Origin: Dyella silvae
Lineage (GTDB): Bacteria; Pseudomonadota; Gammaproteobacteria; Xanthomonadales; Rhodanobacteraceae
Assembly (NCBI RefSeq): GCF_026421305.1
Contig: NZ_JAPJBQ010000013.1
Span: 1 to 58,956, forward strand
Length of the DNA: 58,956 bases
Direction of reading: 5' to 3'
Every line of letters begins with the position of its first letter. Positions within the stretch are counted from its first letter, which is position 1. Made by a program: the position numbers and the translations under genes. Below, one piece after another: positions 1 to 58,956 of this stretch. A model generated the notes under the pieces. That model did no database searches, had not been told where the DNA came from, and saw nothing but the letters and a program-made list of their open reading frames with translations.

Positions 1-120
1 GGTTACTCGCAGGCTAAACTCGACGCCGTGGCTCGGCAATTGAATGAGCGTCCAAGACAGACACTCAACTTTGAAACACCGGCCGAACGATTCCAGCAAT
101 GTGTTGCAATGACCGGCTGA
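1..120 (+). CDS. IS30-family transposase, C-terminal end (partial)
   Basis: The window opens inside an open frame that ends with TGA at 118-120 and encodes 39 residues. The stretch NERPRQTLNFETPAERF is the characteristic end of IS30-family DDE transposases (consensus N-x-RPRK-x-L-x-x-x-TPAE). The catalytic DDE core lies outside the window, so it cannot be told whether the element is intact. The right end of the element should lie within the next few tens of bases, but without the left end I cannot define its inverted repeat. Its place at the edge of a lower-GC island of orphan genes fits a mobile-element boundary. Confidence 0.8.
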   Translation, partial: GYSQAKLDAVARQLNERPRQTLNFETPAERFQQCVAMTG

Positions 121-154
121 AGTCGCAGTCGAAAGCGGACGTTCCAATGGCCGC

Positions 155-544
155 CTATTCCTCACGGTTAGATGGTACGGCATCTTCGCCGAAGTGCATT
201 TCTATCGCCGCGCGTACTAAGCCAGGGTAAGCGAACCAATACTGGCGTCTCGTTGCATCCGACACGAAGGCCGCACCATAGTCGTCGATAGCAAGGCGGC
301 GTTCGAACTCTGACAACGGGGCTCGATCAAAACTGAGAAGCGCACGCCTATAGCGAGTCATAAGGCGCTTGAAATCCCCGGCGTTGCTAATCCCGAGCGC
401 CGTCAGCTCTGGGACCAACTCATCAAACGAACCAATCCCGTAGTCGTTCCTACGGGGGAAGAGGCTCGACATGGTTCGGTGTATGAGTGCCCCGGTCAGG
501 GGCCTTTCGTATGCGATCCGTCTGGCCGGCAATCGATTCGCCAT
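155..544 (-). CDS. Hypothetical protein, 129 aa
   Basis: I do not recognise this protein. The ATG at 544 is chosen because a strong GGAGG lies 5 bases upstream; a longer reading from 589 would begin inside a dispersed inverted repeat (563-588) and is unlikely. The product has no signal peptide or membrane segment, is rich in Arg and aromatic residues, and looks like a soluble, mostly helical protein. It is a single gene bounded on both sides by copies or half-copies of the same repeat motif (GGGTCGGAAGCGGAC-like), so it looks like a promoterless cassette in the island rather than part of an operon. Confidence 0.55.
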   Translation of the reverse strand: MANRLPARRIAYERPLTGALIHRTMSSLFPRRNDYGIGSFDELVPELTALGISNAGDFKRLMTRYRRALLSFDRAPLSEFERRLAIDDYGAAFVSDATRRQYWFAYPGLVRAAIEMHFGEDAVPSNREE

Positions 545-562
545 TTCCCCCTCCAATGGAAC

Positions 563-588
563 TGTCCGTTTTGGGTCGGAAGCGGACA
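563..588. repeat. Dispersed inverted repeat of the TGTCCG/GCGGACA class
   Basis: TGTCCGTTTT, then GGGTC, then GGAAGCGGACA form an imperfect hairpin between two orphan genes. Related half-copies occur near 125-142 and at 1131-1145. Confidence 0.6.
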
Positions 589-592
589 TTTT

Positions 593-1081
593 TTAGCTAA
601 CCCGACCTCCGGACACTTGCACCTTCGCAAGAATGAAAGCCTTCAACTCGGGCGTTACGTCTGCGAGCGGCAAAGTGAAGAACTGCGATTTAGAAAGCAG
701 GAGCAGCCAGCAATCTTTTAGCTGCCATATCTCCACAACGGCTGCCCATGGGATTGATGCGCTACCGGCGCCGGACGAAAGCGACAATGTGTTATCGGAA
801 GCTTCGAGCGTCGCCTGAGGGCTCCCCATATCCCTGAGCTTTTGAAAAGTGTTGCGGTGGTGGACCACGTACAGGGCGACCGAAAAGAGAATCCCCGCCA
901 CTAGAACGCTACTCAGCACACCCGTCACCCAGAAAGTGTCGCCTTCGTGGATGGACACTACGAGGCCGATAGCGACCGCCGCCAAAGCGATGAAAAAGCG
1001 CAAGCCGGTGACCCGCCACCAAAAGCCGCGTACAGCCTGACGCAGAAGCGGTGGGTTGAAGTTGAGGACTGCTCGAATCAT
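593..1081 (-). CDS. YcxB-like membrane protein
   Basis: The 162-residue product has two predicted membrane helices (about residues 28-45 and 51-73) followed by a soluble domain of about 85 residues rich in beta strands and aromatic residues (IPWAAVVEIWQLKDCWLL, then SQFFTLPL). That layout is typical of YcxB-like proteins, in which two helices precede a small PH-like C-terminal domain; their role is not established. It is a single gene on the minus strand with no partner and with repeat copies on both sides (563-588 and 1131-1145). The assignment is from overall architecture, so moderate confidence. Confidence 0.6.
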   Translation of the reverse strand: MIRAVLNFNPPLLRQAVRGFWWRVTGLRFFIALAAVAIGLVVSIHEGDTFWVTGVLSSVLVAGILFSVALYVVHHRNTFQKLRDMGSPQATLEASDNTLSLSSGAGSASIPWAAVVEIWQLKDCWLLLLSKSQFFTLPLADVTPELKAFILAKVQVSGGRVS

Positions 1082-1126
1082 TCAATGACGCCTGAGTTGC
1101 CGTGATTTAGAAATCCGAACTCTCTG

Positions 1127-1205
1127 CTATGGGTCGGAAGCGGACCTAGGCGGTAATAACAGGGGACGGAAGTAGTTAGCTGATTCAACTGCCTCCGTCC
1201 CTTTT
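1127..1205. repeat. Repeat block between orphan genes
   Basis: This block combines a half-copy of the GGGTCGGAAGCGGAC motif (1131-1145) with an inverted repeat (GGGGACGGAAGTAGTTA at 1162 onward against AACTGCCTCCGTCCC near 1187-1201). A related arrangement is found at 2477-2525. The rest of the gene-poor stretch 1082-1459 holds only one further hairpin (1397-1431). Confidence 0.5.
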
Positions 1206-1396
1206 GGTCCCAGGTCGTAACCGTGAGCCAAGTTCGGCCGTCAGGTCATTCAGTCGGCTTGCCGGCTGACACAAGGGTAGCGCGTAGCGGCAAACCCCTA
1301 CAGCGGTCCATGGCGGCCCTGAGTACTCTCGAAGGGTCGCTCGCGGTGTCTGTTCACCGGTTGCCGCGAGTGACCATGGCAGTGATGTCATGAAGC

Positions 1397-1431
1397 GCGG
1401 GTCGTAAGTGTTTGGCGCACTCACGACCCGC
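1397..1431. repeat. Hairpin upstream of small ORF
   Basis: GCGGGTCGTAAGTG pairs with CACTCACGACCCGC with one mismatch and a 7-base loop, about 30 bases before the start of the next gene. It could be a leader hairpin, an operator or a terminator; there is no U-tract on the plus strand. Confidence 0.45.
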
Positions 1432-1459
1432 TGACCAAAACCAACGTTAGGAGTTGATC

Positions 1460-1789
1460 TTGGCTACCCACGATCATACGGCACGCGCACGCCTGCCCGT
1501 TCCCGCCGGCAGCACCCACACTCCTCCACCCGACACCCTCAAGGGGTCGGCGTCGGCACTCCCTCCTGAGCTCGTGTTCACTCGCGAAGACCTCGCCCTG
1601 GCTGCCTATGCCCTGACGCGTCTGCGCATCGATCACGAGCAGTGCCTGCACGCCCACGCCCAGGGGTTTCCCCACAAGTCGTTGGAATGGCCGCTTTCGG
1701 CCTCCGTGGCCATTGCAGTGGCCACCGCTATCCAGTGCCTTGAACGTCTGGTGGATGGGTACGGTGAGGCGTTGAGAGTGAACGCTTAG
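1460..1789 (+). CDS. Hypothetical protein, 109 aa
   Basis: I do not recognise this protein. I chose the TTG at 1460 because AGGAG at 1449-1453 is 6 bases upstream; a TTG two codons earlier would be too close to it. After a Pro/Thr-rich N-terminus of about 30 residues, the rest is predicted helical (LALAAYALTRLRIDHEQC, then VAIAVATAIQCLERLV). There is no signal peptide. It lies about 150 bases upstream of a HigA-like regulator in the same direction, but it does not resemble a HigB/RelE toxin, so a toxin role is only a possibility from position. Confidence 0.5.
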   Translation: MATHDHTARARLPVPAGSTHTPPPDTLKGSASALPPELVFTREDLALAAYALTRLRIDHEQCLHAHAQGFPHKSLEWPLSASVAIAVATAIQCLERLVDGYGEALRVNA

Positions 1790-1811
1790 CCCCGTCCTGT
1801 GATCGTTCCCC

Positions 1812-1841
1812 GTGGCGCGTCGATACCCATCGATGCGCCAC
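1812..1841. repeat. Hairpin between two orphan genes
   Basis: GTGGCGCGTCGAT and ATCGATGCGCCAC form a near-perfect hairpin with a short loop. Outer bases TGATCG/CGATCA extend the pairing. It could act as a terminator for the preceding small gene or as a regulatory dyad for the HigA-like gene downstream. Confidence 0.45.
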
Positions 1842-1937
1842 ACCTGGGCGATCACGCACAGCGTCGCAGGACATTCCCCGACACGCATCGATGTCATCCC
1901 TGATGCGTCGCCTTGCCGTGCCTGACCGGAAAACCCG

Positions 1938-2264
1938 ATGAATCTGATCCGCCCCGACCCGCAGCTGCGGGTGGACCCTTCACTGCGCCTGCGCACCCCC
2001 GGCGAGGTGCTGCGGGACGACTATCTGAAACCCCGCGCCATGACCCTTTCCGCTCTCGCCCGCCGCACCGGCATTACCGTGACCAGCCTGCGGCGACTCA
2101 TCATCGGCGAGGTACCCATGCGCGCCAACGACGCCATCCGGCTCGCCGTGGTACTCAACACCAGCGCGCTCTACTGGATGCTGCTGCAAGTGCAGTGCGA
2201 TCTGGAGCGGGAAAGGCGCGGGCGCGAATTCGCCATAAAGGAGCCAAGTGCTCCTTCGCGTTAG
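1938..2264 (+). CDS. Solitary HigA/VapI-type HTH regulator
   Basis: The 108-residue product carries the HigA-family pattern: TPGEVLRDDYLKP (residues 20-32), a helix-turn-helix around residues 36-60 (TLSALARRTGITVTSLRRL), and the trailing helix NDAIRLAVVLNTSALYWMLLQ (64-84) that corresponds to the family's A-x-RLA-x-x-LGTS-x-x-FW-x-x-LQ. In HigBA modules this antitoxin binds the toxin and represses the operon. No HigB-like gene lies beside it; the upstream neighbour is an unrelated unknown protein. It may therefore be an orphan antitoxin or a stand-alone repressor. A GGAAAA sequence precedes the ATG. Confidence 0.75.
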   Translation: MNLIRPDPQLRVDPSLRLRTPGEVLRDDYLKPRAMTLSALARRTGITVTSLRRLIIGEVPMRANDAIRLAVVLNTSALYWMLLQVQCDLERERRGREFAIKEPSAPSR

Positions 2265-2280
2265 GTCGCCCAGATAGCGA

Positions 2281-2336
2281 AAAGGGGTCAGAGTGTTTTT
2301 TCTAGTCCTTAGAAAAAAGCACTCTGACCCCTTTTT
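2281..2336. repeat. REP-like inverted repeat (GGGGTCAGAGTG class)
   Basis: AAAAGGGGTCAGAGTG and CACTCTGACCCCTTTT form a long hairpin whose centre is A/T-rich (TTTTTTCTA / TAGAAAAAA). The motif GGGGTCAGAGTG is the type of REP sequence often associated with RAYT (Y1-type) transposases. A related element occurs at 3131-3236. It also follows the HigA-like gene closely and would work as its terminator. Confidence 0.65.
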
Positions 2337-2476
2337 CGCGACCCCTTTTTCGTCGTACCGCGCCGCCCTGATGCGGATGGTGGTGAGGGCTGAACAGCGG
2401 GCCGGCATGGTCTGAACAAGGATCCGAAGTTTCTCACCTTGCGGCCGCCGCCCGATGTAGGCCACACCCGTAAGGT

Positions 2477-2525
2477 CTGTTATGGATCGGAATCAGACTT
2501 TATCGATTTAACTACCTCCGTCCCC
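2477..2525. repeat. Copy related to the 1127-1205 repeat block
   Basis: CTGTTATGGATCGGAA followed by TAACTACCTCCGTCCCC resembles parts of the block at 1127-1205 (CTGCTATGGGTCGGAA, and on the other strand GGGGACGGAAGTAGTTA). The small ORF and the HigA-like gene lie between the two copies. The remaining bases of 2337-2535 show nothing else I recognise. Confidence 0.4.
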
Positions 2526-2535
2526 TATTCGCGGC

Positions 2536-3042
2536 TTAGCGGCTGAACACGTTAGTTTCCTGTTTCATGGCCTCTCGCAAGCTCGGCATGTCCGGCGACA
2601 AAACATCATCGATTCGCCACCCGCTCTTAGTTTTTACGAGCTTCAGGCGTAAGGTGCGCCTTGATCCAAGATTTATGAATGAAACCGTTGCTAACGCATT
2701 CTTCTGATCTTGCATTGATATGTGGATGTTCTCGAGCGAAAGATCGAAGTCTTGGCATTCGCACAAAGGGTCCGCATCCAAAACACCGGCTTCGCCGTGC
2801 ATCGCTTCCGCATCACGCTTAATGGCTTCCAGCAGGTTGGTCGTCGCTACCTTGCCGGCATCTGGACTTATCAAGGAAATCGGTGTGCCCCCGGCCTTGT
2901 AGTGTGCATAAACGCCTCTCACGAAAGCTTCGGGAGAGGAAGTCTGAGCTGAAGCCGACCGACCGATGATTATCACGGCAAGCAGCATTGCAACGACAAG
3001 AAAGGCCTTGAGCGGATGACTCTTGGTATGCCGTATTTTCAT
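2536..3042 (-). CDS. Exported DUF3828-like protein, candidate immunity protein
   Basis: The 168-residue product begins with a signal peptide (residues 1 to about 32, ending SASA before QTSSPEAF). The mature part matches the DUF3828 pattern: SPEAFVRGVYAHY at the N-terminus, a central helix with the acidic patch DADPLCECQDFDL, and strands ending TKSGWRIDDV. Proteins of this type are periplasmic and some are immunity proteins to peptidoglycan-degrading effectors. It is the last gene in the leftward series after the VirB6-lysozyme fusion and two other exported proteins, but a repeat (3131-3236) separates it from them. Function as an immunity protein is inferred from context only. Confidence 0.6.
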   Translation of the reverse strand: MKIRHTKSHPLKAFLVVAMLLAVIIIGRSASAQTSSPEAFVRGVYAHYKAGGTPISLISPDAGKVATTNLLEAIKRDAEAMHGEAGVLDADPLCECQDFDLSLENIHISMQDQKNALATVSFINLGSRRTLRLKLVKTKSGWRIDDVLSPDMPSLREAMKQETNVFSR

Positions 3043-3130
3043 TACTGTTCCGCCGCGCGATAGATCTCATAGTCAGGCTGATTTGAACGATAGACCGGAC
3101 CTGACCACATATCCCTTTGTTTAAAATCCG

Positions 3131-3236
3131 ATACCCATTGAGTGCCAAAACAGGGGTCAGACTGCACTTTGTCCCGCCCTGCGCACCGTCAAGCAAGGAA
3201 AGACGACTCTGACCCCCTGTTTTGGTGCTGGGCATA
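3131..3236. repeat. REP-like long inverted repeat
   Basis: Two arms of about 30 bases face each other: the left arm contains CCAAAACAGGGGTCAGA, the right arm TCTGACCCCCTGTTTTGG, with flanking bases (ATACCCATTGAGTG against TGCTGGGCAT) also partly paired. The core GGGGTCAGA is shared with the repeat at 2281-2336. It lies between two exported-protein genes of the island and takes up much of the 294-base gap there. Confidence 0.6.
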
Positions 3237-3336
3237 GGCCTTGAATCGCGGAGAGGAAACTTTGGCCGCTGTGGGGACGGCACCGCCAATTCTTCACATT
3301 GGGCCGTCAGCAAGATTCCTGTACGGAATGTGCAAC

Positions 3337-3852
3337 CTACGGTCCGCCTGCATAGCCGGGAAAGACCGTCGTTGCGCCGCGAAAGCGAGCGATCCAAGGA
3401 GCCAGGGCCGGGTGCACGACCGTTCCGAATGCCACATCATTGGAGTAGTAGCGGATGGTCCCATCGGCTCCGCCACTTTTGTCTGCTACGTCCGCGCGTG
3501 CCGCATAAATTCGTCCATCAGGGTATATGGCAAAGACGGATGCCTCATAGAGGTAAAGGTCGCGCAACCACCCCTCGACAAGCAGGCCTCCACCAAGGAG
3601 CCTTCTTGGTTCTCCCCAGACGTCAAAGTTACTCACGAAGGGCTGATAGTCGGCACCAAGCAACAGCTGGAGTTTGTGCTGAATATCTTTGTCGTCATCA
3701 ATGCGCGCCACAGTTTGGAGCGTTGCGTACGATGGCAACGACGTGACCGTTTGTGCGTGGCATGATGAAATACATAAAGGCGCAACCAGAGCCAACACCA
3801 CCAGAAGCCCATAGAGGTTGCGTAGCAAATGGTTAATTCTGAGGGTTGTCAT
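3337..3852 (-). CDS. Exported protein of unknown family, candidate immunity protein
   Basis: The 171-residue product starts with a hydrophobic export signal (about residues 8-32) ending CISSC-HAQ, which could be a lipobox (Cys as lipidated residue) or a cleavage site before QTVTS. The mature part is a mixed alpha/beta domain with many aromatic residues (LYLYEASVFAIYPDGRIYAA). I do not recognise the family. The ATG at 3852 is preferred; a TTG at 3867 in frame is possible. It lies about 100 bases downstream of the small exported protein coupled to the VirB6-lysozyme fusion and runs in the same direction, so it may be a second immunity protein. Its base composition is lower in GC than that of the metabolic genes to the right. 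Confidence 0.55.
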   Translation of the reverse strand: MTTLRINHLLRNLYGLLVVLALVAPLCISSCHAQTVTSLPSYATLQTVARIDDDKDIQHKLQLLLGADYQPFVSNFDVWGEPRRLLGGGLLVEGWLRDLYLYEASVFAIYPDGRIYAARADVADKSGGADGTIRYYSNDVAFGTVVHPALAPWIARFRGATTVFPGYAGGP

Positions 3853-3970
3853 GCGATAAATCTTCAAATGCCCTGGCCTCTCAAGCGTGGCGACTATTGA
3901 GGTAGGTCATGGGTACTGGGGTTACCCAGGTGCCGTCTCACGTGGCCTTGTTGAACCACCCAATAAAACA

Positions 3971-4351
3971 CTAGATATCAACCCATTTCCCGTGCTCGCT
4001 CGCCAGTTGCTCACCACGGGTTGACTGAATAGTGAGCGTTCCGTTGTCGGTAATGTAGTAGTCGCTACTTTTTGAAGAGAATTTGAATCCGATATGCTGA
4101 CACGGCTCATTCTGGCGCGGGCAGCGGCGAACCCAGTCGGCGCCCTTTAGCTGAGTAACCTCCCCCGACGCTCTATCCACACCGACATAGAGCACATCCG
4201 GGCAATCAATCTCGCCTTCATCGCACAAGACCAGAACAATTACGATGCGCGCCGGGGTAGAGAGTAACCTCTGGTACCTCGCGAACGCCGGAGTTGAAAC
4301 AAGCGCGGCAAGGCAGAGTACTAGCCATAGTGAAAGCGACTTCATACTCAT
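3971..4351 (-). CDS. Small exported protein, putative immunity to the lysozyme fusion
   Basis: The 126-residue product has a clear signal peptide (residues 1-24, ending TPAFA). The mature domain of about 100 residues contains four cysteines (C in VLVLC, IDCP, RRCP and EPCQ) that could form disulfides in the periplasm. I do not recognise the family. The ATG overlaps the stop codon of the upstream VirB6-lysozyme gene (ATGA), so the two are translationally coupled. A periplasmic protein coupled to a muramidase is the arrangement expected for an immunity protein that protects the producer. This role is inferred from position, export signal and overlap; no sequence match to known lysozyme inhibitors (MliC, PliI) is apparent. 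Confidence 0.65.
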   Translation of the reverse strand: MSMKSLSLWLVLCLAALVSTPAFARYQRLLSTPARIVIVLVLCDEGEIDCPDVLYVGVDRASGEVTQLKGADWVRRCPRQNEPCQHIGFKFSSKSSDYYITDNGTLTIQSTRGEQLASEHGKWVDI

Positions 4352-6096
4352 TCTCCGTAGTTTCCGTTGTTGAATAGGTCAAGCTCAGCGTTTCGCCTGT
4401 TTTCAAGGCCGCGATTGACGCGGCCTTGAGATCTATTCCAGGCACGCCACGCCTCATCTACAGATGTGTAAGGTGTGCTCGCTTGCGGATCATTGATCAT
4501 CTGCAATGCAGATGACTGCCGAAATGCTCCCGGCCCGATATTGAAGCAAAGTATCACTAGGGCATCGAACTGACTTTGACTTGCTCCTCGAGTCAAGCTC
4601 GCGTTCACGGTATCTATGAATGGCTGTAAATCGGATACGAAGAGCGCATTCCCCTGATCCTCGGTAATTCCCGATGAAAATTGGGGCCACTGATCCTGAG
4701 TGATTAGATGGCCATAACCTATGGTGGCGCCTGGCACCCAATGGTCAATATTCAACCCCGTTTGATCGTCATAAGGAGCTAAGTGCATCGAACCCTCCGC
4801 TCGCTTTAGCATACCGATGCCTTGCTCGCTGAACTGCAATGGCGACGTAGAGCCATCAGTGTTGATGGCTGCAGCGGTACCCAGTGCGGGTGGCCCCACC
4901 TGGGCTGTCCAAAACCTCGGATCGCCATAAGCCGCTCGCGCCATGGCGATGTCATCCAGTGACGCGAAGTTACGGGAGGGGTCGACGGGCTTGATCACAT
5001 CCGCCTGAGCGGACGATGCCATGCCGGTGAGTCGATGAGGAAAGAGTGGCGCTGTCGTAGTCTGCGATGGTGCGGCGGACGGTTGATAGTGAGGCGCGGG
5101 TGTTTCGCCGCCACCCGGCGCACGACGCGAGCGGCCACTGCCCGCACTACCGAACCCAGGAAATGGGTTGAAGTTACCCATTACACCACCAAAGAGCATC
5201 GCGGCCATGGGCGGGGTGGAGATGATCAGCACGGTCATCAGCAAGCCCACGCCACCTTGCTGAAAGGCCATGGTGCTGAAGCCTTGGGCATCCAAGCCCG
5301 TCATGCGGCTGAGCGCGTCGGTGGTCCATAGCGCCGCTGCCACCCGTGTGGTCAGGTCTAACGCGATGGAGCTGACCCAGTTCAAGGTGGCCATGGAGAA
5401 CACCGTGCCGATGGCGTACATCAGCCATCGTCGGAACAAGTCTTTGGTGCGATCAAACGCCAGACACAGGAGGAACAGCGGCGCGAGCCCCACGATCAGG
5501 GCGATGGCCAGTTGGTAGAGCAGCAGCATGGCGCCGGCGGCCATGGCGGGGGCGCCAATACCAAAGGTGGCCATCATGGTGGTGTGTGCCTTTGCGTCGG
5601 CCAGCGCGATATCACCGCTGGGCACTTGCACCATGTCGATAGCGCTGGTGGCGACGGAGATCAGCAGCAGGTTCTTGTCGATCTGTTGGACGGGTGAGGC
5701 GTCCGACCCGGCCATGATCTGGTTGACCTCGCGCGGCAGTTGTTTGTACAGCACGTTGTACAGATCGACGCCGCCGAACGACATGGCTTTGGCGGCGGTG
5801 ACGATCAGGGCGATTTTGATCAGGCGCGTGACTGTGTCCATCATCGGCGCACGCAATTGGCCGGTGACCATGGCGTAGCCGCGAATGAACACCCACAGCG
5901 TGACGAGGATGAAGGCAACGCTGGTCACCCCATCGATGGCTCGGCCCATCGTGTCGATGGCGAAGCGCTCGATCTTGTGGGTAAGGAAGTTGAAGATGAG
6001 GGCGTAGTAGGCCGAGTCCATACCGAGGTCGCTTATGCCCGCCACCGCTGTCAATAGACGCGGAATGGGGAGGGCTACGTGAGTTCGACCTGACAA
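4348..6096 (-). CDS. VirB6-like protein fused to GH24 lysozyme domain
   Basis: The N-terminal half (about residues 25-310) resembles VirB6/TrbL of type IV secretion systems: DSAYYALIFNFLTHKIERFA, then membrane helices near 56-76, 86-105, 176-215 (probably two), 225-247 and 283-308. A Gly/Ser/Pro-rich linker (310-420) follows. The C-terminal domain (about 424-580) is a GH24 (T4-lysozyme-type) muramidase: E434, D443/D444 and T458 in ATIGYGH, then FNIGPGAF (518-525) and GLENRRNAELDLF (563-575). No other T4SS gene lies in the window and there is no XVIPCD-like tail, so this is an orphan, toxin-like VirB6 fusion. The start is uncertain: TTG at 6096 gives 582 residues, ATG at 6021 would give 557. 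The next gene overlaps the stop by ATGA and is exported, suggesting an immunity partner. Confidence 0.8.
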   Translation of the reverse strand: MSGRTHVALPIPRLLTAVAGISDLGMDSAYYALIFNFLTHKIERFAIDTMGRAIDGVTSVAFILVTLWVFIRGYAMVTGQLRAPMMDTVTRLIKIALIVTAAKAMSFGGVDLYNVLYKQLPREVNQIMAGSDASPVQQIDKNLLLISVATSAIDMVQVPSGDIALADAKAHTTMMATFGIGAPAMAAGAMLLLYQLAIALIVGLAPLFLLCLAFDRTKDLFRRWLMYAIGTVFSMATLNWVSSIALDLTTRVAAALWTTDALSRMTGLDAQGFSTMAFQQGGVGLLMTVLIISTPPMAAMLFGGVMGNFNPFPGFGSAGSGRSRRAPGGGETPAPHYQPSAAPSQTTTAPLFPHRLTGMASSAQADVIKPVDPSRNFASLDDIAMARAAYGDPRFWTAQVGPPALGTAAAINTDGSTSPLQFSEQGIGMLKRAEGSMHLAPYDDQTGLNIDHWVPGATIGYGHLITQDQWPQFSSGITEDQGNALFVSDLQPFIDTVNASLTRGASQSQFDALVILCFNIGPGAFRQSSALQMINDPQASTPYTSVDEAWRAWNRSQGRVNRGLENRRNAELDLFNNGNYGE

Positions 6097-6290
6097 GGTT
6101 AGGCACGGCTCGCCTTTTCGGTAGCGTCATTGACCGACATCGCCTGTCAGTTAAGGCGACTTCAATGGCAGGGGATAGCGCCACGGGTCAGTTGGGGTGT
6201 GAAGTCCGGCTGGCGCACAACGTTGGTGGAAGTGGCGGAAGCCAACCCGCACGTGCACGGCTGACCTGTATATCCAACGATTGAAACGAA

Positions 6291-6321
6291 AAAAACGCGT
6301 GGTGATGAGCCGGGCGTTTTT
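6291..6321. terminator. Probable bidirectional terminator
   Basis: AAAAACGC pairs with GCGTTTTT across a 15-base loop, and both strands run into a T-rich tail. It lies in the 331-base gap upstream of the VirB6-lysozyme gene, which otherwise shows only the hairpin at 6343-6412 and no clear promoter. Confidence 0.55.
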
Positions 6322-6342
6322 CTTTGGACGATTCGATGAGCT

Positions 6343-6412
6343 GAGTCGCACACAGGGCGCGCTCCCACAGAGTGGGTCGATCCCTTGTGGGAACGCGCTC
6401 TGTGCGCGACTC
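6343..6412. repeat. Long hairpin repeat (GTGGGAGCGCG/CTCTGTGCGCGAC class)
   Basis: Arms of about 27 bases: GAGTCGCACACAGGGCGCGC plus TCCCACA against TGTGGGAACGCGCTC plus TGTGCGCGACTC, with a 16-base loop. This REP-like class is common between genes in pseudomonads and xanthomonads. It sits between the island and the homoserine dehydrogenase relic. Confidence 0.6.
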
Positions 6413-6427
6413 GAGAAACCTCAGGCG

Positions 6428-6660
6428 TCACGCCAGCGCCAGCACATCCCCCAACATCGCCTGCGCCGTCACCTCAGGCCCCGCACCCAGCCCCTGAATC
6501 ACCAGTGGTTCGTGTTGTAACGCTTGGCGCTGAGCACTAGCTGGTTGTCGGTGCCATACAGGCGCGTGGCCGGATGACTGGCAGGTACCTCGACCAGCCC
6601 CACGCGTCCACGGGCCACGCTGATTGAGGTGTGCTAGGAAGCGCAACGCGCGGCCTTGTT
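6428..6660 (-). pseudogene. Relic of homoserine dehydrogenase C-terminus (thrA/metL type)
   Basis: Three pieces of a homoserine dehydrogenase C-terminus can be read on the minus strand, in two frames: PEQGRALRFLAHL, then VGLVEVPASHPATRLYGTDN with LVLSAKRY, then HEPLVIQGLGAGPEVTAQAM with LGDVLALA before the TGA at 6428. The order and spacing match the end of bifunctional aspartokinase/homoserine dehydrogenase. The middle piece is out of frame with the other two, so at least two frameshifts have occurred, and only about 75 of roughly 830 residues remain. It is not functional. A duplicated thrA end left by a recombination or insertion event at the island border is one explanation. Confidence 0.75.
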
Positions 6661-6683
6661 CGGGGCCGCGCGGTACAGGTGGA

Positions 6684-7676
6684 TCACACGTTGACCATGT
6701 GCATGCCGGCCTCGGTGTAGCGGGTACCGGCAATCGCTTCGGGTGGGAACACCGCATCGATCGCGGCCAGCTCGCCAGCGCTCAGTGACACTGCGAGTGC
6801 GCCGAGGTTTTCATCCAGACGGTCGCGGCGCTTGGTGCCGGGGATGGCCACCACGTCCTTGCCCTGCGCCAGCACCCAGGCCAGCGCCAGCTGCGCGGGC
6901 GTGCAGCCTTTGTCGGCGGCCAGCGCCTTCACTTTTTCCACCAGCTCAAGATTGCGGAAGAAGTTCTCGCCCTGGAAGCGCGGCGACTGGCGGCGGTAGT
7001 CATCGGCCTCGAAGTCATCGGGGCTGGCAAGCGCGCCCGTCAGGAAGCCGCGGCCGAGCGGGGAGTAGGCCACCAGCGAGGTGCCGAGCTTGCGGCAGGC
7101 TTCGAGCATGCCGTTCTCCTGCGGGTCGCGTGTCCACAGCGAAAACTCCACCTGCAGCGCGGTGATGGGATGCACCTTGCTGGCGCGCTCCAGCGTGGCG
7201 GCGGAGGCTTCGGACAAGCCGAGATAACGCACCTTGCCGGCCTTCACCAGATCGGCCATGGCGCCCACGGTTTCCTCGATCGGCACCTGGGTGTCGACGC
7301 GATGCTGGTAGTACAGGTCGATATGGTCGAGGCCCAGCCGCTTCAGGCTGCCGTCGCAAGCCGCGCGCACGTATTCCGGGCTGCCGTTGACGCCGCGTGC
7401 GGTCGGGTTGCTTGGGTCGCGAACGATGCCGAACTTGGTGGCGACAAAGGCCTGGTCGCGGCGGTCGCGGATGGCCTTGCCTACCAGCATCTCGTTGGTA
7501 TGCGGGCCGTACATATCGGCGGTATCGAGCAGGTTGATGCCGCGTTCCAGCGCGTGGTGGATGGTGGCGATGGATTCGGCATCGTCGCGGCTGCCGTAGA
7601 AATCGCTCATGCCCATGCAGCCGAGGCCGAGGGCGGAGACGAGGGGGCCGTGCTGACCGAGCTGTCGCTTCTGCAT
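6684..7676 (-). CDS. Aldo/keto reductase
   Basis: A 330-residue NADPH-dependent aldo/keto reductase of the AKR superfamily, probably cytosolic, reducing aldehydes or ketones. The catalytic tetrad is visible: D51 and Y56 in DTADMYG, K81 in ATKFG, H125 in YYQH. The C-terminal cofactor loop [16 protein letters not shown] is also present, and the sequence matches the group that includes YajO/YakC-like reductases (LGCMGMS near the N-terminus). The ATG at 7676 is chosen for its upstream AAGGAC; an in-frame ATG at 7715 lacks a site. The gene is divergent from a LysR regulator with a 122-base shared intergenic region containing two dyads, so that regulator probably controls it. The true substrate is not predictable. 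Confidence 0.9.
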
Positions 7677-7733
7677 GGGTATGTCCTTGGTGAGTGGGAG
7701 AGGCATGGCGCGCATTGTTCGCCTTGGCGGGCG

Positions 7734-7783
7734 GGCGATAAATACTCAATAATCGCCATATCTGTTGTTGAAATCGCCAACAA
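7734..7783. promoter_or_regulatory. Candidate LysR operators between divergent genes
   Basis: Two dyads lie between the reductase and the LysR gene: GGCGAT-N12-ATCGCC (7734-7757) and TTGTTG-N7-CAACAA (7765-7783). The second is next to the LysR start and of the size bound by LysR-type regulators. This is pattern evidence only. Confidence 0.45.
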
Positions 7784-7798
7784 TCTGCCGAGGCCCCG

Positions 7799-8698
7799 AT
7801 GGACCGTCTGCAAGCCATGCGGGTGTTCACGCGCATTGTCGAGCTGGGCAGCTTCACCCGCGCTGCCGATGACCTCGACCTGCCGCGCGCCACCCTCACC
7901 CACACCATCAAACGGCTGGAAGAACGCCTGGGCGCGCACCTGCTGCAGCGAACCACGCGCAGCGTGCGGCCCACTCGCGACGGCGAGGTGTACTACAACC
8001 ATTGCGTGCGCCTGCTGGCCGATCTCGATTCGGTGGAAGCGGATTTCCGCGAAGCCGCCGTGCTGCCCAAGGGCAAGCTGCGCATCGACCTGGCGTCTTC
8101 GCTGGCGCGCAGCGTGGTGGTGCCGGCCTTGCCGGATTTCTTCGCACGCTATCCGCAGATCGAGCTGGATATCGGCACCAGCGACCGTTTCGTCGATCTG
8201 GTGCAGGAGGGCGTGGATTGCGTGTTGCGTGCGGGCGAGCTGTCCGACTCCAGCATGATCGGGCGCCGCGTGGCCAACATGTCGCAAATCACGGTAGCCA
8301 GCGCGGACTATGTGCGCCGGCATGGCATGCCGCAGACGCTGGCCGATTTGCAAAACGGGCATATCGCGGTGAACTGGGCCTCACCTACCACGCGCCGCAC
8401 CACGCCACTGGAATTCATGGTGGGGCGCCGCCTGCGTGAGGTGATGCTGCCCTCGCAGGTCACGGTGAGCGGCACCGAGGCTTATCTCAGTTGTTGCGAG
8501 GCCGGTCTGGGCATTGCGCAGTTTCCGCGCTATCGCATGGCCGATGCATTGGCCGGGGGACAGCTCGTGGAGTTGCTGCCCACCATGCCGCCGCCGACGT
8601 TGCCGTTGACTGCCCTGTACTCATCGCAGCGGCAATTGCCGCTGCGGTTGCGTGTGTTTGTCGACTGGATGGCTGAGCTGTTGCGCGGGTTGCCCTGA
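7799..8698 (+). CDS. LysR-family transcriptional regulator
   Basis: A 299-residue LysR-type regulator. The N-terminal winged HTH (residues 1-60) reads MDRLQAMRVFTRIVELGSF, then TRAADDLDLPRATLTHTIKRLEERLG, and is followed by the linker helix and a substrate-binding domain typical of the DSD family close to YafC/AaeR-like proteins. It has full family length. It is divergent from the aldo/keto reductase, the usual LysR arrangement, and probably controls that gene and itself. The effector is unknown. Confidence 0.9.
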   Translation: MDRLQAMRVFTRIVELGSFTRAADDLDLPRATLTHTIKRLEERLGAHLLQRTTRSVRPTRDGEVYYNHCVRLLADLDSVEADFREAAVLPKGKLRIDLASSLARSVVVPALPDFFARYPQIELDIGTSDRFVDLVQEGVDCVLRAGELSDSSMIGRRVANMSQITVASADYVRRHGMPQTLADLQNGHIAVNWASPTTRRTTPLEFMVGRRLREVMLPSQVTVSGTEAYLSCCEAGLGIAQFPRYRMADALAGGQLVELLPTMPPPTLPLTALYSSQRQLPLRLRVFVDWMAELLRGLP

Positions 8699-8705
8699 GC
8701 GAGCC

Positions 8706-10754
8706 TCACTCTTCCCAGGCTGGCCGATGGCTGATGCCGCCCTCGGTGCGCAGCGCGTTGGCGTCCATCAGCTTGCCGTCCATCATCACTACGTCGGTAT
8801 GCCGCAAGTCGCCGATGTTCACTGCGGGGTTGCCATCCACCAGTACGAGATCCGCCGCCTTGCCGGTCGCGATGCTGCCGGTGTGCGCGTCGACGCCGAC
8901 CAGATGCGCGGGGGCGATGGTGGCGCTGGCGAGCGCCTCGGCGTTGGTGAAGCCCGCCTGCACATAGAGTTCCAGTTCGCGCACCAGCTCCATGCCATTG
9001 CCGTCGGTGCCGGCCACGATCGGCACGCCGGCCTTGTGCATCGCACCTACCAGCGCCTGCAGTTTGGCGAAGCTGGCGCGGTAGTCGGCGCGGGTAAGGT
9101 CTTTGGGCACGGCGAAACCGCCCTGGCGAAATCCGCGTTCCACCGAGGGCGGAAGGGTGCCTACGAACGGGGCATAGGCCGGTGACAGATCGCCGTCCTC
9201 TGGGACAAAGAGGACCTCGGCAACCACCAGGGTGGGGTCGGAAGTGATGTGACGTTGTGCCATCGTCGCGATCAACGACTTCATCGGCTCCCCGTCCAGG
9301 GCGACATTGCGCGCGTAGCGGCCGGGTCCTTCGAAGCGTGCGATGCCGTTGGAGACATTCACCACCGAGTCCGGCATGGCCTGCATCATCACGAAGTAGA
9401 TGTGCGTGATCTCGTCATAGCCGGCGTTGATCGCGTCCATGGTACGCATGCCCGCCGGCAGGTGGCCGTGCACATGCAAGCCAACCTTGTGCGCTTCGGC
9501 GGCGGTGGCGGGCACCCAGGCCGGATTGAAGCTGCCGTAGATCTTGATGGCGGTGAAGCCGTCGGCTTTCGCCTTGTCCACAATCTGAATGGCTTGTTCT
9601 TGCGAGGTGGCGACGCTGGCCTGTTGCGCTGTGTTGGGTCCTTTGCCGTCGATCAGCACGGACGGATAGACGTGCGGCAACAGCAGCTCGCCTTTCGCAC
9701 GGCGCCGTGCGCGCGACAGTGTTTGCGCATCGTCGTTGCCGGGATCGCGTGCGGAGGTGATGCCGAGCGATAGCAGCATGGGGCCGCTCGCATCGTCGGC
9801 GACATGCTGGTGGGCATCCCACAGGCCGGGCACCAGCGTCTTGCCGGTACCGTCGATGACCTGCGCGTTCTTCGGCAAGGTCGCGGTGGCGGCTGGGCCA
9901 ACCTGCGTGATCACGCCGTTCTCTACCACCACCGTCTGGTCATCGACGAAATGCGTGCCGTCGACGAAGGCGCGCACATGGGCGAAGGCGACCGGGCCGG
10001 TAGGTGTCTTCTGCAAGAGCGGGACAATGGCCTTGGCATGCTCGGCCATGGCGACCATCTGCGCTTTGTTCAGTGCGGGCTCCGCCGATTCGTAACCTTC
10101 CGGCAACCAGGTCAGGCCGTCGACGAAGCCGAAGAAATGACCTTTTGCATCTGCCCACACGGGCACCGGCGTGTTGTTGAGGCCGCTGACCGCATAGGCG
10201 GTAACCTCTTTCTTCGCGGCGCCTTCGCCAACGGTGACGGTCACCAGCTTTTGGGCATGGGCCTTGCCGCCGGGAAGCAGGGCAAGCGTCATGTCGGGCG
10301 CGGCCAGCAAGGCTTCGAACATGTCCGCGGTGAGGCTCATCGGGCCGCCGAACGGCACGTATTCCGCAGGCGAACCGTAGCTCGCAGAGCCCGCGTCCAC
10401 CGGGCTTTTCCAACTGGCTTTGCCGCCCAGCACCGCGAAGGTCTCGCCCGCATTGCCACGGGGCGTGCGGCCTCGAATCACGACGTTTTCCAGCATGCCG
10501 TCGCGGCCAAGCGTGGCCCGGCTGTCCACCTCGGTCACCATGCCACGCAGCAGCAGGCTCTCGCGACCCATGCGCGTGCCATCGGCGGCGACCCAGCGCT
10601 CTGAGTGGCCGTGTTTGCCGGCTGAGGAGAGGATGGTGAAACGCTGCGCGTTGGCCGGTGGCTTGGCCAGTTGTTCGACGGGCGTGGGAGCAGGGGTGTC
10701 AGCGAAACAGGGAAGTGCGAGACACAAAGCGAACACGACAAACGGGGCGCGCAT
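8706..10754 (-). CDS. Exported amidohydrolase-family protein
   Basis: A 682-residue protein with a signal peptide (residues 1-18, ending PCFA) and a metal-dependent amidohydrolase domain in its second half. The HxH motif is present (LWDAHQHV), followed by a likely bridging Lys (AIKIYGSF), metal His residues in GLHVHGHLPAGM and EITHIYF, and the catalytic Asp in VAGTDGNGM. The last strand is GKAADLVLVDGNP. Members of this group (imidazolonepropionase-like) include exported dipeptidases and related hydrolases; the long N-terminal region of about 270 residues has no clear assignment. It stands alone, convergent with the LysR gene (7-base gap) and divergent from a FAD monooxygenase. Substrate not predictable. 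Confidence 0.85.
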   Translation of the reverse strand: MRAPFVVFALCLALPCFADTPAPTPVEQLAKPPANAQRFTILSSAGKHGHSERWVAADGTRMGRESLLLRGMVTEVDSRATLGRDGMLENVVIRGRTPRGNAGETFAVLGGKASWKSPVDAGSASYGSPAEYVPFGGPMSLTADMFEALLAAPDMTLALLPGGKAHAQKLVTVTVGEGAAKKEVTAYAVSGLNNTPVPVWADAKGHFFGFVDGLTWLPEGYESAEPALNKAQMVAMAEHAKAIVPLLQKTPTGPVAFAHVRAFVDGTHFVDDQTVVVENGVITQVGPAATATLPKNAQVIDGTGKTLVPGLWDAHQHVADDASGPMLLSLGITSARDPGNDDAQTLSRARRRAKGELLLPHVYPSVLIDGKGPNTAQQASVATSQEQAIQIVDKAKADGFTAIKIYGSFNPAWVPATAAEAHKVGLHVHGHLPAGMRTMDAINAGYDEITHIYFVMMQAMPDSVVNVSNGIARFEGPGRYARNVALDGEPMKSLIATMAQRHITSDPTLVVAEVLFVPEDGDLSPAYAPFVGTLPPSVERGFRQGGFAVPKDLTRADYRASFAKLQALVGAMHKAGVPIVAGTDGNGMELVRELELYVQAGFTNAEALASATIAPAHLVGVDAHTGSIATGKAADLVLVDGNPAVNIGDLRHTDVVMMDGKLMDANALRTEGGISHRPAWEE

Positions 10755-10923
10755 AGGTAAGCCTCCGACAGGGTTCTCCGCGGAGTATCGCCGGGCGGCT
10801 GCTGCGGCGACAGTCCCAGACCGGCATGCCTGATGGCCTAGGCCGTACCCCGGTTAGCGCCGCGTTGACGTCAGCCAAACGTCCGCAGGCGCCAAACTGT
10901 GCCGCCGCCTTCGGAGGACAGCG

Positions 10924-12060
10924 ATGGAGCCGACGCAACCGTCCGTGCTGATTGTGGGCGCCGGGCCAACGGGTCTGGCGGCAGCGCTGTTTCTCGCACG
11001 CCGTGGCGTGGCGGTGCGCATTGTCGACGTACTGCCGCAAGCCTCGATGTATTCCAGAGCGCTGGCGGTGAACCGGCGCACGCTCGAGGTGCTGCACGAT
11101 ACCGGCGTATCCGATCGCATCGTTGCGGAAGGCTGGGCTGTCCAGGGCGCCTGTCTGCGCGCGGGAGATCGCGAGGTGCTGGTAATGAATCTTCCTGACG
11201 CGCACGGGGCGCCCCAGGCCATGACGGCGCTGCCGCAGGCGCGTACCGAGGCCTTGCTCGCCGAGGCCTTGCTGGCGCAGGGCGTGCCGGTGGAGCGTGG
11301 CGTTTCCCTGCAAACGCTGACGCAGGATGCGTCGCATGTCACCGCCACCCTGCGGCATGCCGACGGCGAGATCGAGCAGGCGCAGGTCTCGTTGCTCTTC
11401 GGCGCCGATGGCGCACGCAGCGCCACGCGCGAAGCGTTGGGGCTGACGTTTGGCGGCAGACATCTGCCGGAACCCTGGTCGCTGTGGGATATCGACATGT
11501 ATACGTCGCTCGATCCATGGCATGCGCACGTGCTGTTCTTGTCCGACGGTTTCATCTTCACGCTGCGACTGAAAGGCGACACGTGGCGGGTGATCGCCAA
11601 TACCGCCGATCCGCTCGCCACCCTGCGTCGTTACGGCACGCTGGGCAGCGTGGCATGGCAGTCGCAGTTCCATATCGGCCATCGCGTGGCTTCACAGGCC
11701 GCGCTGGGTCGCGTCGCACTTGGTGGCGACGCGGCGCATATCCATTCACCTATCGGCGCGCGTGGCATGAATCTGGGCATCGAAGACGCCTACGTGTACG
11801 CCGACTGCGCGGCTGACGCGCTGGCTGGTGATCTTTCCCGCCTTCACGATTACGGCGTGCTGCGTCATGCCGTGCATAAAGCGGTGGTGCGTCGCATTGG
11901 CGCGATCACCCGTCTGGTGCGAGGGCGCCCGCCGTGGTTGCGTTGGCTGCGAGACGAAGTGGTGCCGCTGGCGGGTCATATGGCCTCCGTGCAGCAACTG
12001 ATGCTGCGCACGGTGGGCGGGCTCGACCATCCGCTGAAAACCCATCCCGGCCGTAGCTGA
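10924..12060 (+). CDS. FAD-dependent monooxygenase (PHBH-like)
   Basis: A 378-residue flavoprotein of the p-hydroxybenzoate hydroxylase family. The FAD-binding Rossmann motif GAGPTGLAAALFLARRG is near residue 12, the DG motif reads GADGARSATRE near residue 160, and the second FAD motif LGGDAAHIHSPIGARGMNLG is near 270. Such enzymes hydroxylate aromatic or polyketide substrates with NAD(P)H and O2. It is shorter than many family members and lacks a C-terminal thioredoxin-like domain. GGAGG lies upstream of the ATG. Single gene; the small gene behind it is unrelated in appearance. Confidence 0.85.
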   Translation: MEPTQPSVLIVGAGPTGLAAALFLARRGVAVRIVDVLPQASMYSRALAVNRRTLEVLHDTGVSDRIVAEGWAVQGACLRAGDREVLVMNLPDAHGAPQAMTALPQARTEALLAEALLAQGVPVERGVSLQTLTQDASHVTATLRHADGEIEQAQVSLLFGADGARSATREALGLTFGGRHLPEPWSLWDIDMYTSLDPWHAHVLFLSDGFIFTLRLKGDTWRVIANTADPLATLRRYGTLGSVAWQSQFHIGHRVASQAALGRVALGGDAAHIHSPIGARGMNLGIEDAYVYADCAADALAGDLSRLHDYGVLRHAVHKAVVRRIGAITRLVRGRPPWLRWLRDEVVPLAGHMASVQQLMLRTVGGLDHPLKTHPGRS

Positions 12061-12128
12061 GGCGCCGGGGCGTCAGCCTCAAGTTAGCCGGCGTTGCGCC
12101 GATAACCGGGCATACCCGCCATCTGCCC

Positions 12129-12521
12129 ATGGCGGACGCCCGATGGGATGCAATGACTGCTCACAAGCCGAACATCAAGGGGAGCCGCGTGGACTGGAGC
12201 GATCCACGCCTGCAAGCACTGTTGCGCAAGTCTGAGCACTGGAAGCTCGACAACCGCGGCACCTACGTCCCCAAGGACGTACAGGTTCATCTGGGCTGGG
12301 GCGCTACGACCGGCCAGCCTGCGCTGCTGATCTGGGAGCGCGATCAGGTGATGATGCTGGAAACCCGTTTTGCCATTCCCCTGGGCGAGCACTTGCGCGT
12401 GGACGAACCGCAGGGCGAAACCCTGCGTACCGTGTGGGGCATCGTGGCCGAGAGTCGCGAAGGGTTTCGCGCCGAAGATCGCGCCAATGGCGTGCATCTG
12501 CACTGGCTGCATCTGCGCTGA
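12129..12521 (+). CDS. Hypothetical protein, about 130 aa
   Basis: I do not recognise the family. The soluble product contains a central beta-rich part (VPKDVQVHLGWGATTGQPALL, then IWERDQVMMLETRFAIPLGE), no signal peptide and no membrane helix. Two starts are possible: ATG at 12129 or ATG at 12153 (MTAHKPN). It follows the FAD monooxygenase by 68 bases in the same direction and is convergent with a glutathione transferase. Confidence 0.6.
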   Translation: MADARWDAMTAHKPNIKGSRVDWSDPRLQALLRKSEHWKLDNRGTYVPKDVQVHLGWGATTGQPALLIWERDQVMMLETRFAIPLGEHLRVDEPQGETLRTVWGIVAESREGFRAEDRANGVHLHWLHLR

Positions 12522-12557
12522 GACCATGCATCGGGGCGCAGCCCCTATGCATCGCCA

Positions 12558-13310
12558 TTACTCCATGCGCTCAAAACCCTTGCGCGGCGGCTGCGTGCCC
12601 ATGGTCCACGAGGTCAGTGGCGCGCCGGCGGCGGCCAGTGCGGCGCGTTGCTCCATCAAAGGCATGCGCAACATGGCCTCTTCCAGCGTGGCTAGCTTCT
12701 GAAAAGCGGGCAGGGCCTGCACTTTCTCCACCAATGCCGCCAGGCGCGGCCAGCGTTGCGCATCGATGGCATAGCGCACGAAGGACGCCGTGCGGAAGTA
12801 CGCCGTCATGCTGATATCCGCAATCGACAGCTCACCGAACACATAGCCTGCAGGCGGCAACTGGCTTTCGAGGTAATCGAGCGCGGCGGGAATCTCTTCC
12901 TCGCGTGCCTTGGCCACAATGTCCTCGTCCGTGGTTTCGCCAAACACGTGGCGGCGGATCGCCTTCTGATAGAACAGCTTCCACACCAGTACGCTGGCCA
13001 GATGCGTATCGCAGTACTCCTCCAGCCAGCGCGCCCGCGCGCGATCGGTGATGTCGGTGGGATAGAGCGCGGGCGTGGGAAAGCGATCTTCCAGATACTG
13101 GCAAATCACGGACGAGTCGTTGAGCACCATGTCGCCCTCGATCAGCACGGGGATGCGGCGCAGCGGGCTCAGTTTGGTGAAGCGTTCATCGCCAATGAAA
13201 GGCGCGATGGGGTCGATCTCGTACGACAGCCCCTTGAGGTCCATGCACACCAGCACCTTGCGAACATAGGGCGAGACATAGTTGCCGATCACGGTGAACT
13301 GGGCAGGCAT
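12558..13310 (-). CDS. Glutathione S-transferase family protein
   Basis: A 250-residue cytosolic GST. The N-terminal thioredoxin-like domain (residues 1-80) contains NYVSPYVRKVLVCMDLKGL, the cis-Pro in RRIPVLI, and the glutathione-contacting DSSVICQYLED. The all-helical C-terminal domain carries the N-capping motif LSIADISMTAYF. The serine in SPYVRKV is the likely thiol-activating residue of the beta/omega/zeta-like groups. Monocistronic; start ATG at 13310. Likely role in detoxification of electrophiles or peroxide stress. Confidence 0.88.
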   Translation of the reverse strand: MPAQFTVIGNYVSPYVRKVLVCMDLKGLSYEIDPIAPFIGDERFTKLSPLRRIPVLIEGDMVLNDSSVICQYLEDRFPTPALYPTDITDRARARWLEEYCDTHLASVLVWKLFYQKAIRRHVFGETTDEDIVAKAREEEIPAALDYLESQLPPAGYVFGELSIADISMTAYFRTASFVRYAIDAQRWPRLAALVEKVQALPAFQKLATLEEAMLRMPLMEQRAALAAAGAPLTSWTMGTQPPRKGFERME

Positions 13311-13400
13311 CGCGGGGACTCCGGGTGAGGACCTGTAGAGCGTGGGCGTGCGCTGGTGCCGGCGTCAAGGGTGGTCAATCGTGGCGAGACGCGCGCTTTT

Positions 13401-13434
13401 GCTCGTCATTCCCGCCTTCGCGGGAATGACGAGC
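13401..13434. repeat. CGTCATTCCCGC hairpin repeat, short form
   Basis: GCTCGTCATTCCCGC and GCGGGAATGACGAGC form a perfect 15-base stem with loop CTTC. It is the simplest copy of a repeat class that recurs at 17137, 23330, 23782, 30693, 34813, 42229 and 58689. Confidence 0.8.
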
Positions 13435-13472
13435 TATTAAAGACAGAGGTCGCAATCAGACTTTCGCAGCGA

Positions 13473-13880
13473 TCAGGCACCTGCCGCAGGCAGCGGCGGC
13501 ACGGTCGCCGGCGCGCCATTGGAATCGAGTGCCACCATCACGAAACGGCCGGTGGTGCAGACGCGGCGGTCGCCGGTAAGCGGATCTTCTGCCGTGAGCT
13601 CCACTTCCACCGTCATCGAGCTGTGACCGACGTGCACGATGCGCGCCACCAGTTCCGCCAGCTGCCCCTTGCGTACGGGCACGCGGAAATTCACTTCTTC
13701 GGAGCGCGCCGTGACCACCGTGCGGCGTGCATGGCGTGACGCGACGATGAAGGCGGCCTTGTCCATCCATGCCAGTGCCTGCCCGCCGAACAGCGTGCCG
13801 AGATGGTTGGTGTGATCGGGAAACACCATCTCAAGCATGCGGGCTTCAGGCAGTGACGTGGTGTCGGACGATAGGGTCAT
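13473..13880 (-). CDS. Acyl-CoA thioesterase, hotdog fold (YciA-like)
   Basis: A 135-residue hotdog-fold thioesterase. The signature DHTNHLGTLFGGQALAWMDK contains the conserved Asn/Gly turn and Asp of the YciA/acyl-CoA hydrolase group, followed by VTARSEEVNFRVPVRKGQL and the strand GHSSMTVEVEL. These enzymes hydrolyse acyl-CoA and usually form trimers of dimers. The ATG at 13880 is favoured by alignment with the family; an ATG at 13922 in frame would add 14 residues. It is divergent from the SMR transporter pair. Confidence 0.88.
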   Translation of the reverse strand: MTLSSDTTSLPEARMLEMVFPDHTNHLGTLFGGQALAWMDKAAFIVASRHARRTVVTARSEEVNFRVPVRKGQLAELVARIVHVGHSSMTVEVELTAEDPLTGDRRVCTTGRFVMVALDSNGAPATVPPLPAAGA

Positions 13881-13943
13881 GGGCGTGTTCAGTCGGGGAA
13901 AAAGGTAGGATGGGGCACTCATGCGCGCAGCAAGGAGAACGGC

Positions 13944-14297
13944 ATGCGCTACTGGCTCTTCATGGCCGCGGCTATTGTCACCGAAGTCATCGGTACATTG
14001 GCGATGAAATACGGATTGCATCACCAGGCCCATACGATGGGTATGAGCGTGATGTACGTGATGCTGGTGTTGTCCTACACCAACCTGGCGCTGGCGGTGA
14101 AGCGAATCCCGCTCGCGGTGGCCTATGGCGCGTGGGAGAGCCTGGGGCTGGTGCTGATTACGCTGTGCAGCGCATGGCTGTTCGCCGAGGCGCTGACGCC
14201 GGTCAAGCTGATCGCCATGGTGCTGATCATTGCCGGCATCCTGTTGCTGGAGCGTGGCACGGACGAGGCTCCGGCGGAGCGCACGCATGCTGCCTGA
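13944..14297 (+). CDS. mdtJ: Small multidrug resistance subunit, MdtJ-like
   Basis: A 117-residue protein with four membrane helices, first of a pair. It matches the MdtJ pattern: VTEVIGTLAMKYG with the conserved membrane Glu in helix 1, LSYTNLALAVKRIPLAVAYGAWE in helix 3, and a final helix ending in a short hydrophilic tail (ERGTDEAPAE). MdtJ and MdtI form a heterodimeric spermidine exporter in E. coli. A CAAGGAGAA sequence precedes the ATG. The next gene overlaps its 3' end by 11 bases, as expected for subunits of one pump. Confidence 0.82.
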   Translation: MRYWLFMAAAIVTEVIGTLAMKYGLHHQAHTMGMSVMYVMLVLSYTNLALAVKRIPLAVAYGAWESLGLVLITLCSAWLFAEALTPVKLIAMVLIIAGILLLERGTDEAPAERTHAA

Positions 14298-14619
14298 CTT
14301 CCAGCCGATTCATCTGCTCTACCTGTCCATCGCGATCGTGCTGGAAGTTGCCGCCAACGTGCTGATGAAGCGCTCGCATGGCTTCACCTACAAGGGCCCC
14401 GCGGTGGCAGCCATCGTCTGCGCGCTGGCGGCATTCACGGCCCTGAGCTACACCATCGAGGGCATCCAGTTGTCGGTGGCCTACGGCGTATGGGGTGGCG
14501 TCGGCCTGATCGCAACCACCGTGCTTGGCATCACCATGTTCGGCGAGCATTTGCGCCGTTCGGGCTGGCTGGGGCTGGTGCTGATCACGGCGGGCGTGGT
14601 CCTGATGAAATTCGCCTGA
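14287..14619 (+). CDS. mdtI: Small multidrug resistance subunit, MdtI-like
   Basis: A 110-residue SMR protein with four membrane helices. IVLEVAANVLMKRSHGF in helix 1 carries the conserved Glu, and IEGIQLSVAYGVWGGVG plus SGWLGLVLITAGVVLMKFA match MdtI closely. The ATG at 14287 is chosen from family length and lies inside the 3' end of the mdtJ-like gene. With that gene it probably forms a heterodimeric proton-driven exporter in the inner membrane, for spermidine or cationic compounds. Confidence 0.82.
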   Translation: MLPDFQPIHLLYLSIAIVLEVAANVLMKRSHGFTYKGPAVAAIVCALAAFTALSYTIEGIQLSVAYGVWGGVGLIATTVLGITMFGEHLRRSGWLGLVLITAGVVLMKFA

Positions 14620-14727
14620 GGACGGGACTCATGGCAGGCGTTCCTTGGTATAAGCAGCGCTAGGATCAAGCGTTGATCGGGGCGTCCAGTGTGACGCCCA
14701 CCATGAGCTGTCCACTGGGGAGAACAC

Positions 14728-17064
14728 ATGATTTTGAAGGCACACGGCGCGCGCCTGCTGGGCGCGATGGTGATGAGCATGCTGTCGGCCGGCGTGGCCG
14801 CCGAAGGCCGCACGCTGACCCACGATGATTACGCGCGCGCCGAACGTTTCGCGGGCTACAACACCACGCCGCTGGTGGATCACGCCGTGCAGTCGGTGAT
14901 CTGGCTGGACAATGACCACTTCTGGTATCGCGACCACGACGCCAAAGGCGACCACTTTGTGCGCTTCGATGCCGTCACCGGCAAGACGGCGCCGGCTTTT
15001 GATCATGCCCAACTTGCCGCCGCGCTGAGCAAGGCGCTGGGTAAGCCCGTAAGTGCCGACACGCTGGGCATCACCAGCTTCGCCGTAGCCGCAGACGGAC
15101 GCCTCGACGTCACCCTGAAAGGCAAGCGCTACCTGTGCGACACGAAAGCCGAAGGCGCCTGCAGCAAGAGCCGCGACGAAAACGTGGAAGGCGTGGGCAA
15201 CGAGCCGGTCGTTCTCTCGCCGGACAAGCGCAGCGAAGCCTTTGTGCGCGACTGGAATCTGTGGGTGCGCGACGTAGCCACCGGCAAGGAGACCCAGCTG
15301 ACCATCGACGGTGTGGAAAACTACGGCTACGCCACCGACAACGCGGGCTGGAAGCATTCCAACAAGGCCATCCTTGTGTGGTCGCCGGACTCCAGGCAGA
15401 TCGCCACCTTCCAGCAGGATCAGCGCAAGACCAGCGATATGGTGCTGGTGGGCACCAACGTCGGCCAGCCGAAAGTGGAGAAGTGGAAGTACCCGCTGGT
15501 GGGCGACAAGAACGTGACGATGATCGAGCGCGTCATTGTCGATGCCGCCAGCCGCAAGGTGGTTCGCCTGAAGATGGAGCCCGATCAGCATCGTTCCACG
15601 CTGTGCGACGACATCAGCTGCGGCCGCGATGGCGGCTGGGACGACGTGCAGTGGGCGCCGGACGCCAGCTCGCTGGCTTTTGTGTCGTCGTCGCGCGACC
15701 ACAAGCAGGCTTGGTTCCGCGTTGCTGATCCGCGCACTGGCGACGTACGCACGGTGTTCAACGAAAGCGTGCCGACGTATTACGAAAGCGGCAACGGCAG
15801 GGTCAACTGGCAGTACCTGCCGGAGAGCCACGAAGTGGTGTGGTTCAGTGAACGCACCAACTGGGGCAACCTGTACCTGTATGACCTGGACAGCGGCAAG
15901 CTCAAGCGCGCTATCACCACGGGCGAGGGCAACGTCACCGAAGTGCTGCGCGTGGATCGCAAGTCGCGCACGCTGTGGTTTCGTGGCGTAGGCCGCGAAC
16001 GCGGCGTCGATCCGTATTACCAGCAGTTCTACAAAGTCAGCATGGACGGTGGCGCACCCGCGCTGCTGGCGCCGGAACCCGCGGACCACACCATTACGCT
16101 GTCGCCGGATGGACGTCTGTTTGCCGACGCCTATTCCACCCCGGCCACGCCGGCGGTGACCGTGCTGCGCAGTTCGGATGACGGTCACGTGATGGGCACC
16201 ATTGCCAAGGCGGACATCAGCCGTCTGCTGGCGGCGGGCTGGCAGCCGCCTCAGTCGTTCACGGTAAAGGGGCGCGACGGCAAAACAGATCTGTACGGCC
16301 TGATGTTCAAGCCGACGCATTTCGATCCTGCCAAAAAGTACCCGATCGTCGACTACGTCTATCCTGGCCCGCAGACGGGTTCGGTGGGCTCGCGCAGCTT
16401 CAACCCCACCCGCAGCGATCATCAGGCGCTGGCCGAGTTGGGCTTCATCGTCGTGGCCATCGATGGCATGGGCACGCCCTGGCGCTCCAAGGCGTTTCAT
16501 GATGCCTACTACGGCAACATCGGCGACAACACGCTGCCCGATCAGGTGGCAGGCCTGAAGGAGCTGGGCAAGCGCTACCCATGGATCGACATGGAGCGTG
16601 TGGGCATGTGGGGCCATTCCGGCGGCGGCAACGCCACCGCGGCCGCCATGTTCCGGTACCCGGACTTCTTCAAAGTCGGCATCGCCGAAAGCGGCAACCA
16701 CGACAACCGCAACTACGAAGACGACTGGGCCGAGAAGTGGCAGGGTCTGCTGGTGACGGACAAGGACGGCAAGAGCAACTACGACGATCAGGCCAACCAG
16801 AGCTTCGCAGCCAACCTCAAAGGCCACCTGCTGCTGGCGCACGGCACCATGGACGACAACGTGCCGCCGTACGAAACGCTGCTGGTGGTGGACGCGCTGA
16901 TCAAGGCCAACAAGGACTTCGATCTGCTGATGATTCCCAACGCGCACCACGCCTACGGCAGCGCCGTGAACTACATGATGCGCAAGCGCTGGGATTACTT
17001 CGTGCGGAACCTTGCGGGCGACACGCCTCCGAAGGAGTACGCGATGAAGCCGCCGAAGGATTGA
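14728..17064 (+). CDS. Dipeptidyl-peptidase IV-type S9 peptidase
   Basis: A 778-residue exported serine peptidase, with a hydrophobic signal at residues 8-25 (ending GVAA). The N-terminal beta-propeller (about 40-530) is followed by an alpha/beta-hydrolase domain with the catalytic triad: S631 in GHSGGG, Asp 709/710 in HGTMDDNVPP and His 740/741 in NAHHAYG. The spacing is as in DPP-IV. The enzyme would release X-Pro (or X-Ala) dipeptides in the periplasm or outside, a common trait in this order. GGGGAGA precedes the ATG. Monocistronic, followed by a hairpin repeat that may terminate it. Confidence 0.92.
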   Translation: MILKAHGARLLGAMVMSMLSAGVAAEGRTLTHDDYARAERFAGYNTTPLVDHAVQSVIWLDNDHFWYRDHDAKGDHFVRFDAVTGKTAPAFDHAQLAAALSKALGKPVSADTLGITSFAVAADGRLDVTLKGKRYLCDTKAEGACSKSRDENVEGVGNEPVVLSPDKRSEAFVRDWNLWVRDVATGKETQLTIDGVENYGYATDNAGWKHSNKAILVWSPDSRQIATFQQDQRKTSDMVLVGTNVGQPKVEKWKYPLVGDKNVTMIERVIVDAASRKVVRLKMEPDQHRSTLCDDISCGRDGGWDDVQWAPDASSLAFVSSSRDHKQAWFRVADPRTGDVRTVFNESVPTYYESGNGRVNWQYLPESHEVVWFSERTNWGNLYLYDLDSGKLKRAITTGEGNVTEVLRVDRKSRTLWFRGVGRERGVDPYYQQFYKVSMDGGAPALLAPEPADHTITLSPDGRLFADAYSTPATPAVTVLRSSDDGHVMGTIAKADISRLLAAGWQPPQSFTVKGRDGKTDLYGLMFKPTHFDPAKKYPIVDYVYPGPQTGSVGSRSFNPTRSDHQALAELGFIVVAIDGMGTPWRSKAFHDAYYGNIGDNTLPDQVAGLKELGKRYPWIDMERVGMWGHSGGGNATAAAMFRYPDFFKVGIAESGNHDNRNYEDDWAEKWQGLLVTDKDGKSNYDDQANQSFAANLKGHLLLAHGTMDDNVPPYETLLVVDALIKANKDFDLLMIPNAHHAYGSAVNYMMRKRWDYFVRNLAGDTPPKEYAMKPPKD

Positions 17065-17136
17065 GGTTTAACCATATCTTCCGCCCGCTTGGCAGGTATG
17101 CGATTTCGCACACGCGCACCGCATACCTGCATTAGA

Positions 17137-17238
17137 CCCTCACCGTCATCCCCGCGAAGGCGGGGATCCAGCGACTTTCGGTTTCCCTCAGCGTCTTAAA
17201 GGCACTGGATCCCCGCCTTCGCGGGGATGACGGTGAGG
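17137..17238. repeat. CGTCATCCCCGC repeat, long hairpin form
   Basis: CCCTCACCGTCATCCCCGCG at the left is mirrored at the right by CGCGGGGATGACGGTGAGG, with inner arms GGCGGGGATCCAG / CTGGATCCCCGCC. It lies between convergent genes (S9 peptidase and M56 protein). Confidence 0.8.
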
Positions 17239-17279
17239 TATTAGCTGGTCCACTCAGTATTGAAAGAGCTCGCAGAGCC

Positions 17280-19199
17280 TCAGCGCTTGCTCAAAGGCTG
17301 CGCCACACCTTTCGCCAGCGCCTCATCCAGCAACCTGGTCATCTGATCGTTCGCCTTGGCGGTGGCCTCTTGCTGGCGGCGGCCCAGTGCTTCCTGTTGC
17401 TTGCCGAGCGCCTCCTGCTGGCGTCCCAGAGCTTCTTGCTGGCGCTCGAGTTCGGCGCGTTCGCGTTCGATCTCCGCCGTTTCCGCCTTGATGCCGGCGC
17501 GCTCACCAACACTGGCGTCGCCCGACTTGCCCAGGCTTTCCCGCATATCGAGCGATGCTTCGCGCTGAGCGATAGCTGCCTGCCGCATGCCCAGCGCACC
17601 TTCGCGAGCGCCAATAGCGCCTTGCTGACCACCCAGCCGGCCTTGCTCGCCGCCGAGCTTGCCTTGCTCCTGGGCAAGCGCTGTGACTGGCGCGTACGCG
17701 GTCCTGGCACGAGCGACATAGGCCTGGTCCTGGATCACGTAGGACTGACTGCCGCGACGGAACAACACCAGCGGTTCTCCGTTCTTGCGCAGATGTTCCG
17801 CAGCCTGCAGGTCACCTTCCGTGCCATTGACCGTGACCGAATCGCGATCGAGCAGCGCAAACCCGTATCCCTCATCACTGTGGGTATCGATGTGCACGTG
17901 GCGAGCGGAGAAGCCGGAGGCATCAGCGGGGGCGGGCGGCGCCGGCGGCGCGGGTGGCGCAGGCGGGACTGCCGGCGTCATGGGCACCGGGGGTGCCTTC
18001 GGCACGGGCGGCACCGGCGGTACAGCAGGCAATGCGGTGGACGTCGTTGACGTGGTCGTGGTCGTGCGCGTCGCGGGTGCCGTGGCTGCCGAGGACGAAG
18101 CGGCCGGTTGCGCGGCAGGCTGGTCGGGTGTTGCTTGCGTGACGCGATAGGGCAACACGCCGATCGCCGCGACCAGGGCCACGAGCAGCCAGCTGCGCGT
18201 GGGCGAAGTGGTGTCTTGCTGACTGAGTTGCAGCATGGTGAGTCGTCGCCTCAGGTTGTGAAACGTGGGAGATGCGCCGGCAAGACCGGCATGCGGTGGA
18301 TGCGCCACGCCAAGGCGCAGCAGCAGTCGTCCATAGGCTTGTGGCGCGGTGTGGTTCTGCTGCACTACCTGCGCATCACAGGCGGCCTCGCGATGGAGCG
18401 CGTACTCGCGCATCGCCCAGCGCACCAGCGGGTGGAAGAAGAACATCCGCTGCGCGATCGCCGGTATCCAGCCCATCCACAGATCGCCACGACGGAGATG
18501 GGTCAGCTCATGGGCCAATGCCAGCGCGGAATCCTCTGGCGACAGCGTATGGCGGGCAGGCAACAGCACCGTGGGGCGCCACAAGCCGCTCACTTGTGGC
18601 GAGTCGATGTCGTGCGATACGCGCAGCGACGGACAGCGGCGCAGGCCGAGGGCGCGAGCCTGGGCGGCGCACGCAGCCTGCAATGCGGGGTCATCGAGCG
18701 GTTGCGAAGCGCGCACGATGGCTCGTGCTTCGCGCGACTGTCGTACGGCGATGACCAGGTGAACGAGTACGCCGGCCAGCCACAGTGACAACAGCACGGT
18801 CTGCCAGTGGAACGACACCGCACTTTCGTTCTGTACGGACGTCCCGTGCAACGCGGTATTGGCAAGGGCATTCGGCGCGGCGGCCACCGACGCGTTGAAT
18901 CCGTCGATGCGGTGTTCGCTGGGTGCCGTCAATGCAGGCGTCATAGGCTGCGTGGATGGCGCGGCCATGACGTGCGCCGGTGAAGGCGACAACAGCGGCA
19001 GCGATACCGGCGTGGGCATCAGCAGCCCCAGCAGCAATTGCACGCCGAGCAACCACCACAGGAGCGAGCGCGTGGCGGCGCTCAGCCGCGGCAACTGCCG
19101 GGCAGCCAGCCACACGAGACCGACAAGCAATGCGGCCTGCACCGAGGTCCACGCAAGCCGGCTGACGAGGTTCTCTGCAATAAGCGCCATGGTGTTCAT
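17280..19199 (-). CDS. M56-family (BlaR1/MecR1-type) membrane metallopeptidase
   Basis: A 639-residue membrane protease. Several N-terminal helices (near 15-35, 45-62 and 133-152) precede the zinc site H230-E231-L-T-H234 with the third ligand E271 in HREAACDAQVV. In BlaR1/MecR1 this domain is activated by signal and leads to cleavage of the BlaI repressor. After a helix near 340-355 the C-terminus differs from BlaR1: there is no penicillin-binding sensor but a Pro-rich segment (PPVPPVPKAPPVP and later repeated PPAPPAP) and then a long polar stretch with short repeats (GEQGRLGGQQG; QQEALGRQQEALGKQQEALG), probably coiled coil. It starts one base after the stop of blaI. Signal unknown. Confidence 0.88.
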   Translation of the reverse strand: MNTMALIAENLVSRLAWTSVQAALLVGLVWLAARQLPRLSAATRSLLWWLLGVQLLLGLLMPTPVSLPLLSPSPAHVMAAPSTQPMTPALTAPSEHRIDGFNASVAAAPNALANTALHGTSVQNESAVSFHWQTVLLSLWLAGVLVHLVIAVRQSREARAIVRASQPLDDPALQAACAAQARALGLRRCPSLRVSHDIDSPQVSGLWRPTVLLPARHTLSPEDSALALAHELTHLRRGDLWMGWIPAIAQRMFFFHPLVRWAMREYALHREAACDAQVVQQNHTAPQAYGRLLLRLGVAHPPHAGLAGASPTFHNLRRRLTMLQLSQQDTTSPTRSWLLVALVAAIGVLPYRVTQATPDQPAAQPAASSSAATAPATRTTTTTSTTSTALPAVPPVPPVPKAPPVPMTPAVPPAPPAPPAPPAPADASGFSARHVHIDTHSDEGYGFALLDRDSVTVNGTEGDLQAAEHLRKNGEPLVLFRRGSQSYVIQDQAYVARARTAYAPVTALAQEQGKLGGEQGRLGGQQGAIGAREGALGMRQAAIAQREASLDMRESLGKSGDASVGERAGIKAETAEIERERAELERQQEALGRQQEALGKQQEALGRRQQEATAKANDQMTRLLDEALAKGVAQPLSKR

Positions 19200-19200
19200 G

Positions 19201-19587
19201 TCAGCCGTCCTTCTTTCGCGACTGCAGTTGCGCCACGAGGGCTTCCAGTTCGGCCAACTCGGTGTCGCTTACATCCGTGCGTTCGGACATCCATGCGACA
19301 AACGGCGATACCGAGCCGCTCAAGGTCTTCTCGACAAACTGGCCCACGGCGCTGCGCATCACTTCGCCGGGCCCTGTGGCCGGGCTGTAGCGATATATGC
19401 CCGCTACCTGGCGCCGCTTGAGGTAGGCCTTGCCGCGCAGGCGTTCCATCATGGTCAGCACCGTGGAGCGGGCCAGCCCGCGCGGTTCGCCATACCCGGC
19501 GGCCACTTCGCCTACCGATGCGTTCGTGTGCTCGGCGATGTATTGCAGAAGCGCCAGCTCCTGATCGCCTATGGAAGGTTTGCCCAT
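19201..19587 (-). CDS. BlaI/MecI-family repressor
   Basis: A 128-residue winged-helix repressor: GDQELALLQYIAEHTNASVG at the start, recognition region GLARSTVLTMMERLRGKAYL, and the wing KRRQVAGIYRYSPA, then a dimerisation helix. BlaI-type repressors bind TACA-N2-TGTA dyads and are inactivated by their M56 partner. Here two perfect dyads of this type lie 14-60 bases upstream of the start (19601-19646), and the M56 gene follows after one base. This is therefore a self-regulated sensor/repressor pair, although no beta-lactamase gene is adjacent. An AGGA sequence precedes the ATG. Confidence 0.92.
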   Translation of the reverse strand: MGKPSIGDQELALLQYIAEHTNASVGEVAAGYGEPRGLARSTVLTMMERLRGKAYLKRRQVAGIYRYSPATGPGEVMRSAVGQFVEKTLSGSVSPFVAWMSERTDVSDTELAELEALVAQLQSRKKDG

Positions 19588-19600
19588 GGTTTCTGTCCTG

Positions 19601-19618
19601 TGACTACAGCTGTAGTCA
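19601..19618. promoter_or_regulatory. BlaI operator, proximal
   Basis: TGACTACAGCTGTAGTCA, a perfect 18-base palindrome containing the TACA-N2-TGTA core bound by BlaI/MecI repressors. It is 13 bases from the blaI start codon. Confidence 0.85.
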
Positions 19619-19628
19619 AACTAGTCCG

Positions 19629-19646
19629 TGACTACAGCTGTAGTCA
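19629..19646. promoter_or_regulatory. BlaI operator, distal
   Basis: A second identical copy of TGACTACAGCTGTAGTCA, with its centre 28 bases from the first. Confidence 0.85.
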
Positions 19647-19949
19647 ATAGGTCCATAGGGCTAAATTGCGTCACTACTGACTTGTTGCATTGCACAAGAT
19701 TCGGAGTAGAGTGCGCGCCGTCCTCATCCAGCAGCGCCCATCGGAGTGCGCTTATATGAAGGCCGCATCCATCTGCTTTGCCCATCCGCACTGTCGCCAA
19801 CAGCGACGCTTGCGACGCCAGGGTTAGCGACTCCCAACGGCCCTCCATCAGTCGGCCACCCGCAACACCTAGCGCGTGTTGCCTCGGTGGGCCGCGCCAG
19901 ATGGACGTCCAAACCGGCATTCGCCACTGATACAGACCACGGGGAAATC
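19647..19949. other. Gap without recognised gene
   Basis: About 300 bases between the BlaI operators and the next rightward gene. I see no convincing reading frame and no strong repeat. It must contain the promoter of the small membrane protein/SPFH operon, but no clear -35/-10 pair could be chosen. Confidence 0.5.
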
Positions 19950-20147
19950 ATGAAAACGCTTGTCGACTGGCTGGCCCATCGGCTGTGGCCGTTCGTCGTC
20001 TGCCTGCTCCTTTACATCGGCTTTATCGGTCCGGAACTGATCTCAGCCACCAGCACGTTCGCCGTGCTGGCTGGTCTGGCTCTTCTGGCATTGCTCGCGG
20101 CATGGGGCTTCCTGCTGCTGCGCCGCGGTTTCACCCACAAGGAATGA
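19950..20147 (+). CDS. Small two-helix membrane protein
   Basis: A 65-residue inner-membrane protein with two hydrophobic helices (about residues 12-30 and 37-57) and a basic C-terminal tail (LLRRGFTHKE). GGGGAAA precedes the ATG. It ends 7 bases before the SPFH-domain lipoprotein and is almost certainly co-transcribed with it, so it may be a partner or membrane anchor of that complex. No family is recognised. Confidence 0.7.
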   Translation: MKTLVDWLAHRLWPFVVCLLLYIGFIGPELISATSTFAVLAGLALLALLAAWGFLLLRRGFTHKE

Positions 20148-20154
20148 TCCACTC

Positions 20155-21021
20155 ATGAAATGCGTACTGACCATGTTGTTGTCGCTTTCCGTCCTGGCGC
20201 TGGCGGCATGCTCCAAGGTGCCGGCAGGCAACGTCGGCGTGAAGTTCCAGATGTATGGCGATGGCAAGGGTTCGCTGCAGGAATTGCCACCGGGCCGCTA
20301 CTGGGTGGGCTGGGGCTATGAGATGTACACCTTCCCCACGTTTACGCAGACCTACACCTTCACCCGTTCGGCCTCGGAAGGCCGTCCGGTGGACGAGTCG
20401 ATCAGCTTCCAGACGGCGCAGGGCCTGACGGTGAATGCCGATGTGGGCATCACTTATCACATCGATCCGGCCAAGGTGACGCTGATTTTCCAGAAGTACC
20501 GCAAAGGCATCGACGAGATCACCGACGTGTATCTGCGCAACATGATTCGCGATGCGTTGGTGAAAGAGGCATCGAATCTGGATATCGAATCGGTCTACGG
20601 CAAAGGCAAGGCCAGTCTCATCGAAGCCGTGCAGCGCGACGTCAGCGAGGAAGTATCGGCCGTCGGTATTGATGTGGAGAAGATCTACTGGATCGGCGAA
20701 TTGCGTCTGCCGGAAACGGTGGTGCAGTCGATCAACGCCAAGATCCAGGCGACGCAGATGGCTGAGCAGCGCCAGAACGAAGTGGCGCAGGCGAAGGCCG
20801 AAGCGGAAAAGGTGGAAGCTGAAGCACAGGGACGTGCCCAGGCTCAGCTCACTATCGCGGAAGCAGAAGCCAAAGCCATTTCGCTCAAGGGTGAAGCGTT
20901 GCGCCAGAACCCCAACGTGGTTCAGATGTCGGCGATTGAAAAGTGGGATGGCCATCTGCCGACCTACTCGGGCACGGGCGCGGTACCGTTCATCAGTCTT
21001 GGCGCGCCGGTTGCCAAGTAA
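20155..21021 (+). CDS. SPFH/prohibitin-domain lipoprotein
   Basis: A 288-residue protein with a lipoprotein signal peptide (lipobox LALAAC, Cys19). An SPFH (band 7/prohibitin) domain spans about 20-200 (AQGLTVNADVGITYHID; EEVSAVGIDVEKIYWIGELRLP), followed by an Ala/Glu-rich coiled coil (about 205-250) as in flotillin- and prohibitin-like proteins. Such proteins form membrane-associated oligomers; unusually for the family the anchor here is a lipid rather than a transmembrane helix. It is the second gene of an operon with a small membrane protein and is followed by a hairpin terminator. Confidence 0.85.
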   Translation: MKCVLTMLLSLSVLALAACSKVPAGNVGVKFQMYGDGKGSLQELPPGRYWVGWGYEMYTFPTFTQTYTFTRSASEGRPVDESISFQTAQGLTVNADVGITYHIDPAKVTLIFQKYRKGIDEITDVYLRNMIRDALVKEASNLDIESVYGKGKASLIEAVQRDVSEEVSAVGIDVEKIYWIGELRLPETVVQSINAKIQATQMAEQRQNEVAQAKAEAEKVEAEAQGRAQAQLTIAEAEAKAISLKGEALRQNPNVVQMSAIEKWDGHLPTYSGTGAVPFISLGAPVAK

Positions 21022-21031
21022 TTCAACAGAG

Positions 21032-21060
21032 ATGTCCGGGTGGCCGTGCCACCCGGACAT
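21032..21060 (+). terminator. Hairpin after SPFH gene
   Basis: ATGTCCGGGTGGC and GCCACCCGGACAT form a 13-base perfect stem with a 3-base loop, directly after the SPFH stop codon. There is no strong U-tract. Confidence 0.6.
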
Positions 21061-21181
21061 TCGCGATGCGGCTTAGTGTCGCGAAGATCGAATGGATATG
21101 GCTGTCAATGATGCATATCAAACCATGGCCTAGGTGGATGACCACAAATGGTGTCCACTTACGCGTATGGAAGGCAGCGGT

Positions 21182-21658
21182 ATGTCCTACATGGTTTGGC
21201 AGGACGATCTCAACACCGGCATCAGGGTGATCGACAACCAGCACAAGCGCATCGTGGAGATGATCAATCATCTCCACGATGCATTGGATCATCGCGAACG
21301 AGCGGAGATCGGTGACATTCTCGACGAGTTGGTGGACTACACCCTGTCGCATTTCACCTTCGAGGAATCCCTGATGGAGGATGCCGGCTACGAATTCAGC
21401 CGGGCGCACAAGCGGGTCCACGAAGTATTCATCAAACGCGTGGCGGACTATCAGCTGCGCTTCCGTGCCGGCGAGGATATCGGCAGCGAACTTCTGCACA
21501 CGCTCTCGCACTGGCTGTTCAACCACATCCGCAATGACGACAAGGCCATCGTCGACGCGGTGCGTCGCCATATGCAGGAGGCGGCCGTCGACGATGGCAG
21601 CAGCACCGGCTGGTTGGGCCGTTCCCTAAGGCGGTTCTTTGGCGTAGCCCGGCGATAA
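21182..21658 (+). CDS. Bacteriohemerythrin (copy 1)
   Basis: A 158-residue hemerythrin with all seven diiron ligands: H21, H57, E61, H76, H80, H115 and D120. The product binds O2 reversibly at a non-haem diiron site and may store or deliver oxygen or sense it. The ATG at 21182, preceded by GGAAGG, is preferred to an ATG 16 codons upstream. After the four-helix bundle it has a C-terminal extension with the basic motif [10 protein letters not shown], which recurs in the next gene and may be an amphipathic membrane-binding helix. It forms a tandem pair with the next gene. Confidence 0.9.
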
Positions 21659-21742
21659 CGGTGGGTTGACCCACATCAAGTCGCATGGACGGCGGCCACG
21701 CTATCACTTGCCGCCCATATAACGCGCCTGAGGGGAGGCGAG

Positions 21743-22213
21743 ATGGGTTATCTGTCCTGGCAGGGGGACCTCGATACCGGCATCGAGGTGATCGATAAGC
21801 AACACCAGCGCATTGTCAGCATGGTCAACGCGCTGCACGAGGCACAGCGGGAAAGTGACCAACCGTGCGTGCAGGTGGTACTGGAAGACCTGGTGGACTA
21901 CACCTTGTCCCACTTCGCTTTCGAAGAGGCGCTGATGGAAGACGCCGGCTACCCGTTCAGTGACGCACACCGGGCCATCCACGAGCGATTCGTCGAAACA
22001 GTGAAGCGTTATCAGGATCGCGCACGCGCAGGAGAGGACGTTGCGGAAGAGCTCAAATCGCTGCTGTCACGCTGGTTGTTCCAGCATATCCGCGGTGATG
22101 ACAAAGCCTATGTGCCCGTCGTGCGGCGCAAGCTGCAGAAGTTGACCGGAGACACCCGGGAAGGCGGTTGGCTGGCGACGGCGATGCGTCGCTTTTTCGG
22201 ACATCGGGCCTGA
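21743..22213 (+). CDS. Bacteriohemerythrin (copy 2)
   Basis: A 156-residue hemerythrin closely related to copy 1 (shared GYLSWQGDLDTGI-like start, [30 protein letters not shown]). The diiron ligands are conserved, including the last two in FQHIRGDD. The same C-terminal motif ATAMRRFFGH ends the protein. The two genes probably arose by tandem duplication; the 84-base gap is enough for a separate ribosome site (GAGGGGAGG before the ATG). Convergent with nrdB, with a shared terminator. Confidence 0.9.
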   Translation: MGYLSWQGDLDTGIEVIDKQHQRIVSMVNALHEAQRESDQPCVQVVLEDLVDYTLSHFAFEEALMEDAGYPFSDAHRAIHERFVETVKRYQDRARAGEDVAEELKSLLSRWLFQHIRGDDKAYVPVVRRKLQKLTGDTREGGWLATAMRRFFGHRA

Positions 22214-22226
22214 GTGATCGAGGGGA

Positions 22227-22259
22227 GGGCGGCGCATCGCTGATGGCGGTGCGCCGCCC
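22227..22259. terminator. Bidirectional terminator
   Basis: GGGCGGCGCA pairs with TGCGCCGCCC between convergent hemerythrin and nrdB genes. Confidence 0.7.
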
Positions 22260-22266
22260 TTCATCA

Positions 22267-23277
22267 TCAGAACGACATGTCGAACGCCACTTCGCCCTGC
22301 ACGCCCACCTGATAAGCCGACACGCGGCGCTCGAAGAAGTTGGTCACTTCCTGCACGTCCTGCAGATCCATGAAGTCGAACGGGTTCTTGGCGCCGTACT
22401 TTTTCGGCAAGTCGAGCTGGGCCAGACGCTGATCGGCACAGTACTCCAGGTATTGGCGCATGTCCTTCACCGACAGGCCAGCCACGCCACCGGAAAGCAC
22501 GTCTTCGGCGAACTGGGTTTCGCAGGCGATGGCGTCTTCCAGCATCTCTTCGATCTGCGTGCGCACCTCGTCGTCGAACAGGTCGGGCTCTTCGGCGCGC
22601 ACGGTGCGCACCACGTCGAACGCGAACGCCATGTGGCAGCTCTCGTCACGGAACACCCAGTTGGTGCCCGAGGCCAGGCCGTGCAGCAGGCCGCGCGAGC
22701 GCAGGAAGTACACGTAGGCGAACGCAGCAAAAAAGAACAGGCCTTCGATGCAGGCGGCGAAGCAGATCAGGTTCAGCAGGAACTGGCGTCGATGCTCGCG
22801 CGTTTCGAGCTTCTGCAGGCCCTGGATGGAGTCGATCCACTTGAAGCAGAACTCGCCCTTCTGGCGGATCGACGGAATGTTCTGGATCGCGTCGAACGCC
22901 TTGTTGCGCTCGGTCGGATCGGGAATGTAGGTATCCAGCAGGGTGAGGTAGAACTGCACGTGCAGCGCTTCTTCGTACAGCTGGCGCGACAGATACATGC
23001 GTGCTTCGGGCGCATTGATGTGCTGGTACAGGTTCAGCACCAGGTTGTTCGCCACGATGGTGTCGCCGGTGGCGAAGAAGGCCACGAGGCGATGGATCAG
23101 GTGGCGGTCGGCCTCAGACATCTTCGACTTGAGGTCGGTCGTGTCCAGCGAGAAATCCACTTCCTCGACCGTCCAGGTGTTCTTGATCGCGTTGCGGTAC
23201 ATCTCGTAGAACTCGGGATAGCGCATCGGGCGCAGGGTGAGTTCGAAGCCGGGATTAAGAATGTGCTGGGTGGACAT
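22267..23277 (-). CDS. nrdB: Ribonucleotide reductase beta subunit, class I
   Basis: A 336-residue R2 protein that houses the diiron-tyrosyl radical cofactor for aerobic deoxyribonucleotide synthesis. Visible metal and radical motifs: D in FFATGD, E and H in YEEALHVQFY with the radical Tyr four residues after His, E in CFAACIEGLFFF, and E/H in DESCHMAF. The conserved C-terminal tail (GEVAFDMSF) would bind the R1 subunit. It lies downstream of nrdA on the same strand, but 620 bases of repeats and an antisense GIY-YIG gene separate them. It is full length. Confidence 0.92.
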   Translation of the reverse strand: MSTQHILNPGFELTLRPMRYPEFYEMYRNAIKNTWTVEEVDFSLDTTDLKSKMSEADRHLIHRLVAFFATGDTIVANNLVLNLYQHINAPEARMYLSRQLYEEALHVQFYLTLLDTYIPDPTERNKAFDAIQNIPSIRQKGEFCFKWIDSIQGLQKLETREHRRQFLLNLICFAACIEGLFFFAAFAYVYFLRSRGLLHGLASGTNWVFRDESCHMAFAFDVVRTVRAEEPDLFDDEVRTQIEEMLEDAIACETQFAEDVLSGGVAGLSVKDMRQYLEYCADQRLAQLDLPKKYGAKNPFDFMDLQDVQEVTNFFERRVSAYQVGVQGEVAFDMSF

Positions 23278-23329
23278 GGGTGTTCCTCTTGTCTCTGCGG
23301 CGCCGATGGTGCGGCGCGCCGTTGTTCTT

Positions 23330-23432
23330 TGATCGTCATTCCCGCGCAGGCGGGAATCCAGTGACTTCCCTCACTTCACTGAAACGTGTCAGAGAAAGGC
23401 GCTGGATCCCCGCCTACGCGGGGATGACGGTC
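23330..23432. repeat. CGTCATTCCCGC repeat upstream of GIY-YIG gene
   Basis: Long hairpin: GATCGTCATTCCCGCGCAGG at the left end, GCGGGGATGACGGTCG at the right, with inner arms ATCCAG / CTGGAT. Its first 32 bases are identical to those of the repeat at 23782. Confidence 0.8.
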
Positions 23433-23487
23433 GTATTGGGTTGTCGATGACGGCAAGCTCGGGCGGTGTGAAACCGGAGCCCTTCGC

Positions 23488-23784
23488 ATGCGCAATCGCC
23501 AGCCCTGCGTTTACATTCTCGCCAGTAGCCGTAATGGCACCTTGTATACGGGCGTCACTTCTAACCTGTTGGCTCGTAGCTGGCAGCATCGCAACGATGT
23601 CGTTGAGGGTTTCACCCGTCACCATCACGTCCATCAGCTGGTCTGGTACGAAATGCACGATTCCATGGAGTCGGCCATTTCACGGGAAAAGGCGATCAAG
23701 AAATGGAATCGAGCCTGGAAACTGAGGTTGATCGAAAAGACCAACCCCTGCTGGCGCGACCTTTATTCTGACCTCATTCCTTGA
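23488..23784 (+). CDS. Small GIY-YIG domain nuclease
   Basis: A 98-residue protein that is little more than a GIY-YIG nuclease domain: VYILASSRNGTLYTGVTSNL contains the two motif strands (VYI and YTG), followed by the conserved Arg in LLARSWQHR, the Glu in REKAIKKW and the end NPCWRDLY. It belongs to the YhbQ/UPF0213-like group, whose role is unsettled. The gene lies antisense between nrdA and nrdB and is flanked on both sides by copies of the same hairpin repeat; its stop codon is part of the downstream copy. This suggests it moved in together with the repeats. GGAG precedes the ATG. Confidence 0.88.
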   Translation: MRNRQPCVYILASSRNGTLYTGVTSNLLARSWQHRNDVVEGFTRHHHVHQLVWYEMHDSMESAISREKAIKKWNRAWKLRLIEKTNPCWRDLYSDLIP

Positions 23785-23901
23785 TCGTCATTCCCGCGCA
23801 GGCGGGAATCCAGAGCCTTTCGAACCTCGCGAAAGAGTCACTGGATGACCAGCCTTAGGCTGTTGTGAAGCTCTTCCCGCATTCGCGGGGGACAACGATT
23901 A
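23782..23901. repeat. CGTCATTCCCGC repeat downstream of GIY-YIG gene
   Basis: Second flanking copy, in direct orientation to the one at 23330. It includes the variant segment GGATGACCAGCCTTAGGCTG followed by TTGTGAAGCTCTTCCCGC, which also occurs at 30693-30821 and, inverted, at 58689-58760. It overlaps the last codon of nrdA. Confidence 0.75.
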
Positions 23902-26394
23902 CTGACACGCCTCGCAATACTCCGGATTCTCCAGCGAGCAGAACACCGCCGCCGTCGCCTGCTCCTGATCTTGATCCGCCACCGGCGCCGCCTTCGAAGC
24001 CGGTGCTGCCGACACCGTGGTCTTGGCAATCTTGGTCGCCGGACGCGAACGCAGGTAGTAGGTGGTCTTGATGCCGGACTTCCACGCGTACATGTACATG
24101 GAGCTGAGCTGACCGATGTTCGGGTTTTCCATGAACAGGTTCAGCGACTGGCTCTGGTCGATGTACGCACCGCGAGCCGCACCCAGGTCGATCAGCGCCT
24201 TCTGCGGAAGCTCCCACACCGTGCGGTAGATGGTGCGCAGGCGTTCCGGAATCGCGCTGATGCCCTGGATGGAGCCTTCGGACAGCTTGATGGCGTCACG
24301 CACGTCGGCGGTCCACAAGCCCAGCGTCTTCAGCTCTTCCACCAGATAGCGATTCACCACCAGGAAGTCGCCCGACAGCGTTTCGCGCTTGAACAGGTTG
24401 CTCACCTGCGGCTCGATGCACTCGTAGCAGCCCGCGATAGAGGCGATGGTGGCGGTCGGTGCGATGGCGATCAGCAGCGAGTTGCGCAGCCCCTTGGCCT
24501 TGATCGACTCGCGCAGTTCGTCCCAGCGTGCCTTGTCGGTGGGCGTGGCGTTCGACCAGTAGTCGAACTGCAGCTCACCGTTGGCCGCGCGGCTTTCGGC
24601 AAAGCCAGGGTGCGCACCGTTCTCCGCGGCCAGCTCGTTCGACTGCCACAGCGCGTTGTAATAGATCTCTTCGGCGATGCGGGTGGAAAGCATCAGCGCT
24701 TCGGCCGAATCGAACGGCAGACGCAGCTTGAAGAACACGTCCTGCAAGCCCATCACGCCCAGACCCACCGGACGCCACTTGTTGTTGGCGACCTTGGCGG
24801 TGTCGATCGGGTAGAAGTTGAGATCGATCACGCGATCGAGCTGGCGCACGGCGGTACGCACCGTGGAGGCGAGCTTGTCGAAATCGAACTGGCCGTCCAC
24901 CACGTGGCGCGACAAGTTCACCGAACCCAGGTTGCACACCGCCGTTTCATCGGCGTTAGTGACTTCCAGGATCTCAGTGCACAGGTTCGAAAGGTGGATG
25001 ACGTTTTCCGACTTCGCCGTCTGGTTGCTGGTGGCGTTGCTGCGGTCCTTGAAGGTCATCCAGCCGTTGCCGGTCTGCGCCAGTGTGCGCAGCATGCGGG
25101 CGTAAAGCTCGCGTGCCTTGACCTTCTTGGTGGCCAAGCCAGCGGCTTCCGCTTCACGGTAGGCCTTCTCGAACGTCTCGCCCCAACTGTCGACGAAGTG
25201 CGGCACGACCTTGGGGTCGAACAGCGACCACTCGCCGTCGCTCTCCACGCGGCGCATGAACTCGTCCGGGATCCAGTTGGCGAGGTTGAGGTTGTGCGTG
25301 CGACGGGCATCGTCGCCCGTGTTGTCGCGCAGCTCGAGGAATTCCTCGATGTCGCCGTGCCACGGCTCCAGGTAAACGCAGGCCGCGCCTTTGCGCTTGC
25401 CGCCCTGGTTCACCGCCGCCACGGAGGCGTCGAGCGTCTTCAGCCACGGCACCAGGCCGTTGGAGTGGCCATTGGTGCCCTTGATCAGCGAGCCGCGCGA
25501 ACGAACGCGCGAGTAGGCGAGACCGATGCCGCCGGCGAACTTGCTGAGCTTGGCCACGTCGCCGTACTTCTCATAGATCGACTCCAGCGAGTCGGCCGGT
25601 GAGTCGAGCAGGAAACATGAGCTGAGCTGCTCGTGCGCGGTGCCGGCATTGAACAGCGTCGGCGAGCTGGCGATGTATTCCAGCGAGGAAAGCAGGCGAT
25701 AGAGCTCCAGCGTCTCGCCAATCTCGTTGCCGCCCAGCGCGCAGGCGATGCGCATGAAGAAATGCTGCGGCGTCTCGACCACCTTGCGCAGCTGCGGATG
25801 ACGCAGCAGGTAGCGGTCATACACCGTGCGCAGGCCGAAGTATTCGAAGCGGCGCGTGGCGTGCGGGTCGATCGCGTCGTTGAGCTTGCGCGCGTTGGTG
25901 GCGACGAAGTCGCGCAGGCGATCGTTGAGAATGCCCAGTTCCGCGCCGCGTGCGATCGACTGCGAGAAGCTCTGGATTTCCTGTCCGCTCACTTCCTTGT
26001 CGATGTACGCAGCCAGCAAGCGCGCGGCGAGCTGACCGTATTCGGGTTCTTCCGCGGTAAGCGCGGCAGCCGTGCGGATAGAGAGCTGATCCAGCTCTGC
26101 CGTGGTGGCGCCGTCGTACAGGCCGCCGATGGTCTTGAGCGCCACGCGCAGCGGATCGACGCCGTGCAGGCCTTCGCTGCTGCGGGTGACTGCGCGAACG
26201 ATCTTGTTGACGTCCACCGCTTCCTGGCGGCCGCTGCGCTTGGTCACGCGCATCTGGCCGGGGTTGTGCGGCGGGGTCAGGGCAAACGGAGTATCCGCGC
26301 GCGGCGCTTCGGCCACGACGGCATCGGCGGGGAAAGCAGCATTGTCGGCGCGCTCGTTGTCACGTTCGCGGCCGGTGGTATCGATAGGTTGCAT
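23899..26394 (-). CDS. nrdA: Ribonucleotide reductase alpha subunit, class I
   Basis: An 831-residue R1 subunit. An N-terminal Pro/Asp-rich leader is followed by an ATP-cone (about 48-135: MRVTKRSGRQEAVDVNKIVR) for allosteric activity control, then the catalytic barrel with SSCFLLDS (first redox Cys), NLCTEILEV (catalytic Asn, Cys, Glu) and AVCNLGSVNLS (second redox Cys). The C-terminal CSLENPEYCEACQ carries the Cys pair that is re-reduced by thioredoxin or glutaredoxin. The ATG at 26394 is chosen; an earlier in-frame start would extend into the leader. A cobalamin riboswitch and NrdR-like boxes lie upstream, so expression probably falls when B12 is plentiful. Confidence 0.93.
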   Translation of the reverse strand: MQPIDTTGRERDNERADNAAFPADAVVAEAPRADTPFALTPPHNPGQMRVTKRSGRQEAVDVNKIVRAVTRSSEGLHGVDPLRVALKTIGGLYDGATTAELDQLSIRTAAALTAEEPEYGQLAARLLAAYIDKEVSGQEIQSFSQSIARGAELGILNDRLRDFVATNARKLNDAIDPHATRRFEYFGLRTVYDRYLLRHPQLRKVVETPQHFFMRIACALGGNEIGETLELYRLLSSLEYIASSPTLFNAGTAHEQLSSCFLLDSPADSLESIYEKYGDVAKLSKFAGGIGLAYSRVRSRGSLIKGTNGHSNGLVPWLKTLDASVAAVNQGGKRKGAACVYLEPWHGDIEEFLELRDNTGDDARRTHNLNLANWIPDEFMRRVESDGEWSLFDPKVVPHFVDSWGETFEKAYREAEAAGLATKKVKARELYARMLRTLAQTGNGWMTFKDRSNATSNQTAKSENVIHLSNLCTEILEVTNADETAVCNLGSVNLSRHVVDGQFDFDKLASTVRTAVRQLDRVIDLNFYPIDTAKVANNKWRPVGLGVMGLQDVFFKLRLPFDSAEALMLSTRIAEEIYYNALWQSNELAAENGAHPGFAESRAANGELQFDYWSNATPTDKARWDELRESIKAKGLRNSLLIAIAPTATIASIAGCYECIEPQVSNLFKRETLSGDFLVVNRYLVEELKTLGLWTADVRDAIKLSEGSIQGISAIPERLRTIYRTVWELPQKALIDLGAARGAYIDQSQSLNLFMENPNIGQLSSMYMYAWKSGIKTTYYLRSRPATKIAKTTVSAAPASKAAPVADQDQEQATAAVFCSLENPEYCEACQ

Positions 26395-26482
26395 GGCGAC
26401 TTCGCTCCAAGCTTGGTCATCAACCGCCTGCTCCCGCGCGCAGGGCTGAAAAAAGGGGTGAGATTTCGCGGACAGTCGAGCA

Positions 26483-26501
26483 GCAGGGCTGGTTGCCCTG
26501 C
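26483..26501 (-). promoter_or_regulatory. Leader hairpin between riboswitch and nrdA
   Basis: GCAGGGCTGGTTGCCCTGC (as read on the plus strand) is a perfect hairpin in the nrdA leader, between the riboswitch and the start codon. It may belong to the expression platform. Confidence 0.4.
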
Positions 26502-26561
26502 GCATCGACGTACTTCCCCGCGGAAGCCGTCACCCACACCACGACGCGTTGGCCGCAGCTG

Positions 26562-26748
26562 TCGGCAGGTCTTCGGACTTGCGGACGCGGGTCTTGCGAC
26601 CCTGCCTACTCGCTCCCGCTTCCCAGCCGCTGAGGGCCAGTGCGTTGTTGGCTTTCGTTTCCGCTTACCGCTGCGGGGCAGTCCCGGATTTCCACCGGAT
26701 TCCCGTTTTAAGCCATTCCGACCGTTGGTCTGAGAGTGGCACCGACGG
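26562..26748 (-). ncRNA. Cobalamin (B12) riboswitch upstream of nrdA
   Basis: Read on the minus strand, the leader contains the ordered conserved parts of a cobalamin riboswitch: GGTGCC near the 5' end, GGCTTAAAACGGGAATCCGG, then TGGAAATCCGGGACTGCCCC with GCAGCGGTAAGCGG, a variable arm, and the 3' closing element AAGTCCGAAGACCTGCC (B12 box). The element ends about 165 bases before the nrdA ATG. Riboswitches of this class repress class Ia reductase genes in organisms that also own a B12-dependent reductase (shown for Streptomyces coelicolor nrdABS). I therefore expect an nrdJ gene elsewhere in this genome. Confidence 0.9.
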
Positions 26749-26749
26749 G

Positions 26750-26797
26750 GCACAACATATCGGGCCGTTCAGGGCCGGTCAACCCAATAGATTGTGG
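26750..26797 (-). promoter_or_regulatory. nrdA promoter with two NrdR-like boxes
   Basis: On the minus strand, TTGACC (26777-26782) and TATGTT (26754-26759) are spaced by 17 bases and would start transcription at the riboswitch 5' end. Two sequences resembling the NrdR box (ACACTATATATAGTGT consensus) lie at 26782-26797 (CCACAATCTATTGGGT) and 26750-26765 (GCCCGATATGTTGTGC), 32 bases apart, i.e. three helical turns, as is usual for NrdR. The second is degenerate in one half. Confidence 0.6.
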
Positions 26798-26884
26798 ATT
26801 AGGCGTGGATAAGCCGGAAAAGCCGAGCCGGATGACGGGGTTAGCGGGCGGTAGGAAATTTTCCTGCCGGGAAGGGGAAGGAGC

Positions 26885-26952
26885 GAGTGAAGAGGAGTGA
26901 GAAATGAGAGAAGAGCCGGTCAGCCCCATCTCTCACTCCTCACTTCTCACTC
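26885..26952. repeat. GAGTGAGAAGTGAGG-type inverted repeat
   Basis: GAGTGAAGAGGAGTGAGAAA faces TCACTCCTCACTTCTCACTC across a short spacer. The stop codon and last few codons of the DJ-1 gene lie in its right arm. A related element is at 45291-45350. It probably ends transcription from the DJ-1/M13 unit before the nrdA promoter. Confidence 0.65.
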
Positions 26953-27806
26953 TTGCTCTCAAGCATTGCCGCGAACTCGCGGGCGAACCGGTGCACGTCG
27001 CCGGGCCAACGGGCTGAGACGTAGTTGCCGTCGCGCACGACGAAGGCCGGGGTGTCGTCAGTGTCGGTGTCGCGCACCAGGCCCGACGTCTTGCGGCGGT
27101 AGTGCACGGCGTCGCGTGGAACATCGAGGAAGTCTTCCGGGCGTGCCAGGGCACGCGTCACTTCCTGCTGCACCGACATGTAGCCGACAGGCTGGCCGGG
27201 ACCATCCGGATAGGTGCGGTAGTAGTCCGGATCCCAGAACCGCGTGATGCGTGTAAGCGACCACGCGGATTTCTCCAGTGCCCAGGTGAGCCCCGTCGTC
27301 CGTCGCCCATGCAGCACCGAGCGGCCATTCGCACCGCGGCTGCGCGCGGCCAGCACCACGCCGTGGCAAATGGCGGCAACGGGTTTGTCTGCGGCGAAGA
27401 ACGCCGCCACTGCATTTTGCAGCAGCGTGCTTTCCAGATAAATACGTACACCGCGTGCGCAATGTCCGCCAGGCAATAGCAGGCCATCGAAGTGAGAAGG
27501 ATCGATGGCGTCCCATGGCAGCGGCGCATTGAAGTTCGCGTCCATCAATAAGGACGCGTAATCGCGCCGCGCGTCGGTATTGGCACGCAGCAAGCGGCCG
27601 AAGAGCGTCAGTTTGCGCAGCCCTGGTATGAACCCCCACGGATCCAGCCCTTCACCGCTGATCATGATCGGATCCGCGCTGGCGGTCTGGCCGTCTGGTG
27701 TAGCGAAAACGACTTTATGTCCGGCCGCAGTCAGCACGCGCCACGGCACGGCCACCTCGCTGGGGTCGAAGTCCTGATGAGGCAGTGGTACCAGCACCGT
27801 CGCCAT
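26940..27806 (-). CDS. DJ-1/PfpI-family protein
   Basis: A 288-residue class I glutamine amidotransferase-like protein. The nucleophile elbow AICHGVVLAARS carries the reactive Cys, and LLPGGHCARGVR contains the upstream turn of the DJ-1/PfpI fold. It is longer than PfpI (about 170 residues), with a C-terminal extension after the core (TWALEKSAWSLTRITRFW onward). Related proteins include chaperone/deglycase and type 1 glutamine amidotransferase-like enzymes; the substrate is unknown. The ATG at 27806 lies 5 bases after the M13 peptidase stop, so the two are probably co-transcribed. The last residues (SKSEK) are encoded inside a dispersed repeat. Confidence 0.82.
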   Translation of the reverse strand: MATVLVPLPHQDFDPSEVAVPWRVLTAAGHKVVFATPDGQTASADPIMISGEGLDPWGFIPGLRKLTLFGRLLRANTDARRDYASLLMDANFNAPLPWDAIDPSHFDGLLLPGGHCARGVRIYLESTLLQNAVAAFFAADKPVAAICHGVVLAARSRGANGRSVLHGRRTTGLTWALEKSAWSLTRITRFWDPDYYRTYPDGPGQPVGYMSVQQEVTRALARPEDFLDVPRDAVHYRRKTSGLVRDTDTDDTPAFVVRDGNYVSARWPGDVHRFAREFAAMLESKSEK

Positions 27807-27811
27807 GTGCC

Positions 27812-29884
27812 TCACCAGATCCGCACCCGATCCTTCGAGTCGAGGTAAAGCTTGTCGCCCGACTGCACATCGAACGCCTGATACCACCCATCGATATTGC
27901 GCACCGGTCCGTTCACGCGGAAGGTGCGTGGCGAATGCGGGTCGCTGGTGACCTGGCGGCGGATGGCGTCGTCGGTGAGCTTGCCGCGCCAGGCTTGTGC
28001 CCAGCCGAGGAATACGCGCTGGTCGCCGGTGAGGCCATCAATGACCGGTGCAGGCTTGCCGTGCAGGGAGGCACGATAAGCATCGAGCGCCAGGGTGAGG
28101 CCGCCGAGGTCGGCAATGTTCTCGCCCATGGTCAGATCGCCGTTGATGTGTACGCCTGGCAACGGTTCGAAGGCGTCGTATTGCGCGCCGAGTTTTTTCG
28201 CGCGTTCATCGAAGGCCTTGGCATCCGCGGGTGCCCACCAGTCACGCAGTGCGCCGTCGGCGTCGATCTTGCGGCCTTCATCGTCGAAGCCGTGCGTCAG
28301 TTCGTGACCGATGACGCCACCGATCGCACCGTAGTTGATGGCGGGGTCGGCGTTAGGATCAAACATCGGTGGCTGCAGAATGGCGGCCGGAAAGACAATG
28401 TCGCGCAGCGAGCCGTTGTAGGCGTCGTTGGTCTGCGGGGTCATGGTCCAGTCGCTGCGATCCACCGGACCATGCAGGCGATTCACGTAGAACGACCAGT
28501 CGGCTTGCGCGGCACGCAACACGTTGCCGGTGAGATCGTCGTTGCGCATCGCTACGTTCGAGTAGTCGCGTGGATGGTCGGGATAGCCGACCTTGATGGT
28601 GTAAGTGTCGAGCTTGCGCAGCGCTTCCTGGCGGGTTTGCGGGCCCATCCAGTCGAGCTTCTCGATGCGTACGCGATAGGCGGCCTTGAGGTTGGCTACG
28701 AGCTCTTCGATTTTTGCTTTCGACGATGCGGGAAAGTATTTGGCCGTATAAAGCTGGCCTACGCCCCAGCCCAGGTTGCCGAAGCAGGAAAGCCGGTCGT
28801 TGACGCCGCAGTCGCCGCCCGAGACGGCATGCACGCCTCGCTTCCAGCGCGCCTCGATCTGCTGCTGACCGGCAAGCGTCTTGTTGTGCATCTCGAAGTA
28901 CGCGTCCTGGAATGGCTGGGACAGGTAGTACGCGGCATCGTCCGCAATGCGCGCGGCTTGCCATGCCTGGATGGTGCCGACGGGTGTCTTCGCATATAGC
29001 GCGGTGAGTTTGGGGAACGCCGGTTTCTCCATCACCACGACGTTGTTGAGATCACCCAGCTGCGAGGCCTTCAGAAAATCTTTCCAGGCGAAGCCTGGTG
29101 CAAGCTTTTCTAGTTCGGCGAGGCTCATCGGGTTGTACATTGCCACCGGATCGCGTTGCTCGACCTTGCTGAGGTTGGCCAGCGCAATCGCTGTTTCGAA
29201 GGCGACCACATCCTTCGCGGCAGCATCGGGCTGTGGCCAGCCGGCCAGGGTAAGCAGGCGCGTCACATACGCTTGGTATGCAGCCTTTTGCTTGGCGAAC
29301 TCGGGCTTGAGGTAGTAATCGCGATCCGGCAGTCCGAGTCCGGCCTGCGAGAGATACACCGTGTAACGCTTGGTGTCCTTCAGGTCGATATCGAAGTTGA
29401 CGCTGAACAGCGAGCCTTCGAAATCCGTATTGGTGCGCCCCATCAGGGCGGCCTGCGCATCACGCGTGGTGGCGTGGCGCACGGCATCCAGTTGCGGGGC
29501 GATGGGCTTGGCGCCCAGCGCATCGATGTGAGCGCTGTCCATGAACGATTGGTAGAACGCGCCCACCTTGCCCTCCAGCGTGGTGGCCGGTTCATGGCCG
29601 TTGGCAGCGGCCTCCATGATGTCGTGCAGGCGCTGCTCGGTGAGGTCGGACATGGCCAGCCGCAGGCTCACGGCGGGCTTGTCGGCAGGAATGGGCGTGT
29701 GATCCAGCCAGGTGCCGTTGGCATAACGGAAGAAATCGTTGCCGGGCTTGGTGTGGGTATCGGCGCCAGACTGATCGAAACCCCAGGCGCCATAGAGCGG
29801 CTTGCCGGCGGTGGGATCGGCGGCGTGCGCCGCCCCGACGATCAATGCACCCAGACAAGCGACTGCCAGCATCCGGTTGACCAT
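27812..29884 (-). CDS. M13-family (neprilysin-like) zinc metallopeptidase
   Basis: A 690-residue exported peptidase with a signal peptide (residues 1 to about 21, ending AHA). Zinc site HELTHGFDDEGR and downstream third-ligand motif ENIADLGG are intact, along with NDAYNGSLRDIVFPAA (substrate-binding, NAYY-type) and the usual C-terminal VRIW. The ATG at 29884 follows GGGAGGG. The protein is probably periplasmic or a secreted oligopeptidase and works on small peptides, complementing the S9, M28 and DPP-IV peptidases in this window. Operon with the DJ-1 gene downstream. Confidence 0.92.
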   Translation of the reverse strand: MVNRMLAVACLGALIVGAAHAADPTAGKPLYGAWGFDQSGADTHTKPGNDFFRYANGTWLDHTPIPADKPAVSLRLAMSDLTEQRLHDIMEAAANGHEPATTLEGKVGAFYQSFMDSAHIDALGAKPIAPQLDAVRHATTRDAQAALMGRTNTDFEGSLFSVNFDIDLKDTKRYTVYLSQAGLGLPDRDYYLKPEFAKQKAAYQAYVTRLLTLAGWPQPDAAAKDVVAFETAIALANLSKVEQRDPVAMYNPMSLAELEKLAPGFAWKDFLKASQLGDLNNVVVMEKPAFPKLTALYAKTPVGTIQAWQAARIADDAAYYLSQPFQDAYFEMHNKTLAGQQQIEARWKRGVHAVSGGDCGVNDRLSCFGNLGWGVGQLYTAKYFPASSKAKIEELVANLKAAYRVRIEKLDWMGPQTRQEALRKLDTYTIKVGYPDHPRDYSNVAMRNDDLTGNVLRAAQADWSFYVNRLHGPVDRSDWTMTPQTNDAYNGSLRDIVFPAAILQPPMFDPNADPAINYGAIGGVIGHELTHGFDDEGRKIDADGALRDWWAPADAKAFDERAKKLGAQYDAFEPLPGVHINGDLTMGENIADLGGLTLALDAYRASLHGKPAPVIDGLTGDQRVFLGWAQAWRGKLTDDAIRRQVTSDPHSPRTFRVNGPVRNIDGWYQAFDVQSGDKLYLDSKDRVRIW

Positions 29885-29971
29885 AAACCCTCCCGCCTTG
29901 GTTGAGTGCCCGGATACTCGCACGCCGGCAAGTGGCCACCAGTGCTGGAAGTTGTGCCGCGCCGCAAAAGC

Positions 29972-29999
29972 CAACGGCCCGGCGATGGCCGGGCCGTTG
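29972..29999 (-). terminator. Terminator after small exported protein
   Basis: CAACGGCCCGGC / GCCGGGCCGTTG, 12-base perfect stem with a 4-base loop; on the minus strand it runs into GCTTTTG. It ends the gene at 30024-30386. Confidence 0.75.
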
Positions 30000-30023
30000 C
30001 TGTCACATCGTGTGTTGCCCGGA

Positions 30024-30386
30024 TCAGCCGGCAGCGCGCTGCTTATGGATGCGCTTGCTGTCCTGGTTCAGCGACTTGTTGAGGTTCTTCTGTTCCTGCT
30101 TGGTCAGGTGGCCGCCATGCTGGGCTTCGTCACGGCTTTCGCGTGCGGCGATGTTGGCGTCCTGCTTTTCATCACGCGTCGCCTGCTTGGCGTTGAGCTG
30201 GCCGTCGGCCACGCCTGCCTGGATGCGATCCTGCTGGTTCTCCAGACGCTGGTTCACTTCAGAAACGCGCGGGTGGCCGGGGATGTTCTCCGGCGAGGTG
30301 GACTGCGCCATGGCGCCGGCGCTCGCGAGCACAGCGGCCATCGAAAAAGCGATCAGGCTGAAACGCGTCGTCATCTTGGTCTGCAT
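30024..30386 (-). CDS. Small exported Gln/Lys-rich protein
   Basis: A 120-residue protein with a signal peptide (residues 1 to about 27, ending GAMA-Q). The mature part is highly polar and helical, with pattern VNQRLENQQDRIQAGVADGQ, then AARESRDEAQHGGHLTKQEQ and KNLNKSLNQDSKRI. Similar proteins with this same pattern are widespread in Proteobacteria (also Burkholderiales), but no function is known to me. The repeated Asn/Gln-Arg residues suggest a two-helix hairpin. It is monocistronic with its own terminator; a structural or stress role in the periplasm is possible. Confidence 0.8.
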   Translation of the reverse strand: MQTKMTTRFSLIAFSMAAVLASAGAMAQSTSPENIPGHPRVSEVNQRLENQQDRIQAGVADGQLNAKQATRDEKQDANIAARESRDEAQHGGHLTKQEQKNLNKSLNQDSKRIHKQRAAG

Positions 30387-30692
30387 GGCTTTGAATCCTT
30401 GGTTCCGGGTGAGTTTTTGCAGGGCAAAGCTCGCCTTGGGGGAGTTTCACCCCGCGTCGTAAGAGCGCTTGCCCCTGTCGCCACCCGGTTGAATGGGTGG
30501 CTCAGGGCGGAAAACGAGCCTGCGTGGGCCCGGTTGACGTCGTTGATGCGCCCGGCCGGTTTTGTTCAGCCGCAAGTAGGATTTGCTGCGAAAGTTCGTC
30601 AGGCAGGCGAAAGCATTTGCTTCGCAATGGCCGTCTTTTGTGGAAATGCCGCCTTTAGCGGCAAGCAAACGTTCTGCACAGCATGGTTGTTA
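30387..30692. other. Gap without recognised gene
   Basis: About 300 bases upstream of the small exported protein. I see no gene; it probably holds that gene's promoter. It ends in the hairpin repeat at 30693. Confidence 0.5.
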
Positions 30693-30821
30693 CCTCACCG
30701 TCATCCCCGCGAAGGCGGGGATCCAGCGACTTTCGATCTTCCGTGACATCTAAAAGGCACTGGATGACCAGCCTTCGGCTGTTGTGAAGCTCTTCCCGCC
30801 TTCGCGGGGATGACGGTGAGG
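30693..30821. repeat. CGTCATCCCCGC repeat, composite form
   Basis: CCTCACCGTCATCCCCGCG at the left and CGCGGGGATGACGGTGAGG at the right, with the inserted segment GGATGACCAGCCTTCGGCTG that also occurs at 23782-23901. Confidence 0.8.
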
Positions 30822-30864
30822 GATAGGTACGAGTGCGCTAGATAAGGGAAACGGGGGCGGATTC

Positions 30865-31395
30865 TTAAGCCCGCGCTTCCACAAGCGTGCGCAGATTGCC
30901 GAGGCCCTCCTCGAAATCCTTGCCGATCATCTTGTCCATGTTGATCACCAGGCCCATCAGCTTGCTCGTGAAGTTCGACTCGCCATGCAGCGCCCAGGTA
31001 ACCTGGGTAGCCGCACCGCGCGAATCGAGCCGGAACTCAGCCGTATGGCTGGCTTTGAAGGGCGCAAAGAAATCCAGTTTCATCTCGATGCGCGACGACG
31101 GCGTGGACTGGCTGATTTCCATGCGGCCACTGCCGACGTTCTTGTTGCCGTTCCATCCGTAGGTGGCGCCGACGCCCGCGTCCGGGCCTTCGTAACTGCG
31201 CTGCATGTTCGGATCTTTCTTTTCGTACGGCGACCATGACGGCCAGCGGTGCAGGTCGTTGATGATCGGAAAAATCCGTTCCGGCGCCGCCTGGATGGTG
31301 GCCGTGCGTTCGACGGTAAAACGGTCGGGGCGCGTGGCGGCGATCACCAGCACGGCGGCGATGATCAGCAGAATGATGACGAGTGCGATAAGCAT
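30865..31395 (-). CDS. SRPBCC-family protein with membrane anchor
   Basis: A 176-residue protein: an N-terminal hydrophobic helix (residues 2-20) followed by a START/Bet v1-like SRPBCC domain (FTVERTATIQAAPERIFPII, then LHRWPSWSPYEKKDP, and TQVTWALHGE). Polyketide-cyclase-type proteins of this sort bind hydrophobic ligands; the ligand is unknown. The single helix would anchor it in the inner membrane with the domain outside or inside, which cannot be decided. Downstream of a GST gene (35-base gap) and probably in one unit with GST and YceI. Confidence 0.82.
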   Translation of the reverse strand: MLIALVIILLIIAAVLVIAATRPDRFTVERTATIQAAPERIFPIINDLHRWPSWSPYEKKDPNMQRSYEGPDAGVGATYGWNGNKNVGSGRMEISQSTPSSRIEMKLDFFAPFKASHTAEFRLDSRGAATQVTWALHGESNFTSKLMGLVINMDKMIGKDFEEGLGNLRTLVEARA

Positions 31396-31430
31396 GACGT
31401 GTCTCCAGAATAAAAATGGCGAGGGCCTGG

Positions 31431-32117
31431 TCAGGCTGCCGCGGGTTCCTTGGGCACCATGTGCATATAGGGCTCGGCTTCCCTCAGTACGCGATCAAAT
31501 GAGGGACGTTGCATCAGGCGCAACAGGTAGGCCGCGGTGTGCGGGTATTCCTCTTCCAGCGGTATCAGCAGATTGCCGTAGAACAGCGCCGGTGCGGCGG
31601 CGCAGTCGGCCATGCTGAAGCTGTCGCCTGCGGCCCAGGCGTGATGGCCCATGCGTTTTTCGAGGATGCCCAGCGACACATGCAAGCGATCGCGCGCCTG
31701 CGCGACGCCATAGCGATCGTGCTGATCCGATGGGCGCAGACGATCGGTAATGATCTTCTGCACCTGGTCATGCACGTAGATGTCGATGAAGCGGTCCTGC
31801 AGGCGCACCTCGCGCGCAGCGTCGGCATCAGCGGGTATCAGGACCACCGGGCCCGGATAGTGCTGAGCGAGATACTCGATGATGATGCTCGATTCGGGTA
31901 TCTGCTGATCGCGCGCATCGTCGTGCAGCAACGGAAAGCGGCCGATGGGCCACCGCTTGTAGAAAGCATCGCGCGCCTCGGCGTTGGCCAGATCGACCAG
32001 GTGCGGACGGAACGGCGTGCCGTTCTCATACAGCGCGACCAGTACCTTGTGGCAGTAGGACGCAAGGGGATGCATGTAGAGCGTGAGTGACATGGGCGTG
32101 TACCGTCGATGCGTCAT
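31431..32117 (-). CDS. Glutathione S-transferase family protein
   Basis: A GST-fold protein of up to 228 residues. The thioredoxin-like domain starts LTLYMHPLASYCHKVLVALY, where SYCHK places a Cys in the active-site loop; then PIGRFPLLHDD (cis-Pro) and ESSIIIEYLAQHY for glutathione binding. The C-terminal domain carries FSMADCAAAPALFY. The start at 32117 overlaps the stop of yceI (TGATG), which would couple translation; the ATG at 32093 fits the family start better. Together with YceI and the SRPBCC protein it may serve stress defence. Confidence 0.85.
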   Translation of the reverse strand: MTHRRYTPMSLTLYMHPLASYCHKVLVALYENGTPFRPHLVDLANAEARDAFYKRWPIGRFPLLHDDARDQQIPESSIIIEYLAQHYPGPVVLIPADADAAREVRLQDRFIDIYVHDQVQKIITDRLRPSDQHDRYGVAQARDRLHVSLGILEKRMGHHAWAAGDSFSMADCAAAPALFYGNLLIPLEEEYPHTAAYLLRLMQRPSFDRVLREAEPYMHMVPKEPAAA

Positions 32118-32761
32118 CAGTGTTGAGGGGTGGCCAGTGCCACCTTGCCGGTGTTGCTGCTTTCATCGATCAGGGCTTCCACCTGGATGCGCAGCACCAC
32201 GTCCATCTTGAAGCCGTAAGCTTTGCCGCTGTCCATGCCGAACGCATCACGCTTGAAGCTTGCGATGGCGTCTGCGCCGCACAGTTCGCGCTTGTACATC
32301 GGGTGCGGCATGCACTTGAACGAGTTGAGGGTGAGGTCGAGCGGTTGGGTGACGCCGTGTAGTGTCAGCTCGCCAGTCACCTTGGTGGGCGCGCCGTTGA
32401 CGAAGCCGGCGAGCGTGCCGTGATAGGTGGCCTTGGGGTACTTGGTCACGTCGAACAGCTCGGTGCCGCGCGCCGCTTCGTTCATCTTGTCCAGGCCGAA
32501 GTCGATGCTGGCGGTATCCACGGTGATATCGACGCTGCCGGTGCCTGCCGCTTTATCCAGCGTGACCTTGCCAGCGGTGCTGTTGAACTTGCCGCGCCAG
32601 GTCGACAGCCCGCCGAAATGATCGGCTTCAAAGCTTGGGTAGGTATGAGCGGGGTCGATGGTGTAGCTGGCCGGGGCGGCCTGGGCTGCGCCGGTGGCGG
32701 CCAGGGCCATCAGCAAAGCGGTTCCGGTCAGGCGCCGGGTGGTGCTGTTCAGTGCAGACAT
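32117..32761 (-). CDS. YceI-family periplasmic protein
   Basis: A 214-residue lipocalin-like protein with a signal peptide (about 1-28, ending AQAA). The YceI fold is evident: YTIDPAHTYPSFEADHFGGL, strands with GKVTLDK, DITVDTASIDFG, and GELTLHGVTQPLDL. YceI proteins bind isoprenoid or lipid ligands in a beta-barrel pocket and are often induced by base or osmotic stress. AAGGAG lies 7 bases from the ATG. First gene of a three-gene unit (YceI, GST, SRPBCC). Confidence 0.9.
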   Translation of the reverse strand: MSALNSTTRRLTGTALLMALAATGAAQAAPASYTIDPAHTYPSFEADHFGGLSTWRGKFNSTAGKVTLDKAAGTGSVDITVDTASIDFGLDKMNEAARGTELFDVTKYPKATYHGTLAGFVNGAPTKVTGELTLHGVTQPLDLTLNSFKCMPHPMYKRELCGADAIASFKRDAFGMDSGKAYGFKMDVVLRIQVEALIDESSNTGKVALATPQH

Positions 32762-32853
32762 CGTCAACTCCTTGTGAGATGGGCTGGCGCGGGCATGTTT
32801 GCCGCGCTCCCTGTCATGACGAACCGGCCGCGCCGATTTCGACACAGCTCCAA

Positions 32854-33011
32854 GAGCCTGCTCGCGGTCTCCGCATGGCCCGTGCCGGGTCTGTTTGCCC
32901 GTCATCCTGCGTCATCACTCGGTTGTGTATCGACATACACGCCCTCGTTCTTCCTTGTCTGACGGGCAAACCGTTCCCGGCGCGGGCCATGCGGAGATCG
33001 CGAACAGGCTC
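32854..33011. mobile_element. MITE-like element with long inverted repeats
   Basis: Two imperfect inverted arms of about 51 bases (32854-32904 and 32960-33011) surround a 55-base centre without a coding frame. The outer ends read GAGCCTGCTCGCG and CGCGAACAGGCTC, with inner parts GTTTGCCCGTCA / TGACGGGCAAAC. It sits upstream of yceI. The shape is that of a non-autonomous miniature element or a large folded leader; no target-site duplication could be fixed by eye. Confidence 0.5.
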
Positions 33012-33075
33012 TCATCAGACTTATGACAGGGTGTAATCTCGCGCCCAAGTGCAGCCACCCCCGGAGGCTCGTGCC

Positions 33076-33372
33076 ATGCGCGCGCCCGCAGGATCCGTCG
33101 TCGGCTTGTGTTCTGCGTCCGCCACGTTGTGTGCGATGGGCATGGCGTTTCTTGGCTATTGGGGTGTGCACGAGCCAACGCCATGGCGTTTCATCGACGC
33201 GATGGTGATCGTGTTTGCCTTTTTCGGTTTCGCCGCACTGGCATCGGTGCCGTGGATCGTGACCACGCCCGTGCCGGAGGAGAGCGCCGAGCGCATCGTG
33301 GCTGCCCGGCGCGCGTTCGTGATCGGTGTGGCGGCGATCTGGCTGGCCGCCGTGGTGGCTATCGTGGGTTAG
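33076..33372 (+). CDS. Small three-helix membrane protein
   Basis: A 98-residue protein with three hydrophobic segments (about residues 8-28, 40-62 and 78-97) and short polar loops (VHEPTPWRF; TTPVPEESAERIVAAR). GGAGG lies 9 bases before the ATG at 33076. No family recognised. It is convergent with the cupin gene (10-base gap). Confidence 0.65.
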   Translation: MRAPAGSVVGLCSASATLCAMGMAFLGYWGVHEPTPWRFIDAMVIVFAFFGFAALASVPWIVTTPVPEESAERIVAARRAFVIGVAAIWLAAVVAIVG

Positions 33373-33382
33373 GCAAACGCCG

Positions 33383-33715
33383 TCAGTCGACGATAAACAG
33401 CCGGGCACCGGTCGGTGTGGACGAGCGGTGCGCTGCATCGCCGAAATCGGATACCTGGTAGCTCATGCCGGCGGTGAGCACGAAGCGCCGGCCATCCTTC
33501 AATTCGGTATGCAGCTCGCCATCCAGTACATAGAGCACGTGGCCGCGATCGCACCAGTGGTCGGCCAGATAGCCGGCGCTGTACTCCACCGTGCGTACGC
33601 GCAGATCGCCGATGGAAAACGTACGCCAGTGCGCTTCGCCGGCCTCGCCCGGATGGACCGTTGCCGGTAGTTGGTCCCACTGTGTGGGCGTAAACGGCAG
33701 CATGGGGATCTTCAC
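33383..33715 (-). CDS. DHCW-motif cupin
   Basis: A 110-residue cupin-fold protein with the signature LADHWCDRGHVLYVLDGEL, which contains the DHWC and H motifs of the DHCW cupin family, followed by LTAGMSYQVSDFGDAAHRSS. Its function is unknown; cupins bind small ligands or metal. The GTG start at 33715 is chosen because AGGAG lies about 10 bases upstream and because the family begins KIP-x-LPFT. It starts 19 bases downstream of the full-length epimerase reading frame, so it is probably co-transcribed with it. Confidence 0.88.
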   Translation of the reverse strand: MKIPMLPFTPTQWDQLPATVHPGEAGEAHWRTFSIGDLRVRTVEYSAGYLADHWCDRGHVLYVLDGELHTELKDGRRFVLTAGMSYQVSDFGDAAHRSSTPTGARLFIVD

Positions 33716-33734
33716 AGACAAATATCTCCTGAGA

Positions 33735-34727
33735 TCAAGCGTGGGTATCGACGGGGTACGGTCCGTCGGCAAATGTTTCGGTGTGGTAGCCCTTGGAGCC
33801 CACCCGCCGCGCCAGCGGGCTGCGCAGATCGTCGCCTGCCTGCAGCCGTGCGATGAGCGATGCGAAGTCGTGGCGCGGCGATCAGCCGAGTTCGTGGCGG
33901 GCACGCGCATTCACGTAGACGCGATCGATGCCCGGCGCCATGTTCCAGCCACGCTGCGCGTAAACCGCCTCGTAGCCCGGCACGCGCCGGTGTACGGCGA
34001 GCGGCGCGTTGGCGCGCAGATCGGGCAGGTCGTCGGGAAGAAACGGCGTGGTGGCGCTGATGATGTAGCGCCTGAAACCCAGCACGGGCGCACGCCGCGC
34101 GGCGAGCAGGTGGGCGCTGACCACATCTTCGATATCGACGCGCCGGTGCAGGTACTCGTTGAGTTTCAGATTGTCGTCAACGTAGTTGGCGCGAGCGCTG
34201 CGGCTGTCGTCCTCCTCGGGAAAGAAGCGCGAGGTGCGCAGCACCATGGTCGACAAGCCCTGGTTGCGATGAAACAGCTGGCACAGATCTTCCGCGGCAG
34301 CCTTGGTAACGCCATAGATGTTCTTGGGTACCGGCGTGACATCTTCGGTGATCCAGGCAGCAGGTTCCCCCGGCGGCGGCACCAGCGCATCGCCGAAAAC
34401 GCTCGTGGTGCTGGTGTACACCAGGGATTCGACGCCGGCAGCGACCGCTTCTTCCAGCAGGTTCAGCGTGCCGGTGAGGTTGACGTCGATAAAGGCCTGC
34501 CGGCTGTGCGTGGCCACATGCGGCTTGTGCAGGGTGGCGGGGTGGAACACCTGGCTGACGCCCGGCATCAGGCGCCGCACCACCGCGCGGTCGCTGATGG
34601 AACCGACGTGCGTGGTGGCGGGCCCCGCGACGATATCCAGCCCGATCACCTCATGGCCGAGTTCGCGCAGTGTCAGCGCAAGCGCTTCGCCCAGGTGACC
34701 CGAACTGCCCGTGACCAGGATGCGCAT
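33735..34727 (-). pseudogene. NAD-dependent epimerase/dehydratase with in-frame TGA
   Basis: An SDR-type extended dehydrogenase begins at ATG 34727 with the NAD motif VTGSSGHLGEALA, continues with the catalytic pair S/T and Y-x3-K (TSTTSVFGD; NIYGVTKAAAEDL), and meets a TGA at 33882-33884 after 281 residues (RARHELG-stop). In the same frame the sequence goes on for 48 codons (SPRHDFASLIARLQAGDDLR, then SPLARRVGSKGYHTETFADG, then PYPV) to a TGA at 33735. That continuation matches the usual end of this family, where HELGW-x-P is expected: a TGG Trp codon (codon 282) seems to have become TGA. Product is either a truncated enzyme lacking the last 49 residues or a pseudogene. Confidence 0.75.
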
Positions 34728-34812
34728 GCCGATGGCGCCCGTTCGAAGGAGAGCCTCGATGCTATCACCGGCTCTTGGAGCTAGTGCAACGTTCCAGAAT
34801 GGTCTCGTCATT

Positions 34813-34973
34813 CCCTCACCGTCATCCCAGCGAAAGCTGGACAAGCGCGAAGCGCGCAGAACGCCCGCAGGGCGGCCCCGAAGGGGCGAGCGTAGCGAGT
34901 CATCCAGCGCCTTTAAGCGCCTCAAAAAGCCGAAAGTCACTGGATCCCAGCTTTCGCTGGGATGACGGTGAGG
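34813..34973. repeat. CGTCATCCCAGC repeat, long form
   Basis: CCCTCACCGTCATCCCAGCG at the left and CGCTGGGATGACGGTGAGG at the right enclose about 120 bases, including a GCG-rich inner piece (GCGAAGCGCGCAGAACGCCC) not present in other copies. Confidence 0.75.
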
Positions 34974-35028
34974 CATGGATGTAGGTGTCCTGGAGAGGCA
35001 CACCAATATTTTGAACAGGCGCTACTTC

Positions 35029-35667
35029 TCACACTTCCGCTTTGAACGTTTTCCCCAACGCATTTCCGCGCCCCACGTAATGCCGAAACAGATAAAACAA
35101 CGGCTGATAGCGCACGGGATCGATATGCTGCGTACCACTCACCACGATCTCATCGTGCGCATGCACCTGCACCACTTCCAGTTCGATGATGGCGTAGCCG
35201 CCGGCGTCGCCGTGCCATGGCTCGATCGGCCGCTCCACCGTCAACAGCACGCGTGCCTCCAGCTGCAACGGACATTCCGCGATGCGTGGCGCGCTCACCG
35301 ATACCGATGGCGCCGCATGCCAGCCACCAAGACGGAACTTGTCGGCCTCGTGGCGATAGCCGATCGTCTGCTTCCAGGCTGGTACCGGATGGTGCCCGGT
35401 GGTTGGCGCGATACGCTCCACGCCTTCGCACATATCTTCACTGGCAAGATTGAGCACGCACTCGCGCTCGCGTTCCAGGTTTGCCAGGCCTTGTCCGCCG
35501 CCGGACAAGCCGATGACCACGCGGTCGGCCAGCGCCCATGCGGATGACATGGGCGTGATGTTGGTGGAGCCATCCGGATTGCGTGTGGTGATAAGCACCA
35601 CCGGCGTGCCGAAGTACAGGATGGAAGGGTGAATGACGCGGGTGTCGGGGGCGTGATAGATGTCCAT
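35029..35667 (-). CDS. Flavin reductase-like (FMN-binding split barrel) protein
   Basis: A 212-residue protein of the flavin reductase family: IHPSILYFGTPVVLITTRNP and GSTNITPMSSAWALADRVVI are the FMN-binding strands, and ERECVLNLASEDM the following helix. Such proteins reduce flavin with NAD(P)H, sometimes for a partner monooxygenase, or are flavoproteins in their own right. ATG at 35667 is preferred over upstream TTG/GTG. It is divergent from an ArsR-type regulator, which may repress it. Confidence 0.82.
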   Translation of the reverse strand: MDIYHAPDTRVIHPSILYFGTPVVLITTRNPDGSTNITPMSSAWALADRVVIGLSGGGQGLANLERERECVLNLASEDMCEGVERIAPTTGHHPVPAWKQTIGYRHEADKFRLGGWHAAPSVSVSAPRIAECPLQLEARVLLTVERPIEPWHGDAGGYAIIELEVVQVHAHDEIVVSGTQHIDPVRYQPLFYLFRHYVGRGNALGKTFKAEV

Positions 35668-35749
35668 GAGCACAGTGTCGTCATGGCGCGCCGCGGTTGT
35701 TTCGGTGCCCAACGAAATATCAAGGAGGGCGGAGCGCTAGACTTCGCCC

Positions 35750-36454
35750 ATGACCGATGCCGTTTCCCCCAGCCGCTACCAGTTGGCCGAGATCGGTGCC
35801 CTGCTGGCCGAGCCTGCACGCGCGGCCATGCTGTTGGCACTGATCGATGGCACCTCGCGTCCGGCCGGTGAACTGGCGCGCGCAGCCGGCGTCGGCGCGG
35901 CCACCGGCAGCGCGCATCTCAAGCGACTGCTCGAGGGCGGCCTGCTGGCAGTGCATGAACAGGGACGCCATCGCTACTACCGGTTGGCCAGCGACGATGT
36001 AGCAGCGTTGATCGAAGCGTTGGCCTTGCCGCGAACACGCCCCGTGTTGCCGGATCCATCTGGCGGCGACCGGCGCCTGCGCATGGCGCGCACCTGTTAT
36101 CGCCATCTGGCCGGTCGGCTCGGCGTGGGTCTGTGCGATGCCATGCTGGCCAATGGCCATCTGCATACCGCGAGCGAGGGCATACGCCTGCTGGAGAGCG
36201 GCGCGGAGGCGCTGGTGTTGGCCGGACTCGATCAGACCCTCGTGCAGGCCTTGCTCCCGCTCGCCGGGCGCGGCTGTCTCGACTGGACCGAGCGCCGGCT
36301 GCATCTGGGCGGTCCGCTGGGCGTGTCGTTGACCGATACCCTGTTGGCGGCAGGATGGCTGCGGCGTCATGCCAGCAGCCGCGCCTTGCAACCGAGCGAC
36401 GACGGATTGCGTCGTCTCGCCCAGCTGGGTGTGCGGCTGGATGCTTCGCACTGA
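35750..36454 (+). CDS. ArsR-family transcriptional regulator
   Basis: A 234-residue regulator with an N-terminal ArsR winged helix (residues 10-95: LLAEPARAAMLLALIDG, then AGELARAAGVGAATGSAHLK as recognition helix, and GRHRYYRLAS as wing). The long C-terminal part (about 100-234) is unlike the metal sensors of the family, and I see no metal-binding Cys pair. It is divergent from the flavin reductase gene with an 82-base gap, suggesting regulation of that gene. Confidence 0.85.
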   Translation: MTDAVSPSRYQLAEIGALLAEPARAAMLLALIDGTSRPAGELARAAGVGAATGSAHLKRLLEGGLLAVHEQGRHRYYRLASDDVAALIEALALPRTRPVLPDPSGGDRRLRMARTCYRHLAGRLGVGLCDAMLANGHLHTASEGIRLLESGAEALVLAGLDQTLVQALLPLAGRGCLDWTERRLHLGGPLGVSLTDTLLAAGWLRRHASSRALQPSDDGLRRLAQLGVRLDASH

Positions 36455-36482
36455 GAGCCGCCGGACAGAAGCGGCGGCTCTC
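36453..36482. terminator. Bidirectional terminator hairpin
   Basis: GAGAGCCGCC pairs with GGCGGCTCTC across a 10-base loop, between convergent genes. Confidence 0.65.
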
Positions 36483-36489
36483 CATACAC

Positions 36490-38121
36490 TCACATCGGCG
36501 TGGCGAACAGCGCACGTAGCGCCATGTCGCTGCCCGCAGGCGAGAGCAGCAGCAATTCATCCAGCAGCGCCACCTGTTGGTGGCACAGTTGCGTGTGGTA
36601 GTCCGGTCCCGGCTGCACTGGCACCGTTTGTGCGACATGGCTGCGAACCCGGTTCAGTTCGCGTGTGCCCAGTGTCCAGTCGACATCGATGCGGCGGGCT
36701 GGATCGTTGTCGCTCAACAGCCCGACATAGCTTTGCCCGTTGGTCTCGTAGATGGCATCGGCCTGCTTGCCGCCAATGAACGAAAGACCGGCAAGATAAC
36801 GCCCGCAGGCATCCGCCGAAAACTGTTGGCTGATATCCATCAGCATGTCGCGCCGGGCGATGGCGAAGCTGCGCACGTGATCAGCCGCGGTGGTATGCAT
36901 GGCTGCCGCGCGCGCTGCGTGCAGCGCATGCCACAGCGAGACGTTGTAGTCGGCAAGGCGATGGTCGCGACTGGCCTCTTGTTCGATCTGCAGGTCGCGT
37001 GCGACCCAGGCGTCGTAGATGCCTGGCGATTGCTCGCGGATCAACGTGAGTGCCTTGCCCATCGGCTGCGAGCTGGGGCTGAGGCTGAAGCCGTAGAGAA
37101 ATTTCTCGGTTCGCCACTGCGCTGCGGAGAACACGCGATCGTCGATGCGAAGACCGGTAATGATGTGGTTGGCAAACAGTGCGGTGGCATCCGGTGAATA
37201 GAACTCGTCACCCTGTTTGGCAAAGGCGAGGCGAACGAAATCGGGTGAGGCGCCGAGTGTGGTCAGTATCGATTTGAATCTTTGCTGCTCGTTGTCCACG
37301 TAATCATTCGACACGCGCGAATCGATCATCGAATGCATCTGGTGAAAACCCAGCGTGCCATGGACGGAAACGACGCGTTCAGAGGCGCCCGTGAATACCA
37401 CGGTGCAGGCGCTGACACAGGCATGATCGACTTCAGCGGTGATGCCGGGGTGGGCGGCAAGGTAGTCGTGCAGTTGCATAGCGTTGTCGACATCGCCGCC
37501 CAGGCTGTCGAGCACCAGGCGATGGATGTCCGGATGCGCGTTGAGGGCCTCCACGACGGCGTCGGCGTAGCCCACGCCCACGTTGCCCTTGACGACGATG
37601 GCGTGCGCGATGGGGTCGGGCACAAGCGTGAAGTTGCTCAGCCGCCGCTGCGCGGTGGCGCCGTGCGACAGTGCCTGCAGCTCGTGGATGCGTGCGGGCA
37701 GGCTGCCAACCAATCCGAGGATGGCCAGCACCATCAGGATGTTCACCGGAACAGCCCAGCCACTGGCGCTGAGCGCCGCCGAACGCAGTATGCCCACCAC
37801 CTGCCATACCGAAATGGTGAGCCGCGCCGCTGCATAGACGGATGCGAGCACCAGCATCGACGTCAGCGAGAGGTGATGCGCCTTCAGCCATTCCAGCAAG
37901 GCCGTTTCGATGATCAACAGCGCAATACCCACCAGCGCGCCGCCTACCCAGAACGATTGCCAGATCGGGAATTCACCGCGCCAGTGCGCGACGATGTACG
38001 GCGAACGGGGCCGAGGCGCGGCGGGTGGTCTGCGTGATGGTGCCACTGGCGGCGGCATGCGGCCGTCCCAGCGGGGCTCGATGCGTTCGTTACGCCTGAC
38101 CGGCGGCTCCGCGTACGTCAT
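36490..38121 (-). CDS. Membrane protein with ClpP-like protease domain
   Basis: A 543-residue protein. A proline-rich cytosolic N-terminus (about 1-45) leads to three or four membrane helices (near 55-75, 85-105 and 120-142), and then a ClpP/crotonase-fold domain (about 165-330). The strand LVLDSLGGDVDNAMQLHDYL, the DHACVSACTVVFTGASERV segment with the presumed nucleophile Ser, and LGFHQMHS match predicted periplasmic ClpP-like proteins (COG3904 type). The remaining 200 residues are helical and unassigned. Function unknown; a role in envelope protein quality control is a guess from the fold. Monocistronic. Confidence 0.75.
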   Translation of the reverse strand: MTYAEPPVRRNERIEPRWDGRMPPPVAPSRRPPAAPRPRSPYIVAHWRGEFPIWQSFWVGGALVGIALLIIETALLEWLKAHHLSLTSMLVLASVYAAARLTISVWQVVGILRSAALSASGWAVPVNILMVLAILGLVGSLPARIHELQALSHGATAQRRLSNFTLVPDPIAHAIVVKGNVGVGYADAVVEALNAHPDIHRLVLDSLGGDVDNAMQLHDYLAAHPGITAEVDHACVSACTVVFTGASERVVSVHGTLGFHQMHSMIDSRVSNDYVDNEQQRFKSILTTLGASPDFVRLAFAKQGDEFYSPDATALFANHIITGLRIDDRVFSAAQWRTEKFLYGFSLSPSSQPMGKALTLIREQSPGIYDAWVARDLQIEQEASRDHRLADYNVSLWHALHAARAAAMHTTAADHVRSFAIARRDMLMDISQQFSADACGRYLAGLSFIGGKQADAIYETNGQSYVGLLSDNDPARRIDVDWTLGTRELNRVRSHVAQTVPVQPGPDYHTQLCHQQVALLDELLLLSPAGSDMALRALFATPM

Positions 38122-38212
38122 GGAACGTTCTCTCCCCCTGTCGAAGTGAACCCCACGTTGGCCATGTCACACCGCGCAGCCCGCATCACCGAGCCGCACG
38201 GTACTCGAGTCA

Positions 38213-39127
38213 TCAGGCCTGTTTGCGTTTGAACAACTTGCCGATGGCGCCGGTCACTGCTGCGACGCCCAGCAGAATGAATTTCTTGAACGCCAGCAAC
38301 ATCACGCCGAGTTTGGCGAACAGGCCGGCCTTGGCCGCAATGCCGCCCGCCACGAGCGCGGCAATGCCGTAGGCGGCCGTCTTGTCCGTCGAGGCGTTGT
38401 AGTCGGCGTAACGCTCGCCGGTGTCGAATTCGGCCATCTCGACCACGGTCGGCATGTCGGCCCGCACCTGAGCGAGCTGATCGATCGGCGCGATGGCGTT
38501 GAGCGAGAGATAACCTTTGCGGCCCAGCACGCGAATGGCGTAGTTCAGCGTGTGGCCGTTGTCGGAGCCGTCGGCCTTCTTGAACTGGAGGTCGCGTGCC
38601 CAGTACAGCTTGTGCGAAGCGGCGTCGTAATGGGGTGGCTCGGCCCAGCCCAGCAGTTCGATGGCGGGGTAGCCTTCCTTAAGGCGCGCGGGATTTTCCT
38701 CGCGGGTCGCCTTCTGCAGATCCTTGAGCATGTCGTTGTAGTCGATTTTGGCGGCGTCCCCGTCGGACACGTAGCCTTCGTCGACAAAGGTGACCACTAC
38801 CGCCCAGTTCTTCTCATGCAGAACGGAGTGTGCATCCGTGCTTGGAATGATCATGCCAAGCACGCTCTCGTCAGGCGGATTGCCCCACGCCTGGGTAAGC
38901 ACGCGCTGCGCGTCCTTAGCGGGCAGAAAGCTGTAGCCGTCGGCGATCGTCAGCGTCGCCTGCGCGCCCGGAAGGGGCACGCTGCCCGTCATGGGGTGCA
39001 GTTGGCTGACAAATTCCTCCGCGGTCATGCGGTGGCCGCCAGCTTCGGCCGCAGCGGCTGGCGAAGGCGCGGTCAGGGCAAAGGCGGCCAGCAGCCCGAG
39101 CGCTGGCAGAAAGGTCGTGCGAAACAT
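38213..39127 (-). CDS. DUF2167-family membrane protein
   Basis: A 304-residue protein with a signal peptide (about 1-27, ending AAAAEA) and at its C-terminus one or two hydrophobic helices (about 255-295) with a basic end (KLFKRKQA). The body is DUF2167: GSVPLPGAQATLTIADGYSF, DGDAAKIDYNDMLKDLQ, ELLGWAEPPHYDAASHKLYW and LNYAIRVLGRKGYLSLN. The function of this family is unknown; it is frequent in Xanthomonadales. The ATG at 39127 follows a GGGGG sequence. Confidence 0.88.
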   Translation of the reverse strand: MFRTTFLPALGLLAAFALTAPSPAAAAEAGGHRMTAEEFVSQLHPMTGSVPLPGAQATLTIADGYSFLPAKDAQRVLTQAWGNPPDESVLGMIIPSTDAHSVLHEKNWAVVVTFVDEGYVSDGDAAKIDYNDMLKDLQKATREENPARLKEGYPAIELLGWAEPPHYDAASHKLYWARDLQFKKADGSDNGHTLNYAIRVLGRKGYLSLNAIAPIDQLAQVRADMPTVVEMAEFDTGERYADYNASTDKTAAYGIAALVAGGIAAKAGLFAKLGVMLLAFKKFILLGVAAVTGAIGKLFKRKQA

Positions 39128-39233
39128 GATGGAACCCCCGGTATCGTCCATTGATACGCATCCCCCGATGCGGCCGCTGCTCCCCCTTGGCGCAGCGGCG
39201 GGGCCATCTTATCTCTACTTCCGATCCGTCTGG

Positions 39234-40613
39234 TTACTGCGACTTGGCTGCCGGCGAGCGTTCGAAGCTGCCGGCATCCCCCGGAAATACCACCGGGCTC
39301 TCGTAGCCATCGGCTGATACGGCGGAGACGCCGAAGAACCAGTCGTCGATCACCACGTCTTTGATCACGGCCTGATCCACATTGCCCACGGCGCGGCGGT
39401 GTTGCCATTGCGGGGCCACCGTGTCGCGCCAGTGCACCACGTAGCCCGATGCTCCCGGCACCTTCTTCCAGTGCACCGTGGTGTCGGTGGCCAGTGCGCC
39501 TTCGGTGGTGACGCCGGAGGGCGGCGCCGGGGCGCGGCCGAGGGCTGCCATGGTGATGGTGTTGAGCGCGGTCACGCGGGCCAGATAGCGGAAATCCACA
39601 CCGTCGACCGTGTCGCCGTAGTGGATGCCATCCGCGGTGCGGAGGTCCTGATGCTGACGGGTGTAATCCTCGTGGCCTTCGGTGACGCGCACAGCGGGGT
39701 AGCCGGCTTCCAGGAACGGCACCTGGTCGCCGCCGCGGCTGTAGCGGTCCGTGCGATAAACCATGCGCACGCGCAGATCGGGCATATAAGTCGCTGCCAT
39801 CTGCTCCATGTAGCGCGCGATGTTGCGCGAGGGCGAATCCACTTCGCCGCCATGGTAAGCACGGTACTTGGCCTGCTCGGCCGTCTCGTTGGTCTTGGTG
39901 CCTTCGGAGAAGACGCGCACCGTGGTGTTGTCGAGTACGCCGTTCTGGCCGTGGCTGTTGCCCACGATGTCGTTGTTGAGGTCGGCCTGCACCTGCCAGC
40001 CCTGGGCGGTGGCGTAATCGGCCAGTACCTTGCCGCCGTACAGGCCTTGTTCCTCGCCGGACAGCGCGGCAAATACCAGGGTGGCGTCGTTGTTCTGTTT
40101 GGAAAGAATGCGCGCGGCTTCCATCAGCGCGGCCACGCCGGAGGCGTCGTCGTTCGCGCCCGGCGCGTCACTGGTGGCATTCATCACGTCGGTGACGCGC
40201 GAGTCGATATGCCCCGTCATCACGATCACCCGCTTTGGGTCGCCCTTGCCGCGCTTGATCGCCACGACATCCATCACTTCGGTCGGTTGCGGAACGCGCT
40301 TGCCGGTAAACACCTGCGATGGCGTTACCACCTCGATACAGCCGCCGCACTCCTTGGAGATCTGTTCGAAGCGAGACTTCACCCAGCGACGCGCGGCGCC
40401 GATACCGCGAGTGTCGGACTTGGTATCCGACAGGGTGTGGCGGGTACCGAAGCTCACCAGCTTCTCGATGGTGGCACGCAGCTCGGCCTCGCTGGGCGCC
40501 GTGGACAACGCCTGCAGTGAGGGCTGCTCGCGGACCACCACCGGAAGGTCGGCAGCCTCGGAGGCGAAAGAGGCGGTGATCAGTGCGGCGAGGCAAAGGG
40601 TTCGGCGGGACAC
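39234..40613 (-). CDS. M28-family zinc aminopeptidase
   Basis: A 459-residue exported peptidase. GTG at 40613 is chosen as start because it gives a signal peptide (VSRRTLCLAALITASFASEA). The M28 zinc ligands are visible: H in MTGHIDSR, D in GANDDASG (bridging), E in SGEEQGLYG (catalytic base and ligand), D in NDIVGNS and H in VTEGHEDYTRQHQ. The last 100 residues form a fibronectin III-like domain (TVHWKKVPGASGYVVHWRDT). It would release N-terminal amino acids from peptides in the periplasm or medium. Leftward, same strand as DUF2167 but with separate signals. Confidence 0.9.
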   Translation of the reverse strand: MSRRTLCLAALITASFASEAADLPVVVREQPSLQALSTAPSEAELRATIEKLVSFGTRHTLSDTKSDTRGIGAARRWVKSRFEQISKECGGCIEVVTPSQVFTGKRVPQPTEVMDVVAIKRGKGDPKRVIVMTGHIDSRVTDVMNATSDAPGANDDASGVAALMEAARILSKQNNDATLVFAALSGEEQGLYGGKVLADYATAQGWQVQADLNNDIVGNSHGQNGVLDNTTVRVFSEGTKTNETAEQAKYRAYHGGEVDSPSRNIARYMEQMAATYMPDLRVRMVYRTDRYSRGGDQVPFLEAGYPAVRVTEGHEDYTRQHQDLRTADGIHYGDTVDGVDFRYLARVTALNTITMAALGRAPAPPSGVTTEGALATDTTVHWKKVPGASGYVVHWRDTVAPQWQHRRAVGNVDQAVIKDVVIDDWFFGVSAVSADGYESPVVFPGDAGSFERSPAAKSQ

Positions 40614-40729
40614 GGCTTCATCCGGCAAGTGGTGAAGCCTGCACCTTACTACGCGGTTTGGACGTCCGGGATGGGGCGATGGTCGGGGCCTCGGGGGCCG
40701 CTCCTGCACTGGGGCAGTGACGTGACCGA

Positions 40730-42121
40730 TCAGTGCAGCGCACGCACCCGGAAATTACGCCCCTTGATGCGTCCCGCACGCAGCCGTTCCAGTGCCTTGT
40801 TCGCCAGATCGCGGCGGATGGCGACGTAGGCGCGGGTGGCGAACACATCGATCTTGCCGATCTGCTTGGCATCCAGGCCCGCATCGCCGGTCAGTGCGCC
40901 GAGAATATCGCCGGGCCGCAGCTTGTCCTGCCGTCCGGCATCGATCACCAGCGTTCGCATCGGCGCCAGATGCAGCTGCTTGCCGCGCGGCGGGGATACT
41001 TTGAGCGGGTGCCAGGACAGGGCATGACCCATCTGCTCTTCGATATTGAGTGCCTTGGGACGCTCGCGTGGCGTGACCAGCGTGATGGCCAGACCATCTT
41101 CGCCTGCACGGCCGGTGCGTCCGACGCGATGCGTATGGGTGTCCGGATCGTGCGCGATGTCGTAGCTCACCACCAGCGGCAGCGAGGCAATGTCGAGCCC
41201 GCGTGCGGCCACGTCGGTTGCGACCAGAATGGAACAGCTGCGGTTGGCAAACTGCACCAGCACTTCGTCGCGATCGCGCTGCTCCATGTCGCCATGCAGC
41301 GCCAGTGCAGTGAAACCGCGCTTATCCAGCTCAACGGCAACGGTATCCACGTCCTTGCGCATATTGCAGAACACCAGTGCATGCTGGGCCTGCTCTTCCT
41401 TCACCTGATCTTTGCCCAGCAGCTGGGCAAGCGCGTCCATCTTTTGTGCGGGCTCCACCTCGTGGAAGCGCTGCTCGATGGTCACTTCGTCGTGCGGTGT
41501 TTCCACCGTTACTTCCACCGGATCACGCTGCAGGCGCTTGCTCACCTGACGGATCTCATCGGCATAAGTGGCGGAGAACAGCAGCGTCTGATGGTGCTTG
41601 GCGATGCGTCCGACGATGTCGTCGATGGCTTCAGAGAAACCCATGTCCAGCATGCGGTCGGCTTCGTCCAGCACCAGCACCTTGATACCGCCGCCATGCA
41701 GGCTGCCGCGCTTGAGATGTTCCTGCACGCGGCCCGGCGTACCGACCACGATATGCGGATCGTGGGTGAGCGACGCCAGCTGCGGGCCCAACGGCATGCC
41801 GCCGCACAGCGTCAGCACCTTCACATTGGGAATATGCGTCGCCAGCTTGCGGATGGATTTGCTGACCTGATCGGCCAGCTCGCGCGTGGGGCACAGCACC
41901 AGCGCCTGCAGCCGGATGGTGTCCACTGAAAGGTGCTGCAGCAACCCCAGCCCGAAGGCCGCGGTCTTGCCGCTGCCAGTCCGGGCCTGGGCGATCACGT
42001 CGCGGCCTTCCAGCATCGGTGGCAGGCTGAGCGCCTGCACCGGGGTCATTTCGGTATAGCCGAGGGTTTCCACGCTGGAGAGCAGCGCGGGCTTGAGCGG
42101 GAGCGTGCGGAAATCGGTCAT
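40730..42121 (-). CDS. dbpA: DEAD-box RNA helicase DbpA
   Basis: A 463-residue RNA helicase. Motifs in order: Q motif (GYTEMTPVQALSLP), Walker A ARTGSGKT, PTRELA, GG, TPGR, DEAD, SAT in motif III, and VATDVAARGLD plus HRVGRTGR. The C-terminal DbpA RNA-binding domain (about 385-463: DKLRPGDILGALTGDAGL; GKIDVFATRAYVAIRRDLAN) targets hairpin 92 of 23S rRNA in ribosome assembly. The start ATG at 42121 is fixed by the family N-terminus (TDFRTLPL). Single gene. Confidence 0.93.
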   Translation of the reverse strand: MTDFRTLPLKPALLSSVETLGYTEMTPVQALSLPPMLEGRDVIAQARTGSGKTAAFGLGLLQHLSVDTIRLQALVLCPTRELADQVSKSIRKLATHIPNVKVLTLCGGMPLGPQLASLTHDPHIVVGTPGRVQEHLKRGSLHGGGIKVLVLDEADRMLDMGFSEAIDDIVGRIAKHHQTLLFSATYADEIRQVSKRLQRDPVEVTVETPHDEVTIEQRFHEVEPAQKMDALAQLLGKDQVKEEQAQHALVFCNMRKDVDTVAVELDKRGFTALALHGDMEQRDRDEVLVQFANRSCSILVATDVAARGLDIASLPLVVSYDIAHDPDTHTHRVGRTGRAGEDGLAITLVTPRERPKALNIEEQMGHALSWHPLKVSPPRGKQLHLAPMRTLVIDAGRQDKLRPGDILGALTGDAGLDAKQIGKIDVFATRAYVAIRRDLANKALERLRAGRIKGRNFRVRALH

Positions 42122-42172
42122 GCGCCATGATCGCATGTGATGGGGTTGAGGTCGCGGACCGCGATTCACCGC

Positions 42173-42205
42173 ACTTCTCCCTCTCCCCAGAGGGGAGAGG
42201 GGGGG
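42173..42205. repeat. CCCTCTCCCC/GGGGAGAGGG hairpin
   Basis: CTTCTCCCTCTCCCC and GGGGAGAGGGGG, first of four copies in the window (also 42625, 44496, 58625). Confidence 0.75.
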
Positions 42206-42228
42206 ATGCTCGCGACGGCGCTGGTTTT

Positions 42229-42470
42229 CCCTCACCGTCATCCCAGCGAAGGCTGGGATCCAGTGCCTTTGCTCTTGGACCTGATCTGGCGATACCGCCA
42301 GAGTGCCGCCTACGCGGCGGGCGTTTCGACCTCCTGCCGGAGGCCGAGTCACTTTTCTTTTGCTGGCCCACGCACGCGCAGGAGCGCGTGCGAACGGCGA
42401 AGCCGGCCCGAAGGGCGCAGGGCAGGATGCCCGGAGTCAAAGAAAAGTAACCCAAAGAAAATGGCCTGAA
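42229..42470. repeat. Composite repeat region upstream of dbpA
   Basis: A half-copy of the CGTCATCCCAGC class (42229-42268) is followed by another dispersed element (about 42285-42470) whose ends contain CACTTTTCTTTTGC and AGAAAAGTAACCCAAAGAAA. The same kind of element, in variant form, lies at 58763-58956. The stretch 42122-42797 contains no gene; besides these repeats and the hairpin at 42625 I see nothing. Confidence 0.6.
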
Positions 42471-42624
42471 AGGCTCGTAGCGTCGTGTTTAATACGAGCC
42501 TTGGCGGCCTCGACAATCGGCACCTCACGATCCATCCGACACGCGGTACGGCTACACCGCAACGCGCCACAGCGGAGAGGACTTAAAGCGCAGCATGCTG
42601 GTGCTCTCGGTGTTTCGCGAGATA

Positions 42625-42670
42625 CCCCACTTCTCCCTCTCCCCTCCGGGGAGAGGGCCGGGGTGAGGGG
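42625..42670. repeat. CCCTCTCCCC/GGGGAGAGGG hairpin with GGGGTGAGGGG tail
   Basis: CTCCCTCTCCCCTCC/GGGGAGAGGG followed by CCGGGGTGAGGGG. Second copy of this class. Confidence 0.75.
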
Positions 42671-42734
42671 TCATTCTTGCGATCCGGCTCATCCATGCAT
42701 CCCGAGATATCAGCCCTTCAGCGCGCCAAAAAAG

Positions 42735-42765
42735 AAACCCCTGCGCTGTTCAGGCACAGGGGTTT
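42735..42765 (-). terminator. Terminator of the sugar porter gene
   Basis: AAACCCCTG / CAGGGGTTT stem; on the minus strand it continues into CTTTTTTGG. Classic intrinsic terminator. Confidence 0.85.
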
Positions 42766-42797
42766 GAGGCGGGCGAACGGAATGCAAGCGAGGGCTC

Positions 42798-44237
42798 TCA
42801 ACCCCGCATATCTTCCAGCTCCATACCCTTCGTTTCACGCACCGACATCACCACAAACACCAGCGATATCAGGGCGAACAGCGCGTACAGGCCATAGGCG
42901 AACGACAGGCCCACCTGGGCCAGCGCGGGGAAGGTGGCCGTGATGGCGAAGTTGGCCAGCCACTGGGCGGAGGCCGCGACGGCCAGCGCGATAGCGCGAA
43001 TGCGGTTGGGGAACATCTCGCCCAGCAGCACCCACACCATCGGGCCCCAGCTCATGCCAAAGAACACCACGTAGGCATTGGCGGCGACCAGCGCCACGTA
43101 GTTCCACGGTGTGGGCAGGGAGAGGTTTTCGCCGCTGCCGGTAGCCAGAGAGAAGCACCAGGCCATCAGGCCCAGTGTGACGGCCATGCCGGCCGAGCCA
43201 ATCACCAGCAGCGGCTTGCGGCCGATGCGGTCAACCAGGGCGATCGCCACCAGCGTCACCAGCACGTTCACCACGGACGTGGCGACGGTGATGGAGAACG
43301 AGTCCGCCTCGCTGAAGCCCACCGAATGCCACAGCGTGTTGGAGTAGTAGAAGATGACGTTGATGCCCACGAATTGCTGGAACACCGACAACAGGATGCC
43401 AACCCACACCACTGGCAACAGCCCCAGGCGCGGGCCGCGCAAATCACGCAGGCGCGGGCGGTATTCGGAACGCAGGCTTTGCTCGATGTCCTGCAGTTTG
43501 GTGTCCAGTGCTGCTTCGTTGTGGATATCGAGCACCTTGCGCAGCACTTCACGTGCTTCAGGCAGGCGGCCCTTGGCCACCAGATGGCGCGGCGATTCGG
43601 GGACGCCCAGCACCAGCGAGCCATAGATCAGCGCAGGCACCACGGCGACGAGAAACATCCAGCGCCATGCGGCCAGCCCGAGCCACAGCGGCTGCGAAGC
43701 GCCGCCGGCAGAACCGGCCAGCCATGCGTCACTCAGCAGCGCCGCGAAAATACCGAGCACGATAGCGAGCTGTTGCAATGAGCCCAGCCGTCCGCGCACC
43801 TGTGCAGGCGATACTTCGGCGATGTAGGTCGGTGCGATCACCGACGCCATACCCACGCCCACGCCACCGATCAGGCGCCAGAAGATCAGGCTGCCCACGC
43901 TGCTGACGAGGCCCGCGCCCAGTGCGCTCGCGGCCAGAAACAGCGCCGCCACTTGCATGCTGCGTACGCGGCCCAGACGATCCGCCAACGGGCCGGCATA
44001 CCAGGCGCCTACCGCCGAGCCGAGCAGCGCGCACGACACGGCAAAGCCGATTCGGCCCGCGTCGAGACCAAAGTTGCCGCGTACGGCATCGACCGCGCCG
44101 TTGATCACCGCGGTGTCGAAACCGAACAGGAAACCGCCCAGTGCGGCGGCGGCGGCGATCAGCACGACACGCGCTGTAGCGTGTTGCCCAAGGTCGTCGA
44201 CGGCGTTCTTCGGCGCCGATGTGGAATTCAGATTCAT
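42798..44237 (-). CDS. MFS sugar porter
   Basis: A 479-residue member of the sugar porter family with 12 membrane helices. Signature features: GFLFGFDTAVINGA in helix 1, PLADRLGRV (RxGR loop), PESPRHLVAKGR after helix 6, QQFVGINVIFYYSNTLW in helix 7, DRIGRKPLL between helices 8 and 9, and the C-terminal ETKGMELEDM. These place it near GalP/XylE/AraE-type proton symporters for monosaccharides. Monocistronic with a strong terminator. A weak dyad upstream (44393-44411) resembles a LacI-type operator; the sugar cannot be predicted. Confidence 0.92.
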   Translation of the reverse strand: MNLNSTSAPKNAVDDLGQHATARVVLIAAAAALGGFLFGFDTAVINGAVDAVRGNFGLDAGRIGFAVSCALLGSAVGAWYAGPLADRLGRVRSMQVAALFLAASALGAGLVSSVGSLIFWRLIGGVGVGMASVIAPTYIAEVSPAQVRGRLGSLQQLAIVLGIFAALLSDAWLAGSAGGASQPLWLGLAAWRWMFLVAVVPALIYGSLVLGVPESPRHLVAKGRLPEAREVLRKVLDIHNEAALDTKLQDIEQSLRSEYRPRLRDLRGPRLGLLPVVWVGILLSVFQQFVGINVIFYYSNTLWHSVGFSEADSFSITVATSVVNVLVTLVAIALVDRIGRKPLLVIGSAGMAVTLGLMAWCFSLATGSGENLSLPTPWNYVALVAANAYVVFFGMSWGPMVWVLLGEMFPNRIRAIALAVAASAQWLANFAITATFPALAQVGLSFAYGLYALFALISLVFVVMSVRETKGMELEDMRG

Positions 44238-44392
44238 TGCCTCTCCCCAATCCAGAGTCCGGCGATTCTGCGCTGGCGGTGCCGGTTGTTCGAAGTGAAT
44301 ACGTATGCACCAGAGGGGAGGTGATGTCGAGCGGTGGGTGGTTTTGTGGCGATTTGTGCAGGTGCGTTATTGGATCGGTGGCCCGTTGTCGC

Positions 44393-44411
44393 TTCAAACG
44401 TAGCGTTTCAA
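44393..44411. promoter_or_regulatory. Possible operator upstream of sugar porter
   Basis: TTCAAACG-TAG-CGTTTCAA is an imperfect dyad about 160 bases upstream of the porter start. The gap 44238-44558 shows nothing else except the hairpin at 44496. Confidence 0.25.
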
Positions 44412-44495
44412 TGAATGCGAGTCGGCGTAAGTGGCGCGCTGCAGCACGTTTTGCCGTTGATCGCGAAAATCCTGAAGAGGGTGTCGCAAGATTGG

Positions 44496-44538
44496 CCCCT
44501 CACCCCAGCCCTCTCCCCGGAGGGGAGAGGGAGAAGTG
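44496..44538. repeat. CCCTCTCCCC/GGGGAGAGGG hairpin
   Basis: CCCCTCACCCCAGCCCTCTC then CCCGGAGGGGAGAGGG, inverted relative to the copy at 42625. It follows rluF and may terminate it. Confidence 0.75.
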
Positions 44539-44558
44539 TGGTGTAGCGCCAAAGCGCA

Positions 44559-45278
44559 CTACCACTGCGTGCGGTTGGGCAGCAGGCCCTTCAGTTCTGC
44601 GTCGGTGAGATTGCGCCACTGGCCGGGCTTCAGATGCCCCAACTTCACATTGACGACGCGCACGCGCCGCAACTGCGTCACGCGATAACCAAACGCTGCC
44701 GCCATCAAACGAATCTGCCGGTTCAGACCCTGCGTAAGAATGATCGCGAAGCCAAACTTGGCGATCTTGCGCACCTTGCACGGCTTGGTCATCTGCCCGT
44801 GAATGCGCACGCCACGCGCCATGCCCGCGAGAAACTCGTCGGTAACGGCCTTGTTCACCGCCACGAGATATTCCTTCTCGTGGTTGTTCTCCGTGCGCAG
44901 AATCTCGTTGACGATATCGCCGTTGCTGGTCAGCAGAATCAGCCCTTCGGAATCCTTGTCCAGGCGCCCGATGGGAAAGACGCGTTGCTGGTGGTCGACA
45001 AAGTCGACGATGTTGTCCTTCACCGTCTGGTCGGTGGTGCAGGTCACGCCCACCGGCTTGTTGAGCGCGATATAGACCGCGCGCTTCGCCGATGGCGTGG
45101 CGGCCAGGATGCGCGCCTTGACGATCTCGCCGTCTACGCGCACCTCGTCACCCTCCAGCGCTTTGGCGCCGGTGGTGACGACTTCGCCATTGATGGTGAC
45201 GCGGCCGGCCAGCAGCAGCTCGTCCGCCTCGCGGCGGGAGCAGATGCCGGCTTCGCTGATGTATTTGTTTACACGCAT
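44559..45278 (-). CDS. rluF: 23S rRNA pseudouridine synthase RluF
   Basis: A 239-residue RsuA/RluB/E/F-type pseudouridine synthase. The S4 RNA-binding domain is at the N-terminus (MRVNKYISEAGICSRREADE), and the catalytic Asp lies in FPIGRLDKDSEGLILLTSNG. Features specific for RluF are present: NIVDFVDHQQRVFPI, NHEKEYLVAV, GMARGVRIHGQMTKPCKVRK and QGLNRQIRLMAAAFGY. RluF modifies U2604 of 23S rRNA. Full length and intact. Confidence 0.9.
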   Translation of the reverse strand: MRVNKYISEAGICSRREADELLLAGRVTINGEVVTTGAKALEGDEVRVDGEIVKARILAATPSAKRAVYIALNKPVGVTCTTDQTVKDNIVDFVDHQQRVFPIGRLDKDSEGLILLTSNGDIVNEILRTENNHEKEYLVAVNKAVTDEFLAGMARGVRIHGQMTKPCKVRKIAKFGFAIILTQGLNRQIRLMAAAFGYRVTQLRRVRVVNVKLGHLKPGQWRNLTDAELKGLLPNRTQW

Positions 45279-45290
45279 GGAAGAGCTAAG

Positions 45291-45350
45291 AGTGAGTGGA
45301 GAGGAGTGAGTAGTGAGAGAGAGCTTTCCTCTCGTTTCTCACTTATCTTC
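45291..45350. repeat. GAGTGAGAAGTGAGG-type inverted repeat, second copy
   Basis: AGTGAGTGGAGAGGAGTGAG at the left and CTCTCGTTTCTCACTTATC at the right, related to 26885-26952. It lies between the ABC permease end and rluF. Confidence 0.6.
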
Positions 45351-45364
45351 CCTGTTTTCTGCCT

Positions 45365-46138
45365 TTAAGAGCGTAGCCCGATGCCGCGCTTGAGCAGGTT
45401 CAGCGCCACGGCGGTAAGGCCAATCACGAAGGCCAGCATCACCGCAAACGCCACGCCGATATTCACATCGCTCACGCCAAGCACGCCGAAGCGGAACGCG
45501 TTCACCATGTACAGAATCGGGTTGATCATCGAGATGCTGCGCCACGGTTCACCCAGCAGGTCCACCGAGTAGAACACGCCGCCGAGGTAGGTCAGCGGGG
45601 TGAGCACGAAGGTGGGGACCAGGGCGATGTCGTCGAACTTCTTGGCGAATATCGCGTTGACGAAGCCGGCCAGCGAGAACACGGTGGCGCCCATCAGCAC
45701 CGACAGGAAGGTGATGACCGGGTGCGCTACATGCAGGTCGGTGAAGAACAAGGCGATCAACAGCACCAGCGCACCGACCACCAGACCGCGGGTTACGGCA
45801 CCGGTCACGTAGCCGAGCAGAATCACCCAGTTGGGCATTGGCGACACCAGCATTTCTTCCACGGCACGGCTGAACTTGGCACCGAAAAACGAGCTGGAGA
45901 TGTTGCCGTAGCTGTTGGTGATGATGCTCATCATCACCAGGCCCGGCACGATGTACTGCATGTAGGTGAAGCCATGCATCTGGCCGATGCGGCTGCCGAT
46001 CAGCTTGCCGAAGATCACGAAGTACAGCGTCATCGTGATCGCAGGCGGAATCAGCGTCTGCGTCCAGATGCGCATGATGCGCACGATTTCGCGCCGGACA
46101 ATGGTGTTCAGCGCGACGATATTGGCGGTGCTGTTCAT
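45365..46138 (-). CDS. ABC-2 type permease (YadH-like)
   Basis: A 257-residue permease with six membrane helices and the ABC-2 signature region (GASFFGAKFSRAVEEMLVSP-like segment: SSFFGAKFSRAVEEMLVSPM). It matches YadH-type exporters closely (MHGFTYMQYIVPGLVMMSII; GGVFYSVDLLGEPWRSISM). Its ATG overlaps the stop of the ATPase gene by 4 bases, so both make one exporter. The substrate is unknown. Confidence 0.88.
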   Translation of the reverse strand: MNSTANIVALNTIVRREIVRIMRIWTQTLIPPAITMTLYFVIFGKLIGSRIGQMHGFTYMQYIVPGLVMMSIITNSYGNISSSFFGAKFSRAVEEMLVSPMPNWVILLGYVTGAVTRGLVVGALVLLIALFFTDLHVAHPVITFLSVLMGATVFSLAGFVNAIFAKKFDDIALVPTFVLTPLTYLGGVFYSVDLLGEPWRSISMINPILYMVNAFRFGVLGVSDVNIGVAFAVMLAFVIGLTAVALNLLKRGIGLRS

Positions 46139-47094
46139 GCCACCTTCTCCACGTTTTCCTTGGTGCTACGGCCGTTTTCCACCAGACGCACGAACAATTC
46201 CTCCAGGCGGTTGGTCTTGTTGCGCATCGAGGTCACCGTCATGCCGCGCTCGCTCAGGCTGGCGAACAGCGAATTGAGGTCGTGTGAGCGCGACATTTCC
46301 ACTTCAAGGGTGTGCTCGTCGAGGCGGCGCAGCGTGATGCCGGGAATCACAGGGAGTTCGGCGGGCACGTGGGCGATGTCCAGCACAAAGGTTTCCACGT
46401 CCAGCGTGGCCAGCAGGCGCTTCATCGACGTGTTTTCCACGATGGTGCCGTGGTCGATGATGGCGATGTTGCGGCAGAGCTGTTCGGCTTCTTCCAGGTA
46501 ATGCGTAGTGAGGATCACCGTGGTGCCGGCGGCATTGATGCCGCTGACGAACTGCCACATGGAGCGGCGGATTTCGATATCCACGCCAGCGGTGGGCTCA
46601 TCGAGAATGAGCAACTTCGGCTCGTTCATCATGGCGCGGGCGATCATGAGACGACGCTTCATACCGCCGGAGAGCATACGGGCCTGATGCTGCGCCTTAT
46701 CCCACAGACGCAGCTCTTTGAGGTACTTCTCGGCGCGTTCGGCGGCGATCTTCCGCGGAATGCCGTAGAAACCGGCCTCATTCACGCAGATGTCGAACGG
46801 CTTTTCGAACTGGTTGAAGTTGATTTCCTGCGGCACCAGGCCAATAAGCTGCATGGCCTTGCCGCGCTGTTTGTTCACCGATACGCCAAAGACCTGCGCA
46901 TCGCCGCTGGTGGCGTTCACCAGCGAGGAGAGAATGCCGATGAGGGTGGATTTGCCAGCGCCGTTGGGGCCGAGCAGGGCGAAAAAGTCGCCGGGCTGGA
47001 CCGTGAGACTGATGCCTTTGAGAGCTTCGACGCCGTTGCTATAGGTCTTGCGCAGGTTATCGACGACCAGCGCGGGAGTGGGACTTGGGGACAT
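46135..47094 (-). CDS. ABC transporter ATPase (YadG-like)
   Basis: A 319-residue ATPase: Walker A GPNGAGKST, Q-loop VPQEINFNQFE, signature LSGGMKRRL, Walker B LLILDEPTAGVD and the switch His in TTHYLEEAEQL. The C-terminal 80 residues form the extra domain seen in YadG/DrrA-type exporters (TLEVEMSRSHDLNSLFASL). The start at 47094 (MSPSPTP) is chosen by family length. Paired with the downstream permease; divergent from ferredoxin-NADP reductase. Confidence 0.9.
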   Translation of the reverse strand: MSPSPTPALVVDNLRKTYSNGVEALKGISLTVQPGDFFALLGPNGAGKSTLIGILSSLVNATSGDAQVFGVSVNKQRGKAMQLIGLVPQEINFNQFEKPFDICVNEAGFYGIPRKIAAERAEKYLKELRLWDKAQHQARMLSGGMKRRLMIARAMMNEPKLLILDEPTAGVDIEIRRSMWQFVSGINAAGTTVILTTHYLEEAEQLCRNIAIIDHGTIVENTSMKRLLATLDVETFVLDIAHVPAELPVIPGITLRRLDEHTLEVEMSRSHDLNSLFASLSERGMTVTSMRNKTNRLEELFVRLVENGRSTKENVEKVA

Positions 47095-47188
47095 GGGCTG
47101 CACCGGAGGGGCTAGCCCCTTATTATACGTGGCTTGCCCAGCCCGTCCGTTCCGATGTGGCGGCCACACTGTTTCTCCCGGAATACCC

Positions 47189-47932
47189 ATGGCAGACCAC
47201 TTTCAGCTCCGTCTCGTCGACAGCACCATGCTGGCGCCCACCGTGCGGCACCTGGCGTTCGAGCGCGCAGACGGACAGCCGCTGGCCTTTGTGCCGGGGC
47301 AGTTCCTGCAGATCCACTTCCACTACGACGATGGCACGGCCACCAAGCGCAGTTATTCGGTGGGCACGGTCGGTGACGGCACCTCGCCGGTGCAGCGCAT
47401 CGAAATCGCGGTGAGCTATGTGGAAGGCGGTGCCGCCACCAAGTTGTTGAGTGAGCTGCCCATCGGCGGTGAGATCAGCGCCAGCGGCCCCTACGGCCGG
47501 TTCTGCCTGCAGGCGGGCGACACCAACAAGCGTTACCTGCTGTTGGCCACCGGTACGGGCGTCACGCCGTATCGCGCCATGCTTCCGCAGATTGCTGAAC
47601 TGGTGAAGCAGGGTCGCGAAGTGGTGCTGCTGTATGGCGCGCGCAACGAAGTGGAATTGCTCTACGGCGAGGAGTTCGAAGCGTTCGCACAGGCCCATCC
47701 GGGCTTCAGCTTCCATGGCTGCCTGAGCCGCCAGCCCCGTGCCAGGCCGCGCCCGAGCGACCGCCAGGGCCACGTGCAGAACGTGCTGGCCGAGCTGGCC
47801 CCGAGCGCCGAGCGCGATATCGCCTACCTGTGCGGCAACCCCAACATGGTCGACGCCGCTTTCGCGGCCTTCAAGGAATTCGGCCTGCCGGTGGCGCATA
47901 TCCGCCGCGAGAAGTACATCTCCTCGCGTTAA
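47189..47932 (+). CDS. fpr: Ferredoxin/flavodoxin-NADP+ reductase
   Basis: A 247-residue FAD-dependent reductase. The FAD-binding motif is TKRSYSVGTV (RxYS), followed by GPYGRFCLQ, and the NADP-binding site LLATGTGVTPYRAML with the end strand LCGNPNMVDAAF. The C-terminus VAHIRREKYISSR is typical of bacterial Fpr. It moves electrons between NADPH and ferredoxin or flavodoxin, often in oxidative stress defence. ATG at 47189. Gene symbol by family match; other close FNR-like paralogues are possible. Confidence 0.85.
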   Translation: MADHFQLRLVDSTMLAPTVRHLAFERADGQPLAFVPGQFLQIHFHYDDGTATKRSYSVGTVGDGTSPVQRIEIAVSYVEGGAATKLLSELPIGGEISASGPYGRFCLQAGDTNKRYLLLATGTGVTPYRAMLPQIAELVKQGREVVLLYGARNEVELLYGEEFEAFAQAHPGFSFHGCLSRQPRARPRPSDRQGHVQNVLAELAPSAERDIAYLCGNPNMVDAAFAAFKEFGLPVAHIRREKYISSR

Positions 47933-48066
47933 ACGACCTGGGGCCGCTGGCTTAACGCGGCCCGAACGCACCACTTAAGTTCCGCCCGTCTGGGCCGCTA
48001 ACCCGGCAGCCCAGCCCCGCCTTTTCTTTCCAGAACAGCCCTTTCCCGCCCGCAGGCGGCCGAAAG

Positions 48067-48082
48067 TGTGATTCGGCTCACA
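48067..48082. promoter_or_regulatory. CRP/Clp binding site, upstream
   Basis: TGTGATTCGGCTCACA is a perfect match to the CRP consensus TGTGA-N6-TCACA. Confidence 0.85.
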
Positions 48083-48088
48083 TGAAAA

Positions 48089-48104
48089 TGTGATCTGGTT
48101 CACA
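48089..48104. promoter_or_regulatory. CRP/Clp binding site, downstream
   Basis: TGTGATCTGGTTCACA, second perfect TGTGA-N6-TCACA site, with its centre 22 bases from the first, i.e. on the same face of the helix. It lies about 105 bases upstream of the next start codon. Confidence 0.85.
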
Positions 48105-48208
48105 TGGCCGAGACGTGCCCGGCGTTCCGATATCAAGCCTCGGGGACTCACGCCGATAGATCCCATCAGGTACCCCTTTTTCCGTAGGGGGTGCGGGAAG
48201 GGGCACTT

Positions 48209-48538
48209 ATGAAGGGCTGGATTCGCTGGACCTGGACGGGTTGTTGCGTAGTCGCCTTGGCGCTCGGTGGGCCGTTGGCGCACGCAGAAGGTGGCCGCAT
48301 AACCTTTTCAGGTCAGATCGTGACATCGACGTGCGAGCTGTCAGCGGGCGGCGTGCCGGGTATGGGTTCGTCGAGAAGCAGCTGCGGCGAGGTGGGAACC
48401 GCACCGCCCTCTTCGTTTTATCGGCAAAGCGTGGTTCCGCTTGAGGGCGAAGTGCTGATGCAGGACCGGCTTCTCGCTTATCTCGTCAACTATGCTGGCG
48501 CCGAAAACGCTCGTCTGATCGTGCGCGCGTACGACTAA
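48209..48538 (+). CDS. Short exported pilin-like protein
   Basis: A 109-residue protein with a signal peptide (about 1-26, ending AHA). The mature start GGRITFSGQIVTSTCEL matches the first strand of type 1 pilin domains (compare SDGQITFSGNVNASTCTI in the major pilin of the same cluster), and a second Cys (SRSSCGE) could close the usual pilin disulfide. It is only about 83 residues when mature, shorter than pilins (about 150), and I see no full C-terminal beta-zipper strand. It is convergent with the fimbrial operon and has its own CRP/Clp-regulated upstream region. Possibly a pilus terminator or a regulator of assembly; that is a guess. Confidence 0.7.
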   Translation: MKGWIRWTWTGCCVVALALGGPLAHAEGGRITFSGQIVTSTCELSAGGVPGMGSSRSSCGEVGTAPPSSFYRQSVVPLEGEVLMQDRLLAYLVNYAGAENARLIVRAYD

Positions 48539-48550
48539 AGCCAACGGGCT

Positions 48551-49615
48551 CTATTTGTAGGACATGGTGAAGGTCGCCGTCGCACAGACGGGCCCCGCGC
48601 TCACCGGCGTGGCTGTCTGGTAGTACTGGGCATAGTACGGAATGGTCAGCGTGCCATCGGGCGAATTGCCCAGCGACTGCGCCTGCGAGAACGACATCGG
48701 GGTGTAGTCGCTCTGAAGCACCTGCACGCCGACGTTTTTCGCTGGCGTCTGTGAACTGCTGGGGCAGGCGGCGCTCGACGAAAGCACACCAAGGGTGCTC
48801 GACCACGTCGTGGAAGAGCTCATGCTCATCGAGAGCTTGGCGCCTGTCGAGCACTGATAGGTGAGGTTGAACGGCGTCGTTCCCGCCACGCTTCCGGTGC
48901 CGCGCAACGCGTTGGTCGAGATGGTCGGCAGCGTTACCGCCAGCACGTTCTGATTGCCGATGTTGAGCGAACAGGCCGCCGATGTAATCGACGTCGAGTT
49001 CACGGAAACGGTGGTGATGGGCCCCACGCTGGCGGTGATGCCGTAGATGTACCAATAGAAGCGCAGCAGCTGGTTGATCTTGGGCACTGTGCCCGCGCTG
49101 ACCGTCGTGCCAGTCTTGATCAACTGGGCGGTCAACGTGACGGTGACGCTGCTGTTGGGATAAGTGATGGTCGCCGCTTCCCAGCCACGCGTAGAACCGG
49201 GGCCGCAGCGCAGACAGGCGTTGTCCGAGGCCTGCACCGGTGTCGCCGTAAGTTGCAACGAGACACCGCTCTTGCTGGTACTGAACATGATGCCGCCGCC
49301 AGTTGGCGGATCGTTGGCCGTGTCAATGGCGGCCAGATCGCCGGCCTGGAAGGTGACCGTCTGACCAAAGGTCGACGAGTCGTAGGGCAGACCTGTGCAG
49401 GTGAACGTGGCGGTGACCTGCGTCGGCGGCCCCAACGGTGCGCCCTGCGGCGTGTTGCTGGAGACCGTGACGCTGGGCAGAGTAATCGGCAGGGTGCTTG
49501 GCCCTGAGCACGACACGGCCGCCAGCGCGCCCGGTGCCCACACTGTTGACAGCACGAGGCATCCGAGCAGGGCGAGCCAGCGCATGGGACGTGCAGTCCT
49601 CCGTCGGGATGGCAT
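48551..49615 (-). CDS. Fimbrial tip adhesin
   Basis: A 354-residue two-domain adhesin with a signal peptide (about 1-32, ending GALA). The N-terminal receptor-binding domain (about 33-215) is unlike known FimH; the C-terminal pilin domain (about 220-354) begins with ITSAACSLNIGNQNVLAVTL and ends in the donor strand PVCATATFTMSYK, which is typical of pilus subunits. The start ATG at 49615 overlaps the usher stop (TGATG). Last gene of the leftward fimbrial operon, which is usual for tip adhesins. Confidence 0.82.
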   Translation of the reverse strand: MPSRRRTARPMRWLALLGCLVLSTVWAPGALAAVSCSGPSTLPITLPSVTVSSNTPQGAPLGPPTQVTATFTCTGLPYDSSTFGQTVTFQAGDLAAIDTANDPPTGGGIMFSTSKSGVSLQLTATPVQASDNACLRCGPGSTRGWEAATITYPNSSVTVTLTAQLIKTGTTVSAGTVPKINQLLRFYWYIYGITASVGPITTVSVNSTSITSAACSLNIGNQNVLAVTLPTISTNALRGTGSVAGTTPFNLTYQCSTGAKLSMSMSSSTTWSSTLGVLSSSAACPSSSQTPAKNVGVQVLQSDYTPMSFSQAQSLGNSPDGTLTIPYYAQYYQTATPVSAGPVCATATFTMSYK

Positions 49616-52374
49616 CACGGGTGATTCCTCATTGTCTGGGCCACGGCACGCGGTGCGGTGCACACGGCGTCGATGGCTGCGTATTTTGCGAGTGCCTGGT
49701 TCTTGTCCGGCGCCGCAAGTTGATAGGTGAACGAGCAGGCTTGCGACATGCCGCCGTCATCCTGCCAGCGCGCCGTGAGCTCGCCGGCGTTGGCAGCAAC
49801 GCGAATCAGCGCCTGGCCGCCCTGGCCGACCATGCCAAGTGACGTGCCCTTTTCGTCGAGCACTTCGGTGCCAAACGGCACGGGTGTGCCGTCGGGCTGG
49901 TGAATGTTGGCTACCAGCGTGCGGCCGGTCTTGGTCTTGAACTTGAGCATGACCACGGCACCTGCGTGCGGAGCGACCTGCGCGCTGGTGGCGTCGAGCT
50001 GCACATCCAGCGGCAAACCCTTCGGGTCGAGCTCGATGGTGTTGAGCAGATACGGCGAGAGGTACGGCACCAGCGCGTAACCGGAGGCATTCACATGCGC
50101 GCCGATGGAGCTGCTGACGCGTGCGCCATCGGCGCCCGGCGCGTAGATCACGCCCACCGTATCGCCCAGCGGTTGACCGAAGGTGATGCCGCCCGCGTGC
50201 ACCACCACGCCGCCGCTCATGCCCACTGAGGTCTGCGAATAGCCGCTGCCCTTGCCGACGCTGGCGTTGAACGTCGCAAACGGCGCGCGGTAGCCGCCGC
50301 TGACGCTGCCTGCGGTGCCACCATTTTCGTTGTGCGACGCCATCGCGGTGTAGTTGTACTGATCTTCGCTGCCGGCCGATCCAGCGAGCATCGCCTGCTC
50401 CTGGTTGCCGCTGATGGCATTGTGATTGAACGTGAGGTTGAGGCTCGGTGCGTGCACGCTCTCGCCCAGCGGGATCTGCACGGTCAGGCCGTACTCGTTG
50501 TCATAGCGACCCAGCGGATCACGCGTGCGCGTCGCAGACAGCGTGTAGCTGACGCTGCGGACAGCGCCGTTGTAACCCACCTGGAATTGCGTGTCGGTGC
50601 CGTTGCGATTCCAGTAGTCGCTGACCGAACCATTCGCGTAGAGCGTGCCGCCATGCTCGCCCAGCTGCTGGTTGAGCGTCAGGCTGAAGCGGTTGCGCTG
50701 GCGTTGCAGGCCGACGACGGCGAGCGAGGGGTTGTAGGTGGTGCCTGCCAGCGTGGCTTGCTGGCCCGGCGTCAGCACCGTCTGCAGTGGCACGCCATTG
50801 ACCAGCGTCGGCGTCGACGTGCTGTACTCGGTGAACGCGTTGAGTCCGCGCAGTGCGTAATCGCGAACCACGGCCGCATCGCTCAGGCTCAGGAATCCGC
50901 TGGTCGAGTAGCGATACGCTGCCACTGACAGCGACGTGCCCGATTGCGGAAGAATCTTGCTGTAGCTCAGGCGCACGCTCTGGCCAGACTGCGTGGCGTA
51001 CCCGGGAATCTCCGTGCGCGCATGCGTGACATCCGCAGCGAATGCGCCGAGCGGCGTATTCACGGCGGCGCCGGCGAGTATCGATGCGTAGTCCTGCGCG
51101 CCCTGCAAGCCCGCGTAACCGGTGATCAGATTGCTGAAACCGTACTGCGCCGTGGCCTGCACCACGTTCGGCCGGTGCTGGAGGGTCTGATTGCGGAGTT
51201 GTCCCGCCGCCATGCCAAAGCGCAGCGTGCCCGGACGCAGCAGTTGTGCCACTGAGGCATACGGCACGCTAAACGTACGCACGCGGCCATCGGCTTCCGT
51301 CACGGTGACGTCCAGATTGCCGCCGTAGCCGGTCGGATAGATGTCCTTGATGACGAACGGCCCCGGCGCCACGGTCGTCTGATAGATCTGCGCGCCGTTC
51401 TGGCGCACGGTGATCAGTGCGTTGGTGTCGGCCACGCCGCGCACCACGGGCGCATAACCGCGAACCGATTCCGGCAGCATGCGATCGTCGGTGGCGAGTT
51501 GCACGCCGCGCACGCCGAAACTGTCGAACACCGAGCCATCGGTAAAGCTGTCGCCGACGGTCAGCTGCGCGCGCAGCGAGGGCAGGTCGCGCTGCACATA
51601 GGTATCGATGTTCTGCCAGTGGCGCTGCGATGACGTGGCCGCTGTAGCCGATAGCCAGTTGAGCGTTGAATCGTGGCGGAAGTGCCATGCGCCGATATTC
51701 ACGCCGGCATTCAGGCCCAGATACGACGACGTCTGGCTCTGACCCTGGCTGGTGCTGCGGTAACTGTTGAAGTTGTAGTTGAGTCGGGCGGCCGGCACGC
51801 CGGTATCCCAGTATTGCGGATCGACGTAACCGCGAGGCGTGCGCCCCACATAGGCCTGCGGCACGCTGATATCCAGCCGCAGCTCGCCCATGTCGAACGA
51901 TGTGGTCGCGCCGGGAATCAGGTCGCCGATAGCCACGCAGGCGGCCGGATCTTTCAGCCTGGCCTGCAGCTCTTCGGATGGCGATGCCGCACGCAGCCCG
52001 GTCTGCCGGAATAGCTCGGCAGTGATACAAGGTGCGGCGTTGTCGTTGGGCGAGGGGGCCACGAAACGCACGTCGGTGCGGGCAATCCATGCGCCGTTGA
52101 GCTTGACGTCGGTGTTGTATGTACCTGCCAGCACCGGGTTACCGTGCTCGAAGCGCGACAGATCCGTCGTCGTGTTCTGGCCGGCGCCCGAAAGCAGGTT
52201 GCGGTCAAAGTCCGCGTAGCCGCCATTGGCCGAGGCATCAGCGCCGCTGGCAGCGGCTGCAGCGAAGGACAGTGCCGGGTAAGGGCCAAGAAGTGCCGCA
52301 ATGGTCGCGCACCAAAGCACGCGCCGACGCACCACCTGCCTGGACAGGCGATTCGTGGTGGCGCGTGAAAACAT
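49615..52374 (-). CDS. Outer-membrane fimbrial usher
   Basis: A 919-residue PapC/FimD-type usher. A signal region (about 1-41) precedes the N-terminal chaperone-binding domain (DFDRNLLSGAG; VDVYVNG-like NTDVKLNGAWIARTDV), the 24-strand pore with its plug, and two C-terminal domains (KTGRTLVANIHQPDGTPVPF; QACSFTYQL). It translocates pilin subunits across the outer membrane. It starts by ATG at 52374, overlapping the chaperone stop (TGATG); an in-frame GTG one codon earlier is possible. Complete. Confidence 0.92.
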   Translation of the reverse strand: MFSRATTNRLSRQVVRRRVLWCATIAALLGPYPALSFAAAAASGADASANGGYADFDRNLLSGAGQNTTTDLSRFEHGNPVLAGTYNTDVKLNGAWIARTDVRFVAPSPNDNAAPCITAELFRQTGLRAASPSEELQARLKDPAACVAIGDLIPGATTSFDMGELRLDISVPQAYVGRTPRGYVDPQYWDTGVPAARLNYNFNSYRSTSQGQSQTSSYLGLNAGVNIGAWHFRHDSTLNWLSATAATSSQRHWQNIDTYVQRDLPSLRAQLTVGDSFTDGSVFDSFGVRGVQLATDDRMLPESVRGYAPVVRGVADTNALITVRQNGAQIYQTTVAPGPFVIKDIYPTGYGGNLDVTVTEADGRVRTFSVPYASVAQLLRPGTLRFGMAAGQLRNQTLQHRPNVVQATAQYGFSNLITGYAGLQGAQDYASILAGAAVNTPLGAFAADVTHARTEIPGYATQSGQSVRLSYSKILPQSGTSLSVAAYRYSTSGFLSLSDAAVVRDYALRGLNAFTEYSTSTPTLVNGVPLQTVLTPGQQATLAGTTYNPSLAVVGLQRQRNRFSLTLNQQLGEHGGTLYANGSVSDYWNRNGTDTQFQVGYNGAVRSVSYTLSATRTRDPLGRYDNEYGLTVQIPLGESVHAPSLNLTFNHNAISGNQEQAMLAGSAGSEDQYNYTAMASHNENGGTAGSVSGGYRAPFATFNASVGKGSGYSQTSVGMSGGVVVHAGGITFGQPLGDTVGVIYAPGADGARVSSSIGAHVNASGYALVPYLSPYLLNTIELDPKGLPLDVQLDATSAQVAPHAGAVVMLKFKTKTGRTLVANIHQPDGTPVPFGTEVLDEKGTSLGMVGQGGQALIRVAANAGELTARWQDDGGMSQACSFTYQLAAPDKNQALAKYAAIDAVCTAPRAVAQTMRNHP

Positions 52375-53111
52375 CACGGAACAATCGCGCTCTTGAGCGA
52401 CGTCGCGGCGCCGTAGTCATTGATGGTCTCGTACTGCACGACCGTGCCCGGGGCTGGCGCGTGCTTCATGTTGGCCAGTTCCAGGCGCAGGTCGGCGAGG
52501 GGAGCGACCATGCCGCCCTCGGATGTAAACGACTGACCATCGCTGCCCACAGTGAGCGCGCTGATGGTGACGTAGTACGGCGTGGGGTTGTGCACGACCA
52601 GCGCCGAAGCGGTGGCCTTGAACGTCAGCGCGCTGCCGGCCTTCTGCGCATCACCAGCCAGGCCAGGCGGGCGATAGAACAGCTTCAGGCGCGAACGAAT
52701 GGCGAGCTGCAGATAATTCTTTCCGGCAAATTCCTGGCCTGACGGCTTCGGCGGAATTTCCAGCACGTTGAGCCAGAACAACGATTCGCGATCGGCGGGC
52801 ATCGTCTGCTTGCCCGGCGTGAAGATGATGCGCAGGCTCTGGTCCCGGTGCGGCTCCATGCGGAACAGCGGCGGGGTAATCAGGAACGGCGTGTTGACCT
52901 TGTCCGGCGTGGAATGTTCGTCGCCGGCATCGACCCAGGCCTCGATGAGCGCTGGCGCGTTGTTGTCGTTGGTGAGGCGCAGCGTGACTTCGCCGTCGCT
53001 GGCGGGGAACACCACGCGCGTACCGGCAATGATGACGTTGGCATGCGCGGAAGACAGAACCAGGCAATAAGCCAGCAGTCCCGTGCCCATGGCGCGGAAG
53101 AGGCGTTTCAT
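52374..53111 (-). CDS. Periplasmic pilus chaperone
   Basis: A 245-residue PapD/FimC-type chaperone with a signal peptide (about 1-25, ending AHA). The first Ig-like domain has VIIAGTRVVFPASDGEVTLR and the G1 donor strand region; FRMEPHRDQSLRIIF followed by RESLFWLNVLEIPP is the conserved family signature, and the subunit-anchoring residues Arg and Lys are present (GTRVVFP; RSRLKLFYRP). It folds and delivers pilins to the usher. ATG at 53111. Second gene of the operon after the pilin. Confidence 0.92.
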   Translation of the reverse strand: MKRLFRAMGTGLLAYCLVLSSAHANVIIAGTRVVFPASDGEVTLRLTNDNNAPALIEAWVDAGDEHSTPDKVNTPFLITPPLFRMEPHRDQSLRIIFTPGKQTMPADRESLFWLNVLEIPPKPSGQEFAGKNYLQLAIRSRLKLFYRPPGLAGDAQKAGSALTFKATASALVVHNPTPYYVTISALTVGSDGQSFTSEGGMVAPLADLRLELANMKHAPAPGTVVQYETINDYGAATSLKSAIVP

Positions 53112-53145
53112 CAAGGGAAGTCCGATCAGGTCAACGGGGGGAAGA

Positions 53146-53172
53146 GCCCCGTGGCCATGGCGGCCACGGGGC
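53146..53172 (-). terminator. Intercistronic hairpin between pilin and chaperone
   Basis: GCCCCGTGGCC / GGCCACGGGGC, 11-base perfect stem with a 5-base loop. It has no clear U-tract and probably acts as an attenuator or protects the pilin mRNA 3' end. Confidence 0.6.
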
Positions 53173-53181
53173 GTCCGGTGC

Positions 53182-53739
53182 TTACTTGTACGTGATGCTG
53201 TAGTTCACAGCACTGGCAACCGTACCGGCACCGAGCGTGCCGCCGTTGTTGTAGTACTGGACGAAATAGTTCAGCGTCGCGTTGCCGCCGGTGACCGCCG
53301 CCGTGGTGGCGTTGGCCTGGGTGTTCAGGTTGATCGCGGCCTGGCTGTTGTTCAGCACCTGCAGGTCAACGCCGGTGGCTGCACCCGCGCCGCTGTTGGT
53401 GTTGTTCAGACGGCCATTGGTGTTGATGGCGGCGCTGGCGTCGAAGTTGGCCGCAACCGTGTTGGTGCCGGCCGGGCAGTTGGTCAGGCTCAGGCTGAAC
53501 GGGGTCGTCCCGGCGGTGACGCCAGCGGCGGCACCCAGCGAGGCCTTGGAGACGGTCGGCAGCGCAACGGCGAAGTTGGCGGTACCGGTGGTGCCGTTGG
53601 CGCTCGAAGCGATGGTGCAGGTGCTGGCGTTGACGTTGCCGCTGAAGGTGATCTGTCCGTCGGAGGCCGTGGCCGCCATCGGAGCCAGAACGGCGCCGCC
53701 AAACAGGGCGGCCAGGGCGGTAAGCATAACTTTCTTCAT
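53182..53739 (-). CDS. Major type 1-like pilin subunit
   Basis: A 185-residue fimbrial subunit with a signal peptide (about 1-25, ending MAATA). The mature N-terminus SDGQITFSGNVNASTCTI is the donor strand and first strand with the conserved Cys, which pairs with the Cys in LTNCPAGTNT. The C-terminus LNYFVQYYNNGGTLGAGTVA, ending VNYSITYK, is the typical beta-zipper. AAAGGA lies before the ATG at 53739. First gene of the leftward operon, so made in excess, helped by the following hairpin. Confidence 0.92.
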   Translation of the reverse strand: MKKVMLTALAALFGGAVLAPMAATASDGQITFSGNVNASTCTIASSANGTTGTANFAVALPTVSKASLGAAAGVTAGTTPFSLSLTNCPAGTNTVAANFDASAAINTNGRLNNTNSGAGAATGVDLQVLNNSQAAINLNTQANATTAAVTGGNATLNYFVQYYNNGGTLGAGTVASAVNYSITYK

Positions 53740-54100
53740 ACGATGTCCTTTGACTAGGCGTAAGTATTGAAAACAACGAGTTATGCGCCTCCGGACAACG
53801 AGATACACCGCCTTCCGATTGCGCTGTTGGCTTCTGGCCCTAGCCCCTGTCGGCCGGAAACCAGATCGCTTACCCCGCCCTAAGCAACCCCCGTGCCAAC
53901 GCGGACGGGGCCATGGAAATGGCCTCGCCGTGAGCATTTCGAGAACTGGGTGTTAAGAGGGGGTGACGATTTTTGTAAGCCGGACCGCGTCACATCGGGC
54001 CCCAAGACCGGCTCAATGTGCAAATTGTGTCACATTTTTGGAAATGTCTTATTGCTTACGCGCTCAAGTTCCTACGCCAAAGGCCGATATCCGCCTCTTG
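53740..54100. other. Upstream region of the fimbrial operon
   Basis: About 360 bases with no gene. It must contain the pilin promoter. Near 54018-54040 lie TGTG and TCACATTT elements that partly resemble a CRP site but with wrong spacing. No inverted repeats flanking an invertible promoter were seen. Confidence 0.4.
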
Positions 54101-54118
54101 TGTAAAGCACGCTTGACA
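54101..54118. promoter_or_regulatory. Operator 1 overlapping -35 of the XRE/NatAB operon
   Basis: TGTAAAGCACGCTTGACA, an imperfect dyad (one mismatch) whose last six bases, TTGACA, are also a consensus -35 element. A 17-base spacer leads to TTAACC (54136-54141) as a weak -10. Confidence 0.6.
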
Positions 54119-54143
54119 TCGCGAATTGCCACCCCTTAACCTG

Positions 54144-54161
54144 TGTCAAGTTGACTTGACA
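54144..54161. promoter_or_regulatory. Operator 2 downstream of promoter
   Basis: TGTCAAGTTGACTTGACA, a perfect dyad with 8-base arms, 43 bases from operator 1 and of the same pattern. The likely autoregulator is the XRE protein of this operon. Confidence 0.65.
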
Positions 54162-54214
54162 TGCGGTCCAGGGAGGAAGGCCATGCGATACGTCGAGAGC
54201 AAGGGTGGGCAGCC

Positions 54215-54835
54215 ATGAACATGCCGGTGCGAAACGCGGGCTGGTACCGCGCCCCGATGTACACCTGGCCCCGCTGGGCCCGCTGGCTGGTCATGCTGCT
54301 CAACTTCACGCTGATGATCGGCGGCGTCTGGTTGATGGTGAAGGGCAACCTGGCTCTGCGCGTGATAGGGCTGCTCGTCTTTGCGGGTTCGGTGCCGCTG
54401 ATGATCCACATCAATCGCGCGGTGATGCGCGAGCGCAGCCGCCAGATCGACCACCGCTACGCCCGCGAATTCATGCCGGCCATGCTCGTCTACATGCTGG
54501 TCATGCTTTACGTATGGCCGCTGCATCGAACCATGGAACCCGGTTGGCTCAAGGTGATCACGGCCTTGTCGCCCGTGCTGCCGGTGGCCTGGGCCGTGCT
54601 CGTCTCCATTCGCTATGTACTGGGCAGCGATGAGCTTGAGCGTCGCCAGCATATGGAGGCGCTGGCTATCGGCGTCGCGATCGTGAGCGTAGTCAGCATG
54701 ACGTTTGGCTTCCTCGGTGCGGCCCATGTGCTGACGATCGACGGCGCGCTGGCGATGCTGTTGGTGTACCCGGCGCTGTGCTTGTCGTATGGCCTCGCCC
54801 ACTGCGGCATGCTCTGGCGCAACCGCTGCCAATGA
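54215..54835 (+). CDS. Multi-pass membrane protein of XRE-linked pair
   Basis: A 206-residue protein with about six membrane helices and cytosolic basic loops (MRERSRQIDHRYAREF; SDELERRQHMEAL). No family is recognised with certainty. Its stop overlaps the ATG of an XRE regulator (ATGA). Membrane protein plus short XRE regulator is a common two-gene unit in bacteria in which the pair responds to an unknown envelope signal. It is first in a five-gene operon ending with an ABC exporter. The ATG at 54215 follows AAGGGTGGG. Confidence 0.7.
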   Translation: MNMPVRNAGWYRAPMYTWPRWARWLVMLLNFTLMIGGVWLMVKGNLALRVIGLLVFAGSVPLMIHINRAVMRERSRQIDHRYAREFMPAMLVYMLVMLYVWPLHRTMEPGWLKVITALSPVLPVAWAVLVSIRYVLGSDELERRQHMEALAIGVAIVSVVSMTFGFLGAAHVLTIDGALAMLLVYPALCLSYGLAHCGMLWRNRCQ

Positions 54836-55026
54836 ACAACCGCATCCGCGAACTTCGCAGTGACCATGGCTGGTCGCAGGCCGACCTCGCTGAGCGGCTG
54901 GATGTGTCACGCCAGACGGTCAACGCCATCGAAACGGGCAAATACGATCCCAGTCTGCCGCTGGCGTTCAAGATCGCGCGATTGTTTGGCCTTTCCATCG
55001 AATCGATTTTTGAGCCGGGCCCCTAA
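54832..55026 (+). CDS. Short XRE-family regulator
   Basis: A 64-residue protein made of one Cro/CI-type HTH: NNRIRELRSDHGWSQADLAE, recognition helix SRQTVNAIETGKYDPSLPLA, and the final AFKIARLFGLSIESIF. This short form (YozG/YgzD-like) binds dyads as a dimer. Two matching dyads lie in the promoter region of this operon, so it is probably an autorepressor. It starts within the stop codon of the membrane protein and precedes an exported hydrolase by 51 bases. Confidence 0.88.
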   Translation: MNNRIRELRSDHGWSQADLAERLDVSRQTVNAIETGKYDPSLPLAFKIARLFGLSIESIFEPGP

Positions 55027-55077
55027 TGTCCGGCCAAACCTGTACCACCCGAACGGAATGAGGGGAGAGCTCAAGTC

Positions 55078-56649
55078 ATGGCAATCAAGGGACGAATAGG
55101 CACCGTAGCGCTGGGACTGGCGATACTAGGCGGCACGCACTGGCATCCGCATGCGGCCATGGCCGCGCCGGAAGGCAGCGCTGCTGCCGTAGCCGCTGCC
55201 GGGTCATCGCAAGCTGCAGCAGGCACAACGCAAACCTGGCGACTCGGCTCACTCACGCTGACGCCCTGCGAACTGGGCCAGCCCAACAGCGGGCTGTCGA
55301 CCGCCGCGTGGTGTGCGCCGTTCGAGGTGCCGGAGAACCGCGACGATCCGCACAGCCGCAAAATCGGCCTGAAGCTGGCCGTGATTCGCAGCAGCGCGCA
55401 GGTGGCCAGCAAGGACATGCTCGTATTGCTTGCCGGCGGCCCCGGCCAGGCCGCCACGGAGTCGTGGCCGGGCGTAACGGCCGCGCTGCAACCACTGACC
55501 GCGCATCGCCATGTGGTGCTTCTCGATCAACGTGGAACTGGTGGTTCCAACCCGCTCACCTGCCATGACGACAACGAAGGCGTGGAAAGTGGTGCGGACG
55601 ATACGGACGCCCACCCAGACCGGCAACGCGCAGAAACCGAGCGCTGCCTGAGGCAGCTCGCAAGCAAGGCGGACCCGCGCTACTACACCACCACCATCGC
55701 CGCGCAGGATCTGGAAGAAGTGCGCAAGGCGCTGGGCTCGCCCACCTTCGACCTGGTCGGCGTTTCCTACGGCACGCGCATGGCGCAGCAGTACGCCATG
55801 CGCTATCCGCAGGCCGTGCGCAGCATGGTGCTCGATGGCGTGGTGCCCAACGAGCTGGCGCTCGGTCAGGACTTCGCGCGGAATCTCGACGACGCGCTGA
55901 AGGCGCAGTTTGCGCGATGCAGTGGCAACGACGATTGCCGCAAGCGCTTCAACGATCCCTATCAGACGCTTTACCAATTGCGCGACGCGCTGCGAGCCAA
56001 TCCGCACAAGGTGAGCTTCCGCGATCCGCAGACCTACCAGAGCGTGCAGCGCGAGTTGAACGAGTATTCGCTGGCCAGTGTGGTCCGCATGTTTGCCTAT
56101 ACGCCGCTTACCGCCGCCTTGCTGCCGTTGTCCATTGACGCGGCGGCGCATGGCGACGTGGGGCCGTTGCTTGGTCAGGCCAAGCTGTTGTCGGGCGATC
56201 TGTCCGACACTATGAACGGCGGCATGCAGCTTTCGGTGATCTGCAGTGAGGACGCCGACCTGCTGTCATCACGCCCGGAAGATGCGCACACCATTCTCGG
56301 CACGCGCATGATTGATACGCTGCGAACCGTTTGCGCCGCCTGGCCCAGGGGCGCGCGTCCCGCCGACTTCCATCAGCCACTGAAAACCGACACGCCCGCG
56401 CTGCTGCTTTCCGGTCAGTACGACCCGGTGACGCCACCGCGCTACGGCGACGAAGTGGCAAAGCACCTGCCACAGTCGCGCCATCTCGTGCTTACCAGGC
56501 AAGGGCACAACGTCATCAATGCCGGCTGCACGCCCCAGATCGTCAAGCACTTCATCGAGGAACTGAAGCCCAAGGCATTGGACGTCACCTGCCTGGATCG
56601 ACTGCAGTCCACGCCGATGTTCATCGACTTCAATGGAGCCACGCCATGA
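55078..56649 (+). CDS. Exported alpha/beta hydrolase (TAP-like, S33 type)
   Basis: A 523-residue alpha/beta hydrolase with a signal peptide (about 1-30, ending AAMAA). HVVLLDQRGTGGSNPLTC is the oxyanion turn, S230 in GVSYG the nucleophile, the Asp in GQYDPVTPP and the His in RQGHNV complete the triad; the C-terminus matches the TAP-like domain of tripeptidyl and prolyl aminopeptidases. It probably cleaves peptides outside the inner membrane. GGGGAGA precedes the ATG. Its stop overlaps the start of natA (ATGA), tying an exported peptidase to an ABC exporter. Confidence 0.85.
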   Translation: MAIKGRIGTVALGLAILGGTHWHPHAAMAAPEGSAAAVAAAGSSQAAAGTTQTWRLGSLTLTPCELGQPNSGLSTAAWCAPFEVPENRDDPHSRKIGLKLAVIRSSAQVASKDMLVLLAGGPGQAATESWPGVTAALQPLTAHRHVVLLDQRGTGGSNPLTCHDDNEGVESGADDTDAHPDRQRAETERCLRQLASKADPRYYTTTIAAQDLEEVRKALGSPTFDLVGVSYGTRMAQQYAMRYPQAVRSMVLDGVVPNELALGQDFARNLDDALKAQFARCSGNDDCRKRFNDPYQTLYQLRDALRANPHKVSFRDPQTYQSVQRELNEYSLASVVRMFAYTPLTAALLPLSIDAAAHGDVGPLLGQAKLLSGDLSDTMNGGMQLSVICSEDADLLSSRPEDAHTILGTRMIDTLRTVCAAWPRGARPADFHQPLKTDTPALLLSGQYDPVTPPRYGDEVAKHLPQSRHLVLTRQGHNVINAGCTPQIVKHFIEELKPKALDVTCLDRLQSTPMFIDFNGATP

Positions 56650-57380
56650 TCGAAGTAAAGGATTTGCACAAGGCGTTCGGCTCTGTGAAAGCCGTCGACG
56701 GCGTGAGCTTCACCGCACGCGACGGTGAAATCACCGGCCTGCTCGGCCCCAATGGCGCCGGCAAGACAACCACCTTGCGCATGCTCTACACCCTGATGAA
56801 GCCCGACCGCGGGCAGGTCATGGTGGATGGCATCGATGCCGCAGACGACGCACTCGCCGTGCGCCGGCAGCTGGGCGTGCTGCCTGATGCACGCGGACTC
56901 TACAAGCGCCTCACTGCCCGCGAAAACATCGACTACTTTGCCCGCCTGCATGGCCTGCCGGAGGACCTGATGGCACGCCGCCGCGAAGCGCTGGTGAAAG
57001 CGCTGGATATGGAAGACATCGGCGACCGCCGCACCGAAGGTTTCTCGCAGGGGCAGCGGGTCAAGACCGCCATTGCCCGGGCGCTGATCCATGATCCGCG
57101 CAACGTCATTCTCGATGAGCCAACCAACGGTCTGGACGTGATGGCCACCCGTGCGTTGCGCCAGTTCATGCAACAACTAAAGGCCGAAGGCCGATGCGTG
57201 CTGTTCTCCAGCCACATCATGCAAGAGGTCGCCGCGCTGTGCGATCGTATCGTGGTGATCGCCAACGGTCGCGTGGTGGCCGACGAATCGCCGGCCGCAC
57301 TCCGCGCGCAAACTGGTGAAGCCAATCTGGAAGACGCCTTTGTGAAAATCATCGGCAGCGAAGAGGGTCTTGCCGCATGA
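56646..57380 (+). CDS. ABC transporter ATPase (NatA-like)
   Basis: A 244-residue ATPase close to NatA: Walker A GPNGAGKTT, Q-loop-region LPDARGLYKRLTARENIDYF, a divergent signature FSQGQRVK, Walker B NVILDEPTNGLDVMA and the switch His in SSHIMQEV. In Bacillus NatAB exports sodium; close homologues export other ions or peptides. It starts within the stop codon of the hydrolase gene, and its stop overlaps the permease start (ATGA). Confidence 0.88.
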   Translation: MIEVKDLHKAFGSVKAVDGVSFTARDGEITGLLGPNGAGKTTTLRMLYTLMKPDRGQVMVDGIDAADDALAVRRQLGVLPDARGLYKRLTARENIDYFARLHGLPEDLMARRREALVKALDMEDIGDRRTEGFSQGQRVKTAIARALIHDPRNVILDEPTNGLDVMATRALRQFMQQLKAEGRCVLFSSHIMQEVAALCDRIVVIANGRVVADESPAALRAQTGEANLEDAFVKIIGSEEGLAA

Positions 57381-58585
57381 ATATGAGCACCCTGACAAAG
57401 GTCGGTCGCACGCGTGCCTTCCTCACCGTATTTCTCAAGGAAGTGAAGGAAAACCTGCGCGATCGGCGCACGCTCACCAGTGCGTTTCTCACCGGACCGC
57501 TGCTCGGTCCCATCATTCTGGTGATGATGCTCAACATCACGCTCAATCGTCAGTTCGACAAAGCCGAAAAGCCGTTGCCAGTGCCAGTGATCGGCGGGCA
57601 GTACGCACCTAACCTGATCGCATCACTGAAGGCTGGCGGCATCGTGCCCACCGATGCCATTTCCAATCCGGAACTCGCCGTGCGCAAGCAGGACGCCGAC
57701 GTGGTGGTACGCATCTCTCCCGATTACGCCACTGCGTGGCGCAAGGGCGAGCCGGTGCAAGTGGAGTTGATCTACGACTCGTCGCAACGTGACGCCAATG
57801 CCGCCGTCGAGCGCGTAACGCAACTGGTGGAGACCTATGCGCGGCAACAGGGTGCGATGCGTCTGGTAGCGCGAGGCCTGTCGCCCGGCACGGCGTGGCC
57901 GGTAGTCGCTGCCAGGCGGGATCAGGCTACAGCGCAGGCGCGCGCGGCGCTGGTGTTCTCCATCCTGCCGTACTTTTTCGTGCTCACGGTGTTCATGGGT
58001 GGCATGTATCTGGCGATCGATCTGACAGCGGGCGAGCGTGAACGTCAGTCGCTTGAGCCCTTGTTTGCCAACCCCGTGCCACGCTGGCGCATTCTGGCGG
58101 GCAAGCTGGCGGCGATCTGTACGTTCTCCGCGGCGAGTCTGCTGATCAGCCTGCTTGCCTTTGCCGTGGTGGGTCGTTTCATTCCCACTGAGAAGCTCGG
58201 CATGGAGCTGGATCTTGGCGCGCGCTTCGGCGCTCAGGTGCTGGTGCTGATGGTGCCGTTGATCGTATTGCTGGCTGCGCTGCAGTCGATGGTGGCGGCG
58301 TTTGCCAAGAGCTATCGCGAAGCGCAGACCTACCTCTCGCTGCTGATGTTTGTGCCGGTGCTGCCGAGTATTTTGCTCTCCACCATGCCGATCAAATCGC
58401 AGGATTGGATGTATGCGGTGCCGCTGTTGGGGCAGCACCTGGGCATCATGCAGCTGTTGCGCGGTGACGGTGTCACCGGGGAGCAGGTGGGTTTGTGTTT
58501 GGTGGGTAGTCTGGTGGCGGCGGTGCTTGGGGTGTTGGTGACGGCGCGGTTGTATCAGTCGGAGCGGTTGGCGATTTCTGGCTGA
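57377..58585 (+). CDS. ABC transporter permease (NatB-like)
   Basis: A 402-residue ABC-2 permease of the NatB type. One helix near the N-terminus (about 40-57), a large extracytoplasmic domain (about 60-195), and five helices in the second half (FFVLTVFMGGMYLAIDLTAG; ERQSLEPLFANPVPRWRILA). The motif ERERQSLEPLFANP is typical of the NatB family. Together with the ATPase it forms the exporter. An exported hydrolase encoded in the same operon suggests peptide or signal processing on its substrates. Last gene of the operon. Confidence 0.88.
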   Translation: MNMSTLTKVGRTRAFLTVFLKEVKENLRDRRTLTSAFLTGPLLGPIILVMMLNITLNRQFDKAEKPLPVPVIGGQYAPNLIASLKAGGIVPTDAISNPELAVRKQDADVVVRISPDYATAWRKGEPVQVELIYDSSQRDANAAVERVTQLVETYARQQGAMRLVARGLSPGTAWPVVAARRDQATAQARAALVFSILPYFFVLTVFMGGMYLAIDLTAGERERQSLEPLFANPVPRWRILAGKLAAICTFSAASLLISLLAFAVVGRFIPTEKLGMELDLGARFGAQVLVLMVPLIVLLAALQSMVAAFAKSYREAQTYLSLLMFVPVLPSILLSTMPIKSQDWMYAVPLLGQHLGIMQLLRGDGVTGEQVGLCLVGSLVAAVLGVLVTARLYQSERLAISG

Positions 58586-58624
58586 TCATCACTTTTAGCG
58601 TCCCTTATGGGGGTGCCCGCTAAG

Positions 58625-58663
58625 CTCCCTCTCCCCTGCGGGGAGAGGGTTGGGGTGAGGGGC
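58625..58663. repeat. CCCTCTCCCC/GGGGAGAGGG hairpin
   Basis: CTCCCTCTCCCCTGC/GGGGAGAGGG followed by TTGGGGTGAGGGG. Fourth copy; probable terminator region of the NatAB operon. Confidence 0.75.
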
Positions 58664-58688
58664 GGGTGCTTGCGGTGACGTGTCTATC

Positions 58689-58760
58689 CCTCGCCGTCAT
58701 CCCAGCGGAAGCTGGAAGCGCTTCACAACAGCCGAAGGCTGGTCATCCAGTGCCTTTCGC
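58689..58760. repeat. CGTCATCCCAGC repeat, half-form
   Basis: CCCTCGCCGTCATCCCAGCG followed by GAAGCTGGAAGCGCTTCAC and AACAGCCGAAGGCTGGTCAT, the reverse complement of the inserted segment seen at 23782-23901 and 30693-30821. Confidence 0.7.
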
Positions 58761-58762
58761 TC

Positions 58763-58956
58763 TTTTTGACGGTGCGGCGACCTGGCTCGCCTGCGGCGGG
58801 CTTCCGCTGCCCTGCCGGGCAGCGGGTCACTTCTCTTTGCGTGGCCAAAGAGAAGTAACCAAGAGAAAGGCCACCCCGATGGCGCGCCCTTCGGGTGCGC
58901 GGGCGGGTTACGGGGTTTTTCGACAGGACATCCCTGTCCTGTCGAAAAACCCCGTA
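58763..58956. repeat. AAAGAGAAGTAACC element ending in perfect palindrome
   Basis: A dispersed element with CACTTCTCTTTGCG and AAAGAGAAGTAACCAAGAGA, related to 42285-42470. At its right, TACGGGGTTTTTCGACAGGA plus CA (58909-58930) and its exact reverse complement (58935-58956) form a palindrome with 22-base arms and a 4-base centre at the window edge. Confidence 0.65.

Follow-up and report, generated by a model that had tools for sequence, protein, structure and literature searches.

A VirB6-lysozyme fusion and its exported partner in Dyella silvae as a probable polymorphic toxin/immunity locus

CDI loci carry a conserved joint, a variable C-terminus and an immunity gene, with displaced remnants lying behind the active pair. 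VirB6 proteins with a long added C-terminal region occur in the Rickettsiales, and VirB1 is a peptidoglycan hydrolase of the T4SS machine. Close to the locus considered here are the X-Tfe/X-Tfi pairs of Xanthomonas and its relatives (e.g., XAC2609/XAC2610), which couple a peptidoglycan hydrolase with an immunity protein, and the specialised ("evolved") T6SS effectors, in which VgrG, PAAR or Hcp proteins bear toxin tails and the immunity gene comes next. The bacteria-killing T4SS of the Xanthomonadales is called X-T4SS. In X. citri, cells whose X-T4SS does not work still need the immunity protein against the lysozyme effector (PMC10933484). A broad polymorphic-toxin survey saw T4SS unused (Zhang et al. 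2012, PMC3482391).

Here, we describe a gene joining VirB6 to a GH24 lysozyme in a stretch of 58,956 nucleotides from Dyella silvae, called the window throughout. We consider it probable that the locus is an antibacterial toxin/immunity system of the polymorphic kind with VirB6 as the carrier, in which cassettes were swapped at a joint and an older toxin was displaced; it seems to belong to a family of interchangeable toxins against bacteria that has received little description. The features of the locus are the following.

1117..2274, unstranded: repeat of about 1.15 kb left of the locus, with at least 10 further copies, some partial, at 91-94% in the same genome
2536..3042, minus strand: DUF3828 (YbjP/YqhG-like) protein (PF12883, 36 bits, cut-off 26)
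3337..3852, minus strand: second ORF, 171 aa, predicted exported, its start overlapping the toxin remnant plus stop by 20 nt
3836..3901, minus strand: putative toxin remnant, a displaced 3' end retaining the final 22 codons of a P0004-type C-terminus
3971..4351, minus strand: candidate immunity protein P0002, 126 aa, four Cys, predicted exported
4348..6021, minus strand: fusion of VirB6 and GH24, a protein of 557 aa with its stop codon at 4348-4350
4351..4836, minus strand: GH24 lysozyme domain, residues 396-557
4873..4947, minus strand: conserved junction (pre-toxin) motif, residues 359-383, from the alignment of members
4948..5175, minus strand: Gly/Ser/Pro-rich linker, residues 283-358
5176..6021, minus strand: VirB6/TrbL core, residues 1-282
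6193..6655, unstranded: duplicated 3' end of the genome's own homoserine dehydrogenase gene (86% and 84% identity to G000:C15; the gene name is a reading)

Like X-Tfe/X-Tfi, the locus associates a predicted peptidoglycan hydrolase with a candidate immunity protein, and the host family has X-T4SS loci with the same kind of VirB6; unlike X-Tfe, the fusion has no XVIPCD and attaches its putative toxin to a component of the machine rather than to a signal recruited by VirD4, and it does not lie at a T4SS locus. With the T6SS specialised effectors it shares the joining of a putative toxin to a part of the secretion machine and the neighbouring candidate immunity gene, and a similar GH24/immunity pair is present in T6SS settings, whereas the carrier is here a T4SS inner-membrane channel subunit rather than an exported spike or tube protein. 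As in the Rickettsiales, the addition to VirB6 is C-terminal. The likeness extends to CdiA-CT/CdiI and other classical polymorphic toxins (PMC3482391), in that the carrier stays constant, the C-terminus varies behind a conserved joint, a candidate immunity gene overlaps the toxin's end and a displaced remnant lies behind the pair, but the fusion contains no Pfam domain of another carrier.

The ORF at 4348-6096 on the minus strand is present in the window and holds one intact frame of 557 codons from 6021. Since the aligned homologues begin with MDSAYY, translation most likely starts at the ATG at 6021, giving 557 rather than 582 aa. Pfam profile searches found TrbL/VirB6 (PF04610, 82.9 bits, cut-off 25.9) and Phage_lysozyme (PF00959, 85.7 bits, cut-off 22.3) and, up to E 1, nothing else, including no XVIPCD (PF20410) export signal and no VgrG, PAAR, Hcp or Rhs carrier domain. 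The modelled fusion, in which residues 1-280 reach block-mean pLDDT values of 59-85, matched R388 TrwI/VirB6 in Foldseek (8rt9_F, E 1.3e-6, TMt 0.69). Together with its PDB relatives, these matches establish the N-terminal part as a real VirB6, as the preliminary description had proposed. The same description placed E434, D443, D444 and T458 (in 582-aa numbering) and GLENRRNAELDLF in a GH24 domain, and all were found at those positions, so that the catalytic E, D and T are in place. Since the GH24 part of the fusion model is of mixed confidence and no lysozyme appeared among the best 50 rows of the fold search, this assignment relies on sequence, by which the domain is a real GH24 and a predicted muramidase. 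GC3 breaks inside the fusion, from 0.84 in the VirB6 part to 0.525 in the GH24 part. The GH24 domain is about equally close to a Klebsiella phage lysozyme (48.8% identity) and to T6SS-linked lysozymes (45-48%), an observation that counts against the polymorphic toxin reading of the locus.

The window's protein is one of six VirB6-like proteins that share a near-invariant joint, MAxAAxGDPx[FY]WTAQVGP, before dissimilar C-termini; the joint precedes the variable part in all six, and the carrier is constant. Cores of the joint-bearing sequences are 48-96% identical to that of the window, and residues 360-382 of the joint are 78-91% identical even between members whose linkers are only 27-34% identical, the latter being the range of four distant members against the window. 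Identity to the closest relative, P0004, is 96% over the core, 93% over the linker, 91% at the joint and 18% beyond it; judging by the alignment, the C-terminus of P0004 is unrelated to that of the window and represents a swap on the same backbone. By Pfam family, the C-terminus is GH24 in the window and Peptidase_M15_4 in P0005, and P0012 and P0123 share one type. Cross-matches between C-termini, up to E 1, were limited to the fusion of Dyella sp. OK004 (L017) with P0005 (E 0.026), P0012 (E about 0.15) and P0123 (E about 0.6). An M15-like reading of the P0012, P0123 and L017 C-termini from HxxGxAxD-like and terminal His motifs was set aside, being without Pfam or PDB support.

Six members is a lower bound, since a search started from the joint region of P0012 missed the protein of the window itself and so was not exhaustive; P0013 and P0021, long VirB6 proteins without the joint, were left out of the count. 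WTAQVG occurs in 6 of 126 collected protein records, two of them the window's own protein; the joint DNA pattern was found in 2 of 398 genomes of the order (the window's own and that of the other fusion), and this kind of VirB6 in 2 of 369 genomes of the class sample, window included. Fusions are rare, with 2 of 233 family genomes, a point against the polymorphic toxin reading. Among the 120 VirB6 relatives listed, 114 lack the length for an added GH24-like domain. None of the plasmid matches listed (best 30 of 129) covers 80% of the fusion, and a scan of viral contigs gave two weak matches, to GH24 only. Partial VirB6 copies in T4SS loci were considered as orphan toxin cassettes; those that were read consist of the 3' portion of VirB6 next to DUF4189-like genes, and no toxin was recognised in them. 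The preliminary description had suggested looking for orphan VirB6 proteins that vary in their C-terminal domain, and for a distinct small exported gene behind each of them. The six members bear out the variable C-termini, and in the two of six with readable surroundings (the window and L017) the next genes are mutually unrelated: that of L017 overlaps its fusion by 14 nt, reads as exported and is unrelated to P0002.

The fusion stop and the P0002 start overlap as ATGA, as initially described, and the four Cys after a signal peptide, the latter read from the sequence, were likewise recovered. A second in-frame ATG lies 6 nt further on with a better-spaced GGAG, so P0002 may be 124 rather than 126 aa; in 124-aa numbering, C41 and C48 are kept in all six aligned sequences. 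On plasmids of Campylobacter and Pantoea, in T6SS settings, the same GH24 domain has an exported gene behind it, to which P0002 is homologous. The P0002-family profile scored 26.0 bits against the Campylobacter partner (best of 10,000 shuffles, 11.7). The Pantoea partner reached 24.9 bits (shuffle, 12.8) only with the Campylobacter sequence added to the profile; the P0002 profile alone gave 10.4 bits, below a shuffle at 11.7. The Pantoea pair adjoins tssH/tssG, and the Campylobacter pair is similar to part of the C. jejuni 488 T6SS island. There, CJ488_0962/CJ488_0963 of CJPI-1 (PMC8285248) likewise presents a GH24 domain and then a 119-aa gene, and a plasmid copy of such a pair belongs to the P0002 family; the correspondence of the two loci is presumed from gene lengths (119, 1310 and 422), and the island pair differs from the window's in its T6SS setting and in CJ488_0962 having 195 aa, against 644 aa for the plasmid lysozyme. 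This homology supports P0002 as the candidate immunity protein of the GH24 domain and, with the displaced-cassette remnant, backs the toxin/immunity pairing first suggested.

P0002 drew nothing from the PDB below E 0.48 or from Pfam above the cut-off, neither NCBIfam nor PHROGs matched it up to E 0.1, and AlphaFold2 from three sequences gave a pLDDT of 54.5. The possibility that P0002 is a diverged DUF4189, a gene often following ordinary VirB6, was dropped at an hhalign probability of 3.3%. A Burkholderia GH24 plasmid match has no P0002-like partner. One relative of P0002, in Gloeothece, is not beside a lysozyme, which counts against the immunity reading.

Just downstream of P0002, a stretch that overlaps another predicted exported gene matches the end of the P0004 C-terminus (18 of 22 positions identical in tblastn, at 38.9 bits and E 2e-6, against 32.7 bits for the best of 500 shuffles), with one internal stop and the same terminal stop as P0004. 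The remnant and the following ORF resemble, at the sequence level, a displaced toxin/immunity cassette. The evidence of displacement is one case of 22 codons. The 171-aa ORF is a candidate immunity gene of the displaced toxin by its position, which is the sole basis for this role since its homologues in 4 other genomes of 230 do not lie beside a P0004-type toxin. A tie between the DUF3828 protein and the toxin locus is doubtful. At the other side, the homoserine dehydrogenase duplication marks the right edge as a scar of the insertion; the insertion is missing from the four genus genomes read at that flank.

The preliminary description saw no other T4SS genes. This held for the window, where, of VirD4 and the VirB1-VirB11 proteins encoded at the L052 locus of Dyella and at sister loci, VirB6 was the only one to match, so that the fusion is not encoded in a T4SS operon. 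It did not hold for the genome: on another contig a VirD4-like ORF is intact, a gene resembling VirB7 is kept, and VirB4 is matched over residues 13-120 alone. Family searches for VirB10 and VirB4 found nothing, and no complete T4SS was seen in this draft of 22 contigs; genome searches for VirB8 and XVIPCD were silent, as were their controls, and therefore decide nothing. The host's own T4SS is decayed, so that delivery in this genome is only putative. Transport of the enzyme by VirB6 into the periplasm of the producer, as first proposed, is not supported, as charge pattern and published VirB6 topology place the C-terminus, by prediction, in the cytosol. The incomplete T4SS, the predicted cytosolic C-terminus and the lack of XVIPCD in the fusion all count against the polymorphic toxin reading.

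We propose a model in which the carrier would be the VirB6 inner-membrane channel subunit of an X-T4SS, behind whose linker and conserved joint toxin cassettes would be swapped together with the overlapping exported immunity gene. The GH24 lysozyme and its inhibitor-like partner would have displaced an older toxin, leaving behind its last 22 codons and the presumed immunity gene. The domain behind the joint would kill neighbours; we infer delivery through a T4SS, the VirB6-CT being assembled into an X-T4SS in the manner of toxin-tailed VgrG or PAAR proteins of T6SS and the tail leaving the cell through it, possibly once cleaved at the joint. P0002 would bind GH24 in the periplasm and guard against leaked or incoming toxin. 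Since the T4SS is decayed in this genome, the pair may now serve here only as immunity or as an addiction-like remnant. A more far-reaching version, which we hold as tentative and slightly doubtful, is that VirB6-CT is a loaded subunit in the base of a killing T4SS, equivalent there to toxin-tailed VgrG/PAAR proteins, with its tail passed to the neighbour, and that one universal joint lets cassettes move between carriers, those of T4SS and T6SS included.

That the pair is a stranded relic of a decayed X-T4SS, persisting with no offensive role by chance or because loss of immunity is harmful, appears unlikely but deserves serious weight: the VirD4-like, VirB7-like and partial VirB4 remains, with no VirB10 or VirB4 family match, are what it would leave, and X. 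citri shows that such toxins can hurt their own producer (PMC10933484). However, both ORFs are intact, the cassette appears exchanged, and the related fusion of Dyella sp. OK004 is in a genome with a virB1-virB11 locus.

The remaining explanations seem far less probable. The GH24 domain could act like VirB1, opening peptidoglycan for T4SS assembly with the small exported gene as regulator, an idea suggested by VirB6 and the hydrolase VirB1 being parts of one machine; the position outside any T4SS operon, the shortness of nearly all listed VirB6 relatives, the swapped C-termini and a partner common to T6SS-linked lysozymes make it very improbable. Equally hard to sustain is a poisoned subunit that is built into the conjugation or killing apparatus of an element entering the cell and wrecks either the apparatus or the cell. 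The host's lack of its own complete T4SS and the absence of the insertion from the four genus genomes would suit it, but nothing points to pairing with foreign systems, and antagonism accounts better for the exported partners and the displaced toxin. As for a phage-type lysis unit with VirB6 as holin-like pore and GH24 as endolysin, the resemblance to the Klebsiella phage lysozyme is countered by that phage copy having no P0002-like neighbour, by the peptidase or unassigned domains of other members and by the TrwI-like VirB6 fold, and we regard it as extremely improbable.

If the polymorphic toxin reading is true, a T4SS channel subunit would be added to the carriers of polymorphic toxins. The locus would also connect T4SS and T6SS carriers through a GH24/immunity pair and, with P0002 and the Campylobacter 119-aa and Pantoea 128-aa proteins, points to a candidate immunity family for lysozyme effectors. 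Moreover, it makes testable whether T4SS subunits can enter a neighbour or release their tail through the channel.

The fusion lies on one contig of 58,956 bases in a 4.45-Mb genome of 22 contigs, and the argument draws on the following features.

4348-6021, minus strand: VirB6-GH24 fusion, 557 aa, from the ORF and the start of the homologue set
3971-4351, minus strand: candidate immunity gene encoding P0002
3836-3901, minus strand: remnant of the last 22 residues of a P0004-type C-terminus (P0004 being a database relative of the fusion), 18/22 identical
3337-3852, minus strand: 171-aa ORF starting within the remnant, exported by our reading
1117-2274: repeat of ~1.15 kb framing the locus, with at least 10 further copies, some partial, at 91-94% in the same genome
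6193-6655: insertion edge, a duplicated gene 3' end copied from elsewhere in the genome, homoserine dehydrogenase by our reading
C18:71491-75679 (another contig of this genome; L034/L035): decayed remnant of an X-T4SS, the bacteria-killing T4SS of Xanthomonadales, with a VirD4-like ORF, a VirB7-like gene, a short VirB4 piece, and a 513-aa ORF
L017:7694-9436: fusion of Dyella sp. OK004, with another, different C-terminus

The TTG start at 6096 of the preliminary description is too far upstream, because the homologues begin with MDSAYY. Its GH24 residues (E434, D443/444, T458) and motif GLENRRNAELDLF were confirmed at the places it gave, as was the overlap of the fusion stop with the start of P0002 (126 aa), whose signal peptide is our own reading of the sequence. 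The fusion scored 82.9 bits for TrbL/VirB6 and 85.7 bits for Phage_lysozyme in a Pfam scan, both far over the cut-off. Its VirB6 part matched R388 TrwI/VirB6 in sequence (7o3v_F, E 4e-9) and, as a model, in fold (8rt9_F, E 1.3e-6, target-normalized TM-score 0.69); block-mean pLDDT of this model was 59-85 over residues 1-280, mostly <50 in the linker, and mixed in the GH24 part.

VirB6 proteins with variable C-termini, which the preliminary description had proposed to seek, do exist: six members share a joint and carry GH24, Peptidase_M15_4, or other ends. VirB6 relatives are mostly ordinary proteins of ~360 aa, with 6 of the best 120 of 201 protein-search matches, window protein included, exceeding 450 aa. 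By alignment, the conserved part of all six joint-sharing members ends in MAxAAxGDPx[FY]WTAQVGP[PA]A[PL]GT; joint identity to the window is 78-91%, and that of the preceding linkers 27-34% in the four distant members. P0004 and the window protein share 96% identity over the core (271/282), 93% over the linker, 91% over the joint, and 18% after it; judged by its sequence, the P0004 C-terminus is unrelated to the window GH24 part. The P0005 C-terminus matched Peptidase_M15_4 in Pfam (30.1 bits; cut-off, 25), while P0012 and P0123 have in common a type of their own (51% identical), for which Pfam and PDB searches with P0012 gave no match. Of 398 order genomes, two had the WTAQVGPP DNA pattern, namely the window's own and that of the L017 fusion; the reversed control gave none among the matches listed for the order genomes. 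A protein-database search with the P0012 joint region returned only P0012, P0123, P0005, and P0004, missing the window's own protein. A quick tree with 129 VirB6 rows placed the joint-bearing proteins in five positions next to VirB6 proteins that lack the joint (with a long L017 branch, a truncated P0123, and several forks supported at only 82-86); movement of joint and putative toxin between VirB6 lineages is suggested, without being proven. Two further long VirB6 proteins, P0013 (718 aa) and P0021 (675 aa, Variovorax), have no joint motif and carry C-termini of unassigned type.

Directly behind P0002, the remnant (38.9 bits, E 2e-6, against 32.7 bits for the best of 500 shuffles) lies on the same strand as the fusion, with one internal stop and its terminal stop at the same place as in P0004. 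The gene order is VirB6, joint, GH24, candidate immunity gene, broken older toxin end, and exported gene. CDI-type loci show the same order after cassette exchange, and the window locus is one caught after a putative cassette swap. From its position, the 171-aa ORF would be the candidate immunity gene of the displaced toxin; its homologues occur in 4 other genomes among 230 searched, as part of a longer ORF in three of the four loci read, and no P0004-type toxin lies beside them in these four loci. GC3 is 0.84 in the VirB6 core, 0.525 in GH24, 0.61 in P0002, and 0.85 in the flanking reductase gene, and none of the four genus genomes read at the conserved flank (from ~6664 on) has the locus there. 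The framing repeat contains an XRE-type HTH ORF, has many ~65-70% copies in the genus, and gave no match in Rfam.

Lysozymes like the window GH24 domain were found in 14 Campylobacter plasmid records (45-48% identical) and both Pantoea piersonii records (41.7%) among the matches listed, with 6 further Pantoea records matching. In all 14 Campylobacter records and the 2 listed Pantoea records, a small partner gene follows the GH24 match within ~10 bases or overlaps it. Full reading of two records showed an overlap with the lysozyme gene itself and a signal-peptide-like start to the partner. A profile built from P0002 and the close relatives P0125 (63%) and P0126 (61%) scored the Campylobacter partner at 26.0 bits (against 11.7 for the best of 10,000 shuffles) and missed the Pantoea partner (10.4 bits), which reached 24.9 bits once the Campylobacter protein was added (best shuffle, 12.8). 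Against 3,109 ORFs of the loci read, the five-member profile retrieved, up to E 1, only its own members and one Gloeothece protein, which has no adjoining lysozyme. The Pantoea GH24 adjoins tssH and tssG in the one record read. Campylobacter plasmid gene lengths of 119, 1310, and 422 aa match CJ488_0963-0965, described as following lysozyme CJ488_0962 in the T6SS island CJPI-1, with a T6SS in 91 of 96 genomes carrying that lysozyme (PMC8285248). Campylobacter sp. CFSAN093246, among the 14 records, is described as having T6SS-encoding plasmids, in a paper that also notes, for another species, a distinct lysozyme whose neighbour is annotated as lysozyme immunity (PMC9676060). A Klebsiella phage lysozyme is equally close to the window GH24 (48.8%); no P0002-like gene was found next to it, the next gene being PhoH-like.

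As to a VirB T4SS elsewhere in the genome, which the preliminary description had proposed to look for, VirD4-like, VirB7-like, and VirB4 pieces were found and a complete T4SS was not. The window VirB6 is the only PF04610 match in its genome, and VirB10 and VirB4 family searches there gave no match while positive controls responded. The VirD4-like ORF is intact (match at C18:71788-73176) and adjoins the VirB7-like gene and a VirB4 match covering residues 13-120 only. The 513-aa ORF next to VirD4, with a peptidoglycan-binding domain, is a possible former effector. This kind of VirB6 occurs in 71 of 233 family genomes, mostly as open frames of 354-426 aa, and in the part of the loci read it generally stands behind virB4 and virB5, often with a DUF4189-like gene after it. 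All frames >430 aa were read, and long C-termini occurred only in the window's genome and that of OK004 (G125). The latter has a virB1-virB11 locus elsewhere than the fusion, whose surroundings gave no other match to proteins of that locus; virD4 was not located. A T4SS locus (L020, 5750-10231) has tandem extra VirB6 3' copies, two each followed by a DUF4189-like gene by our reading and the third by another ORF, and partial copies lie near full ones in genomes G152, G141, G139, and G110, suggesting frequent recombination at the virB6 end. In Dyella subtropica (L002, 7152-11641), a virB5-like, virB6, and DUF4189 set, with no adjoining virB4 seen, precedes lipoprotein-like and lipase-like ORFs by our reading.

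The VirB6 C-terminus is reported in the cytosol in Agrobacterium and Brucella (PMC6536674), and the fusion charge pattern agrees with this location; the toxin tail would therefore be synthesized facing the cytosol and do no harm before crossing the inner membrane. If the cell also has a T4SS, the fusion could become part of the channel base and pass its tail on, the joint serving as a cutting or gripping site. An exported immunity protein would fit both incoming toxin and leakage; the X. citri lysozyme effector is reported to harm the producing cell also when no functional T4SS is present, its immunity protein being protective (PMC10933484). The fusion/P0002 pair may be stranded in this genome, where no complete T4SS was found.

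Among the matches listed, titles and abstract openings of open-access literature on VirB6/TrbL with polymorphic toxins or T4SS effectors held no such proteins. The table of Zhang et al. has T4SS beside one toxin domain, Ntox21, and neither VirB6 nor TrbL was found in the accessible text (PMC3482391). Toxin-domain exchange itself is already described, between X-T4SS effectors and VgrG proteins (PMC6536674, PMC6759196), whereas the carrier in the window is VirB6, which was not found as a toxin carrier in the literature searched. The fusion and its exchangeable C-termini are real, with putative roles in killing and delivery, and VirB6-borne exchangeable putative toxins form a small, rare family, which is more than the preliminary description saw.
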